NCBI GenBank assembly: GCA_022843175.1
Contig: JALHOE010000066.1
Location: forward strand, 1-41,252
DNA from: Deltaproteobacteria bacterium
GTDB lineage: Bacteria > Myxococcota_A > Polyangia > Polyangiales > JADJMO01
Direction of reading: 5' to 3'
Length of the DNA stretch: 41,252 bases
Shown: positions 1 through 41,252 of the stretch, piece after piece
Numbering within the stretch: position 1 is the first letter of the stretch
Layout of the letters: every line of letters begins with the position of its first letter
Position numbers and translations under genes: made by a program
The notes under the pieces: model-generated
The model's database searches: none
What the model saw: the letters and a program-made list of their open reading frames with translations, nothing else
What the model was told of the DNA's origin: nothing

Positions 1-2319
1 CTCGGGGACCGGGTCGGTGGCCGCGGCGCGGAGCAAGCGCTCGGCGGCGGCGAAGTCGCCACGCAGCCGCGCGACGTCGACGCGCAGCACGCGCAGGAAA
101 TCGGAGTCGCGCATCGGGGCGTCGCCGTGCTTCTCGATACCCTCGAGCGCGCGCTCGGCGGTGGCGGCATCTCCGCGACGGAGCGCGCGATCGGCGATCC
201 ACAGCCACGCCGCCGCCGCCTCCGCGGCGCTGCCGGCGCCCTCCCAGTGGTGTGCGATCAGCTGCAGCGCCTCGTACGAGGGACGGCCGGCGGTGGCCTT
301 GACCAGCGACTCGGCGATGCGGCGGTGGAGGGCCGACAGCCGCACCGGGGACAGATCGCGGAGCAGCACGTCGCGCAGGCTCGCGTGGGTGAACGTGTAG
401 CTCGGCCGAGGGGCGGGGACGTCCTCGAGGACGCGCTTTCGGAGCAGCTGGTCGAGCGTGGCGAGCATGTCGTCGCCGAGCGAGGTCGTGAGCTGCAGGA
501 CGTCGTGCCGCGCGACGTTGCCGATGATCGCCGCCTCGATCGCGAGCGCGCGCTCGCCCTCGGTCAGCGCGCGCAGCTTGCCGTCGACGACCGCCTGCAC
601 CGTGGCCGGCAGGTCGGCGGCGTGCTTGCCGTCGAAGACCCAGCCCTCGTCCTCGCGCCGGAGCGCCCCGGCCTCGGACGCGGCGGACACCAGCTCACGG
701 AGCACGAACGGATTGCCGCCGGCGCGCTCGAGGTAGCGCAGCAGGTCGGGCGGCGGCGCGCGCACGCCGAGCATCGAGCCGACGGCCGAGGCCACCGCGG
801 ATCGCGAGAGGGGCGTGACCTCGATCCGGGTCGTCGTGCGCCGCGCCGCGAGACGCGACACCAGCCGGCCGACGGCGACCGAGTACTCGCCGTCTCCGAG
901 CACCAAGAGGAGCGCCACGGGCGCGTCGGCGTCGACGTCGGCGAACGCGCCGAGCGTGCGGCAGGCGTCCTCGTCGGCCAGGTGCGCGTCGTCGATCGCG
1001 AGCAGGACCGGCGCGAGCCGCGACGTCTGTCGGAGGAGCACGCGCAGCGCGATCTCGAGGCGATGCTGGGGCGAGGCGCCGCTGATCGGCTCGACGGTGG
1101 AGGGGACCGGCTCCTCGTCGTCGACGACGCGCTCGCGTGCCGCCGCTGCGCCACCGGCGAACGCCGCGGTGACCGCGTCGCGACCGAGCGTCTCGTCGAT
1201 CGACGCCGAGAGATCGTGCAGGACGGAGTCGACGAGCTCGGGGCGTTGCGCGCCGGCGGTGGCAGTGACGAAGCCGCGCCCCTGCGCGCGCCGCACGATC
1301 TCCGCGAGGAGCCGGGTCTTGCCGGTGCCCATCGCGCCGTCGACGAGGAGCACGCGCGCGCCCTCTCCGTTGGCCACCTCGCCGAGCACGCGTCGCGCAC
1401 GCTCCAGCGCGACCGTCCGTTCCTCGAGGGCAGGGGACGCGAGCCTTCGTCGTGCGGTCTGGGTGCGGGTCTCGCTCTCGCCCCGCAGCCGCCGGGCGAC
1501 CTCCGCCGCGAACGCGGGGCGATCGCGGGGATCCTTGGCGAGCAGCTCGCTCGCGAGCGTCGAGAGCGGCTCCGGCACCTTTGGATCGCGGACCCGAGCC
1601 TCGATCGGGAGCTCGTGCAGCGTCGCGTGGGCGATCTCGAGCATGCCCACGCCGTCGCAGGGGAACGCGCCGGTGAGCGTCTCGTAGAGGAGCACGCCGA
1701 GCGCGTAGAGATCGCTGCGCGGCGTCGCTTCCTCGCCGCGAATCTGCTCTGGGGAGAGCGACCGCAGGCGGGCGTCGCTCGCCACGTCCTGCGTCAACGA
1801 GAGGTTCGTGGCGTCGGGATCGACGAGCGCGTCGACGGGCTTGGCCACGCCGACGTCGATGATCACCGCGTGCCCGTCGCGGTTGACGACCACGGTCTCG
1901 GCGCGCAGATCGCGGTGGATCAGCCCGGCGTCGTGCATCGCGCCGAGCGCGTCCGCGACGTCGGCGAGGAGCGCGGCGATCGCGCCGTATCGCGCCGCGG
2001 CGGGGCCGGGGCCGGTGCGGATCGCGGCGGCCGAGGCGCGGAGCCCGGCCCCCTCGACGAGCTCCATCGTGACCCACGGTCGCTCCTCGTGGAGACCGCA
2101 GTCGCGGAACGACGCGAGGCGCGGGTGCCGAACGCGACGCGCGACGTGCAGCTCGCGCTCGACCCGTCGCGGATCGAGCGACGCGTGGAGCCACTTGAGC
2201 GCCAGCCGCTCGCCGTCGGCGTCGCGGACCTCGAAGACATCGCTCGTGCGACCGCGCCCGAGGTGACCCACCACCTCGAAGGCGCCGATCCGCCGCGGCA
2301 ATCCTTGCGTCGCGCTCAT
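1..2319 (-). CDS. Ser/Thr protein kinase fused to AAA/STAND-type ATPase (partial, C-terminus outside window)
   Basis: 773 residues are visible from ATG 2319 to the window edge, where the frame is still open. The N-terminal kinase domain (about residues 10-270) has a glycine loop (GHLGRGRTSDVF), the invariant Lys in LALKW and the HRD motif at 135-137. The catalytic loop is atypical: HRDLRAET has Arg139 and Thr142 where Lys and the Mg-binding Asn are usual, and DFG is DVG at 155-157. An ATPase module follows, with a P-loop GAMGTGKT at 328-335 and a Walker B-like AIDDAH near 441, then an alpha-helical region that may be TPR-like. Such kinase-ATPase fusions (PknK/large-ATP-binding-regulator style) are common in myxobacteria and act as cytoplasmic signalling proteins. 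It is the last visible member of a leftward gene run, 39 bp after the lipoprotein gene. The substituted loop leaves it open whether the kinase is active. Confidence 0.9.
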   Translation of the reverse strand, partial: MSATQGLPRRIGAFEVVGHLGRGRTSDVFEVRDADGERLALKWLHASLDPRRVERELHVARRVRHPRLASFRDCGLHEERPWVTMELVEGAGLRASAAAIRTGPGPAAARYGAIAALLADVADALGAMHDAGLIHRDLRAETVVVNRDGHAVIIDVGVAKPVDALVDPDATNLSLTQDVASDARLRSLSPEQIRGEEATPRSDLYALGVLLYETLTGAFPCDGVGMLEIAHATLHELPIEARVRDPKVPEPLSTLASELLAKDPRDRPAFAAEVARRLRGESETRTQTARRRLASPALEERTVALERARRVLGEVANGEGARVLLVDGAMGTGKTRLLAEIVRRAQGRGFVTATAGAQRPELVDSVLHDLSASIDETLGRDAVTAAFAGGAAAARERVVDDEEPVPSTVEPISGASPQHRLEIALRVLLRQTSRLAPVLLAIDDAHLADEDACRTLGAFADVDADAPVALLLVLGDGEYSVAVGRLVSRLAARRTTTRIEVTPLSRSAVASAVGSMLGVRAPPPDLLRYLERAGGNPFVLRELVSAASEAGALRREDEGWVFDGKHAADLPATVQAVVDGKLRALTEGERALAIEAAIIGNVARHDVLQLTTSLGDDMLATLDQLLRKRVLEDVPAPRPSYTFTHASLRDVLLRDLSPVRLSALHRRIAESLVKATAGRPSYEALQLIAHHWEGAGSAAEAAAAWLWIADRALRRGDAATAERALEGIEKHGDAPMRDSDFLRVLRVDVARLRGDFAAAERLLRAAATDPVPE

Positions 2320-2358
2320 CCTCCCGGTGGCCAACCTTATCCAGATCGGCGGTTCTCG

Positions 2359-3240
2359 TCAGCGGACGGGGAGCGGCGTCCCTGCCTCGCCGACGAACAC
2401 TCGCTGCACCGACGGGCCGATCAGGTTGCTCACATACATCCACCCCTCTCCGAAGGGAGCGGGCGCGAAGGCGCCGTTGGCGACCAGCTTGAACTTGGCG
2501 CCCGGGGCGACCAGCGTGGTCTTTCCCCCGCTTGCGCGGAGTATGCCGAGACCGTTGGCCACGAGGTAGAGGTCGCCCGATGCGCCCACGGCGAGGCCGT
2601 CGACGTTCTCGACCCCGTCGACGGCCACCTTCGGCGCGTCGTACGTGCCGTCTGCGCGCCGGGCGAGCGCGAGCACCTGCTTGTTCTTCCACGACGCGAC
2701 GAACAGGGTGTTGCCGTCCTTCGAGAACGCGAGGCCGTTGGGATAGACGATCGCGTCGGTCACCAGCGTGGCCCCGCTGCCGTCGGCGCTCGCGCGGTAC
2801 ACCTTGTCGTCGGCGCTGTCGCTGAAGACGATCGAGCCGTCCCTCGCGATCGCGACGAAGTTCGTCAGCTTGAAGGCACCGCGCACCAGTACGGAGCGCC
2901 GACCGTCGGGCGCGACGTCGAAGATGACTCCGGCGTCGCCGTCCTTCCCGCACACCAGCAGGTGGCCGTCGGGCCGCGCCGCGATGCCGAGCACCCCGGG
3001 GACGTCGGCCCACTTGCTGACGGTGCCGTCGGGCAGCACGACGTGGATCGCCCCGTCGGACCCGACGTAGAGCTTCTTGCCGTCGGGCGCGAACGCGATG
3101 CCCTCGGTGGCGCGCAGCTCGGCGAAGTCCTCGACGTCGCCCACGGCCGGAGCGCGCGCGTCGACGACCGCGGCGGGCCCGGCATCCTCGGAGGCCGAGC
3201 AGGAGAGGAGCAAGCAGACAAGGAGCGCGCGTCGAAGCAT
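2359..3240 (-). CDS. SMP-30/NHL-type beta-propeller lipoprotein
   Basis: 293 residues, ATG start. The N-terminus MLRRALLVCLLLSC is a lipoprotein signal peptide with an LLSC lipobox, so the protein should be anchored in a membrane and face the periplasm or exterior. The rest is a run of beta-propeller blades with repeated F-PDG-LYV, ARPDGHLLV, ARDGSIVF, PNGLAFSKDGNTLFV and ASGDLYLV motifs, typical of the SMP-30/gluconolactonase/LRE-like and NHL superfamily. Enzymes of this family hydrolyse lactones or phosphoesters, but many members only bind ligands; I cannot assign a substrate. It lies 25 bp downstream of one kinase gene and 39 bp upstream of another on the same strand, suggesting co-transcription and perhaps a surface sensor or effector linked to kinase signalling (inference). 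Confidence 0.85.
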   Translation of the reverse strand: MLRRALLVCLLLSCSASEDAGPAAVVDARAPAVGDVEDFAELRATEGIAFAPDGKKLYVGSDGAIHVVLPDGTVSKWADVPGVLGIAARPDGHLLVCGKDGDAGVIFDVAPDGRRSVLVRGAFKLTNFVAIARDGSIVFSDSADDKVYRASADGSGATLVTDAIVYPNGLAFSKDGNTLFVASWKNKQVLALARRADGTYDAPKVAVDGVENVDGLAVGASGDLYLVANGLGILRASGGKTTLVAPGAKFKLVANGAFAPAPFGEGWMYVSNLIGPSVQRVFVGEAGTPLPVR

Positions 3241-3265
3241 GGGCTTCGACTAGAGCACGGCGGTG

Positions 3266-4864
3266 CTACCGAGGCACTCCGATCGGGTGCGAGTCTCCCG
3301 GCGCGGCCGCCAGGTGTCGGGTGATCCCGAGCGCGTACAGCACGGGATCGATGACGTCGCGCGGCGCCATGCTGGCATCGAGGAGCTGGGTATAGGTGAG
3401 GTCGAACTCGAGCGCGGCGTCGAGCGCGGCGCGCTCGGATGCCGAGAGCCCGAACCGCGCCGGCGCACCCGCCGGGTGGAGCTTGATCGGCCGGTCGCCG
3501 AGGCGCTCGAGGGTCGCGCGCATGCGGGTTCGAAAGGCGGGCTGCGCCCGCAGCCGTCGGGTGCAGGTGAGGATCGCGTCGAGCGGCTCCACGCGGATCG
3601 CCGTGGCCCCGAGCGTGTCGCGCAGGCGGTCGTCGATGTAGAAGCGATACGAGGCCTCGGGCGGGAGCTGGGTGATCCGCGCCAGCGTGCCGACGATCGG
3701 ATCGTCGGCGGCGGCGGGGGTGCGGCGGATCGGCGCGCCGTTGAGGAACTCGACGATCTCGCGGGTGTCGCCGTGCGCGACGACGAGCGTGCCGTCGAGA
3801 TCGCGCGCGAGCACGTGCACGAGGAGGTGGGGGAGCGGCGTCTCGGCGAAGGTGCCGCGCGCGTCGGGAGCCCGTGAGGCCAGCAGGACCCCGCTCGAGA
3901 TCGCCGGGGTCGCGTCGGAGAGGCCGTCGTCGTCGTCCGGGGTCGGCGGGACCGAGATGCGCGCCTCTTCGCGCAGGCGCAGCGCGCGAAGGGCGTCGCG
4001 CATCGCGAGCGCACTCGGCCAGCGATCGTCGCGCTGGAACGAGAGCGCCCGCTCGACGACGGCGGCGACGTCGGGCGGGAGCGACTCGTCCTCGATCCGT
4101 GGCGCCGCCTGCGTGGCGGCGAGGAACAACGACTCGTCGTGGGTGCGGCCGCGATGCAGCCGGAGTCCGAGCAAGATCGTGTAGAGCACCGCGCCGACGC
4201 CGAAGACGTCGGTGCGCGGATCCTCCTCGCCGATGCCTCCCGCTTGCTCGGGCGCCATGAACGACGGCGTTCCGAGCGTGAGCTCCGGCACCGCGCCGAT
4301 CGCGTCGCAGCGGGCGATGCCGAAGTCGACGACCCGGATCGCGCGCCCCGGCGCCCACAGCAGGTTCGCCGTCTTCATGTCGCGGTGGAGGATCCCCGCG
4401 GCGTGACAGCTGGCGAGGAAGTCGAGCGTCTCCTCCGCGATGCGCAGCGACGGCACGAGCGGGAGCTTGCCGCCGAGGCGCCGGCGGACCGTCTCGAGGT
4501 TTTCGCCCTCGACGAGCTCCATCAACAACACCGCGTCGTTGTCCTCGCTGCTCGTGCCGGCGACCTCGATCGGTACGCGCGCCGGATGGACGACGCGCGA
4601 CGCGAGCTCCTTCTCGCGGAAGAAGCGCTCGCGAACGCGCGCGTCGGCGCCGATCTCGCGATCGAGGATCTTGATCGCGAGCTTTCGTCCCTCGTCGGTG
4701 GTCGCCGCGTAGACGCGCGCCATGCCGCCGGTGCCGGCGAGCGCGTCGATGCGAACCGCGCTCCTTCGGCCGGTCTCGATGCACGTGACCTCGAGCGACG
4801 TGCCGATCCGGCGGTCCGGACGCGACATGCTCGGGCCATCGCTCGGACGTACAGCTGCGCCCAT
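3266..4864 (-). CDS. Ser/Thr protein kinase with C-terminal DUF4388-like domain
   Basis: 532 residues from ATG 4864; an in-frame ATG at 4828 (MSRPDRRIG) gives 520 and is equally plausible, and neither has a clear Shine-Dalgarno. The kinase domain is complete and canonical: GTGGMARVY glycine loop, LAIKIL lysine, HRDMKTANLL catalytic loop, VVDFGIAR and a GTPSFMAPEQ activation segment. The C-terminal third (DLDGTLVVAHGDTREIVEFLNGAPIRRT and following) resembles the DUF4388/PATAN effector domain often found in myxobacterial kinases and response regulators. No transmembrane segment is visible, so it is probably cytoplasmic. It lies between a secreted-protein gene and a lipoprotein gene in a compact leftward run. 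Unlike the kinase at 1-2319 it has all catalytic residues, so the two could form an active/degenerate pair (inference). Confidence 0.88.
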   Translation of the reverse strand: MGAAVRPSDGPSMSRPDRRIGTSLEVTCIETGRRSAVRIDALAGTGGMARVYAATTDEGRKLAIKILDREIGADARVRERFFREKELASRVVHPARVPIEVAGTSSEDNDAVLLMELVEGENLETVRRRLGGKLPLVPSLRIAEETLDFLASCHAAGILHRDMKTANLLWAPGRAIRVVDFGIARCDAIGAVPELTLGTPSFMAPEQAGGIGEEDPRTDVFGVGAVLYTILLGLRLHRGRTHDESLFLAATQAAPRIEDESLPPDVAAVVERALSFQRDDRWPSALAMRDALRALRLREEARISVPPTPDDDDGLSDATPAISSGVLLASRAPDARGTFAETPLPHLLVHVLARDLDGTLVVAHGDTREIVEFLNGAPIRRTPAAADDPIVGTLARITQLPPEASYRFYIDDRLRDTLGATAIRVEPLDAILTCTRRLRAQPAFRTRMRATLERLGDRPIKLHPAGAPARFGLSASERAALDAALEFDLTYTQLLDASMAPRDVIDPVLYALGITRHLAAAPGDSHPIGVPR

Positions 4865-4920
4865 CGGAGCGAACGTGCTTAACCCGTGCGGCGGCGCGGA
4901 GCCAGCGCCGGACCATTGGT

Positions 4921-5574
4921 TCACCGCGTCAACGTCTCGGTGCCGAGCCCCGCGGACGCCGCGTTGGGGTCCATCCAGTCGCCGACGAGCGAGGTTCCAT
5001 TCGGTCCGATTCGATAGAACGCGGCTCCGACGCTGTGCGACGGAAAGCCGGCGATGAGCAGCGAACCGCTGCGAATTCCCCAGCCGACCGAGGTCTGCGT
5101 GCCGCGCGTCCACGTGACGCGGTGCAGTAATCCGTACGGAAGGGTCGACACCGACGACTCGTAGCTCACGCCATCGGCGCCCATGCCCTTCGCGCGGAAG
5201 GGTGCGTCGAGGCTCGTGTCCGCGGACTCCTCGCGAAACACCGCCGGTGCTTGATCGGCGCTCCACAGCCCCTGCACACCACCGCTTTGTTGCCACACCG
5301 CAACCGTTACGTCCCTTCCGAGCCCCCAACCGCACGCGAGGACGTCCCGCACGCGGAGACAGAGCGCCCGGAACACGCCGCTCGGCATGTCGAAGGTGAT
5401 CTCGTAGCGGTCGCCCGGCAGCCGCGCGATGGTACCGCGCCCGCGGTAGGTGCTGCCGTCGGGATGGGTGCCGACGGCCTCGTACACGCCGACGATCTCG
5501 ACCGCGCTCTCGCGCTTGGGCGGCACGAACGCCATCGTCGCGACGGCGAGCGAGAGGACCGAGAGCCGCCGCAT
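4921..5574 (-). CDS. Putative secreted protein of unknown function
   Basis: 217 residues from ATG 5574. The N-terminus (MRRLSVLSLAVATMAFVPP) reads as a short Sec signal peptide. The mature part is beta-rich with repeated G-Y/W-aromatic patterns (GVYEAVGTHPDGSTYRGRG, YEITFDMPSGVFRALCLRV, ACGWGLG, VGWGIRSG, GDWMD), like small secreted beta-barrel or lipocalin-like proteins in which an extract-versus-control value is compared, but I do not recognise a named family. It starts 11 bp after the AsmA-like gene ends and ends 56 bp before the kinase start, so it is probably co-transcribed with both. A longer upstream extension of this frame is open but is antisense-like, arginine-rich noise. Confidence 0.72.
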   Translation of the reverse strand: MRRLSVLSLAVATMAFVPPKRESAVEIVGVYEAVGTHPDGSTYRGRGTIARLPGDRYEITFDMPSGVFRALCLRVRDVLACGWGLGRDVTVAVWQQSGGVQGLWSADQAPAVFREESADTSLDAPFRAKGMGADGVSYESSVSTLPYGLLHRVTWTRGTQTSVGWGIRSGSLLIAGFPSHSVGAAFYRIGPNGTSLVGDWMDPNAASAGLGTETLTR

Positions 5575-5585
5575 CCCGGTGGAGA

Positions 5586-7430
5586 CTACTTGTTCTTCGG
5601 CCCTCCGCCGACCGCGCCGCGCGGTCCGAGGTGGATGGTGAGCGCGAGCGGGCCGTAGGAGAGCGTGACGTGCCCCTCGTTCTTGCGGTTCACCATGGCG
5701 AGCCGCCCGTCGACGTCGATCGCTCCGCCGTCGCCGGTGAGCGCCTCGACGGCGACGCCGGGGCCGACGTGAAGCTTGCCGTGGAGACGGAGATTCTCCA
5801 TCGCGAGCGGCTCGCGCGCCCACGCCGGGATGCCCTGCTTCTGCGTCGCGAGGAAGACGATGGGCCGCGCGTCGCGTGCGTGCGCCGAGAGATCGCCGGC
5901 GAACATCGGCTTCTGCGCGGCGTCGAGCGTGCCGTGGCGGAGCTCGACGCGGCCCCACCACGCGGGCGGCGGCGCCGTCGTGAGCCCGACCAGGTTCGCG
6001 TCGCGCACGTCGACATACGCGCGCGGCACCGAGCCGGTCATCGTCGAGAGATCGAGTCGCTCGACCTCGAGGCCGACCGCGACGCGGGCGGCGAACGCCG
6101 TGGACGAGCTCGCCGCGGCGAGCCTCGGTGCGTCGAACGAGATCGTGCCCTTGAGCAGCGACTCGGCCACCGAGAGGTCGACGTGCGCCTTGAGATACGC
6201 CGCGCCACCCTGCAGCTTCACCTGCTCGCCGAAGAGCCCGGTGAGCATGCGGGTGTTGGTCATCGTCGCGCGGGGCACGTCGAGCGTGGCGAGCACGTCG
6301 TCGAAGGGCTTGCGCGCGAGGTCGAGCGAGCGCGTGACCACGAGCAGATCGATCCGCTCGCTCTCGATCGGATACGACTCCGCCCACCGCCGTACGAGGC
6401 GGAGGTCGTGCGCGAGGACGCGAACGCTCGCCACGCCCTTGGCGACGCGGAGGTCGACGTCGCTGTCGACCCACGCGCTGAACGGTGGGTGTCGCACCAG
6501 CGCGCGTTGGCTCTTGAACGTGAGCCAAGTGCCGTCGCGGAGCACCCCCGCGACGACGTGCACCTCGCTCTCGGCCGAGCCGCCGCCGCCGGTGAGGTGT
6601 GTCCCGGTTCCGGGAGCGAGCCACTTCTGCACGAAGCCGAGCTCGTCGACGACGCTCGCCAGCTTCGCGTGGACGTCCATGTGGCGGAACATCTCGCCCC
6701 CGTCGAGCGCGCGCGGATCGTGCCGGGCGATCCGCGCCTCGAGGCTGCCACGGAGCTCGCGACCGAACGGACGGTTGGCGAGCGTGAGCACCCCCTCGGT
6801 CACCTCGATGCGCGAGGGTCGGAGCTCGAACTCCTGCGTTGGCTTCAGGAAGAACCCGCCCGTGGCGCGCGCGCGGCCCGCAAAGCGATAGGTGTCGATC
6901 CAGAGCTCGCGGAGGTCGATCTCGGCGTTCTGCAGATCGATCGTCCAGTATTTGTCGAGCTCGGGCGGCTCGCGCGGCTCGGTCTTCGCGAGCGGCGGCC
7001 CGTCGAAGCCCGGAATGGTCGCCATGCCCTGCATCGAGCTCTCGCGGACGTCCTCGGGGTGCATCCGCGGGCGGACGCGCACCGAGGCGTTGGAGAGGCG
7101 CGGCCCGCGAAACCGCAAGATCTTCTTGGCGAGCGGCAGGAGCTCCACCGTCGTGTCGACCTTGTCGATCGAGAGGTAGGTCTCGGCGACGCTGTCCTTG
7201 AAGCGGATCCGGAGCGCGCGGACGTGCACGCGCCCGGGGATGATCGACCACGCCGACCCGTACTCGAGCAGGAACTTCTCGGGCTTCTTGTTGGCGAAGT
7301 GCCGGAGGAGCGGGGTCGCGAGCACGACGTGGATCGCCACGAGGTAGACCGCGTACGCGGCGAGGAGCGCGACCACGGAGTAGCGCAGCCACTTCTTCAC
7401 CGTGGCGATGTCGACCTTTGGAGCACTCAC
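5586..7430 (-). CDS. AsmA/DUF748-like envelope protein with N-terminal anchor
   Basis: 614 residues from GTG 7430. One N-terminal membrane segment (about residues 15-36, RYSVVALLAAYAVYLVAIHVV) is followed by LLRHFANKKPEKFLLEYGSAWSIIPGRVHVRALRIRFKDS, a layout matching AsmA/DUF748/TamB-like proteins that hold long beta-sheet grooves in the periplasm and take part in outer-membrane lipid or protein traffic. The remainder alternates short beta-strands (VTEGVLTLANRPFGREL, VRVLAHDLRLVRRW, VDVRDANLVGLTT) as expected for that fold. It is the first gene of the leftward five-gene run and is divergent from greB, with only 50 bp between the starts. Family assignment rests on architecture, not on a diagnostic motif. 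Confidence 0.7.
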   Translation of the reverse strand: MSAPKVDIATVKKWLRYSVVALLAAYAVYLVAIHVVLATPLLRHFANKKPEKFLLEYGSAWSIIPGRVHVRALRIRFKDSVAETYLSIDKVDTTVELLPLAKKILRFRGPRLSNASVRVRPRMHPEDVRESSMQGMATIPGFDGPPLAKTEPREPPELDKYWTIDLQNAEIDLRELWIDTYRFAGRARATGGFFLKPTQEFELRPSRIEVTEGVLTLANRPFGRELRGSLEARIARHDPRALDGGEMFRHMDVHAKLASVVDELGFVQKWLAPGTGTHLTGGGGSAESEVHVVAGVLRDGTWLTFKSQRALVRHPPFSAWVDSDVDLRVAKGVASVRVLAHDLRLVRRWAESYPIESERIDLLVVTRSLDLARKPFDDVLATLDVPRATMTNTRMLTGLFGEQVKLQGGAAYLKAHVDLSVAESLLKGTISFDAPRLAAASSSTAFAARVAVGLEVERLDLSTMTGSVPRAYVDVRDANLVGLTTAPPPAWWGRVELRHGTLDAAQKPMFAGDLSAHARDARPIVFLATQKQGIPAWAREPLAMENLRLHGKLHVGPGVAVEALTGDGGAIDVDGRLAMVNRKNEGHVTLSYGPLALTIHLGPRGAVGGGPKNK

Positions 7431-7480
7431 CTCGTCCAGTCCGATGACAACCTCTACCCCGGCGTGGCATTCAGAACTGC

Positions 7481-8029
7481 ATGTCGAAGGCGTTCACCAG
7501 GGAAGCAGAGGGCGACAACGCCGACGACGCACCGGATGAGACCGCCGCCGCGACGCGCGGCACGCCGTACATCACGCTCGCGGGCTACCGCCGGCTGCAG
7601 CAGGAGCTCGAGCATCTCTGGCACGTCGAGCGCCCGCGGATCACCTCCGAGGTCGCGACCGCGGCGGCGCAGGGCGATCGCTCCGAGAACGCCGAGTACA
7701 TCTACGGCAAGAAGAAGCTCCGCGAGATCGACCGCCGCGTCCGCTTCCTCAGCAAGCGGCTCGACGTCGTGCAGGTCGTCGAGCCGTCCCCCGAGCAGGC
7801 GGGCAAGGTGTTCTTCGGCGCGTGGGTGACGATCGAGGACGAGGACGGCAGGGAGTCCACCTATCGCATCGTCGGCACCGACGAGCCGGACAGCGAGCGC
7901 GGCTACATCAGCGTCGAGTCGCCCGTCGCGCGCGCGCTCCTCGGCAAAAGCCAGGGCGACGTGGTGACGATTCAGCGACCGAAGGGGCCGACCGAGGTCA
8001 CCGTGGTGCGCGTCGAGTACCGCGAGTGA
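7481..8029 (+). CDS. greB: Transcript cleavage/elongation factor GreB
   Basis: 182 residues, ATG start. It acts in the secondary channel of RNA polymerase, stimulating cleavage of backtracked transcripts. The N-terminal coiled coil (about 30-100) carries the conserved loop AQGDRSENAEYIYGKKKLREIDRR with acidic tip residues Asp66 and Glu69; YIYGKKKLREIDRR is more GreB-like than GreA-like. The C-terminal FKBP-like domain has WVTIEDEDG, YRIVGTDE and SPVARALLGKSQGDVV. An extra hydrophilic stretch of about 28 residues precedes the usual start. It is divergent from the AsmA-like gene and ends 1 bp from the convergent hydrolase gene. Confidence 0.93.
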   Translation: MSKAFTREAEGDNADDAPDETAAATRGTPYITLAGYRRLQQELEHLWHVERPRITSEVATAAAQGDRSENAEYIYGKKKLREIDRRVRFLSKRLDVVQVVEPSPEQAGKVFFGAWVTIEDEDGRESTYRIVGTDEPDSERGYISVESPVARALLGKSQGDVVTIQRPKGPTEVTVVRVEYRE

Positions 8030-8030
8030 C

Positions 8031-8852
8031 TCACCACGCCGACGCGTGCTCGTTCAGCCACGTGCGCGCGAGGTGATAGTTGTCGTTCTGGGCGGGGTGG
8101 AAGTCCGGTCGCAGATAGTCGACGAACGCCCCGAGGAACTCGCCGTTGAGCAGGACGTTGTGCTTGCGCGCTTCGGCGAGCTCCTGCCGGGACATCGCGC
8201 GCTTGTCGCGCGGCTCCTGCTTCATGAGGTGACGGGTGCCGGCGAGCCAGAAGAACACGAAGAAGCCGGCGCCGGCGGCGAGCCCGGCGATGCGGAGCGC
8301 GTAGCTCGGGTTCACCTTCTTGAGCACGTCGAACGCGACGGCCTTGTGCTCGAGCTCCTCGCACGCGTGCCACATCAGCAGGTCGCGCATCGCGGGGTGG
8401 GCGTTGTTGGGGAGCACGTCGCGGGTGAGCGCGCGCTCGGCGAACATCGCGGTGAAGTGCTCGAGGGCGACGGTGACCGACAAGTTCAGCTCGGGCGGGC
8501 TGCGCTTCTCGATCGTCTCGAAGGCGAGCCGCTCGTACCACGAGAGGAACGACCGGAACTCGAGCCCGTGCGCCGCGAGCGCCTCGAAGAAGCGCTCGTG
8601 CTCCATGCCGTGCCGGACCTCCTGGCCCATGAACCGCTTCACGTCCTCGAGGAGCGCCGGGTCGTCGACCCGATCGAGGAAGTGGCGGACGCTGCGGATG
8701 AAGAAGCGCTCGCCCGCGGGGAAGAGGAGGTTGAGCGCGTTGGCGAGGTGTGACGCGCGCGCGTTGCCGAACAGCCAGTGGCGCGGCACGTCGCCGAAGG
8801 CGAAGCTCGGTTTTCGGACGCGAATTTCGGGGCGTGGTTCGCTGTTGACCAT
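8031..8852 (-). CDS. Predicted metal-dependent hydrolase, ferritin-like (PF10118 type)
   Basis: 273 residues from ATG 8852. All-helical protein with spaced Glu/His pairs suited to a dinuclear metal site: EVRHGMEHERFFEAL, ALEHFTAMFAER and HACEELEHKAVAFDV. This pattern and RFFIRSVRHF match the family annotated as predicted metal-dependent hydrolases (COG3687/PF10118). A hydrophobic stretch (AGLAAGAGFFVFFWLAG) may associate with membrane. Substrate unknown; relatives are often beside lipid genes. It is transcribed divergently from the TetR gene at 8885 with 32 bp between start codons, and both starts lie inside a perfect inverted repeat, so the TetR protein very probably controls it. Confidence 0.85.
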   Translation of the reverse strand: MVNSEPRPEIRVRKPSFAFGDVPRHWLFGNARASHLANALNLLFPAGERFFIRSVRHFLDRVDDPALLEDVKRFMGQEVRHGMEHERFFEALAAHGLEFRSFLSWYERLAFETIEKRSPPELNLSVTVALEHFTAMFAERALTRDVLPNNAHPAMRDLLMWHACEELEHKAVAFDVLKKVNPSYALRIAGLAAGAGFFVFFWLAGTRHLMKQEPRDKRAMSRQELAEARKHNVLLNGEFLGAFVDYLRPDFHPAQNDNYHLARTWLNEHASAW

Positions 8853-8892
8853 TGTTCAATAGAGAGATAGATCCGTACTGAACAATGGTCAA
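8845..8892. promoter_or_regulatory. Divergent operator/promoter with start codons inside a perfect 14-bp inverted repeat
   Basis: TTGACCATTGTTCA at 8845-8858 is repeated perfectly inverted at 8879-8892 with a 20-bp spacer. Each arm is itself a loose dyad (TTGA...TCAA). The hydrolase ATG (8852-8850) and the TetR ATG (8885-8887) lie in the arms, so both proteins begin Met-Val-Asn. Each arm also supplies a TTGACC -35 box for the opposite gene, with a weak -10 17 bp on (TAGATC 8868-8873 rightward; TATCTC 8869-8864 leftward), which would place both transcript starts within about 5 nt of the ATG. Confidence 0.78.
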
Positions 8893-9469
8893 TAGGCTCC
8901 GGCTCGGCACCGACGAGCGCCGCGCGCAGCTGCTCGGGCTCGGCCTCCGGCTGTTCAACGAGCGCGCCTACGACGCGATCTCGATCGACGACATCGCCGC
9001 CGCGGCCGGCATCTCCAAGGGCCTCCTCTACCACTACTTCTCGAGCAAGCACGTCTTCTACGTCGAGACGGTGAAGGTCGCGGCCGAGGAGCTGATCGCG
9101 CGCACCCGCGCGCCGGACGAGCTCCCGCCCGAGCAGAAGCTCACGCGCGCGCTCGACGGGTACCTGGACTACGTGGAGCAGAACTCGCGCGCGTTCCTCA
9201 CGCTGATGCGCAGCGGGGTCGGCGTCGACGCGGAGGTGTCCGAGGTGATGGAGCGCACCCGGCGCGCGCTGATCAAGCGCATCGTGGAGCAGGGCCTCGG
9301 GCTCGGCGCGCCGCGCCCCATCCTCCGGGTCGCGCTCCGAGCCTGGATCGGCTTCGTCGAGGGCGCGAGCCTCGACTGGCTCGAGCACCGTGACGTCCCG
9401 CGCGTCGAGCTCCGTGCGCTGCTCGCCTCGGCGCTCGCCAACGCACTCCAGACCGCGGGCGTTCCCTGA
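8885..9469 (+). CDS. TetR/AcrR family transcriptional regulator
   Basis: 194 residues from ATG 8885. The N-terminal helix-turn-helix (about 25-60) has the classic TetR sequence ISIDDIAAAAGISKGLLYHYFSSKHVFYVE. The C-terminal domain (about 65-190) is helical and divergent, as expected for ligand binding and dimerisation. It should repress the divergent ferritin-like hydrolase and itself from the inverted repeat that covers both start codons. The ATG lies in the right arm of that repeat and there is no room for a Shine-Dalgarno if transcription starts near 8880, so translation may be leaderless. The ligand is unknown. Confidence 0.93.
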   Translation: MVNRLRLGTDERRAQLLGLGLRLFNERAYDAISIDDIAAAAGISKGLLYHYFSSKHVFYVETVKVAAEELIARTRAPDELPPEQKLTRALDGYLDYVEQNSRAFLTLMRSGVGVDAEVSEVMERTRRALIKRIVEQGLGLGAPRPILRVALRAWIGFVEGASLDWLEHRDVPRVELRALLASALANALQTAGVP

Positions 9470-9483
9470 TAGCGTCTCCGGCG

Positions 9484-10236
9484 ATGATGCAGCTCGCCGA
9501 TATCGTCCGGGTGCTCGAGTCGATCGCGCCGACCGAGCGCGCCGAGCCATGGGACAACGTGGGGCTCCTCGTCGGCGATCCGGCGCGCGAGATCGACGCG
9601 CTGCTGCTCGCGGTCGACGTGACCAGCGCGGTGATCGACGAGGCGATCCACCAGGGCGCCCATTTGATCGTCGCCTACCACCCGCCGATCTTCGCGCCGC
9701 TCAAGCGGTTCGTCGCCGGCCACCCGGCCTTCGAGGCGGCGCGCCACGGCATCGCGATCTACTCGCCGCACACCGCGCTCGACGTCGCCGCCGGCGGCAC
9801 CAACGACGTGCTCGCGGACGCGCTCGGCATGACTGCGCGGCGCCCGCTGCGCGAGAGCGGCGTCGGTCGCATCGGCGGCGTGACCGGGACCGCCCGGCAC
9901 CTGCTCGAGCGCCTCAAGGCCGGGCTCGCGCTCGACACGGCGCTGGTGGCCGGCCCGCTCGACCGCGCGGTGAGCACCGCCGCGGTGTGCGCCGGGGCGG
10001 GGGGCGAGCTCCTTTCCGACGCGCTCGCCGCGCGGGTCGAGCTCTTCGTGACCGGGGAGCTCCGGCATCACGACGCGCTGCGGGCCGAGGCGAACGGCCT
10101 CACCGTCTTTGCGCTTCGCCACTCCGAGAGCGAACGCTGCGCGCTCCCCGCGCTCGAGAAGCGCCTGCTCGCCGAGCTCACGGGCGTGCGCGTCGAGCGG
10201 AGCCGCGAGGACCACGACCCCTTCGTGTTCGCCTGA
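9484..10236 (+). CDS. Nif3-like dinuclear metal centre protein (YbgI/GTP cyclohydrolase I type 2 family)
   Basis: 250 residues; two adjacent ATGs (9484, 9487). It has the full-length single-domain Nif3 arrangement: N-terminal PTERAEPWDNVGLLVGDP, metal ligands in VAYHPPIFAPLKRF and YSPHTALDVAAGGTNDVLA, and the C-terminal FVTGELRHHDALRA. Family members are hexameric with a di-metal site; biochemical roles differ between members, so no specific reaction is claimed. It starts 14 bp after the tetR stop on the same strand. The absence of the inserted PII-like middle domain fits the short YbgI form. Confidence 0.9.
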   Translation: MMQLADIVRVLESIAPTERAEPWDNVGLLVGDPAREIDALLLAVDVTSAVIDEAIHQGAHLIVAYHPPIFAPLKRFVAGHPAFEAARHGIAIYSPHTALDVAAGGTNDVLADALGMTARRPLRESGVGRIGGVTGTARHLLERLKAGLALDTALVAGPLDRAVSTAAVCAGAGGELLSDALAARVELFVTGELRHHDALRAEANGLTVFALRHSESERCALPALEKRLLAELTGVRVERSREDHDPFVFA

Positions 10237-10240
10237 CGGG

Positions 10241-11377
10241 CTAGACGACCGCGGTCGCGAGGTACGCGGTGCCGTCGCCGCGGAGCGTGAGCGTTGCGGC
10301 CGAGCCGGGGACGAACACGGAGTCCCCCGCGCGGAGCGGCTCGCGCGACGCGCCGTCGTCGGCCTCGAGCGAGCCCTCGGTGCACAGCGCGATGATCGGC
10401 GCGCGCACGTCGACCCGCGCCTCGCCGGAGACGCGCGCGCGCGCGAGCTCGAACTCTGCGGCGGCGGTCTCCCACACCTCGAGCGGGCCGCGACGGGTCG
10501 GCAGCACCTTGGCGACCGGGCCGGCGCGGAAGTCGAGGACGCGCATGAGCTCCTCGACGTCGACGTGCTTGGGGGTCATCCCCCCGCGGAGCACGTTGTC
10601 GGAGTTGGCCATGATCTCGACGCCCACGCCGTGCAGGTAGGCGTGGAGGTTGCCCGCCGGCAGGTAGATCGCCTCGCCCTCGGCGAGCACGACGAGGTTG
10701 AGCATGAGCGCGCCGAGCACGCCCGCGTCGCCGGGGTGCTTCTGCCCGAGGCGCGCGCCCCACTCGGCCTCGAGCGCGAACGGACCGCCCGTGAGCTTTT
10801 CGCACGCGGCGGAGACCTCGAAGACGAGCGCGGAGACGTCGGTCGTCATGATCGTGCGGAAGGTCTCTCGCAGATCGCCGAGGTCGAGGGCCTGCAGGCC
10901 GGGGACCGCGAGCGCCTCGAACAGGGCGCGCGTCGCTGCGATGTCGCGGAAGCCGCACAGCGCGACGAACGGCCCGAGCGCGCACAGGAGCTCGGGCTTG
11001 TGGTTTCGGTCGCGGTAGTTGCGGTTCGGGGCGTCGCGCGCGATGCCCGCGCGGTCCTCGCGCTCATAGCCGGCCTCGGCCTGCGCGATCGACGGATGGG
11101 CTTGCAGCGAGAGGGGCTCCTCGGCGGCGAGGATCTTGAACAGGAACGGCAGACGCGGACCGAACCGCCGGAGCGCGGCGGTGCCGAGCGCCCGCTCGGG
11201 GGCTTCGGCGATCCGAGCGAGGAGCGTGCTGCCGTGGACGCGCGAGGGCGCCGACGGGTGCGCGCCCATCCAGAGCTCGGCCTCTTTCGTGGCCGCGGGC
11301 GGGCGCCCCTGCAGCGCGGCGATCGCGGTCGTCGAGCCCCAGGCGTACGGCTGCACGGTGTTGACGAGTCGTTCCAT
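10241..11377 (-). CDS. manA: Mannose-6-phosphate isomerase, class I
   Basis: 378 residues from ATG 11377 (MERLVNTVQPYAWGS, the normal family start; the frame is open 57 bp further but the extension is not family-like). It interconverts mannose-6-phosphate and fructose-6-phosphate, feeding GDP-mannose and exopolysaccharide synthesis or mannose catabolism. Zinc-site motifs are visible in order: ELWMGAHPSAPS, LSLQAHPSIAQAEAGY and NHKPELLCAL, then YLPAGNLHAYLHG and the active-site segment DNVLRGGMTPKHVDVEEL. Convergent with the Nif3-like gene (4 bp apart) and divergent from the AMMECR1 gene. Confidence 0.93.
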   Translation of the reverse strand: MERLVNTVQPYAWGSTTAIAALQGRPPAATKEAELWMGAHPSAPSRVHGSTLLARIAEAPERALGTAALRRFGPRLPFLFKILAAEEPLSLQAHPSIAQAEAGYEREDRAGIARDAPNRNYRDRNHKPELLCALGPFVALCGFRDIAATRALFEALAVPGLQALDLGDLRETFRTIMTTDVSALVFEVSAACEKLTGGPFALEAEWGARLGQKHPGDAGVLGALMLNLVVLAEGEAIYLPAGNLHAYLHGVGVEIMANSDNVLRGGMTPKHVDVEELMRVLDFRAGPVAKVLPTRRGPLEVWETAAAEFELARARVSGEARVDVRAPIIALCTEGSLEADDGASREPLRAGDSVFVPGSAATLTLRGDGTAYLATAVV

Positions 11378-11448
11378 CGACGGCTCCACGCTAAACGCCC
11401 ACGGTCGCGATTGCCATTGGCCGAGCGCGGACACAGATCAGTGCCCTC

Positions 11449-11988
11449 ATGGTTCGGCCGGAAGACGGTGTCGTCCTCACCCGCTATGCCCGCGCGTCGA
11501 TCGCAGCGGCGCTCGGCGGCCCGTACCCGTACGCGCCGAAGTTTCCCGGCGCCGATTCACTGCGCGCCACGTTCGTCACGCTGCGCCGCGGCACCACGCT
11601 CCATGGCTGCATCGGGACCATCGAGCCGCGCCGCATCCTCGTCGACGACGTGCGCTCCAACGCGGTGTCGGCGGCGCTGCACGATCCGCGCGCCACCCCG
11701 CTCGCGCGCGCCGACGTCGACGGCCTCGCGATCGAGATCTCTCTGCTCGGCCCGCTCGAGCGCATCACGTTCGAGAGCGAACGCGACGCCGTCGCCGCGC
11801 TCCGCCCCGGCGACGGCATCGTCCTTCGCGGCAGCGGCCGCCGCGCCACCTTCCTGCCGCAGGTCTGGGAGAGCCTCCCCGACCCGGCGCACTTCCTCGA
11901 CAGCCTGATGCACAAGGCCGGGCTCCGCGCGTGGGCGCCCGACACCGAGCTCTATCGCTACGGCGTCACGAAGTTCTGCGACCGTTAG
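11449..11988 (+). CDS. AMMECR1 domain protein (AmmeMemoRadiSam system protein A type)
   Basis: 179 residues, ATG start. The diagnostic AMMECR1 signature is present (LHGCIGTIEPRRILVDDVRSNAVSAALHDPR), followed by the conserved LAIEISLLGPLERI and the C-terminal FLPQVWESLPDPAHFLDSLMHKAGLR. AMMECR1 proteins are often encoded with a Memo-like dioxygenase and a radical SAM enzyme; neither partner is in this window, so the protein is either solitary or has partners elsewhere. Molecular function is unknown. Its last 4 bp overlap the convergent cysteine-cluster gene. Confidence 0.9.
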   Translation: MVRPEDGVVLTRYARASIAAALGGPYPYAPKFPGADSLRATFVTLRRGTTLHGCIGTIEPRRILVDDVRSNAVSAALHDPRATPLARADVDGLAIEISLLGPLERITFESERDAVAALRPGDGIVLRGSGRRATFLPQVWESLPDPAHFLDSLMHKAGLRAWAPDTELYRYGVTKFCDR

Positions 11989-12503
11989 CGCCCCTTATTG
12001 GGGCGCTTCGTGAACAGGTCGCGGAGCGCGACGCGGCGGAGCTCGCCGCGTTCGACCATCGCCTGCATCGCCGAGAGCCGCGCCTCGACGGGGCCGATCG
12101 GCCAACACTCGGCGGGCGCGAGCGTCTCGACCGCGATGACGTTGAGCGCGCAGATGTCGCGGAGCTCGCGCCCTCCCTCGATCCAGCGGAGCGGCAGCCC
12201 CTGCGTGCGACAGACGTAGGGGCGCTCGTCGTAGACGCGACAGGCGCCCTCGTCGTCGAGGAACGCGCACCGCCCGGGGGGCCCCGGCGCCTGCTCCGCG
12301 AGCAGCTCGCCGTGCCGACGGACGATCGCCGCCGCCTCGACCTCGAACACCGTGAGCCCGTCGCTGCAGCAGCCGCTGCACCCGCGCTTGCACTGCAGCC
12401 TCGCGCCGTGCCGCTCGGCGAGGACGCGCGCGTTGTCGTCGATGGCGCGATGGAGGCCGTCGACTGCGTCGATGAGCTCGGCCGGAACGTCGGAGACCGC
12501 CAC
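11985..12503 (-). CDS. YkgJ-type cysteine-cluster protein
   Basis: 172 residues from GTG 12503. A cysteine cluster CKRGCSGCC (about 38-46) is followed by CAFLDDEGACRVYDERPYVCR and two later Cys (ICAL, AECWP), the pattern of the YkgJ/PF03692 family thought to bind zinc or iron-sulfur. Function is not known. It follows msrA by 9 bp on the same strand, so a role near redox or thiol chemistry is possible (inference). A second, shorter cysteine-cluster protein is at 15010-15375. Confidence 0.85.
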   Translation of the reverse strand: MAVSDVPAELIDAVDGLHRAIDDNARVLAERHGARLQCKRGCSGCCSDGLTVFEVEAAAIVRRHGELLAEQAPGPPGRCAFLDDEGACRVYDERPYVCRTQGLPLRWIEGGRELRDICALNVIAVETLAPAECWPIGPVEARLSAMQAMVERGELRRVALRDLFTKRPNKGR

Positions 12504-12512
12504 CGGAGAACC

Positions 12513-13160
12513 CTAGCGCGTTGCCGGGAGACCGACCGGGCAGCTGACGCCGGTGCCGCCGAGGCCGCAGTACCCGCCGGGGTTCTTCGCGAGGTACTGC
12601 TGGTGGTAGTCCTCGGCGAAGTAGAACGGACCCGCGTCGACGATCTCGGTCGTGATCGGGCCGTAGCCCGCGGCGGAGAGCGAGCGTTGATACGCCTCGC
12701 GCGACCCCTCGGCGAGCGCGCGCTGGGCGGCGCTCGTGGGGTAGATGCCGCTGCGATATTGGGTGCCGACGTCGTTGCCCTGCCGCATGCCCTCGGTCGG
12801 ATCGTGGCTCTCCCAGAACACCCGGAGCAGCTCCGCGAACGAGATCCTGGCGGGGTCGAACACGACCTGCACGACCTCGGAGTGCCCGGTCGCGCCGCTG
12901 CACACCTCGCGATAGGTGGGGTTCGGCGTGTGACCCGCCGCGTAGCCAACGGCCGTGGAGTGCACGCCCGAGAGCTGCCAGAACTTGCGCTCGGCGCCCC
13001 AGAAGCAGCCGAGCCCGAAGTACGCGACCTCCATGCCGGCGGGGAACGGGCCCTCGAGCGGCGTGCCGTGGACGAAGTGCTCGGCCGGCACCGGCATCCT
13101 GGTGGTGCGGCCGGGGAGCGCCTGCTCGCGGGAGGGAATGCTGAGCTTTCCGAAGGGCAT
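12513..13160 (-). CDS. msrA: Peptide-methionine (S)-S-oxide reductase MsrA
   Basis: 215 residues from ATG 13160. It reduces the S-epimer of methionine sulfoxide in oxidised proteins. The catalytic GCFWGAER motif carries the sulfenic-acid-forming Cys, followed by [52 protein letters not shown] and a C-terminal [16 protein letters not shown] containing candidate resolving cysteines. Length and motifs match E. coli-type MsrA with an N-terminal extension. It lies 40 bp downstream of the malic enzyme gene and 9 bp upstream of the YkgJ-type gene, all on the minus strand, so one transcript is likely. Confidence 0.95.
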
Positions 13161-13200
13161 CGCCCTCAGAGTACGCCGGCCGCCCCGGTTTGGTTTCGTT

Positions 13201-14919
13201 CTACTTCGGCTCTCCGCGACGGATCGGCAGGTAGCTCGGTTTCCAGCGACGGGCCTGCACGGTGGTCATCCACTCGGCGAGCGGTCGCTGCGCGAGCTCG
13301 CTCACGCCGTCCTCGATCGCACGATGGATGACCCGCGCGGCCACGTGGGTGGAGGCCTCCTCGAGCTCGGCGATCGGCGGATAAATCAGGCCGCGCGCGA
13401 GGTGACGGTCCTTGACGTAGTCGGCGAGCGCGTCGGCTGCTTCGAGCACCATGGCGTCGGTGATCTCGCGCGCGCCGGCGACGATCGCGCCGAAGCCGAG
13501 GCCGGGGAAGATGAAGGCGTTGTTGCCCTGACCGATCACGAACTCGCGGCCGTCGAGGCGGACCGGCTCGAAGGGGCTGCCGGTGGCGACGATGGCGCGA
13601 CCCTCGGTCCACGCGAGCACGTCGGCCGGGTTGGCCTCGCAGGCGCTCGTGGGGTTCGAGAGCGGAAAGACGATCGGTCGGTCGGTGTTGAGCGCGAGCG
13701 CGCGGACGATGTCCTCGCCGAACGCGCGGAACTGGCCCGAGAGGCCGAGGAGAGCAGTGGCCCTGGACTGCTGGATGGTCTCGAGGAGGTTCGGGACCGA
13801 GCCGGACATCGTCCAGCCGTCGGGCACCGCCCGCGCGAAGCCGCGCTTGTAGTCCTCCATCTTGCGGTCGAGGGTGAGCAGCCCCTTCGAGTCGAGGACG
13901 AACACGCGCTCGGCGGCGTCCTCGCGCGAGAGGCCGTCGCGGACCATGCCCTCGCGGATCGCGCTGGCGACGCCGATGCCACCCGCGCCGGCGCCGTGGA
14001 TGATGACGCGCTGATCGCGGAGCCGTTCGCCCTTGAGCCGCGCCGCCGAGATGAGGCCCGCGAGCGCGACCGCGCCGGTGCCCTGCACGTCGTCGTTGAA
14101 GGAGGGCAGCCGTTTGCGGTGGCGCTCGAGGACCGCGAACGCGGTGTCCTTGGAGAGGTCTTCCCACTGAATCACGGCCCGCGGCCAGCGCGCCTTCACC
14201 GCGTCGACGAACGCGTCGATGAACGCCATGTACTCGGCGTCCTTCAGGCGTTTGTGGCGCACCCCGAGGTAGTTCTCGTCGTCGATGAGGTCCTGCCGGT
14301 CGGTGCCCACGTCGAGCGCGACGGGCATCGAGTGGAACGGACTCACGCCGCCGGCGACCGTGTAGAGCGCGAGCTTGCCGATCGGGATCGCGAGGCCGCC
14401 GTAGCCCTGGTCGCCGATGCCGAGGATCGCCGACGAGTCGGTGGCGACGATCATGCGCACGTCGTCGAGCGGGTAGCTGCTCGCGACCTTCGACGCGCGC
14501 GAGATGTTGTCGGTCGAGAACGACAGACCGCGCGGGTGCTGGTAGAGCGCCGAGAACTGCTGCACGGCGTCGCCGACCGTGGGCGTGTACACGATGGGGA
14601 GCATCTCCTCGACGTGACGCGCGAGCAGCGCATAGAAGAGGACCTCGTGCCGCTCCTGCAGCGAGCGAAGAAACTGGTACTTGGCGAGCGGCGAGACCTC
14701 GCGCTCGTAGCCGCGGTAGACGCGGGCGAGCTGCTGCTCCTGCGTGTTGATCGCCGGCGGCAGGAGCCCGTCGAGGTTGAGGGCGGCGCGTTCCTCGGCC
14801 GTGAAGGCGGTGCCCTTGTTGAGGAGGACAAACCGGAGCAGGGCGATCCCGTCCACGAAGGAGGCGATGTAGTCCTGACCCTTGTCGTCCGTCCGCACGT
14901 CGAAAAAGCGGCTGATCAT
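13201..14919 (-). CDS. maeA: NAD-dependent malic enzyme
   Basis: 572 residues from ATG 14919 ([14 protein letters not shown]), close to E. coli MaeA in length. Catalyses oxidative decarboxylation of malate to pyruvate. Visible family motifs in order: [58 protein letters not shown], the metal and catalytic region [11 protein letters not shown] and [15 protein letters not shown], the nucleotide-binding [14 protein letters not shown], and [14 protein letters not shown]. The frame extends upstream to 15009 but that part is not family-like. Divergent from the small cysteine-cluster gene at 15010. Symbol is by similarity to the single-domain NAD enzyme; the cofactor is inferred. Confidence 0.93.
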
Positions 14920-15009
14920 GGCTACAGGGAGGTTACGACACAGTGCGTCGAAGCGCCAGTCATCCGCGCTTGACCACGGGCTCCCCGGCTGCCAACAAGC
15001 AGGGCCCAC

Positions 15010-15375
15010 ATGTCGTTGTCACCGCTCGCCGGCGCACCGGATCCCGAGGGAGCCGACTGCGTCGCGTGCGGCCGGTGCTGTCACCACGGGCCGTCGACGG
15101 TTCAGCTGCTCGAGGACGACGAGCTCCGCCTGGGCGAGGAGCGCGTGCGGCGCCTCACCGTCGTCATGGACCGGCCGCCGTACTTCCGCTTCGTGAAGAA
15201 CGACGGTGCGCGCTGTGGCGCGCTCGACGTGTCGGTCCCCGAACGCTACCCGTGCGCCATCTACGACGCGCGACCGGAGGGCTGTCGGCTCGTGGAGCCC
15301 GGCTCGCCGTGCTGCCTCGAAGCGCGCGCGCTCGGTCACCTCGGGACGAGCGTGGAGTTCAAGAGGACGGCTTGA
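15010..15375 (+). CDS. Small YkgJ-type cysteine-cluster protein
   Basis: 121 residues, ATG start. An N-terminal CVACGRCCHHGP cluster (about residues 17-24) and later Cys in ARCGALD, RYPCAIYDARPEGCRLV and SPCCLE follow the PF03692 pattern, with the PCAIYDARPEGCR segment equivalent to the RPYVCR block of longer relatives. Metal or Fe-S binding is expected; function unknown. Its 3' end overlaps the convergent pseudouridine synthase gene by 40 bp. It is divergent from malic enzyme (90 bp between starts). Confidence 0.82.
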   Translation: MSLSPLAGAPDPEGADCVACGRCCHHGPSTVQLLEDDELRLGEERVRRLTVVMDRPPYFRFVKNDGARCGALDVSVPERYPCAIYDARPEGCRLVEPGSPCCLEARALGHLGTSVEFKRTA

Positions 15376-16088
15376 AAGCTCGCTGGCGGCGGGCACTCGA
15401 TCGTCACGTTGTCGGGGAGCACCAGCCGGATCGCGTGGAGCATCAGGCGGGGCCACTTCGCCTGCTCGGTGAGGTCGCCGTATCGCGGATCGCCGCAGAG
15501 CGCGTGACCGATCGCGTAGAAGTGCACCCGCAGCTGGTGACGACGACCGGTGATCGGGTGCGCCTCGACGAGCGTCTGCTTCTGGTAGCGCTCGAGCACC
15601 CGGGCCTCGGTGCGCGAGGGCTTGCCGCGCCGCTCGTCGACGCCCATGCGGCCGGACCCGAACTCGGCGATCGGCTTGTCGATCGTGGTGTCGCCGCGGA
15701 GCAGCCCGTGCGCGAGGCCGAGGTAGGTCTTGTGCACGCGGCGGTGCTCGAAGGCCATCGAGAGCGTGCGATGGGTCGCCGCGTCGCGCGCGAACAGGAG
15801 GAGGCCGGACACCTCTTTGTCGAGCCGGTGCACGACGAACAGCTTCTCGCCCCGCTCGGCCTCGAGCGCTCGCTGCACGCTCGGCGCAGCGGGGTCGCGC
15901 TCCGGGATCGACGAGACGCCCTCCGCCTTCTCGACGGCGAGGACACCGCCCTCGTCGAAGAGGACGCGCGCGACGGGGACGGATGGGGCGATTTCCAGAG
16001 GGCGGCCACAGTACCATCGCGCCCGTGAAGCGCGACCCCTCTCGCCAATATTCGCCGCGGGGCCGCGGGCGCGAGCCCGCGGTGGCAC
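15336..16088 (-). CDS. RluA-family pseudouridine synthase
   Basis: 250 residues from GTG 16088. The catalytic motif VVHRLDKEVSGLLLFARD has the Asp that attacks uridine; RRVHKTYLGLAHG, AHPITGRRHQLRVHFYAIGHALCGDPRYG and RLMLHAIRLVLP complete the RluA pattern. It modifies rRNA or tRNA; the target cannot be read from sequence. No N-terminal S4 domain is seen. The first ~35 residues (MPPRARARG...) are not family-like, but no ATG/GTG/TTG lies between 16088 and the conserved region, so either this GTG or a non-standard start (CTG at about 15998) is used. The start region overlaps the divergent methyltransferase gene. Confidence 0.86.
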   Translation of the reverse strand: MPPRARARGPAANIGERGRASRARWYCGRPLEIAPSVPVARVLFDEGGVLAVEKAEGVSSIPERDPAAPSVQRALEAERGEKLFVVHRLDKEVSGLLLFARDAATHRTLSMAFEHRRVHKTYLGLAHGLLRGDTTIDKPIAEFGSGRMGVDERRGKPSRTEARVLERYQKQTLVEAHPITGRRHQLRVHFYAIGHALCGDPRYGDLTEQAKWPRLMLHAIRLVLPDNVTIECPPPASFQAVLLNSTLVPR

Positions 16089-16807
16089 CGAAAACGAACG
16101 ATGAGGTCGTCTACGGACACCGCGCCGCGCTCGCGGTGATCGCCAAGCGCCCCGCAGACATCCTCGCCATCGCGCACGCGCCCGAGCACCGTCGCGAGCT
16201 CGAGGGCGCGCTGCGAGGCCGACGCGTGCCGGTGGAGGAGAAGCCCGAGCACGAGCTCGCGCGGCTCGCGGACTCGAAGAACCACGAGGGGCTGTGCGTT
16301 CGCACCCGCCCGCGCCGGTTCGCGTCGCCGACCGAGCTCGGAGAGCTGCTGACCAAGAAGCGGGGCGTCGCGATCGCGCTCGACCGGGTCCGAAACCCCT
16401 ACAACATCGGCGCGATCCTCCGCACAGCGGCGTTCTTCGGCGTCGACGCGGCGCTCCTCGGCTCGCCGGCCCCGCACCCCGCGCTGCCCCCCGACTCCGT
16501 GCGCGTCGCCGAGGGCGGCGCGGAGGAGCTGGTCCTCGCGCGCACGACCGATCTCGCCGAGTCGCTTGCGCGTCTGCGCAAGGGCTCGGTGCGGGTCGTC
16601 GGCGCCGACGTCACCGCGACCGCGGGCGCGATCGGATTCGCCTTCGAGCGACCGACCGTGCTGGTGGTCGGTCATGAGCGCGAGGGGATGTCCGACCGCG
16701 TGCGGGCGCAATGCGACGCGCTGGTGAAGATCCTCGGCACCGGCGCGGTCGAATCGCTCAACGTCGCGGTCGCGAGCGGCATCCTGATCGCCGAAATGAC
16801 GCGCTGA
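16025..16807 (+). CDS. SpoU/TrmH-family 2'-O-ribose RNA methyltransferase
   Basis: 260 residues from GTG 16025; another in-frame GTG at 16082 and an ATG at 15983 exist. An N-terminal substrate-binding region (VVYGHRAALAVIAKRP... up to about 100) precedes the SPOUT catalytic domain with the three motifs in order: ALDRVRNPYNIGAILRTAAFFG, LVVGHEREGMSDRV and VESLNVAVASGILIAEM. These are the knot-forming and SAM-binding residues of the family. Likely rRNA (RlmB-like) or tRNA Gm methylation; target unassigned. Depending on the starts, it overlaps the divergent pseudouridine synthase gene by 7 to 64 bp. Confidence 0.9.
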   Translation: MKRDPSRQYSPRGRGREPAVAPKTNDEVVYGHRAALAVIAKRPADILAIAHAPEHRRELEGALRGRRVPVEEKPEHELARLADSKNHEGLCVRTRPRRFASPTELGELLTKKRGVAIALDRVRNPYNIGAILRTAAFFGVDAALLGSPAPHPALPPDSVRVAEGGAEELVLARTTDLAESLARLRKGSVRVVGADVTATAGAIGFAFERPTVLVVGHEREGMSDRVRAQCDALVKILGTGAVESLNVAVASGILIAEMTR

Positions 16808-16882
16808 GCGCAGGCATAAAACGCCCGTTTACCGGGTGGCCGCCGCGCGTATGCTGGCCCGTCCACCAAAGGGGGCTCGCGG

Positions 16883-17920
16883 ATGTCTTTCATCCAGAAG
16901 ATCATCGATTTCTTCCTCGGTCTGTTCGGCGCCAAGAAGTCGGAGCCGGCGCAGTTGCCCGCGGGGCAGCCCGCACCGGCAGCGGCCTCGTCGTCCTCGT
17001 CGAGCGACGACGACGACGACGACGACAAACCGATCGACCGCGAGAAGTACGCGCGCGAGCAGTGGGCCGACGTGCAGAAGGGGATCGCCCGCTTCGAGGC
17101 GAGCAACCAGATGCCCGCGGGCCTCTCGTGGAACGATCCGGTCGCGTGCTGGATGAAGCTCTTCGGGGTCGAGGACTCCCAGATGAAGGGCAGGGACCAG
17201 GACAGCGCCGCGCGCGAGAACGGCTTCCGCGACTACGAGCACTACACCGACGTGCGCGACTACGTGACCTGGAAGTGGTCGGAGCTCGGCAAGAACTCCG
17301 ACGGCCAGCCCGACGTCGTCGTGAAGGACGAATACACCAACGCCATGATGAAGGCCCGCATGGGCCAGCATCAGGCCGCGCAGGCCGCCGCCGCCAACGC
17401 CGATCCGACGCTCCTCCAGCCGGAGGACGGCGTGACCGTCGAGCAGTGGGCCGGCGCGTCGGCCGCGATGGCCGGGCTCGGAAGCGGCGCCACGATGGCG
17501 CAGGTCGCCGAGCTGCTGGCGAAGTTCGGCATGGACAAGGCGAAGTGGGACAAGGCGAACGTCGCGTGGCAGGCCAAGATGCAGCGCGACACCACCGCCG
17601 TCATCGCCACCAAGTTCGGCGAAGCCTTCGCCGCGGCGCAGGGGCAGGGCGCCGGCGCCGGCGAGCCCTGCACGTTCGACAAGTTCTGCGAGGTCATGGC
17701 CGCGCAGGCGATGTGGGCCGAGTCGGGCCTCGACGTGAACGCGCAGCTGCAGGCGGTCTTCGGCATCAACGCGGCCGAGTACAGCAAGTACGCGTCCTAT
17801 TGGTCGCCCAAGATGGCGACCGACATCGCGATGGTCCGTAAGCAGCAGGAGCTCGACACCAAGTACCGCGCCAAGTACCAGGGCGCGGCGAGCACCGCCG
17901 ACGACGACCTCTCGCTCTAG
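16883..17920 (+). CDS. Uncharacterised protein with amphipathic N-terminus, Ser/Asp tract and two internal repeats
   Basis: 345 residues, ATG start with a purine-rich AAAGGGGG 9 nt upstream. Residues 1-16 (MSFIQKIIDFFLGLFG) form an amphipathic or membrane-associating helix. Then comes a Pro/Ala linker and a low-complexity tract of six Ser and seven Asp, the latter coded by seven GAC in a row (17006-17026). Residues 185-250 and 264-331 are two related units: T-x2-W/F, KFGMDKAKWDKANVAWQAKM and VFGINAAEYSKYASYWSPKM, each followed by D and a KF/KY. A degenerate earlier unit may lie around 80-135 (LSWNDPVACWMKLFGVEDSQ). I do not recognise a named family. It is followed on the same strand by two zinc-ribbon proteins and the GAF/Enzyme I-like gene. 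Confidence 0.8.
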   Translation: MSFIQKIIDFFLGLFGAKKSEPAQLPAGQPAPAAASSSSSSDDDDDDDKPIDREKYAREQWADVQKGIARFEASNQMPAGLSWNDPVACWMKLFGVEDSQMKGRDQDSAARENGFRDYEHYTDVRDYVTWKWSELGKNSDGQPDVVVKDEYTNAMMKARMGQHQAAQAAAANADPTLLQPEDGVTVEQWAGASAAMAGLGSGATMAQVAELLAKFGMDKAKWDKANVAWQAKMQRDTTAVIATKFGEAFAAAQGQGAGAGEPCTFDKFCEVMAAQAMWAESGLDVNAQLQAVFGINAAEYSKYASYWSPKMATDIAMVRKQQELDTKYRAKYQGAASTADDDLSL

Positions 17921-17932
17921 TGCGTTCCCACC

Positions 17933-17965
17933 GGAGCCGCGACCGTCCTTGGAGCCGCGACCGTC
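17933..17965 (+). repeat. Two direct copies of a 15-bp sequence between genes
   Basis: GGAGCCGCGACCGTC occurs at 17933-17947 and again at 17951-17965, an 18-bp period, in the 62-bp gap between the repeat-protein gene and the first zinc-ribbon gene. Two in-phase copies upstream of a start codon could be a regulator site or a remnant duplication; no promoter is evident. Confidence 0.6.
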
Positions 17966-17982
17966 AGGGAGCGGGTTGTTCG

Positions 17983-18528
17983 ATGTCCCAACTTCTCGAT
18001 CGCCTCCAACAAGTCCGCTCCTGGTTCGCCCACAGCATCGGCGAGGCCTTCCGCGAAGCTCTGGCGATCGCCGAGCCCGCGGGCACCTCGCCGGCGTGGT
18101 CGGCGCTCTGCCAGCGCGCCGGTGTGGAGCTCTGCTCCGACGCCGATCGCGCGCAGATCCGCGCAGGCCAGCGGCCCACCCGCGGCGCGCCGCTGATGGA
18201 GTTCCAGGGCGTCGTCACCGCGATCGTGCAGCGCGCGCGCTACGAGCTCGCGTCGCTGCGCAATCACATGAACGACACCGCAGATAAGCTCTACGGCCAG
18301 ATCTCCCGCGCGGTCGAGGAGGCCGAGGCCGACACGCTCAAGGCGTATCGCGCCGCGGTGCTCCCCAAGCGCGCGGGCGGCATGTTCGCCAACGCCACTG
18401 CGCACGCGGCGACCCAGTCGTACGCGACCGCGCCCTCCTCCACGGCGCTCACCTGTAAGAGCTGCGGCGCCCCGCAGCTCCAGGCGGGCGCTTTCGAATG
18501 CAAGTACTGCGGCAACCGAATGGTGTGA
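17983..18528 (+). CDS. Uncharacterised helical protein with C-terminal zinc ribbon
   Basis: 181 residues from ATG 17983 (MSQLLDRLQQVRSWF), preceded by AGGGAGCGGG. The body (1-125) is mainly helical with a charged stretch (RARYELASLRNHMNDTADKLYGQISRAVEEAEADTLKAY) that could be a coiled coil. After an Ala/Thr/Ser linker, the C-terminus is a CKSCGAP...CKYCGNR zinc ribbon with Cys 158, 161, 173 and 176. No catalytic motif and no membrane segment is visible. It sits 62 bp after the repeat protein and 2 bp before the next zinc-ribbon gene, so these are probably one transcription unit. No function is proposed beyond a likely protein- or nucleic-acid-binding role of the ribbon. Confidence 0.82.
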   Translation: MSQLLDRLQQVRSWFAHSIGEAFREALAIAEPAGTSPAWSALCQRAGVELCSDADRAQIRAGQRPTRGAPLMEFQGVVTAIVQRARYELASLRNHMNDTADKLYGQISRAVEEAEADTLKAYRAAVLPKRAGGMFANATAHAATQSYATAPSSTALTCKSCGAPQLQAGAFECKYCGNRMV

Positions 18529-18530
18529 TC

Positions 18531-19622
18531 ATGCTCGAGCTCCTCAGCCCGCCGATTCAAGCGAAGGCCCGCGCCGTGAAGACGAAGTGGGACGGCTTCG
18601 TCCCCAAGATCGACGCGCGCGTGCAAGAGGTGATCGCCGAAGCCGACGCCGGGCTCGACGAGCTGATCGAGCAATACGCGCTCGACCCGGGGCCGATGGG
18701 CGCCGCGTTCAGCGCGCTGCAGGTGCGGTTCCGCGGTCTCGGGCAGAAGCTCGAGGAGGCGTGGTCGAAGATCGATCACGAGCTCGACGAGGTCCGCGAA
18801 GAGGCCGACACCGGCAAGGACCACGAGGCGCTCGCCGGGCTGTGGGCGCAGATGAGCGCCACGCATCAGCAGGCCCGAGAGCGGATCGATCTCGCCTACG
18901 AGAGCGTGCAGACGCGCAAGAACGCGGCGTGGGCGCGCAACCTGTGGACGCAAGCCCAGCGCGACTCGCAGCAGCCGGTGGCCTGCGTGAAGTGCGGCGC
19001 CGGCGTGCAGCAGACGGTGTTCCATGCGTCGTCCAACGTGACCTGCACCCACTGCGGCGCGGTCAACCAGCTCCACCCCGGCATGGCCGCCGGCCTGCTC
19101 TATCAGGGCAACGGGCTCCACTCGCTCGCGCACGAGCACGCGTGGAACGAGTGGATGGCCATGAACCGCGCCGACAAGGCGTACAACGACTTCCGCGTCC
19201 CGACGACGAGCGACCGCGACGCGATGCTCGCGGCCGCGCGCGCCTATTGGACGAAGTACTACACCGCGATCGCGCAGTGGCACCCCGGCTTCGCCGAGGC
19301 GTTCGGGTCGGTCGAGAAGGCGGCCGAGGCGAAGATGGCGCACTCGACCGCGTACGATCCCCCGGTCAGCGTGCAGGAGCGCGCGCGGTTCCAGGCGGTG
19401 CTCGACGCGTCCCGCACCGGCGACCGCGCCGCCATCCAGCGCGCGGTCCAGGGCGTCGACATGGACGACGCGGTCCGCTGCGCGTTCGAGCACGGCGACG
19501 CGCGCGGTACGATGATCCTCCTCGAGCTCCAGCACCGCGCCGACGGCGAGGACGAGCCGCTCGCCAAGTGGTCGGCCGAGCAGATCGCGCGCATGGCACG
19601 CGACATGCGCGCCAAGGGCTGA
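18531..19622 (+). CDS. Uncharacterised coiled-coil/zinc-ribbon protein
   Basis: 363 residues from ATG 18531, 2 bp after the previous stop, suggesting translational coupling. Residues 20-140 are charged helices likely to form a coiled coil (VQEVIAEADAGLDELIEQY, LEEAWSKIDHELDEVREEAD). A zinc ribbon CVKCGAG...CTHCGAV follows with Cys 152, 155, 172 and 175. The C-terminal half is helical and Trp/Tyr-rich (AHEHAWNEWMAMNRADKAYNDFR, ARAYWTKYYTAIAQWHPGFAEAFG) ending in short helix pairs (IQRAVQGVDMDDAVRCAFEHGD) that resemble TPR-like hairpins. The ribbon resembles that of its neighbour, so the two may be related in architecture. No named family is recognised. Confidence 0.82.
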   Translation: MLELLSPPIQAKARAVKTKWDGFVPKIDARVQEVIAEADAGLDELIEQYALDPGPMGAAFSALQVRFRGLGQKLEEAWSKIDHELDEVREEADTGKDHEALAGLWAQMSATHQQARERIDLAYESVQTRKNAAWARNLWTQAQRDSQQPVACVKCGAGVQQTVFHASSNVTCTHCGAVNQLHPGMAAGLLYQGNGLHSLAHEHAWNEWMAMNRADKAYNDFRVPTTSDRDAMLAAARAYWTKYYTAIAQWHPGFAEAFGSVEKAAEAKMAHSTAYDPPVSVQERARFQAVLDASRTGDRAAIQRAVQGVDMDDAVRCAFEHGDARGTMILLELQHRADGEDEPLAKWSAEQIARMARDMRAKG

Positions 19623-19660
19623 AACCCGCTCGTAACCTTCGCCGGGCATGACTTCGGTCG

Positions 19661-20893
19661 ATGTCCGAGGCCATCAAGGTGCAGGTCCACGAGCGCGGCG
19701 ACCGCCGCATCGACGGGATCCTCCGCCTGATCGCCGAGGCCGGCCGGGCGCGCCCGCTGTTCGCGACGCTCCAGACGCTCGTCGCCGAGATCGCCGCGAT
19801 CACTGCGTGCGACGTGGTCAGCGTGTACCTCCGCGAGGATCCCGAGGTGCTGGTGATGCGCGCCAACGTCGGCTTTCCGCGCGAGGCGGTCGGGCGCGTG
19901 CGGCTGCGGGTCGGGCAGGGGATCACCGGCTTCGTGGCCGAGTGCCTGCGCCCGGTGAGCGTCGCCGTCGCGCCGCGCGACGAGCACTTCGCCTACGTGC
20001 CGGGGCTCGGCGAGGAGCACTTCCCGTCGTTCCTCGCGGTGCCGATCTTCGCGTCGGGCGGCGTCGAGGGCGTGCTCGTGCTGCAGCGGCGCAGCCCGGA
20101 CGCGTTCGCCTCGGCCGAGGTCGCCCTCGCGACCGCGCTCGCCACGCCCTTCGGTTACGCGATCGACCGTTCGCGCGCGCGGCTCGGCCGCAAGCCGTCG
20201 GCGCGCTCGGCGCGGCTGTCGGGGCGCGGCCTCTCGCCCGGGCACGCGCTCGGCCGCGTGGTGTTCTTGCCCACCTTCCAGGGCCTGCCGATCGGCGCCA
20301 AGGGCGACGAGGGCGAGGCGTTCGAGGGGCTCGAGCGCACGGTCAAACGCGTGCGTCGCAAGCTCTCGCTCTCGAAGTCCGACGACGCCGAGCTCGCGTC
20401 GTTGCTCCTCTTGTTTCGCGACGATCGCCTACGTCGGCTCGCGCGCGCCGAGTGTCAGCGCTTCGGCGTCGTCGAGGGGCTGCGCGCGGTCGCGGCCACC
20501 TACGCCAGCGCCTGCTACGCCGAGGCCGAGGGCGCGAGCCGCGAGTGGCGCATCGCGCGGGTGGTCGAGCTCGAGGATCTGTGCCTCCTCGCGGCGGCCT
20601 CGGCGAGCGGCAGCGCCCCGGCCTTGAAGGACAAGCTCCTCATCGTGCCCGATCGGCTCTCGACCCTCGTCGTGCTGACCGCGATCGCCCGCGGCGCCGC
20701 GGGGATCGTGGTGAGCGGCGAGGTCGACGACTCGCTCGCGGCGCGCGTGGCGCGCGCGGCTGGCCTGCCGCTCATCGCCGACGTGGTCGGCCTCTACTCC
20801 TGGATCCGCGAGGACGACCGCGCGCTGATCGACGGCACCCGCGGCGTGGTCCGCATCAACCCGCGCGTCAGCGCGGCCGCCCGCGCGCGGTAG
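19661..20893 (+). CDS. GAF-domain protein with shortened, histidine-less Enzyme I (PtsP-like) region
   Basis: 410 residues, ATG start. A GAF sensor domain (about 20-165: ITACDVVSVYLRED, GQGITGFVAECLRPVSVA, FLAVPIFASGGVEGVLVLQRR) is followed by an Enzyme I-like part. It starts at LSGRGLSPGHALGRVVFLP (EI: SPGIAIG), has a helical segment with LLLLFRDDRLRRLA (EI: hLLmLeDpel) and SREWRIARVVELEDL, and a swivel segment GAAGIVVSGEVDDSLAARVARAAGLPLIADV ending IDGTRGVVRINP. In PtsP/EI the swivel carries a G-G-x-T-S-H motif; here the matching stretch (351-366) has no His. The PEP-binding TIM barrel is missing. It therefore cannot relay phosphate like EI-Ntr and is better seen as a sensor or scaffold derived from it. 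It lies 38 bp after the zinc-ribbon gene. Confidence 0.83.
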   Translation: MSEAIKVQVHERGDRRIDGILRLIAEAGRARPLFATLQTLVAEIAAITACDVVSVYLREDPEVLVMRANVGFPREAVGRVRLRVGQGITGFVAECLRPVSVAVAPRDEHFAYVPGLGEEHFPSFLAVPIFASGGVEGVLVLQRRSPDAFASAEVALATALATPFGYAIDRSRARLGRKPSARSARLSGRGLSPGHALGRVVFLPTFQGLPIGAKGDEGEAFEGLERTVKRVRRKLSLSKSDDAELASLLLLFRDDRLRRLARAECQRFGVVEGLRAVAATYASACYAEAEGASREWRIARVVELEDLCLLAAASASGSAPALKDKLLIVPDRLSTLVVLTAIARGAAGIVVSGEVDDSLAARVARAAGLPLIADVVGLYSWIREDDRALIDGTRGVVRINPRVSAAARAR

Positions 20894-20896
20894 GCG

Positions 20897-21793
20897 TCAC
20901 GCGGCGAGGCGCTGGCCGTAGGTGCGCACGCCCCACGCGACCGAGGCGGCGATCGCGTCGTCCCACGGCGTCGGGGCCACGCCGAAGCGCGCGCGGAACT
21001 TGCTGTCGTCGACGACGAACGGCTGGCGCCACTGGTAGGTCATCTCCGCGACCTCGCGAATCAGCGGGCTGAAGACGCCCATGGCGCGGAGCATCCAGTT
21101 CGGCACGCTCATCACGCCGATGTCCCGGTTCATCGCGCGCGCGAACCGGCCGATCACCTGGCGCGTCGGCTCCGCCGGCAACACCGGCAGCATCCACACG
21201 CCGCGCACGTCGTTCAGCCCGAGCTCCACGAGGCCCGCGGCGACGTCGGGCGTGTAGGAGTAACTGTGCGGCATGTCCGGGTCGCCGAAGACCTCGGCGC
21301 GCTTGCCGGCGAGCACGCGCTCGTAGAAGCGCGCGCCGAAGATCGCCGCGAGCGGCGAGGGCCCGAAGAAGTCCGCGGCGCGACCGACCGCCGCGCCGGC
21401 CTCGAGCATCACCTCGGCGGCGCGGACGCGGAGCTCGCCCTTCTTCGAGCGCGGCGTCAGCGGCGAGTCCTCGTTCATGTGCGCGGTGTCGCCGTACATG
21501 TAGAGGTTGTCGAGCGCGACGAGCCGCGCGCCCGCGCGCTTGGTGCCCTCGACGATCCCACGCGCGATCGGCACGAGCAGCTCCGACCACTCGGTGTAGA
21601 GCGGGTTGACGCAGTGGTAGACGACCTCCGCGCCGTCGGCGAGCCGCGCGACGGCGTCGGCGTCGCGCACGTCGAGCGAGACCTCGCCCGGCTTGCGCGC
21701 GGTGCTCCGCCCGATGCGAACCTGTTTGCCGCGCGCGACGAGCTGCTCGGCGACGAGGGGACCAATCTGACCGGCTCCGAGGATGACGTGCAT
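20897..21793 (-). CDS. NAD(P)-binding epimerase/dehydratase-like SDR protein
   Basis: 298 residues from ATG 21793 (MHVILGAGQIGPLVAEQL). An in-frame ATG at 21811 would add six residues but falls in a regulatory dyad, so the shorter start is preferred. The Rossmann motif GAGQIG, a DVRDADAV acidic turn, VYHCVNPLYTEW and an LDNLYMYG segment with the Tyr characteristic of extended SDRs are visible; MPHSYSYTPDVAAGLVEL matches epimerase family C-terminal signals. Substrate unknown. It is divergent from a LysR gene, which probably controls it. Confidence 0.85.
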   Translation of the reverse strand: MHVILGAGQIGPLVAEQLVARGKQVRIGRSTARKPGEVSLDVRDADAVARLADGAEVVYHCVNPLYTEWSELLVPIARGIVEGTKRAGARLVALDNLYMYGDTAHMNEDSPLTPRSKKGELRVRAAEVMLEAGAAVGRAADFFGPSPLAAIFGARFYERVLAGKRAEVFGDPDMPHSYSYTPDVAAGLVELGLNDVRGVWMLPVLPAEPTRQVIGRFARAMNRDIGVMSVPNWMLRAMGVFSPLIREVAEMTYQWRQPFVVDDSKFRARFGVAPTPWDDAIAASVAWGVRTYGQRLAA

Positions 21794-21808
21794 GAGCTGC
21801 AGGATGGG

Positions 21809-21866
21809 CATTGCGTGAATGCATGGCAATGGCGCCGAATGCAAGGTATCGTTGCGTGTTTGCAAC
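21809..21866. promoter_or_regulatory. Divergent LysR-type operator region
   Basis: CATTGC (21809-21814) and GCAATG (21826-21831) form perfect arms around 11 nt, matching the T-N11-A geometry of LysR-type recognition sites. A second dyad GTTGC-N6-GCAAC lies at 21851-21866, immediately upstream of the LysR ATG (21869). Both share the TTGC/GCAA half-site. The arrangement of two sites between divergent genes fits autoregulation plus control of the epimerase gene. Confidence 0.65.
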
Positions 21867-21868
21867 AC

Positions 21869-22747
21869 ATGGATTGGGACCAGATCCGACTGTTTCTCGC
21901 GGTCATGCGCGGGCGCTCGCTCGCCGCAGCCGGGTCGCGGCTGACGATGGATGTGTCGACGGTGAGCCGCCGCCTCGACCGCCTCGAGGAGGGGCTCGGC
22001 GTCACGCTGTTCGATCGCACGCGCGAGGGAACGCGCCCGACGGCGCTCGCCGAGCAGCTCCTCGCGGACGCCGAGGAGATCGAGCTCGGGGTCACCCGCT
22101 TCGCGGCGGCGGGCGAGCGCGTCGAGACCAAGGTCGAGGGCGTGGTCCGGCTGACGGTGCCGCCCGGGATCTCCGACGTCTTCGTCGCGCCGCACCTGCT
22201 CGAGCTGCGCCGCCGCCACCCGGGCCTCTCGCTGGAGATCGACGCGACCATCTCCTACGCCGACCTCACGCGGCGCGAGGCCGACGTCGCGATCCGCACC
22301 ACGCGCCCGACGAGCGGCGACCTGGTGGTCACCAAGCTCGTGACCACCCGCGAGCTGCCGATGACCTCGAAGGCGTACGCGCGCGAGCTCGGCAAGCTGA
22401 AGCGCCTCGAGGACGCGCGGTGGATCGCGTGGGGCAACGACCTCGCGCACCTGCCGGGCGCGCGGTGGCTCTGCGAGCACGGCCCGTCGGTGGTGCCCGT
22501 CCTGCGCACGAGCCACTTTCAATCCCAGATCGCGGCGGCGCGGGCGGGGCTCGCGGTGATGCTCGCAGCTGAGCCGTACGAGTCGGTGGGCCTCGTCCCG
22601 GTGGAGCACGCGCGTTCGCTCTCCGAGGCGTGGGCCGCGCTGCCGACGGGTGACGTGTGGTTGGTCGGGCACCGCGCGCTCCGCTCCGTCCCGCGCGTGG
22701 CCGCGGTGTGGGAGTTCGTGCTGGAGAAGTTCGGCGCGCTACGATAG
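21869..22747 (+). CDS. LysR-family transcriptional regulator
   Basis: 292 residues from ATG 21869 (MDWDQIRLFLAVMRGRSLAAAG). The winged HTH (1-65) contains GSRLTMDVSTVSRRLDRLEEGLGVTLFDRTREGTRPT; the rest is a periplasmic-binding-like sensor domain (VVRLTVPPGISDVFVAPHLLELRRRHPGLSLEID, ADVAIRTTRPTSGDLVVTKL). It is divergent from the SDR gene across two TTGC/GCAA dyads and is followed after 7 bp by the pirin lipoprotein gene, which is therefore probably co-transcribed with it. Confidence 0.92.
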   Translation: MDWDQIRLFLAVMRGRSLAAAGSRLTMDVSTVSRRLDRLEEGLGVTLFDRTREGTRPTALAEQLLADAEEIELGVTRFAAAGERVETKVEGVVRLTVPPGISDVFVAPHLLELRRRHPGLSLEIDATISYADLTRREADVAIRTTRPTSGDLVVTKLVTTRELPMTSKAYARELGKLKRLEDARWIAWGNDLAHLPGARWLCEHGPSVVPVLRTSHFQSQIAAARAGLAVMLAAEPYESVGLVPVEHARSLSEAWAALPTGDVWLVGHRALRSVPRVAAVWEFVLEKFGALR

Positions 22748-22754
22748 GCGCCGC

Positions 22755-23858
22755 ATGGATCGTCGCACCGCGCTCGCCACCCTCACCGCCGCGCCGCTCA
22801 TCGCCGCGTGCCGCAGCGAGTCGCCCCGGCCGCCCGCGGCGATCGTCGTGCCGGACCTGGTGAAGAACGTCGTCCCGCTCGGCTTCCAGTGGAAGACGCA
22901 GGACCCGTTCCTCTTCTGCGTCCACCACGACGACGCCTACCCCGCGGGCAACGCGCAGCTCGGCCCCGCGGTGTCGCTCGCCGGGCACGCCATCGGCAAT
23001 GACTTCGCCGGTAAAGACGGCTTCCGCATGTACCACGGCGACGTGGTGCCCGGCTTCCCGTCGCACCCGCACCGGGGCTTCGAGACGGTGACCATCGTGC
23101 GCCGCGGCCTCGTCGATCACAGCGACTCGCTCGGCGCCGCCGCGCGCTACGGCGGCGGAGACGTGCAGTGGCTCACCGCGGGCCGCGGCATCGTGCACGC
23201 CGAGATGTTCCCGCTCCTCGATGCGAGCGCCGGCAACCCGCTCGAGCTCTTCCAGATCTGGATGAACCTCCCTGCGACCGACAAAATGGTCGACCCGCAC
23301 TTCTCGATGCTGTGGCGCCAGACGATCCCCAAGCACACCCTGCTCGACACGGCGGGGAAGGCGACCGAGATCACGGTCATCGCGGGCAAGCTCGGCTCCG
23401 TCACGGCGCCGTCGTCGCCGCCCAAGTCGTGGGCGTCGCGGCCCGGGAGCGACGTCGCGATCTGGACGATCAAGATGGCCCCCGGCGCGCGCTTCACGCT
23501 CCCGGCGGCGGGCGCGAGCAGCAACCGCACGCTGTACTTCTTCCGCGGTGCGAGCGCGCGCGTCGGCACGCGCGACGTGCTCGTGCGCAACGGCCTCGAG
23601 CTCCGGCCCGACGCCGAGGCGCCGATCGAGAACGGCCCGATGGAGAGCGAGCTCCTGCTCCTGCAGGCGCGCGCGATCGGCGAGCCCATCGCGCAGCACG
23701 GCCCGTTCGTGATGAACACGCAAGCCGAGATCCAGAAGGCCTACGCCGACTACCGCGCCACGCAGTTCGGCGGCTGGCCCTGGCCGAGCGACGCGCCGGT
23801 GCACGACCGCGACGCTCGCTTCGCCCGCCACGCCGACGGCCGCATCGAAAAAGCCTAA
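22755..23858 (+). CDS. Pirin-family protein with Tat-like lipoprotein signal
   Basis: 367 residues from ATG 22755. The N-terminus MDRRTALATLTAAPLIAAC has a twin Arg and an LIAAC lipobox, so the protein is probably exported folded by Tat and lipidated, unusual for pirins, which are mostly cytosolic. The cupin core has the metal-binding HPHRGFETVTIVRRG and the family hallmark WLTAGRGIVHAEM, followed by LELFQIWMNLP. Some pirins are quercetin dioxygenases; no activity is claimed. The gene lies 7 bp downstream of LysR. The stop comes right after a run of five A (23848-23852); with one A fewer the frame would continue for 19 further Lys/Pro/Ala/Asp-rich residues to 23910. Confidence 0.9.
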   Translation: MDRRTALATLTAAPLIAACRSESPRPPAAIVVPDLVKNVVPLGFQWKTQDPFLFCVHHDDAYPAGNAQLGPAVSLAGHAIGNDFAGKDGFRMYHGDVVPGFPSHPHRGFETVTIVRRGLVDHSDSLGAAARYGGGDVQWLTAGRGIVHAEMFPLLDASAGNPLELFQIWMNLPATDKMVDPHFSMLWRQTIPKHTLLDTAGKATEITVIAGKLGSVTAPSSPPKSWASRPGSDVAIWTIKMAPGARFTLPAAGASSNRTLYFFRGASARVGTRDVLVRNGLELRPDAEAPIENGPMESELLLLQARAIGEPIAQHGPFVMNTQAEIQKAYADYRATQFGGWPWPSDAPVHDRDARFARHADGRIEKA

Positions 23859-23910
23859 CGCGAAGAAACCCGACGCGAAACCTGACGCGAAGAAACAGGC
23901 GCGCGCGTAA
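23851..23910 (+). other. Out-of-frame Lys/Ala/Pro/Asp-rich tail of the pirin gene
   Basis: In the +1 frame relative to pirin, codons from AAG 23851 read KPNAKKPDAKPDAKKQARA and stop at TAA 23908-23910. The DNA holds three imperfect copies of ACGCGAAGAAACC. Such basic low-complexity tails are common C-termini in myxobacterial proteins, so this looks like coding sequence cut off by a single-base insertion in the A5 run or by a sequencing error. Confidence 0.45.
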
Positions 23911-23921
23911 GCGAGCGCCTA
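23897..23921 (+). repeat. Dispersed palindromic repeat, copy 1
   Basis: A 25-bp near-palindrome: arms AGGCGC...GCGCCT with an inner CGC-GTAA-GCG hairpin. It is identical over all 25 bp to 29126-29150, about 5.2 kb away. It lies between the pirin and patatin genes and could act as a REP-like element or a terminator without T-tract. The out-of-frame pirin tail ends inside its loop. Confidence 0.75.
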
Positions 23922-23995
23922 GGACGCCGTGTCGGAGATCCAGGCGCAAGCACGTCCAATAATGCAGTGCGTCGAAGGAGCGTTAGACTGGCGAC

Positions 23996-25252
23996 GTGGA
24001 ACCGACCGTCTACCAGCACGCGGGCATCACCATCCTCGGCAAGCACGATCCCGCGCGACGCGCCGGTCGGCCGAGTCGCATCGCGCTCGTGCTCGCCGGC
24101 GGCGCCATCACCGGCGGGGCGTTCAAGGCCGGTGGCCTGCGCGCCCTCGACGAAATCCTCCGGCGCCGCGCGGCGACGAAGTTCCGCCTCACCGACTTCG
24201 ATCTCTTCGTCGGGCTCTCGGCCGGTTCGGTCCTCGCCAGCGCGCTCGCCGCCGGCATCGAGGCCGACGAGCTCTTTCGCATCACGCTCGGCGAGTCCGA
24301 GCGCTTCGCGCCCATGCGGCCGCTCGACTTCATGCGCCCGAATGTGCGCGAGCCCGCCGAGCGCGCGGCGCTGTTCGTCGCGAAGACCGCGGAGATCCTC
24401 GCCTCTTACGTCTCCGGTCTCGAGGATCCTCGCACCGGCGTCCCGTGGAGCGCCGAGCAGACCGTGCGAAAGCTCGCCAGCGTCGTGGTGCGGCTCGTGC
24501 CGACCGGGCTCTTCGATCCCAACGGCGTCCGCGACTACCTCCGCCGGCAGATCGCCGAGCTCGGCCTCCCCGACGACTTCCGCGAGCTCGAGCGCATCCG
24601 CAACAAGCAGCTGTTCGTCACGTCGGTCGACATGAACACCGGCACCCAGGTCGTGTTCGGTCCCGGCGAACGCTACGCCGGCGTGCGCGTGTCGGACGCC
24701 GTCGCGGCGTCGTGCGGGCTGCCGATCTGGTATCGCACGGTGCGCGTGAAGAACCCGCGCTATCGGGAGCACGGGGAGCGCCGCTGGCTCGACCTCGCAG
24801 ACGGCGGCATCGTGCGCACCGCCAACGTCGGCCTCGCGCTGCGGCGCGGCGCCGATCTCGTCGTCGTCTACAACCCCTTCACGCCGATCAAGTACACCGC
24901 GCCCGACCGCTCGCTCTACGAGCACGGCGCCTACGCGCTCAGCAGCCAGCTCTTCCGCACCGTGCTCGGCTCGCGGCTCGACATCGGCAAGGACAAGATC
25001 ATGCTCGATCCGAGCGTCACCGCCGACGTCGTCTACATCGAGCCGAGCAGCGAGGACCTCGACTTCTTCATGATGAACCCGCTCAACTTCTGGTCGAAGC
25101 GGCGCGCCGCGCAGCACGGCTACGACAGCGTGCGCGGCGCCCTCGGCGAGAACTACGACCCGCTCCGCGCCGTCTTCGCGCGCCACGGCATCGAGCTCGC
25201 CGACGAAGATCTGCGCGCCTCGAGTTCGGCTATTTCGGTACGAGCGGCGTGA
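23996..25252 (+). CDS. Patatin-like phospholipase
   Basis: 418 residues from GTG 23996. Oxyanion segment LVLAGGAITGGAFKAGGLRAL (GGxxxGGA type) at about 30-50, nucleophile elbow GLSAGS with Ser75, and catalytic Asp in ADGGI (Asp269) form the Ser-Asp dyad of patatins. No signal peptide, so probably cytoplasmic or secreted by a non-Sec route. Substrates are expected to be phospholipids or acyl esters. The C-terminal ~100 residues (VVVYNPFTPIKYTAPDRSLYEHGAYALSSQLF) are conserved-looking but not assigned. Its last 23 bp overlap the convergent esterase gene. Confidence 0.9.
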   Translation: MEPTVYQHAGITILGKHDPARRAGRPSRIALVLAGGAITGGAFKAGGLRALDEILRRRAATKFRLTDFDLFVGLSAGSVLASALAAGIEADELFRITLGESERFAPMRPLDFMRPNVREPAERAALFVAKTAEILASYVSGLEDPRTGVPWSAEQTVRKLASVVVRLVPTGLFDPNGVRDYLRRQIAELGLPDDFRELERIRNKQLFVTSVDMNTGTQVVFGPGERYAGVRVSDAVAASCGLPIWYRTVRVKNPRYREHGERRWLDLADGGIVRTANVGLALRRGADLVVVYNPFTPIKYTAPDRSLYEHGAYALSSQLFRTVLGSRLDIGKDKIMLDPSVTADVVYIEPSSEDLDFFMMNPLNFWSKRRAAQHGYDSVRGALGENYDPLRAVFARHGIELADEDLRASSSAISVRAA

Positions 25253-25958
25253 GGAAGTCGCGTGTCTCGCGCAGCGCGAGCTCGTCGACGCCGTGCGCGA
25301 GATCCGGGTGGACTCGGGTCATCACCTGGACGCCGTAGCCCTCGAGGGTCTTGGCGGACGAGAACGCGAACATGACCGGGATCACCGGATCGCGCGCGCC
25401 GTGCACGATCAGCACCGGCGCGCTCGCGCCCGCCGCGGGCTTCTCGTCGTCGGCGTAGCGCCCGGACAGCGCCGCGACCGCGAGCGGCGCGGGCCGTCGG
25501 TGGGTGGCGAGCCACAGCGAGACGATCGCGCCCTGGGAGAAGCCGACGAGCACGACGCGATCGCGCGCGAGCTTGCGGGCGTCGAGCTGCGCGTCGAGCC
25601 ACAGCGAGACCCGCTCGCCCGCCTGCTTCACGCGGCCGGGCCGATTGTCGTCGTCGAGCCCCTGCCGGCTGAACCATTGGCGGCCCCCGCCGCCTCCCTC
25701 GAAGGGATCGAACCCGTCGGGGACGAGCAGCTCGGCGCTCGGCATCGATGACCGGAGCGCCCGCGCGATCGACGCAAACCCCGCGGCGTTGTCGCCGATG
25801 CCGTGGAGGAAGACCGCGAGGTACTGCGGGGGCGTCGTGGTCGCAGCGATGGAGACCCCCTGAAAACTGGGCGCAGCGGGCAACGGAGGGGACTCCTTTC
25901 GCTCGGCGGGCGCGCGCGTGCAGCCGAGGGCGATCGTGACGACGAGGCAGCGCAACAC
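25230..25958 (-). CDS. Lipoprotein alpha/beta-hydrolase (carboxylesterase/phospholipase family)
   Basis: 242 residues from GTG 25958, chosen because MLRCLVVTIALGC is then an ideal lipoprotein signal with an IALGC lipobox; longer versions bury it. Catalytic triad in the PF02230-type layout: LVGFSQGAIVSLW nucleophile (Ser141), Asp in HGARDPVIPV and His in PDLAHGVDE. YLAVFLHGIGDNAAGF supplies the oxyanion loop. It should be a membrane-anchored esterase acting outside the cytoplasm. It is tail-to-tail with the patatin gene, overlapping 23 bp; two lipid-ester hydrolases side by side suggest a shared lipid-processing role (inference). Confidence 0.87.
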   Translation of the reverse strand: MLRCLVVTIALGCTRAPAERKESPPLPAAPSFQGVSIAATTTPPQYLAVFLHGIGDNAAGFASIARALRSSMPSAELLVPDGFDPFEGGGGGRQWFSRQGLDDDNRPGRVKQAGERVSLWLDAQLDARKLARDRVVLVGFSQGAIVSLWLATHRRPAPLAVAALSGRYADDEKPAAGASAPVLIVHGARDPVIPVMFAFSSAKTLEGYGVQVMTRVHPDLAHGVDELALRETRDFLTPLVPK

Positions 25959-26051
25959 CGCCTCACGATAGCGCGTCGTGGAGCCGCGCCTCGTTTGGTC
26001 ATCGCGCCCGGGCTGCACTCTCCGGCACGGCGATTGAAGGCCGTAGCCGGC

Positions 26052-26504
26052 ATGAGTCACATCCAAACGATCCTGGTGCCGATGGACGGATCACCCGCCT
26101 CGATCGCTGCGCTGATGCAGGCGGTCGCGCTCGCCGAGCACCTCGATGCTGCGATCGAGGTGCTCTCCGTGAACGCAGCCGACGCGCTCGAGCCCGATCT
26201 GGAGCTCGAGGATGCGGTCGCCACCGCGCAGAGGAGGCTCGGCACGCGCCTGAGCCGGCGAACCGTGACCGGCGATCCCGTCCGCCAGATCCTCGACGCG
26301 GCCGAGGTCGGGAGCCACGGTCTCATCGTGATGGGGACGCACGGACGCGTCGGCCGGCTGCACGCGCTGATCGGTAGCGTCGCCGAGAGCATCGTGCGCA
26401 ACGCGCCCTGTCCGGTGTTGACGGTGCGGGCGGCGGGAGCGGCCGAGGAGTCGTTCTCCGAGCGTGTCCACCACCGCGCGGGGATCGCCCGGCCCACGCA
26501 CTGA
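26052..26504 (+). CDS. Universal stress protein (UspA family)
   Basis: 150 residues from ATG 26052. Single Usp domain with N-terminal ILVPMDGSPASIAALMQAVALAEHL, then VMGTHGRVGRLHALIGSVAESIV, which fits the ATP-binding pattern G-2x-G-9x-G-S/T, and PCPVLTVRA. So it is an ATP-binding type. The final ~20 residues (FSERVHHRAGIARPTH) are an extension. It ends 10 bp before hppA on the same strand and a CBS protein follows, giving a stress/energy trio that is probably co-transcribed. Confidence 0.93.
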   Translation: MSHIQTILVPMDGSPASIAALMQAVALAEHLDAAIEVLSVNAADALEPDLELEDAVATAQRRLGTRLSRRTVTGDPVRQILDAAEVGSHGLIVMGTHGRVGRLHALIGSVAESIVRNAPCPVLTVRAAGAAEESFSERVHHRAGIARPTH

Positions 26505-26514
26505 AGCGGCCGCC

Positions 26515-28647
26515 ATGGCCGCCTGGCTCGTCCTCGTGCTCGCGATCGGCGCGCTCACGCTCGTCGCCGCGGCGCTGCTCGCGCGCCGCGTGCTCCGCGC
26601 CTCGCCCGGGCCCGACGAGCTGCAGAGCATCGCGGCGGCGATTCGGGTCGGGGCCCACGCGTTCTTCCGCCGGCAGTACCGCACGGTCGCGGTGCTCGCG
26701 CTGATCGTGGCCGCGCTCGTGTTCGCCGCGCTCGGCGCGAGATCCGGCGTCGCCGCGGCGACCAGCGTCAGCTTCCTCGTCGGCGCGATCTGCTCCGGCC
26801 TCGCGGGCTACTTCGCGATGTTCGTGTCGCTTCGCGCGAACGTCCGGGTCGCGCACGCGGCGGGGGCGTCGATGCGAGAGGCGCTGCACCTCGCCCTCCT
26901 CGGAGGCGCGGCGGCAGGGCTCGCGATCGTCGCGAGCGCGCTCCTCGGGGTCGCCTCGTTGTTCCTGCTGTTCGGCGGGCTCGCCGCGCCGACGACGGTG
27001 CCCTACCAGCTGGTGGGCTTCGCGTTCGGCGCGAGCTTCGTGGCCCTGTTCGCGCAGCTCGGCGGCGGGATCTACACCAAGGCCGCCGACCTCGGCGCGG
27101 ATCTGGTGGGCAAGGTGGAGCAGGGCATCCCGGAGGACGATCCGCGTAACCCGGCGGTGATCGCCGATCTCGTGGGCGACAACGTCGGCGACTGCGCGGG
27201 GCGTGGCGCCGACCTCTTCGAGTCGGTGGCGGCGGAGAACATCGGCGCGATGATCCTCGGGGTCGCCCTCTACCGACGCTTCGGCGTGGCCGGTGTCGTC
27301 TTTCCGCTGGTCGCCTCCGCCCTCGGGCTCCTCGCGTCGATCGCGGGGCTGCTCTCGGTGCGCACGCGACGCGAGACCGACGATCCGCTCAGAGCGATGA
27401 CGCGGGGGTACCTCGTGACGACGCTCGTCGCGGCCGTGGGCCTGTTCTTCTTGGTGCGCGAGCTCCTTGGCGGAGACGGCTTCCTGCTCGCGGCCGCGCT
27501 GCTCGGCCTCGTCGCGAGCGCGGCGTTCGCGACGCTCGCGCGCTACTACACCTCGGGCCGGCGCCGGCCGGTGCGCAGCATCGCCGAGAGCTCGGTCACT
27601 GGCGCCGCGACCAACGTGATCGCCGGCCTCGCGGTGGCGTTCGAGTGCACGGCGCTGCCCGCGCTCACCATCTCGGCGGCGCTGCTCGGGTCCTATTACT
27701 GCGGCCTGGAGAGCATGCCGGGCGTCCCCGGCGCGGGGCTCTACGGCACCGCGGTCGCGACGGTGGGGATGCTCTCGACCGTTGGGTTCGTCCTCTCGAT
27801 GGACATCTTCGGTCCGATCACCGACAACGCCGGCGGCATCGTCGAGATGTCGGGCCAGCCGGCGCACGTCCGCGCGCGCACCGACCGCCTCGATGCCGTC
27901 GGCAACACCACCAAGGCGCTGACCAAGGGCTACGCGATCGGCTCGGCCGCGCTCGCGTCGTTCCTCTTGTTCTCGGCGTACCTCGATACGGTGACGCTGC
28001 TCGTTCGCGACAAGCTCCGCGCCGCTTCGGATCCGGCCGCCGCGAGCTACGACTTCGTCGCGGTCGACATCGCCAAGGTCCCCGTGTTCGTCGCGGCGCT
28101 CCTCGGGGCGACCGTGGTGTTCCTCTTCAGCGCCTTCGCGATCCGCGCCGTGGTGCGCGACGCCAACGCGTTGATCGAGGAGGTGCGCCGTCAATTTCGT
28201 GACAAACCGGGGATCCTCGCGCGCACGACGAAGCCGGACTTCGGGCGGTGCGTGGACCTCGCGACCGCCTCGGCGTTGCGTGGGATGATCGCGCCCGGCT
28301 TGCTCGCGGTGGGCGCGCCGGTCGCGATCGGCGTGCTGTTGCGTCTCGCCGCGCCGCGGGCCGACGCCACGCTCGGCGCGGAGTGCGTCGCGGCGACGCT
28401 GATGGTCGGGACGATCGCGGGCGTGCTGCTCGCGCTGCTCATGAACACCGGCGGGGGCGCCGAGGACAACGCCAAGAAGCTGATCGAGACCGGCCGCTTC
28501 GGCGGCAAGGGCTCGGCGGCGCACGAGGCCGCGATCATCGGCGACGCGGTCGGCGATCCGTTGAAGGACACCGCGGGACCCTCGCTCCACGTCCTCGTCA
28601 AGCTGCTCGCCGCCGTGGCGCTCGTGGCGGCTCCGCTCTTCGTGTGA
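26515..28647 (+). CDS. hppA: Membrane-bound proton-translocating pyrophosphatase, K+-independent type
   Basis: 710 residues from ATG 26515, about 16 hydrophobic segments. It couples PPi hydrolysis to H+ export across the inner membrane. The PPi/Mg site is complete: DLGADLVGKVEQGIPEDDPRN, ADLVGDNVGDCAGRGADLFES and, near the C-terminus, NTGGGAEDNAKKLIE, GKGSAAHEAAIIGDAVGDPLKDTAGPS. At GNTTKALTKGYAIGSAAL the residues Lys467 and Thr470 are those of K+-independent enzymes (K+-dependent ones have Ala and Gly/other), so H+ pumping without K+ need is predicted from family knowledge. Located between uspA-like and CBS genes. Confidence 0.96.
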   Translation: MAAWLVLVLAIGALTLVAAALLARRVLRASPGPDELQSIAAAIRVGAHAFFRRQYRTVAVLALIVAALVFAALGARSGVAAATSVSFLVGAICSGLAGYFAMFVSLRANVRVAHAAGASMREALHLALLGGAAAGLAIVASALLGVASLFLLFGGLAAPTTVPYQLVGFAFGASFVALFAQLGGGIYTKAADLGADLVGKVEQGIPEDDPRNPAVIADLVGDNVGDCAGRGADLFESVAAENIGAMILGVALYRRFGVAGVVFPLVASALGLLASIAGLLSVRTRRETDDPLRAMTRGYLVTTLVAAVGLFFLVRELLGGDGFLLAAALLGLVASAAFATLARYYTSGRRRPVRSIAESSVTGAATNVIAGLAVAFECTALPALTISAALLGSYYCGLESMPGVPGAGLYGTAVATVGMLSTVGFVLSMDIFGPITDNAGGIVEMSGQPAHVRARTDRLDAVGNTTKALTKGYAIGSAALASFLLFSAYLDTVTLLVRDKLRAASDPAAASYDFVAVDIAKVPVFVAALLGATVVFLFSAFAIRAVVRDANALIEEVRRQFRDKPGILARTTKPDFGRCVDLATASALRGMIAPGLLAVGAPVAIGVLLRLAAPRADATLGAECVAATLMVGTIAGVLLALLMNTGGGAEDNAKKLIETGRFGGKGSAAHEAAIIGDAVGDPLKDTAGPSLHVLVKLLAAVALVAAPLFV

Positions 28648-28681
28648 GCTCACGGCTCGGCGATTGATCTACGTTGGAGCC

Positions 28682-29086
28682 ATGCACGCCCGCGACGCGA
28701 TGACCGAGCATCCCGAGACCGTCACCGGAGACCAGACCCTCGCCGACGCGCTCCAGCGCTTGGGCGCGCTCGACGTCCGGCACCTGCCCGTCGTCGACCG
28801 GGGCGGTCGCCTGATCGGCATGCTCAGCGAGCGGGACGTGCTCGGCGCGCTCGGCCCCCCGGGCACACCGGTCGAGCTGATCGACCGCACCTTCGCGCGC
28901 ACCGTCGACACGCTGATGACGCCGGACGTCCTCGCCGCCGAACCCGACAGCCCGCTTGTCGACCTCGTCGACGCGATGATCCACAAGAAGGTCGGCGCGA
29001 TGCCGATCATCGACGCGGACCGCGTCGTCGTCGGGATCGTGAGCTACGTCGACGTCCTGCGCGTGGTGCGCGATCGGCTCGCCTAG
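28682..29086 (+). CDS. Two-CBS-domain protein
   Basis: 134 residues from ATG 28682, little more than a CBS pair. CBS1: MTEHPETVTGDQTLADALQRLGALDVRHLPVVDRGGRLIGMLSERDVL; CBS2: MTPDVLAAEPDSPLVDLVDAMIHKKVGAMPIIDADRVVVGIVSYVDVL. CBS pairs bind adenylates and often act as energy sensors. It is 34 bp after hppA and in the same direction, so it may sense energy state together with the UspA-like ATP binder and the pyrophosphatase (inference). Confidence 0.93.
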   Translation: MHARDAMTEHPETVTGDQTLADALQRLGALDVRHLPVVDRGGRLIGMLSERDVLGALGPPGTPVELIDRTFARTVDTLMTPDVLAAEPDSPLVDLVDAMIHKKVGAMPIIDADRVVVGIVSYVDVLRVVRDRLA

Positions 29087-29125
29087 GCTAGATCCAGAGG
29101 TTGCGTCGACCGCTCACGGCCGAAT

Positions 29126-29209
29126 AGGCGCGCGCGTAAGCGAGCGCCTACCGGTGCGAATGGTGCGAATGGTGCGAATCACCGAGGCGCTCGCTGACGC
29201 GCGCGCCTA
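29126..29209. repeat. Inverted pair of the dispersed palindromic repeat around three 9-bp tandem repeats
   Basis: Copy 2 of the 25-bp palindrome is at 29126-29150 (identical to 23897-23921). Copy 3 is at 29185-29209 in the opposite orientation with one mismatch (TGA for TTA in the loop) over 24 bp. Between them GGTGCGAAT is repeated three times head to tail (29153-29179). The block fills the gap between the convergent CBS and chromate transporter genes and could fold as nested hairpins, so a bidirectional terminator is likely. Confidence 0.75.
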
Positions 29210-29216
29210 CATCCGG

Positions 29217-30404
29217 CTACGCGGGAAGCACCCACTGGCCCGCGGCCGCCATCCCGAGCACGACGAGCCACGGCGGCGCCTTCCAGTGCTCGAGGAGACC
29301 GAACGAGACGAGCGCGGCGACGACGTCCCTGCTGCCGCGCACGCCCTCGGTGATCACCGGGCTGTAGAGCGCGGCGAGGAGCACGCCGACGACCGAGGCG
29401 TTCGCGCCCGCGAGCGCCGCCTGTGCCCAACGCTTCGCTCGCAGCCGATGCCAGAAGGGTAGGGCGCCGCCGATGAGCAGCCACGCCGGGAGGAAGATCG
29501 CGAACAGGCAGAGGACGCCGTTCACCCACCGGTGCCCGTTCGGGCTCATCGCGGCGCCGAGGTACCCGGCGAACGCGAACAGCGGCCCGGGGAGCGCCTG
29601 CGCGGCGCCGTAGCCGGCGAGGAACTGATCGTTGGTGAGCCACCCCCTCGGCACCACCTCCGCGCGGAGCAGCGGGAGGACGACGTGTCCGCCGCCGAAC
29701 ACCAGCGAGCCCGCGCGGTAGAAGCTGTCGAACATCGCGAACGCGCGGCTCCCGGTCGCCGATGCGACCGCCGGCGACGCCACGAGCAGCGCTGCGAACG
29801 CCACGAGCGCGAGCGCGGCGACGAGGTGACGGCGGCCCTCGACGGCCGGCACGACCGCCGCGGGCTCGTGGCGATAGAGCCAGAACCCCGCGAGCCCGCC
29901 GGCGGCGATGACGGAGACCTGCGCGAGCGCACCCGGGACCGCGAGGAGGACTCCGGCCGAGAGCAGGCACAGCGACACCCGCGCGCGATCGGTGCAGAGC
30001 TTCTTGCCCATGCCCCACACCGCCCGGGCGACGACCGCGACCGCGGCGAGCTTGAGCCCGTGCAGCCAGCCGGCGCTCCGCAGATCGCCGGCGATGGCGA
30101 CGCCATATGCGAAGGCGATCATCAGGAGAGCCGAGGGGAGCGTGAAGCACACGGACGCGACGAGCGCCCCGAGCAGCCCCGCGCGCTGCATCCCGAGCGC
30201 GAAGACAACCTGACTGCTCGCCGGGCCGGGGAGGAACTGGCAGAGCGCGACGAGATCGCCGTAGTGCGCGTCGTCGACCCACGCGCGCTTCTCGACCAGC
30301 TCCGCGCGGAGATAGCCGAGGTGCGCGATCGGTCCCCCGAACGACAGGCTCCCGAGCTCGAGGAAGACCCCGGCGATCTCCACGAGCCGGCTCACGGGAC
30401 CCAC
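29217..30404 (-). CDS. chrA: Chromate transporter, ChrA family
   Basis: 395 residues from GTG 30404 (further in-frame GTG at 30395). Long-chain two-domain CHR protein with about 10-12 hydrophobic segments. Signature motifs in each half: SLSFGGPIAHLGYLRAELVEKRAWVDDAHYGDLVALCQFLPGPASSQ and GSLVFGGGHVVLPLLRAEVVPRGWLTNDQFLAGYGAAQALPGPLFAFAGYLGA. Members export chromate, driven by the membrane potential; specificity is inferred from the family and no chrB regulator is nearby. It converges on the CBS gene across the repeat block at 29126-29209. Confidence 0.92.
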   Translation of the reverse strand: MGPVSRLVEIAGVFLELGSLSFGGPIAHLGYLRAELVEKRAWVDDAHYGDLVALCQFLPGPASSQVVFALGMQRAGLLGALVASVCFTLPSALLMIAFAYGVAIAGDLRSAGWLHGLKLAAVAVVARAVWGMGKKLCTDRARVSLCLLSAGVLLAVPGALAQVSVIAAGGLAGFWLYRHEPAAVVPAVEGRRHLVAALALVAFAALLVASPAVASATGSRAFAMFDSFYRAGSLVFGGGHVVLPLLRAEVVPRGWLTNDQFLAGYGAAQALPGPLFAFAGYLGAAMSPNGHRWVNGVLCLFAIFLPAWLLIGGALPFWHRLRAKRWAQAALAGANASVVGVLLAALYSPVITEGVRGSRDVVAALVSFGLLEHWKAPPWLVVLGMAAAGQWVLPA

Positions 30405-30465
30405 GAGGCGACTCTACACTGCCCGCGACCGAGGATTGGTTGCCCCGTCACTCGAGTACGGGCGA

Positions 30466-30493
30466 GTGCAACTCTGAGATAATCTGGCTGCAC
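30466..30493. promoter_or_regulatory. Dyad around a -10-like box upstream of LysR
   Basis: GTGCA (30466-30470) and TGCAC (30489-30493) are inverted arms around GATAAT (30478-30483), a good -10 match 14 nt before the LysR ATG (30497). TGCAAC at 30467-30472 equals the right half-site of the dyad at 31483-31499, suggesting autoregulation. No convincing -35 box is seen. Confidence 0.45.
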
Positions 30494-30496
30494 CGG

Positions 30497-31483
30497 ATGG
30501 AATCGACAGACTTCGGGCTCCTCGTGTCACTCGACGCGCTTCTGCAGGAGGGCAGCGTGACGGGCGCGGCCCGTCGGGTCGGCCTCTCGACCCCGGCGAT
30601 GAGCCACGCGCTCGCGCGGATTCGCGAGCGACTCGGCGATCCGATCCTCGTGCGCTCGGGGCGCGGCATGCTGCTGACGCCGCGCGCCGAGGCGCTCAAG
30701 CCCCGGGTTCACGGCGTCGTCAATGAAGCACGACGAACGCTGGAGCCCGAGCGCCCCTTCGTCGCGAGCGAGCTCTCCCGAACGTTCGTGGTGCACGCGA
30801 CGGACTATGTCCTGGCGATCCTCGGCGCCGCGGTCGACCGCATCCTCCGGGACGAGGCGCCCGCGGTTTGCGTGCGCTACGTGCCGAACACGCCCGACGA
30901 TCCCGCGCTGCTCCGCGATCGAGGCTCCGACCTCGCCGTGGGCATCTACGGCGAGCTGCCCGCCGAGATGCGAAACCGACGGCTCCTCACCGACCGCTTC
31001 GTCTGCGTCGTTCGCCGGGGTCACCCGGCCACCAAGAAGCGCTTCACGCTCGAGCACTTCATCGGCCTCCGCCACATCCAGGTCGCGCCCCGAGGCAAGC
31101 CCGGTGGTTACGTCGACGACGTGCTGCGCGAGCGCGGCCTCACTCGCACGGTCGCGCGCGCGGTGCCGTACTTCATGACCGCCCTCCAGCTCGCCGCCGC
31201 GACCGACTACGTCCTCACGATCTCCGAGCGGATCGCCGCGCGCTTCGCAGAGTCTCTTGCGCTGGAGCTGCTCGAGGCGCCCGTGAAGCTCCGCCCCTAC
31301 GCGCTGAGCCTTGTTTGGCACCCGCGGGTAGAGGGCGACGCCGGCCATCGCTTTCTTCGCGAGGTCTTCCTGCGCGCGTCGAAGGAGGCGGCCGGTGACC
31401 GCCACGACGAGCCGCGCACTCGTCTCGATCCGACCGACCCCACCTCGGGGCAGGCCCGCAAGCGCGTCCGCCGGACTCGATAG
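30497..31483 (+). CDS. LysR-family transcriptional regulator (NodD/PcpR-like N-terminus)
   Basis: 328 residues from ATG 30497 (MESTDFGLLVSLDALLQEGS). The HTH reads TGAARRVGLSTPAMSHALARIRERLGDPILVRSGRGMLLTPRA, a variant typical of the LysR subgroup that begins D-x-x-LL-x-x-DALL. The effector domain spans about 95-300. The C-terminal ~25 residues are a basic tail. Its stop overlaps the first dyad of the downstream DJ-1 promoter, and the next three genes run in the same direction; it is the obvious candidate regulator of that cassette. A very similar regulator is at 35078. Confidence 0.92.
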   Translation: MESTDFGLLVSLDALLQEGSVTGAARRVGLSTPAMSHALARIRERLGDPILVRSGRGMLLTPRAEALKPRVHGVVNEARRTLEPERPFVASELSRTFVVHATDYVLAILGAAVDRILRDEAPAVCVRYVPNTPDDPALLRDRGSDLAVGIYGELPAEMRNRRLLTDRFVCVVRRGHPATKKRFTLEHFIGLRHIQVAPRGKPGGYVDDVLRERGLTRTVARAVPYFMTALQLAAATDYVLTISERIAARFAESLALELLEAPVKLRPYALSLVWHPRVEGDAGHRFLREVFLRASKEAAGDRHDEPRTRLDPTDPTSGQARKRVRRTR

Positions 31484-31549
31484 TTGCACGCGATGCAACT
31501 GTGAATTCATTGGTGCTGCATTGCCTGCACACCATGCAGGCTCGATATT
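31483..31549 (+). promoter_or_regulatory. Promoter of the DJ-1 cassette with two matching LysR-type dyads
   Basis: Dyad 1 is GTTGCA-N5-TGCAAC (31483-31499), overlapping the LysR stop; dyad 2 is CCTGCA-N5-TGCAGG (31524-31540). Both have 6-bp arms, a 5-nt spacer and the core TGCA-N5-TGCA; centres are 41 bp apart, close to four helical turns. A candidate promoter TTGCCT (31521-31526), 17 bp, GATATT (31544-31549) matches sigma-70 boxes at 4 of 6 each, and dyad 2 overlaps its -35 and spacer. The DJ-1 ATG follows 44 bp later. Confidence 0.65.
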
Positions 31550-31592
31550 CGTTCGCGCAGGAACATCCCGTCCTCGACCAGGAGCGAACGAC

Positions 31593-32363
31593 ATGAGCCT
31601 CAGAGACCCGAACCGATCGAACAAGAACAAGCCCAAGCGCGTCGCGATCGTCATCGCCAACCCGACGACCTCCAGCACCACCGGGTGGCCCGTGGGCTTC
31701 TGGTGGTCGGAGCTGACGCACCCGTACTACGCGTTTCACGAGGCGGGCTACGAGGTGGAGGTCTTCAGCCCCGCCGGCGGCAAGTGTGAAGCGGACGGCA
31801 TGAGCGATCCTCGGGACGCGAGCGGCTACTCCGCCTCCGATCTCATCAGCATGGGCTTCATCAACACGCCGAGCCTCGCGGCGTTGGTCGAGAAGACGAA
31901 GCCCGTCTCCGAGATCAACGTCGCTCGCTTCGACGCCATCGTCGTCGCTGGCGGTCAGGCGCCGATGTTCAGCTTCGAGCAGGCCACCGACCTGCACAAG
32001 AAGTTCGTCGAGTTCTACGAGTCCGGGAAGATCGCCTGCGCGCTCTGCCACGGTGTGGCGTTGCTCCGCTACGCGAAGCTCTCGAGCGGCGAGCTGCTCG
32101 CGAAGGGCAAGACGATCACCGGCTTCGCCAACGTCGAGGAGGACTTCGCCGACCGTGCCGTCCGGAGCATGGGCGCGCTGCCCGCGGACAAGCACCTCAT
32201 GCCGTGGCGCATCGAGGACGAGCTCGAGAAGCTCGGCGCGAATTTCGTGCAAGCGGGTATGTGGCGCGGCTACGCGGTTCGCGACGGCAACCTCATCACC
32301 GGCCAGCAGAACTTCTCGGGCACCGAGACCGCGAACCTCGTCATCGAGACCCTCGGCCGCTGA
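31593..32363 (+). CDS. DJ-1/PfpI family protein (class I glutamine amidotransferase-like)
   Basis: 256 residues from ATG 31593 with GGAG 8 nt upstream. Rossmann-like DJ-1/ThiJ/PfpI fold: KRVAIVIANPTTS, YYAFHEAGYEVEVFSPAGGK, FDAIVVAGGQAPMFSF and the nucleophile elbow ACALCHGVALL with Cys152 followed by His153. The early Glu-containing and late NFSGTETANLVIETL segments fit the Hsp31-like/type 1 GATase-like subgroup. Members include glyoxalase III, protease/chaperone and isocyanide hydratase types; the exact reaction is not determinable. First gene of a three-gene cassette with SnoaL/ABM and ABM-membrane proteins, pointing to detoxification of reactive carbonyls or quinones (inference). Confidence 0.9.
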   Translation: MSLRDPNRSNKNKPKRVAIVIANPTTSSTTGWPVGFWWSELTHPYYAFHEAGYEVEVFSPAGGKCEADGMSDPRDASGYSASDLISMGFINTPSLAALVEKTKPVSEINVARFDAIVVAGGQAPMFSFEQATDLHKKFVEFYESGKIACALCHGVALLRYAKLSSGELLAKGKTITGFANVEEDFADRAVRSMGALPADKHLMPWRIEDELEKLGANFVQAGMWRGYAVRDGNLITGQQNFSGTETANLVIETLGR

Positions 32364-32392
32364 GCGCGGATCCCGACCACAGGAGCCCGCGC

Positions 32393-33274
32393 ATGCCGCA
32401 CGACAAGAAGGTGTTCATCGACGCGTACTTCGACGGTTGGAACGCGCACGACCCGAGCGCAGTCGCCCGGGCGTTCGCGCCCGGCGGTACGTACACCGAT
32501 CCGACGACGGAGCGCCCGATCCCTGCCTCCGAGCTCGACCGGGTCGTCCAGCCCCTCTGCGTCGCGTTCCCCGATCTCGCCTTCGAGCGGTCCGAGGCGA
32601 TTGGGGAGGGCGGTCGCTACGTCGTCGAGTGGATCATGCGGGGGCACAACCGAGGCGCGCTCCGGGCCGGCATCAACCCCACCGAGAAGGCCGTCGAGCT
32701 CCGGGGCGTGGACGTCTTCGAGCTCGACGACGACGGCATTCGCGCGGTCCGCGGGTACTTCGATCAGAAGGCCTTCGTCGAGAGCCTGGGGCTGATGGCG
32801 CTCGTGCAGCCCGTCGAGCAGGGGGCCGCGAAGTACGGCTACTCGATGCGCGTCCCGTCGGGCAACACGAAGCCCCCGAGCGTCATCGCGCTCACGTGGA
32901 TCCAGGGCGCGAACGAGGCGGAGAAGGAACGCATCCGCGCTCACTCGCGAGAGAACGTGAATGACTTCCTGGCCGAGCCCGGGTTCATCTCGATCGTCAC
33001 CGGCTTCACGGGCCCAAGGGGCTTCACCGTCACCGCCTGGGAGGACGAGGCGTCGATGAAGCGGGCCCTCGGCAAGCACCACGCGGTCGCCATGAAGGAG
33101 CTCTTCGGAGAGAACTTCGTCGCCTCCGTCTGGACGAGCGTGTGGACGCCGACGCGCATCAACCGGATTTGGGTCCGCTGCGCCTCCTGCGGCTCCCTCG
33201 AGGACGTCAACGACGACCACAGGAGCTGCGCCAAGTGCGACGCGACGCTCCCCGAGCGTCCCGCGTTCTGGTGA
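32393..33274 (+). CDS. Three-domain protein: SnoaL-like, ABM-like and zinc ribbon
   Basis: 293 residues from ATG 32393 with AGGAG 7 nt upstream. Residues 1-130 are a SnoaL/NTF2-like polyketide-cyclase-type domain (FDGWNAHDPSAVARAFAPGGTYTDPTT, YVVEWIMRGHNRGAL, GIRAVRGYFDQKAFVESLGL). Residues about 160-255 form a ferredoxin-like, antibiotic-biosynthesis-monooxygenase (ABM) type domain (VIALTWIQGANEAEKERIRAHSRENVNDFLAEPGFISIVTG, AWEDEASMKRALGKHHAVAMKELF). The C-terminus is a zinc ribbon with Cys 263, 266, 279 and 282. Each part is familiar, but I do not know this combination. It lies 29 bp after DJ-1 and 3 bp before another ABM gene. Confidence 0.82.
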   Translation: MPHDKKVFIDAYFDGWNAHDPSAVARAFAPGGTYTDPTTERPIPASELDRVVQPLCVAFPDLAFERSEAIGEGGRYVVEWIMRGHNRGALRAGINPTEKAVELRGVDVFELDDDGIRAVRGYFDQKAFVESLGLMALVQPVEQGAAKYGYSMRVPSGNTKPPSVIALTWIQGANEAEKERIRAHSRENVNDFLAEPGFISIVTGFTGPRGFTVTAWEDEASMKRALGKHHAVAMKELFGENFVASVWTSVWTPTRINRIWVRCASCGSLEDVNDDHRSCAKCDATLPERPAFW

Positions 33275-33277
33275 GTC

Positions 33278-33859
33278 GTGTCGAACGCACCCTCGTCCGA
33301 TGTCGAGAAGGAGCCGGTCACGGTCGTCGTCACGCGGCAGGTGCGCGTCGGCTCGGAGGCGGCCTACGAGGTCTGGCTCGAGCGCCTGATCGAGGGCGCG
33401 AAGGGGATGCCCGGATATCTCGGCGCCAGGGTGCAGCGTCCGGGTGCCGGAGCGCCGCCGGTCTACACGAGCGTCTTTCGCTTCGACAGCGTTGAGCACC
33501 TGCGCGCCTTCGAGGTCAGCGACCTGCGCCGCCGGGCGCTCGTGGAGGTGGCTGATCTCGTCGAGGCGGACGCCGTGTGGAGCCGCCTCACGGGCCTCGA
33601 GCTGTGGTTCACGCCACCGGCTGGGACGATCGTCCCGCAGCCGTCGCGGCTGCGCATGTCGCTCGTGATGATCGCCGTCGTGTACGGGCTCGTGCTCTCA
33701 CTCGGGCAGCTCGTCGGCGCGGTGCTCGGCGCGGCGCCACAACCCCTGCGGCTGCTGATCACCATCGTCATCGAGGTGTTCCTCATGACCTATGTGCTCA
33801 TGCCCCGGCTGACGCGCTGGCTGGCGCGTTGGATCTACCCGCGGAAGGAGCCACCATGA
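33278..33859 (+). CDS. Membrane-anchored antibiotic biosynthesis monooxygenase (ABM) domain protein
   Basis: 193 residues from GTG 33278, 3 bp after the previous stop. Residues about 12-105 are an ABM ferredoxin-like domain (VTVVVTRQVRVGSEAAYEVWLERLIEGAKGMPGYLGARVQRP, YTSVFRFDSVEHLRAFEVSDLRR). Two hydrophobic helices follow (about 128-152 and 158-178: LVMIAVVYGLVLSLGQLVGAVLG and LLITIVIEVFLMTYVLMP), then a basic end (WLARWIYPRKEPP) that should stay cytoplasmic. ABM proteins include quinol and heme monooxygenases; this membrane-anchored form is a known subgroup of unknown substrate. Third gene of the DJ-1 cassette. Confidence 0.88.
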   Translation: MSNAPSSDVEKEPVTVVVTRQVRVGSEAAYEVWLERLIEGAKGMPGYLGARVQRPGAGAPPVYTSVFRFDSVEHLRAFEVSDLRRRALVEVADLVEADAVWSRLTGLELWFTPPAGTIVPQPSRLRMSLVMIAVVYGLVLSLGQLVGAVLGAAPQPLRLLITIVIEVFLMTYVLMPRLTRWLARWIYPRKEPP

Positions 33860-33954
33860 GGAAGGCTCGCGGTCAGCGTTCTCAAGGAGCATCCGCTGCG
33901 CGAAGATGCCTCGTCGCGCAGGCGTCGGAGACCTCGTCGACGAAGGTGTGGTGA
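33856..33954 (+). CDS. Possible 32-residue ORF overlapping the ABM stop codon
   Basis: An ATG at 33856 overlaps the preceding TGA (ATGA), typical of coupled genes, and reads 32 residues (MRKARGQRSQGASAARRC...) to TGA 33954. The sequence is basic and low-complexity with no recognisable motif. It may be a remnant or chance frame. The rest of the gap to 33997 shows nothing else convincing. Confidence 0.25.
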   Translation: MRKARGQRSQGASAARRCLVAQASETSSTKVW

Positions 33955-33997
33955 GGCTGTTCATGCGGGTCCTGCGGCGTTTCTGGGCCGCTCGACG

Positions 33998-35002
33998 CTA
34001 CCGCTTCAGCAGGACGCGCCCTTTCGCCTTGCCGCTCTGCAGGTGATCGAAGGCCGCGCCGAGCGCCTCGAAGGGGAAGACCTCGTCGACGGTAACGCGC
34101 AAGCCGGAGCTCTCAGCGGCGCGGGTGATTCGCTCGAGGCCTGCGGCGCTTGGCACGCTGAGGATGGGGACGAGGCGCGCTCCCGCCTTCGCGGCCGCGG
34201 CGTGTGCGCCGCGCGTGACCAAGGGCAGGAGGAGCCGCAGGATCCAAGGCGCGCGGAGCCCGGCGGCGATCAGCGCATCTGCCCGGGGAGGCACATGGAG
34301 CGAGGCGACGACGCCTCCGTGCTTCACGACGCTCCACGATCGCTTGAGGGTGTCACCGCCGACGGTGTCGAACACAAAGTCCAGGTCGCGTGCGGCGTCC
34401 TCGAAGCGCTGCGTGCGGTAGTCGATCGCGTGCGACGCGCCGAGCGAGCGGGCTCGCTCGAGGTCGCTCGTCCCGACCGTCGCGAACACCTCGGCGCCAC
34501 GCTGGCTCGCGAGTTGGACCGCGATTCCGCCGACGCCTCCAACGCCACCGTGAACGAGCACGCGGCTGCCCTTGTCGACCTTGCCTGCGTCCAGTGCCGC
34601 GAGGGCGCAGAGGCCCGCCAGAGGCAGGCATGCCGCTTCCTCCACGCTGAGCGCGCCGGGACGCCGGGCCACGCGGTCTGCAGGGAGCACGACGTGCTCG
34701 GCGAACGCGCCCATCCGGTCCATCCCCGCGTACGCATAGACGGCGTCGCCGACGCGCAATGTCGTCACGTTGCTGCCGGTCGCCACGACCGTGCCCACGA
34801 GGTCGCTGCCGAGGACGAAGGGCGGGGCGAACGGCAGCAGCATCTTCGGCTCGCCTTCGCGAGTCTTGAGGTCCACGGGGTTCAGCGCGGCCGCCTCGAC
34901 GTCGACGCGCACCTCGCCTGGCGCAAGGGGCGTCTCCGGGCGTTCGTCGAAGGCGTGAACGGCGTTGCTCTTCCCGTACTTCTTGAGGACATGGGCACGC
35001 AT
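33998..35002 (-). CDS. MDR-family quinone oxidoreductase-like NADP enzyme
   Basis: 334 residues from ATG 35002 with GGAG about 7 nt upstream. N-terminal GroES-like domain (PLAPGEVRVDVEAAALNPVDLKTREG, FVLGSDLVGTVVATGSNVTTLRVGDAVYAY) followed by a Rossmann domain with VLVHGGVGGVGGIAVQLAS and DFVFDTVGGDTLKRSW. The Zn-ligand cysteines of true alcohol dehydrogenases are not seen, so it belongs to the zinc-independent quinone reductase/enoyl reductase branch. Divergent from the LysR gene at 35078, whose start-codon dyad lies 65 bp from this ATG. Converges on the DJ-1 cassette. Confidence 0.9.
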   Translation of the reverse strand: MRAHVLKKYGKSNAVHAFDERPETPLAPGEVRVDVEAAALNPVDLKTREGEPKMLLPFAPPFVLGSDLVGTVVATGSNVTTLRVGDAVYAYAGMDRMGAFAEHVVLPADRVARRPGALSVEEAACLPLAGLCALAALDAGKVDKGSRVLVHGGVGGVGGIAVQLASQRGAEVFATVGTSDLERARSLGASHAIDYRTQRFEDAARDLDFVFDTVGGDTLKRSWSVVKHGGVVASLHVPPRADALIAAGLRAPWILRLLLPLVTRGAHAAAAKAGARLVPILSVPSAAGLERITRAAESSGLRVTVDEVFPFEALGAAFDHLQSGKAKGRVLLKR

Positions 35003-35066
35003 GCGGGCTCCGTGAGGTTCCGGTTGCCACCATGCGCCTTGCGATGGGATGCAGGAAACAAATAGT

Positions 35067-35083
35067 GTGCATGGCGCATGCAC
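35067..35083. promoter_or_regulatory. Perfect 7-3-7 dyad covering the LysR start codon
   Basis: GTGCATG-GCG-CATGCAC at 35067-35083 is a perfect inverted repeat; the LysR ATG is 35078-35080, inside the right arm. It shares the TGCA core of the sites at 31483 and 31524. Binding here would block its own expression and lies 65 bp upstream of the divergent MDR start. Confidence 0.68.
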
Positions 35084-36061
35084 GCCATCGATATCGCCGC
35101 CACCGACCTCAACCTCCTCGTCGTGCTCGACGTGCTGCTTCAGGAACGCAACGTCACACGCGCCGCGAAACGCCTTCACCGGACGCAGTCGGCCACGAGC
35201 CACGCGCTCGGACGCCTGCGCGAGCAGCTCGGAGATCCCATCCTGGTCCGCGTCGGCGGCGAGATGCGACCGACGCCGAAGGCTGAGCGTCTCGCGGGTG
35301 AGGTGTCGCGAATCCTCCGCACCATCGGGCGCGTGTTGGCGCACGAGGGAGCGTTCGACCCGGCCACGACGGATCGCGTCTTCACGCTCGCCGGCCCCGA
35401 CTTCAGCGCTGCGACGCTGCCCTTCCTGCTCGCTCACATGGCGAAGGTGACTCCCACCGCCGGGGTCGAGCTGGTGCCCGCTGGGCCCGGCATGCTCCGT
35501 GACGTTGCAGACGGACGCTTCGACGTCGCCATCGCACCGACCTCGGTCCCCAAGCTCGATGGGTTGCGGAGCGCCCACCTCGTCTCGCTCGACTGGGCGG
35601 TGTACGCGCGACGCGATCATCCGGCAGCTCGAGCATGGGGTGCGAAGGCCTGGGCTTCCTACCCGCACGTCCGAGTGCGGACGTCGTCAGGTGGTGAGAG
35701 CCCTGTCGATCTCGCCGCTCGCGCGCAAAAGCTCTCTCGCCAGACGGGTCCGTACCTGCCGCATTTCCTCCTAGCGCCACCCCTGCTCGCGCGAACCGAT
35801 CTGCTGATGACCGTGCCGCGGGCCGTGCTGGCGGACGTGGCGCCGCGTTTTGGTCTCGTCGCCTTGCCGTGCCCCGTGAAGCTCGCGGCGATCGAACTCT
35901 CGATCTTCTGGAGCGCGCAGCTCGATCGCGATCCGGCAAACACGTGGTTCAGGCAGGCGCTGCGCGCCGCGGCCGCCGAGGCGTTCGCGGCGCCGTCTGG
36001 GATCTCGCGCAGGGCGGAGCTGGCGGGCACACCGCGCCGAAAGGCGCACACGAAACCGTGA
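35078..36061 (+). CDS. LysR-family transcriptional regulator
   Basis: 327 residues from ATG 35078 (MHAIDIAATDLNLLVVLDVLLQERN). HTH: VTRAAKRLHRTQSATSHALGRLREQLGDPILVRVGGEMRPTPKAERL. The effector domain carries VFTLAGPDFSAATLPFLLAHM, VADGRFDVAIAPTSVP and WAVYARRDHPAA. Same LysR subgroup as the regulator at 30497. Divergent from the quinone-oxidoreductase-like gene, its probable target. The ATG lies in the right arm of a perfect dyad, which suggests self-repression. The C-terminal tail is basic. Confidence 0.92.
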   Translation: MHAIDIAATDLNLLVVLDVLLQERNVTRAAKRLHRTQSATSHALGRLREQLGDPILVRVGGEMRPTPKAERLAGEVSRILRTIGRVLAHEGAFDPATTDRVFTLAGPDFSAATLPFLLAHMAKVTPTAGVELVPAGPGMLRDVADGRFDVAIAPTSVPKLDGLRSAHLVSLDWAVYARRDHPAARAWGAKAWASYPHVRVRTSSGGESPVDLAARAQKLSRQTGPYLPHFLLAPPLLARTDLLMTVPRAVLADVAPRFGLVALPCPVKLAAIELSIFWSAQLDRDPANTWFRQALRAAAAEAFAAPSGISRRAELAGTPRRKAHTKP

Positions 36062-36073
36062 GGTTGACGGGCG

Positions 36074-36120
36074 GAGCCCTGACAGCTGGTCGTGCGCGTC
36101 AGCGCACCAACAATAGCTCC
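36074..36120. repeat. Structured repeat element, copy A
   Basis: Conserved left end GAGCCCTGACAGCTGGT (36074-36090) and right end ACAATAGCTCC (36110-36120) enclose a variable hairpin GTGCGC-GTCA-GCGCAC (36092-36107). The outer ends can pair (GGAGC with GCTCC). Copy B has the same ends but a different, equally well-paired hairpin. This looks like selection for structure, as RNA or as folded DNA. Confidence 0.72.
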
Positions 36121-36127
36121 GGAGGAA

Positions 36128-36192
36128 GGGCTCGCGTTGGCGGACGGCCGGAGTGCAGCTTGCTGCACGGAGGCCGTTACGCCGCTGAGCCC
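36128..36192. repeat. Long imperfect hairpin between the two structured repeats
   Basis: From outside in: GGGCTC/GAGCCC (36128-36133 with 36187-36192), GGCG/CGCC (36139-36142 with 36080+100, i.e. 36180-36183), CGGCC/GGCCG (36145-36149 with 36172-36176), a symmetric GGA/GGA internal loop, and GTGCAGC/GCTGCAC (36153-36159 with 36162-36168) closed by TT. The outer right arm is shared with the start of copy B. There is no open reading frame of note here. Confidence 0.68.
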
Positions 36193-36236
36193 TGACGGCT
36201 GGTGATGGGAGCGCAGCTCCCACTCACAATAGCTCC
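36187..36236. repeat. Structured repeat element, copy B
   Basis: Left end GAGCCCTGACGGCTGGT (36187-36203, one mismatch to copy A) and right end ACAATAGCTCC (36226-36236, identical). The middle is TGGGAGC-GCA-GCTCCCA (36206-36222), extended by GTGA/TCAC (36202-36205 with 36224-36227) around one bulged C. The hairpin sequence differs from copy A while pairing is kept. The rest of the gap to 36347 shows only a small CGCC-GAA-GGCG hairpin. Confidence 0.72.
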
Positions 36237-36347
36237 CCGTACGACGCCGAAGGCGAACGGATCTTTGTCGGCGCTCTTAAGAGGAACGAACGATTCCGAG
36301 CAGAGAAACACGTGTCCCTGTGAGAAGACGTCCAGCTCTCGCGCCGC

Positions 36348-36902
36348 TCACGATTGCTGCAACGCTTCGCGCGCGACCTGGATGGGCATGAACATCCGCC
36401 GCGGCCACTCTTCCTCTTCGGTCACAGTGACGAAGTCGTATCGTTCGTAGAATCGTGCCGCGGACTCGTTCTTCGCGTCGACGATGATCCCGATGCAGGC
36501 GACGAGCGCCGCGGCGTCGACCACGCGGCGGAGAGCGTCGACGAGCAGTGTCTCGCCGAATCGTCGCCCCTGCGCGCGCCGCTCTACGGCCAGCCGTCCG
36601 ATCAGCGCGACGGGCATCGGATAGCGGGGCAGCTTGGAACCGACAGCCTCCGCGACATCCGCGGACGGCACGCTCGCCATGCTCAACGTGTAGAACCCGA
36701 GGACCGTAGGGAGCGCCGCATCGTCCCCCGCGGCGCGGCGAAGGACGTACGCGCGCGCGATCCCGGAGCGATCGTTCGACAGCGCGTGGCGTGCGAAGTA
36801 GTCGTCGAGCGCGTGCGTGCCCGACTGGAAGCCCTGCGTCACGTCCGCGGCTTCTATGCCGGTCGTCGCATACGGCGGCGTGGACGTGACGGAGGTGGTC
36901 AT
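36348..36902 (-). CDS. GNAT acetyltransferase, probable TacT-like toxin
   Basis: 184 residues from ATG 36902, overlapping the upstream gene by 4 bp. GNAT fold with the acetyl-CoA loop IGRLAVERRAQGRRFGETLLVDALRR and downstream IIVDAKNESAARFYERYDFVTV, the pattern of toxin GNATs that acetylate aminoacyl-tRNA. N-terminal FQSGTHALDDYFARHALSNDRSGIARAYVL matches the conserved head of that toxin group. Encoded right after a ribbon-helix-helix protein, the normal antitoxin-toxin order. Toxin function is inferred from family and context. Confidence 0.87.
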   Translation of the reverse strand: MTTSVTSTPPYATTGIEAADVTQGFQSGTHALDDYFARHALSNDRSGIARAYVLRRAAGDDAALPTVLGFYTLSMASVPSADVAEAVGSKLPRYPMPVALIGRLAVERRAQGRRFGETLLVDALRRVVDAAALVACIGIIVDAKNESAARFYERYDFVTVTEEEEWPRRMFMPIQVAREALQQS

Positions 36903-37243
36903 CGCGCGTGACGCTTCGCAGCCGCGCGGAGCCGCGCGCCGGGGGTGGGGGGCTTCTCCGCGAGCGCCTTCACCTTGGCGACCGCGCGCGGCGACAGCTT
37001 CAGTTCCTGCGACTGCAACGCCCACTCGAGCGCCGACAGCGTCGGCGTCGCCAGCTCGCAGGCAGGCTCCGAGCTGCCCGGCTCGACCGTAACAAGACGG
37101 TGCCCACGCCGGATCTCGACGACGGCCTTCAAGAAGAGGGCGAGGGCCTCGTCGACGATCTGGCTGCGGCTGAGGCCGAGCTCTTCCGCGAGCTGCACGA
37201 TCGCGGCGCCGCGGCTGTCGGGGACGGTTGCTTCGAGCCTCAT
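36899..37243 (-). CDS. Ribbon-helix-helix antitoxin with long C-terminal tail
   Basis: 114 residues from ATG 37243, with a strong GGAGGT 5 nt upstream. The first ~50 residues (MRLEATVPDSRGAAIVQLAEELGLSRSQIVDEALALFLKAVVE) are a ribbon-helix-helix DNA-binding domain. The tail (about 55-114) includes ALEWALQSQELKLSPRAVAKVKALAEKP and probably neutralises the GNAT partner. The stop overlaps the toxin start (ATGA), implying translational coupling. A triple TGAGGGA motif just upstream is a likely operator. Usual antitoxins of these GNAT toxins (DUF1778 type) are shorter. Confidence 0.85.
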   Translation of the reverse strand: MRLEATVPDSRGAAIVQLAEELGLSRSQIVDEALALFLKAVVEIRRGHRLVTVEPGSSEPACELATPTLSALEWALQSQELKLSPRAVAKVKALAEKPPTPGARLRAAAKRHAR

Positions 37244-37260
37244 CGGAACCTCCAGGTGCT

Positions 37261-37290
37261 TCCCTCAAAAGTGAGGGACATCTGAGGGAT
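37261..37290. promoter_or_regulatory. TCCCTCA/TGAGGGA repeats upstream of the toxin-antitoxin pair
   Basis: TCCCTCA (37261-37267) and TGAGGGA (37272-37278) form a perfect 7-bp dyad with a 4-nt gap; a third TGAGGGA is at 37283-37289, in direct repeat at an 11-bp step. The block lies 18-47 bp upstream of the antitoxin ATG and includes the stop codon of the nuclease gene. Repeated short sites at helical spacing fit ribbon-helix-helix operators; the dyad could also serve as a terminator, but no T-tract follows. Confidence 0.55.
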
Positions 37291-38518
37291 AACGCGTCGT
37301 CGCCGTCCGAGCAAGGTCGCGAAGCCGATCCGCAGCCGCGATGAGCGCAGCCGCATTCGCGCGCTTCTTGAACCTGAGCACGGTGCCGGGAACCTCGCCG
37401 TCTTCGCACGCGAGCGATTCGTCGACACAGACGACGAGCGGTCGCGACGCGGCGCCGCGCAGCGCCTCGAGCTTCGAACGTAGGTACTCGGGCGTGTAGA
37501 ACCCGACGACTTCGACGAGCACGACGAAGCCGTCCGTGTGCCGGAGCGTGAAATCGGGGAAGAACGCGCGTCCGTTGATGGCGATCGCGTCGGCCTCGCG
37601 CACGAGCGACCAAGGGGAGGCCAGTCGTCGTACGTCTCGAGCAAGCGCCCGTTCGATCGCGCTGTCCGCGTCCTTCGGCAGCTTGTGCGTGCGCGCGATG
37701 CGATCCGTTGCGTCGATGTGGACAACGAGCGGTTCCCCTTTGAGCACGCACCTGGCCTGCAGACGGAAGCCAGTCGTCGCGACCACGGCCGGAAAGAAGG
37801 ACGCGAGCGCAAACCCGTACTTCGTGGTGTGCCGCAGGATGGACAAGGGACCGGAGACCTCGAGCCGAGTGCCGTTCTCGCCGATGGCGTAGGTGCAGAG
37901 GAGCCCGGAGAGCTTGGCGAATCGGACGACAGCGCGAACGTGCTCGCGGACGTCCACGGTGACGCGCTCACTTCGAACGAGGAGACCTTGGACGAGCGCG
38001 AGGTTGTAGCTCTCGACGATTTCGGCGGCCGTTGCCGGGGAGGGCGGTGCGACGATGCGACGGCGCTCGGGGCGATCCGCGAACAGCGCGTGCGTCAACT
38101 CCTCGACGGATACCGTGAGTCGTGCCGCCGCGCTGCCGAGTGCGGAGTCTCGGTCGAACTGCTCGTCGCGCGCAGCCTCCTCGAACGTGAGCGCACGTAC
38201 GCTCGTCGGGTCGAGCGGTGTCGCGACCTCGGACTTGAACCGACGCGAGAGCACGTGCGCGACGCCGTCGGCCGCCCGCGACGAGACTCCGTGCTCGCGC
38301 GCGATCGCGCGAACTCGGTCCGGAAGTTCGCGGTCACGTTCGCCAACGGAGCGTCCGACGAAGGCGTCGAACGCATCGACGACCGCACGGACCCAGACCT
38401 CGTCGCGCGCGCTCAGATACCGCGGCGACGCACGACCGGGCCGTCCCTCACGCGACGTGACGAGCAGCTGATCGGCCGGCAGCAAGGCGCCTCCTTCGCG
38501 CACGGGTGCGCGCTTCAT
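37265..38518 (-). CDS. DUF790/Bax1-family nuclease, XPB partner
   Basis: 417 residues from ATG 38518. The N-terminus (LLPADQLLVTSREGRPGRASPRYL) is the DUF790 start. The C-terminal nuclease core FFPDFTLRHTDGFVVLVEVVGFYTPEYLRSKLEAL carries Asp322, Glu336 and Lys349 in a PD-(D/E)xK-like arrangement conserved in Bax1. Archaeal Bax1 binds XPB helicase and cuts DNA next to the unwound junction. Here the gene overlaps the 3' end of an XPB-like helicase gene by 71 bp in the same direction, so the pair is almost certainly expressed together. Role: DNA repair or, on this apparently mobile segment, possibly defence (inference). Confidence 0.88.
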   Translation of the reverse strand: MKRAPVREGGALLPADQLLVTSREGRPGRASPRYLSARDEVWVRAVVDAFDAFVGRSVGERDRELPDRVRAIAREHGVSSRAADGVAHVLSRRFKSEVATPLDPTSVRALTFEEAARDEQFDRDSALGSAAARLTVSVEELTHALFADRPERRRIVAPPSPATAAEIVESYNLALVQGLLVRSERVTVDVREHVRAVVRFAKLSGLLCTYAIGENGTRLEVSGPLSILRHTTKYGFALASFFPAVVATTGFRLQARCVLKGEPLVVHIDATDRIARTHKLPKDADSAIERALARDVRRLASPWSLVREADAIAINGRAFFPDFTLRHTDGFVVLVEVVGFYTPEYLRSKLEALRGAASRPLVVCVDESLACEDGEVPGTVLRFKKRANAAALIAAADRLRDLARTATTRYPSDVPHF

Positions 38519-39833
38519 CGACGGTATCCATCGTCACGAGCTCGTAGGCGATCGCCCGCTTGTCCTCGTTCGGGCGAAGGATCCGCCCGATACGCTGCAC
38601 GTGCTCGCGCGCGCCGAGCGCGCCTGCGACGATGATCGCGACGTTCGCCTCGGGGACATCGACGCCCTCGTTCAGCACGCGCGCGCTGCAGACGGCGCGC
38701 ACGCGTCGATCACGGAACGACGCGAGGATGGCATCGCGCTCCTTCCGGGGCGCCTCGGCCGTGATCACCGGGATGAGCGCCTCCTCGGCGATGGAGTACG
38801 CGTCGTGGGCAGTGGCCGTGAAGAGCAGCGTTCGATCCGGCCGATGCCGCGCAAGCAGTTCGCGCACGGCCGTACGCTTCGCGCTCGGGAACGCGGCGAG
38901 CGCGCCAGCACGGTACATCGCGGAGAGGACGGCCGACCCTTCGGGCATGCGAGCGATCGCCCGAACGCAGGTCAGCCAGTCGGCGTCCGGATTGGAGCGC
39001 AGCACCTCGCGGCGGAGCGCGGTGAAGCGCTCCATGTCAGCCTCGTACTGGCGCCGTTCGTCGGGTGTGAGCGAGACGTGGATGCGCACCATCTCGAGCG
39101 GCGCGAGATCCTTTCCGGCAAGATCGGCGATCTCCATCTCGAAGACGACGGGACCGATCAGGTCGCGGAGGCGCTCCGCCCCGAGCGAGCCCGGAAGCGG
39201 CGGTGTTGCTGTGAGCCCGAGTCGTATGGGAGCCGGGCACATCTCGAGCGCCTCGGCGCGGATCCCGCCCGCGAAGTGGTGGGCCTCGTCGACGACGACC
39301 ATGCCGAAGCCGTCCCCGAAGCGGTCCAGGCACCGATAAGCGCTCTCGAACGTCATCGCCGTGATGCGCGCCAGGTTCTTCATCCCGTCGCCGACGGCGC
39401 CGATCGGATCGCCGAAGTGCGTGCGCAGAGTCGAGACCCACTGGTCAAGGAGCACGCGGGTGGGCACGAGCACGAGCGTGCTCTCGCCGGCGCGGGCCAT
39501 CGCGGCGCAGGCGACACGCGTCTTCCCCGCGCCCGTCGGGAGCGCCACGATTCCGCGCTTGCCGAAGGTGTCGAACGCGGCGAGCGCCTGCTCCTGATAG
39601 GGACGAAGCGATGGCGGCGCGACCGGGTGGCGGACGGCGTTCCATGCGGGGGCGATCTCGTCGGTGACGGTGACGCCGGCACCTGCGGCGGCGCGAACGA
39701 GGGCTGGGTATCGGTGAGCCGGCGCGCGATGAAAGCCGGTGCGCCCGTCGTACCGAACCAGGTCTCCGAGCGAGGCAACGTCGCCGTCGACACGCAACGT
39801 GCCGCGGTCAAACGAGAAGCGCACCGATCCCAT
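38448..39833 (-). CDS. XPB/Rad25-like superfamily 2 DNA helicase
   Basis: 461 residues from ATG 39833 (MGSVRFSFDRGTLRVDG), which has GGGAG 5 nt upstream and matches normal bacterial XPB-like starts; an in-frame ATG at 40004 would add 57 Pro/Ala/Thr-rich residues. Helicase motifs: ALPTGAGKT (97-105), VVVDEAHHF (DEAHH at 182-186), GLTATPP, and in RecA2 CSARVLNEGVDVPEANVAII and QRIGRILRPNEDK. The N-terminal RYDGRTGFHRAPAHRYPALV resembles the damage-recognition part of short XPBs. Partner nuclease Bax1/DUF790 overlaps its 3' end. Confidence 0.9.
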   Translation of the reverse strand: MGSVRFSFDRGTLRVDGDVASLGDLVRYDGRTGFHRAPAHRYPALVRAAAGAGVTVTDEIAPAWNAVRHPVAPPSLRPYQEQALAAFDTFGKRGIVALPTGAGKTRVACAAMARAGESTLVLVPTRVLLDQWVSTLRTHFGDPIGAVGDGMKNLARITAMTFESAYRCLDRFGDGFGMVVVDEAHHFAGGIRAEALEMCPAPIRLGLTATPPLPGSLGAERLRDLIGPVVFEMEIADLAGKDLAPLEMVRIHVSLTPDERRQYEADMERFTALRREVLRSNPDADWLTCVRAIARMPEGSAVLSAMYRAGALAAFPSAKRTAVRELLARHRPDRTLLFTATAHDAYSIAEEALIPVITAEAPRKERDAILASFRDRRVRAVCSARVLNEGVDVPEANVAIIVAGALGAREHVQRIGRILRPNEDKRAIAYELVTMDTVDEARTRARRRRLAAGRSAARHVA

Positions 39834-40002
39834 GCCGACTCCCGGAGCAGTCGGCGTGCCAGCCGTGGTCGTCGTGAATGCATCGAGAAATCCGCTGGTC
39901 GGGACGCGCGCAGGGGCGGCGGCCGCCGGCGGATGGGTGGCGGCCGCCGGACGTCGACGGCGCTTTGCCTCGGTGGCGGGTTCGAGCCCGCGACGGAGGA
40001 GC

Positions 40003-40161
40003 ATGACCAAGGAACGGACACGCAAACGCGCACACGTAGCAGTCCAAGGCGAGCTGCCCATCGAGGAGCGGATCCCTCGCTGGGAGCTCGAGCTTCTCGT
40101 CGCCGCGCTCGCGCGCATCGAGGTCGCGACGCCGGTGGAGGACCGTCATGCATCGCGGTGA
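40003..40161 (+). CDS. Small uncharacterised protein upstream of the recombinase
   Basis: 52 residues (MTKERTRKRAHVAVQGELPI...), ATG 40003 with GGAGG only 3 nt upstream. The N-terminus is strongly basic; residues 26-41 (RWELELLVAALARIEV) form a likely helix. It overlaps the recombinase start by 14 bp, so coupled translation and a shared role, such as a recombination accessory or DNA-binding factor, are plausible. No family recognised. It lies outside the preferred helicase start on the other strand. Confidence 0.6.
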   Translation: MTKERTRKRAHVAVQGELPIEERIPRWELELLVAALARIEVATPVEDRHASR

Positions 40162-41200
40162 TCACCGCTCGGCGTGGGTCGCGTACCTGCGTGTGAGCAC
40201 ACCGGAGCAGGCGGAGCGCGATCTGTCACTGCCTGCGCAGCGACACGCGATCGAGATGTACGCGCAGGCACACGGCGCGACGGTCGCGCGCGAGTTCGTC
40301 GAGGAGGGGTACTCGGGCACCGACGAGCATCGCCCGGCCTTCCGGCGCATGCTCGAAGATGCGATGCGACCGGGCAGCGACGTTGGCACGATCGTCGTTC
40401 ACCACTCGTCGCGCTTCAGGCGGAGCGCGCTCGAAGCACGCGTCGTGAAGACGAAGCTGCGTCGTGCCGGCGTTCGCGTGTGCTCCGCGACCCAGGAGCT
40501 CTCGGACGACCCGATGGGCAACCTGATGGAGGGCTTCTTCGAGTGCATCGACCAGTACGAGTCGGAGCTCAACGGCCTTCGTACGTCGGCGGCGATGGCG
40601 GAAGCGGTGCGGCAGGGGTTCTTTCCCGGGTCGCGTCCTCCCTTCGGGTTTCGCACTCGCGCAGTGACGATCCGTGAAGGAGTCGTTCGTCACGTGCTCG
40701 AGCCCGATGACCGCGAAGCGGAGATCGTTCGGGAGATCTACCGGCAGTACGTCACGCACGGCGGCGCCAAGGCTGTCGCCCGCACGCTCGCCCAGCGCGG
40801 CCTCCGCTACCGAACAGGACTCGCGTGGAACAAGAACCTCGTGCTCGACATCCTCGACGAGGAGGCCGTCGCCGGCACGTACTGGCGGGGCAAGCATCGT
40901 GACGGGGTCTCGCGGCCACGGAGTGAATGGCTCGCGATTCCGGTCACGCGCATCGTCGACCGCGAGGTCTACGCGCTCCATACCCAAGAAATACCACGCG
41001 CCGTACCGGGCTCACGGGGGCGCGTCGATGCGAGAATCGGCACGCATGACGACAACCAAGCTCACCCGTGCGGACCTGTACGAACTGGTCTGGCGAACGC
41101 CGATGAGTCGTCTCGCCGCGGAGTTCGGGGTTTCTGGCCGACGACAACTACATTCTCGCATCAACGACAATTACATCTGAGCATCCGTCTCCTTGGTTGA
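40148..41200 (+). CDS. Serine recombinase (resolvase/invertase family), C-terminus apparently lost
   Basis: 350 residues from ATG 40148 with GGAGG 6 nt upstream. The catalytic resolvase domain (about 9-150) has VAYLRVSTPEQ with nucleophile Ser17, EEGYSGTDEHRPAFRRML, TIVVHHSSRFRRS and QELSDDPMGNLMEGFFECIDQYESE. A recombinase domain follows (about 165-275: SRPPFGFRTR, EIVREIYRQYVTHGGAKAVARTLAQRGLRYR, NKNLVLDILDEEAVAGTYW). After IVDREVYAL the reading turns into unrelated sequence (HTQEIPRAVPGSRG...) up to TGA; the zinc ribbon and coiled coil of large serine recombinases are missing. It probably mobilised this island; present activity is doubtful. Confidence 0.85.
   Translation: MHRGDHRSAWVAYLRVSTPEQAERDLSLPAQRHAIEMYAQAHGATVAREFVEEGYSGTDEHRPAFRRMLEDAMRPGSDVGTIVVHHSSRFRRSALEARVVKTKLRRAGVRVCSATQELSDDPMGNLMEGFFECIDQYESELNGLRTSAAMAEAVRQGFFPGSRPPFGFRTRAVTIREGVVRHVLEPDDREAEIVREIYRQYVTHGGAKAVARTLAQRGLRYRTGLAWNKNLVLDILDEEAVAGTYWRGKHRDGVSRPRSEWLAIPVTRIVDREVYALHTQEIPRAVPGSRGRVDARIGTHDDNQAHPCGPVRTGLANADESSRRGVRGFWPTTTTFSHQRQLHLSIRLLG
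41046..41180 (+). pseudogene. Truncated HTH protein gene
   Basis: 44 residues from ATG 41046. The first ~30 (MTTTKLTRADLYELVWRTPMSRLAAEFGVSG) match the N-terminus of a widespread uncharacterised HTH protein family that starts LTREELYELVWSxPM and continues for hundreds of residues. Here it switches to GRRQLHSRINDNYI and stops, exactly where repetitive ACGACAACTAC-type DNA begins. It overlaps the recombinase C-terminus in another frame, so an insertion/deletion has joined the two. Confidence 0.55.
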
Positions 41201-41252
41201 CTGCTTCGGCTTCGTAGTTGTCGTCGTGCTCGTAGTTGTCGTCGTCCCTTCC
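41139..41252. repeat. Direct and inverted repeats at the window end
   Basis: CGACGACAACTAC (41139-41151) recurs inverted as GTAGTTGTCGTCG at 41214-41226 and 41232-41244; the last two are tandem with an 18-bp period. A 23-bp unit starting ACGACAA is also repeated imperfectly at 41141-41163 and 41164-41186. The block may continue past the window. Confidence 0.65.
41148..41252 (-). CDS. Possible partial ORF with DDNYE repeats
   Basis: Reading leftward from the window edge gives 34 residues, GRDDDNYEHDDNYEAEAVNQ then GDGCSDVIVVDARM and a stop at 41150-41148, with two DDNYE units. No start is visible. It may be the C-terminus of a real repeat protein or a chance frame through repetitive DNA; it covers the disrupted end of the HTH gene on the other strand. 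Confidence 0.25.
   Translation of the reverse strand, partial: GRDDDNYEHDDNYEAEAVNQGDGCSDVIVVDARM

Follow-up and report, generated by a model that had tools for sequence, protein, structure and literature searches.

The window, as we call the whole 41,252-nucleotide stretch of DNA analysed here, contains four open reading frames (ORFs) on the plus strand, at positions 16883-17920, 17983-18528, 18531-19622 and 19661-20893, to which we refer as genes 1 to 4. As the first-pass annotation had reported, they run in the same direction with gaps of 62, 2 and 38 bp. Gene 1 encodes a DUF6620-like repeat protein of 345 aa, whose orthologues adjoin genes 2 and 3. It opens with a putative membrane anchor, a predicted amphipathic helix at residues 3-14 (16889..16924), which has an equivalent helix or transmembrane (TM) segment in most homologues. 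The S6D7 tract that had been claimed for this protein was found at residues 36-48 (16988..17026), where it forms a low-complexity linker that is variable and not conserved throughout the orthologues. A pre-repeat helical domain (residues 82-173; 17126..17401) is followed by two repeat copies at residues 176-254 (17408..17644) and 257-334 (17651..17884), and the protein ends with the tail DDDLSL (17900..17917), a case of the conserved form D-x-D-[IL]-x-[FL]-COOH.

Profile comparison bore out the two repeats. Aligning the two copies with hhalign gave a score of 32.4 (E 7.8e-6), whereas 100 column shuffles reached at most 19.1, and the two-repeat comparison with 13 sequences gave E 3.7e-9. A third copy at residues 82-173 was rejected, as its profile score of 9.75 fell within the shuffle range (maximum 15.9); the comparison of these residues with the repeats using 13 sequences gave 16.5 (E 0.009), a value without a shuffle control. 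The structure model of gene 1 had a pLDDT of 73.8 and a pTM of 0.59, with an N-terminus of very low confidence. Foldseek returned no PDB match for gene 1 at E<=0.001, and none of 984 chains reached Z 5 in a structural comparison, a result that does not demonstrate a new fold. Profile searches against PDB sequences, those of genes 1 and 3 among them, gave nothing below E 0.01. Carriage by mobile elements was rejected: gene 1 had no match in plasmids or phages, and no match in viral contigs was confirmed.

None of the window copies of genes 1-3 reached the cut-off of a Pfam or NCBIfam family, and window gene 1 did not match Pfam PF20325 (DUF6620, function unknown). The earlier statement that three of the genes match no family therefore holds for the window copies but not for gene-1 homologues, some of which match DUF6620. 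Among ten proteins run against this model (nine homologues of gene 1 plus L128, a more distant repeat protein), G139 gene 1 alone passed the cut-off (41.5 vs 27 bits), with L065 and L116 marginally below it; single homologues from G033 and G308 also matched below cut-off. DUF6620 matches were present in 4 of 282 genomes sampled across the phylum, 2 of them above cut-off, and in none of 14 control genomes. The repeat region of the gene-1 homologues aligns to model positions ~260-437 of 450. By contrast, the first ~260 model positions are unmatched, the window protein itself has no match, and the anchor helix and acidic tail are features of the gene-1 branch as seen here. These scores support homology of the C-terminal part of gene 1 rather than full membership. 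Because few genomes match and fewer pass the cut-off, gene 1 probably represents a distant DUF6620 branch that Pfam does not capture.

Gene 2 (17983..18528) encodes a helical protein of 181 aa with a zinc ribbon at its C-terminus (C158-x2-C161 ... C173-x2-C176; 18454..18510). Its start is the ATG at 17983, with Met1 aligned in all eight orthologues (8/8). Gene 3 (18531..19622) encodes 363 aa, comprising a three-helix rod (residues 7-146; 18549..18968), a zinc ribbon (C152-x2-C155 ... C172-x2-C175; 18984..19055) and a helical C-terminal part. The CxxC...CxxC ribbon that had been read in both genes was confirmed: all four cysteines are invariant in eight gene 2 orthologues and in nine aligned gene 3 sequences, and zinc binding is predicted. 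The second knuckle is CxC in gene 3 of G126 and G308. The predicted structure of gene 3 (mean pLDDT 91.9, pTM 0.83) likewise agreed with the reading of helices plus ribbon, placing three helices of ~40-50 residues before the ribbon and the helical remainder. Since its structural matches are three-helix bundles, these helices probably pack side by side; the matches are generic (Z <=13.9, rmsd 2.1, 130 residues aligned), roughly at chance for helical bundles, and Foldseek found no PDB match for gene 3 at E<=0.001. The C-terminal ~85 residues occur in window-like members only (4 of 9 aligned sequences). Genes 2 and 3 share their C-x2-C / C-x2-C knuckles with known zinc-ribbon domains (Pfam Zn_ribbon_3 and DZR), but both score below the curated cut-offs and their attached helical parts match no family.

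Gene 4 (19661..20893) encodes a GAF domain (E 4.5e-16) and a pseudo PEP-utiliser domain, which scores slightly below its cut-off. It had been described as a GAF protein with a dead phosphotransfer module, and this description stands: in the mobile domain, the window protein and its readable aligned homologues lack a histidine at the expected site, which we located by the phospho-histidine consensus motif. The alignment comprised 22 homologue rows, with L059 and L061 left out (wrong strand or frame). Gene 4 resembles PtsP-type GAF-Enzyme I (NCBIfam PRK11061) in aligning to the first half of that model (E 8e-27), but it scores 93.8 bits where the cut-off is 583, and its phospho-histidine is replaced.

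Gene-neighbourhood analysis indicated which of these genes belong together. Gene 3 was present in 8 of 56 related genomes, all eight with genes 1 and 2 adjoining in the order 1-2-3 (with ~1.2 kb between genes 2 and 3 in G042), and was not found in the remaining genomes among the 56. Five further relatives had weaker gene 1 matches through paralogous repeat proteins, and gene 2 had one additional weak match (E 2.8e-4). G001, a genome of the same genus, carries genes 1-3 side by side, at 75-85% identity to the window copies. Across the 282 phylum genomes, the repeat profile matched in 34, and a strong gene 1 match (E<1e-20) occurred in nine, with a gene 3 match adjoining in 9/9. Beyond the 56 relatives, the wider phylum contributed a single 1-2-3 set and four pairs of genes 1 and 3. 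The total was thus 13 sets, nine of them 1-2-3 and four 1-3 (G126, G139, G233 and G308), gene 2 not being detected in the latter 4/13. Gene 3 occurred without gene 1 at G011:C48, G299 (a short contig), G075 and G233:C386; the remaining gene 3 hits in the phylum sample were weak, ribbon-only matches and were left out of the counts.

Gene 4 had a different distribution. Gene-4-like proteins occurred in 52 of the 56 relatives, many matching through the GAF domain only, and among the matches listed, gene 4 adjoined genes 1-3 only in the window itself. None of 24 gene 4 homologue loci (L038-L061) held genes 1-3, and gene 4 was absent from 15 regions holding the 1-2-3 sets of the other seven relatives. 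The best gene 4 match in G001 was a 38% paralogue on a different contig from genes 1-3. The conserved unit is real and consists of three genes, not four, and gene 4 is an unrelated chance neighbour outside it; the proposed unit of four genes under a GAF sensor did not survive this comparison. Genes 1-3 stay together across a group of bacteria from soil and water. As far as literature searches on DUF6620 and on Myxococcota zinc ribbons show, they are undescribed: the former found no paper, and the latter found nothing related in the portion of the literature it covered.

The association of repeats with ribbons extended across the repeat family. Of 45 repeat ORFs, 21 were followed on the same strand, within 2 kb, by a C-x2-C-G...C-x2-C frame, compared with 5.3% of random windows; the count becomes 22/45 if a dubious match at L171 is included, where the plus-strand repeat ORF is itself likely spurious. 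Repeat proteins with C-terminal LGL-type helices had no downstream ribbon neighbour among these 45 ORFs. In G002, a single ORF joins the gene 3 ribbon region to two gene 1 repeats that follow it.

Membrane attachment of the repeat protein, as previously suggested, is plausible, being predicted from a helix or TM segment that recurs in homologues. The amphipathic N-terminal helix claimed for gene 1 was only partly upheld. There is a hydrophobic/amphipathic stretch (MSFIQKIIDFFLGLFG), a short hydrophobic helix opens gene 1 in eight orthologues, and the best 11-mer hydrophobic moment there is 0.57-0.68. However, an 18-residue hydrophobic-moment shuffle test was significant in just one of the eight orthologues, and the helix was modelled at pLDDT <50, so the anchor reading rests on recurrence. 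Gene 1 of G126 and G308 has a MGFLDKLKGIFGG-type start followed by a His-rich tract, and that of G233 has an N-terminal TM segment; no N-terminal anchor was read in gene 1 of G106, and the start of G139 gene 1 is ambiguous. Other repeat-family proteins carry C-terminal hydrophobic helices such as LLKKLPIIGPLLRMLGL, or a TM segment. In a separate paralogous pair class, which includes the C16 copy of the window's own genome, a ribbon gene directly follows the repeat gene and has a C-terminal TM segment in 11/11 cases. These partner TM segments and C-terminal anchors suggest that membrane tethering recurs by different means.

At the C-terminus, all but one of the 13 homologues of gene 1 carry the tail D-x-D-[IL]-x-[FL]-COOH. 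When we searched 443 called ORFs from 36 sources for the looser ending D-x-D-[ILVM]-x-[FLYWM], 12 carried it and all 12 were gene 1; the tail is absent from all other ORFs called in the fetched loci. The thirteenth homologue, G139 gene 1, ends differently, and its adjoining gene 3 has lost the CxxC ribbon. The G002 fusion ORF also lacks the tail, and G233 gene 1 retains it despite missing the second repeat. Because the tail is restricted to gene 1, is lost together with the ribbon in G139 and is missing from the fusion, we propose that gene 1 probably uses its acidic C-terminus to dock into the gene 3 ribbon region. The co-loss comprises one independent case and one fusion and is suggestive rather than statistical proof.

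Taking these results together, we consider it an even call that genes 1-3 encode a helical-repeat scaffold tethered to the membrane together with the zinc-ribbon partners it recruits, with gene 4 a chance neighbour. For these products we infer membrane binding, a physical complex and tail docking from sequence and predicted structure. The N-terminal amphipathic helix of gene 1 would sit on the inner membrane, making the protein a peripheral scaffold, and its DUF6620-like repeats, held by a flexible linker, would extend into the cytoplasm. Gene 3, with its three-helix rod and ribbon, and gene 2, the smaller ribbon protein, would bind gene 1 as partners, and the free acidic tail of gene 1 would dock at the ribbon region of gene 3. 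Weighing against this picture are the gene 3 copies that stand apart from gene 1, the four sets in which gene 2 went undetected, the anchorless start of G106 gene 1, the outcome of the 18-residue shuffle test and the moderate quality of the gene 1 model.

We weighed this scaffold against other explanations of the same features. The tail might mimic that of single-stranded DNA-binding protein (SSB) and recruit, or compete for, SSB-binding replication and repair proteins. Both tails are acidic with an aliphatic and then a hydrophobic C-terminal residue, the SSB of the window genome ends DDDIPF, and SSB-Ct is described in PMC5872125 as a conserved interaction hexapeptide. However, gene 1 is not an SSB, its tails never have the penultimate proline of SSB-Ct, and three of 12 end in leucine; moreover, the tail occurs where gene 3 bears a ribbon, and we noticed no DNA-metabolism gene common to the neighbourhoods compared. 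SSB mimicry is thus unlikely. Less likely still is that genes 2 and 3 serve as ribbon adaptors or carriers for peptide-modifying radical-SAM chemistry, with gene 1 as membrane-bound substrate or platform. The gene-3-like proteins of G075 and G233 do adjoin HxsC-like radical SAM genes, with HxsD and HxsB also nearby in G075, but these are remote relatives (E 1.8e-16 and 1.9e-14) and lack gene 1, and an ORF comparison in which few neighbouring ORFs were family-searched showed no radical SAM gene as a recurrent neighbour of the 1-2-3 sets.

Two further readings have very little in their favour. A signalling or stress assembly of four genes, under the control of the GAF/pseudo-Enzyme I protein, would fit the shared strand, the 38 bp gap before gene 4 and the lack of any terminator-like match within that gap, the promoter/terminator scan being uninformative; given that gene 4 was beside genes 1-3 in no other genome examined, the same genus included, we regard such an assembly as highly improbable. 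We give equally little credence to gene 1 being cargo of a protein shell, with its N-terminal helix and linker acting as a microcompartment encapsulation peptide. Its short helix and Ala/Pro/Ser linker are of that kind, and bacterial microcompartment (BMC) shell proteins occur in 6 of the 13 genomes with the set. However, the other seven have no BMC match, the window's genome among them (no PF00936 match in G000, which is 95% complete), and the related G233 protein has a TM segment at the same place; the encapsulation-peptide reading was therefore rejected. As a separate candidate, anti-phage defence was also rejected: none of the four proteins matched a PADLOC model at E<=0.1.

The membrane-tethered scaffold therefore remains our preferred reading. 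With the unit boundary corrected and the GAF protein excluded, three anonymous ORFs can be treated as one defined and conserved unit, for which there is a specific hypothesis of tail-to-ribbon docking. More tentatively, and with considerable doubt, genes 1-3 might represent a novel class of membrane scaffold in bacteria, a DUF6620-type repeat platform on which a free C-terminal peptide, read by a ribbon protein, captures ribbon clients. If so, tethering would come in three layouts, through the N-terminus of the repeat protein, through its C-terminus or through the ribbon partner, in addition to a fused form. Linking DUF6620 with membranes and with zinc-ribbon proteins as recurrent partners would offer a handle on the role of DUF6620-type repeats, and a scaffold family of this type would perform an undescribed process in Myxococcota.

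At the position of the S6D7 linker in gene 1, the repeat protein of the window, the homologues at loci L116 (7495-8748) and L117 (8281-10569) instead carry a long His-rich tract (HGHDHGHDH), a composition that suggests metal binding by their linker. The window's own genome also encodes a paralogous pair (contig C16, locus L073), in which a repeat protein with a Tudor-like C-terminus (9851-10774) directly precedes a zinc-ribbon protein that carries a TM segment at its C-terminus (10771-11148). The Tudor_2 match of the pair's repeat protein fell below the cut-off in both L073 (E 0.02) and a second locus, L072 (E 1.7e-4). Apart from L073, the pair was found in ten loci.

Gene 3, the rod and zinc-ribbon protein, has a second copy in genome G011, located apart from genes 1 and 2 (L064:9732-10859). 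In three genomes, all of one genus, gene 3 is followed by a lipoprotein-like protein of ~600 residues (L065:7501-9345, L067:7361-9202 and L068:7837-9573); a scan of one of the three returned no Pfam match. Gene-3-like ribbon proteins also occur in radical-SAM gene clusters (L165:7408-8502 and L166:1088-2188), where the radical-SAM members are HxsC-like enzymes and gene 1 is absent beside the ribbon protein. HxsD, HxsB and an aKG-HExxH hydroxylase are also close to it in L165.

Gene 4 (window 19661-20893) encodes a GAF domain and a PEP-utiliser domain lacking the phospho-histidine. Because its readable homologues also lack this residue, gene-4-type proteins constitute a conserved pseudo-Enzyme I family.

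Follow-up and report, generated by a model that had tools for sequence, protein, structure and literature searches.

The closest described counterpart of the repeats reported here is the RtT element of Escherichia coli (RF00391; rttR, tpr). At the tyrV/rttR locus of E. coli K-12, three copies of a tRNA tail (AATCCTTCCCCCACCACCA) are spaced 178 nt apart and start in the T-loop (position 58). An inverted tail (GGGGAAGGAT) is paired with the tail in the Rfam structure of RtT, and the unit also contains AAGGTTCGA and a central hairpin, with GAGT preceding the tail. RtT has been reported in E. coli as a small RNA that is cut out. To our knowledge, these tail-bearing tyrT repeats of E. coli have remained an isolated and unexplained curiosity since the 1970s.

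Here we analyze a contiguous stretch of 41,252 nucleotides from a member of the Polyangia (hereafter the window; contig C66 of source genome G000), in which structured repeats lie between positions 36063 and 36236. We give about an even chance to the reading that these repeats form a displaced array of foldback units carrying tRNA tails, with an RtT-like layout and a core that is mobile in trans. Below, genomes, contigs and loci are numbered with G, C and L, respectively.

The Polyangia arrays share with RtT the arrangement of tandem units 3′ of a tRNA, each with a copy of that tRNA’s own tail starting from the T-loop and an inverted tail; moreover, both RtT and five sense-type Polyangia units carry the T-arm piece GGTTCGA before the central hairpin, and AGT directly precedes the tail in RtT and in sense-type units alike. 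They differ in unit length (178 bp in RtT against mostly 97-116 bp in the Polyangia, longer in sense-type units), in the central hairpin itself and in the range of hosts, which is one tRNA type in E. coli and about nine types plus tmRNA in the Polyangia. The window copy, unlike E. coli RtT, stands apart from its tRNA. An initial reading of the window from the letters alone (the sequence-only reading) had known of no described family with these ends; with RtT, a described family of the same layout does exist. The RtT model, which scored 133-138 bits on the E. coli control, gave no match in the window at the gathering score and none at window positions 35900-36500 up to E=5, nor did it match in L012-L015 up to E=1 or in L075, L077, L081 and L125 up to E=5. 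Because the sequences are too divergent for an RtT-model match in any of the Polyangia loci scanned, we describe the arrays as built like RtT rather than as RtT.

The core also invites comparison with REP/REPIN sequences, with which it shares the form of a short palindrome with an internal mismatch that is multi-copy in some genomes. The arrays differ from these in carrying the tails of their host tRNAs, in having no BIME pairs and in having no consistent Y1 transposase. REPs are marked by a GTAG tetranucleotide, which was not seen in the core consensus. A REP/RAYT system was considered as the mobilizer and rejected: the RAYT-type Y1 transposase (PF01797) is absent from eight of the element-bearing genomes tested and present in several genomes without the element.

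A third point of reference is provided by tDNA-integrated genomic islands, the basis of the Islander principle, which displace the old tail of the gene that they enter to their far end; insertion by a tyrosine integrase classically leaves a tail fragment that begins in the T-loop (PMC4383910). The arrays resemble such islands in having a tail fragment downstream of an intact tRNA or tmRNA gene and a break in the T-loop, whereas the repeat units are about 100 nt long, lack an integrase, stand in tandem and contain a tail complement as well as a conserved hairpin.

Anatomy of the window array

The repeats were first described as two units with near-identical left ends, GAGCCCTGACAGCTGGT (36074-36090) and GAGCCCTGACGGCTGGT (36187-36203), which differ by a single base, and identical right ends, ACAATAGCTCC (36110-36120 and 36226-36236), around two different, perfectly paired hairpins, GTGCGC-GTCA-GCGCAC (36092-36107) and TGGGAGC-GCA-GCTCCCA (36206-36222). 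This description is correct. A scan of the 41-kb window for a 17-mer pair with at most one mismatch and an exact 11-mer, at a spacing of 40-200 nt, found the combination once, and 0 of 100 shuffled windows contained it. A third copy is found at G000:C361:5556-5604.

The two units so delimited are out of frame with the actual repeat, which is larger and measures about 113 bp (Table 1). In the tRNA sense, i.e., on the minus strand of the window, the order is tail, variable hairpin (H1), “anti” segment, core hairpin and next tail. The “anti” segment (AGGGCTC in the window) can pair with the portion of the tail that covers the T-loop and T-stem. In most units of the window’s family H1 combines a lower stem and a bulged G with an upper stem whose sequence changes, and this change is the hairpin exchange that the sequence-only reading had seen. 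The outer GAGC...GCTC ends that it had seen to pair are not specific to the element, since the real repeat contains a tRNA-Asn 3′-end copy and these ends are the tail sequence and its partial complement. Likewise, it had claimed conserved flanks around a covarying stem; the main stem covaries, but the conserved covarying core is the other hairpin, the one between the two described units, which had been missed. As to the “anti” segment, the possibility that in the window’s family it is the T-stem 5′ strand of a dead tRNA was ruled out by its inclusion of the T-loop complement.

Table 1. Features of the window array and of the block that adjoins it (window coordinates unless a locus is named)
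Feature	Position	Strand	Remarks
Remnant, outer arm of a further core hairpin	36063-36073	-	blastn of 36063-36236 against C361 5434-5605, 89%
“Anti” segment, GAGCCCTGAC on +	36074-36083	-	tRNA-sense strand complements tRNA-Asn tail GAGCCCT
Variable hairpin H1, copy a	36086-36109	-	Lower stem, bulged G, upper stem TGCGC/GCGCA on - strand
19-nt copy of tRNA-Asn 3′ end, T-loop to acceptor end	36116-36134	-	CGAGCCCTTCCTCCGGAGC on -, exact
Conserved core hairpin	36139-36185	+	GGCGGACGGCC-GGA-GTGCAGC-TT-GCTGCAC-GGA-GGCCGTTACGCC; covariance models R1/R2
Second “anti” segment, GAGCCCTGAC	36187-36196	-	
Variable hairpin H1, copy b, TGGGAGC-GCA-GCTCCCA	36201-36226	-	One base off the tRNA-proximal H1 of C361
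Last five bases of tRNA-Asn tail (GGAGC)	36232-36236	-	Identity to the tRNA array ends here
Conserved block CCGTACGACGCCGAAGGCGAACGGATCTTTGTSGGCGCTCTTAAGA, about 46-55 bp	36237-36282; L014 3945-3992; L015 4367-4414	- (window)	Beside tRNA-Asn-type units

The core hairpin of the window has a predicted fold of -31.8 kcal/mol and a GGA/GGA internal loop, and its GGA strand is antisense to tRNA-Asn. The core lies within the T-loop of a second, partial T-arm plus acceptor 3′ strand, and the tRNA upstream is left intact. Two small hairpins with a GGA loop (TGGAC-GGA-GTCCA, resembling CsrA sites) were considered as an alternative fold and rejected; covariation between its two outer arms (GTAC/GTAC, GCAC/GTGC) supports the long hairpin. 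At the remnant (36063-36073), which adjoins the stop of a LysR-type gene (Pfam), the array breaks off. Rfam scans of the window and its relatives returned nothing at the gathering score except tRNA and tmRNA.

Link to the tRNA-Asn gene

With window positions 36040-36260 as the query, the source genome (9.75 Mb in 470 contigs) was found to contain one further place of this kind, on contig C361, where 170 bp match at 89% identity and another unit overlaps. The C361 array ends in a tRNA-Asn(GTT) gene; it lies directly 3′ of this gene and has three tail copies. This is the only tRNA-Asn gene in G000, and besides the gene itself the 19-nt window tail copy is the only tRNA-Asn match; the window array was therefore probably moved or copied from there. 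The orthologous tRNA-Asn gene of G001, a genome of the same genus, has no array, the similarity (78% identity over 982 bp) ending at the tRNA 3′ end.

Adjoining the window array is a short block (Table 1) that is conserved in three genomes of two genera, including G002 and G004, in both of which a strong terminator-like hairpin comes next. ARAGORN and Rfam were negative for a tRNA in this block. It probably either marks where an integrated island ends or encodes a small RNA; the former is its likely meaning because the block follows tRNA-Asn-type units in G002 and G004 and lies 3.9 kb behind tRNA-Asn in G002. The window array is probably a displaced piece, which would lie at the far end of a tRNA-Asn island; that C66 and C361 are unjoined in the assembly counts against this reading. 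By entering tRNA-Asn, an island would have separated the window copy from the gene, either carrying it along or pushing it off, and this would explain why the window itself contains no tRNA.

A serine recombinase is encoded at the right end of the window. A GACGACAATTACATC-like sequence and its complement occur at window positions 41141-41180, the end of C66, and at L012 61-110, the start of C361; these are possibly IS66 ends, a hint that one IS66 element splits the two contigs. Within the window’s apparent island, the gene for an XPB-like helicase (38448-40118) adjoins a DUF790 gene (37265-38518).

Distribution and covariation of the core

Two covariance models of the core, R1 built from six copies and R2 from 34, were run on 318 genomes of the class. 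R2 matched in 39 of these at about 145 places (E<=1e-4), with 9-16 copies in some genomes. The sequence-only reading had suggested a structured repeat family and had proposed a covariance-model search of relatives as the check; the many copies in the source and related genomes, with pairs that change on both sides, bear this out. Among 379 genomes sampled from the phylum, the 16 with matches all belong to the same class. DNA searches of plasmid, phage and viral collections gave no match, and a pattern search of genome contigs returned two known family members plus scattered matches in Streptomyces and others that are probably due to chance. The literature on RtT and tRNA-tail repeats was also searched and yielded nothing useful.

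In the core alignment 95% of cells are paired and 8 of the 14 pairs have changed on both sides; when the partners are slid by 1-3 columns pairing falls to 23-39%, figures that have to be read with the structure-aware covariance models in mind by which the sequences were gathered and which favor paired sequences. The GGA strand seems to be the strand that folds, because it shows 16 G.T pairs and no A.C pairs.

Association with tRNA and tmRNA genes

A tRNA or tmRNA gene lies within 350 nt of 30 of the 84 loci, against an expectation of about 0.5% from a rough estimate of tRNA density. The core is on the 3′ side of the gene at 28 of these loci and on the 5′ side at two (p = 9e-7; 17 genomes). A copy of the gene’s own tail (at least 78% identity, most 94-100%) was found downstream of 20 of the 42 tRNA and tmRNA genes scored and upstream of one, compared with a null of 3% of tails that match the downstream region of another locus. 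These genes are those for tRNA-Asn, -Ser (several), -Gly, -Pro, -Arg, -Asp, -Glu, -Met and -Phe and for tmRNA. All inspected copies begin inside the T-loop of seven bases (positions 55-59). In 41% of units, vs. 6% of swapped pairs, a stretch of at least 7 nt is complementary to the tail.

Subfamilies differ in the strand on which the core lies with respect to the tRNA, a variation that counts against the mobile-element reading that we favor. In the window’s family (Asn, tmRNA, Gly, Ser and others) the core is antisense to the tRNA. A second family within the order has some units (L075, L077, L081, L125 and L172) in which the core has the same sense as the tRNA; there it follows GGTTCGA, which is the 5′ side of the T-arm, and AGT stands just before the tail.

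Strand also bears on the main rival explanation, in which the arrays are functional trailer RNAs that are co-transcribed with the tRNA, cut out as small RNAs and kept by selection on the RNA; the tail and “anti” segments would then influence tRNA processing or serve as a sponge. Since the core is antisense in one family and partly sense in another, one transcript-borne RNA cannot serve all of them, and neither the many loci without a tRNA nearby, which are the majority, nor the differences between species in array content at the same gene are what such an RNA would lead one to expect. This explanation has in its favor the annotated small RNA RttR of the E. coli counterpart, the selection on one folded strand (16 G.T, 0 A.C), the adjacency to the 3′ side of tRNA genes and the terminator-like H1 of some units (L081, L125, G002, G004), and on balance we regard it as unlikely.

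At one locus, L066 (G002:C296:7500-11300), ten tRNAs were called within 3.8 kb, many of them irregular, together with three core hairpins and a broken tRNA-Asp copy; this looks like a mobile or phage-type tRNA cluster.

Arrays displaced by tmRNA islands

Two arrays with tmRNA tails lie on the same contig as the tmRNA gene at distances of about 24.6 kb (G000:C115) and 17.8 kb (G001:C133). Both begin with a longer displaced tail fragment (L180, L181, L182, L013), and in both genomes an integrase (PF00589) is encoded beside the tmRNA, so that the three marks of a tDNA island, namely a tDNA, a tyrosine integrase and a displaced fragment, are all found in each. These islands entered the tmRNA gene and pushed its old tail, together with the array, to their far end, and at least in these two cases copies do mark island borders, as the sequence-only reading had suspected. 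Two kinds of core alternate in the tmRNA-tail array of G000.

It could be supposed from such islands that the arrays themselves arose by accretion of att sites, i.e., that the tail copies are att fragments left by successive integrase insertions and excisions and the core is an arm-site or a scar. Tail fragments that start from the T-loop are indeed the signature of tyrosine integrases (PMC4383910), and the two arrays just described stand at true island ends with integrases. Nevertheless, no integrase lies between tail copies that are about 100 nt apart, excision would restore tails instead of accumulating them, a complement of the tail is not expected, and the same core occurs at many tRNA types and away from tRNA genes; we therefore consider this origin quite improbable. 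Plain tandem duplication of a tRNA 3′ flank with chance hairpins, without mobility or function, would account for near-identical neighboring units (L133, two copies 97 nt apart) but is disfavored, to the point of being very improbable, by the same core behind unrelated tRNA genes and in other families, by the constant break inside the T-loop and by the compensated changes in the core.

A proposed mobile element that targets the T-loop

A folded-strand element moved in trans fits best because it brings together the shared core at unrelated tRNAs, the constant T-loop break, the duplication of the tail, the presence or absence of arrays between species and the dispersed copies. Under this mobile-element reading the core would be a short non-autonomous element whose folded strand is recognized by an enzyme supplied in trans; it would enter the T-loop of tRNA genes (and other sites) and duplicate the tail, and the arrays would then grow by tandem duplication. 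Against this reading, no mobilizing enzyme was found, the Polyangia loci scanned gave no RtT-model match, and the array differences are of presence or absence between species, no insertion between strains having been seen. More tentatively, and at somewhat less than an even chance, we propose a family, spread over the class, of minimal single-strand-folding mobile elements of about 70-180 nt whose targets are T-loops in genes for tRNA and tmRNA; these would rebuild the tail and acquire a complement of the target, E. coli RtT being an enteric outlier. Because such arrays stand at so many tRNA and tmRNA genes, with a common core, empty sites, dispersed copies and a precise T-loop break, comparative and experimental work can address where they come from, whether they move and what they do. 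The arrays may also serve as markers for island borders in Myxococcota genomes, and they are a warning for island finders that rely on tRNA fragments.

Copies away from tRNA genes

At 54 of the 84 loci there is no tRNA within 350 nt, which counts against an element that targets T-loops. Judged as MITEs would be, the copies have arms that differ between loci and pair in a minority of cases, with a duplication of the tail at tRNA genes; pairing outer arms of at least 9 nt are found in 14% of all units vs. 3% for swapped flanks. G054, with 16 copies in the genome, has several with common long arms, TTGACGCGA/TCGCGTCAA, and its outermost arms vary by copy yet pair, as in ACCGCTTTC/GAAAGCGGT (L070) and ACATCTTTC/GAAAGATGT (L072). 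The dispersed G054 copies L070, L072 and L122 look as if each had taken up or entered a local palindrome. Finally, core-like hairpins occur at L139 and L156, from two families, in what is apparently the same coding frame (MCVEW...RLNRSGRS...), possibly an element inside a conserved gene.
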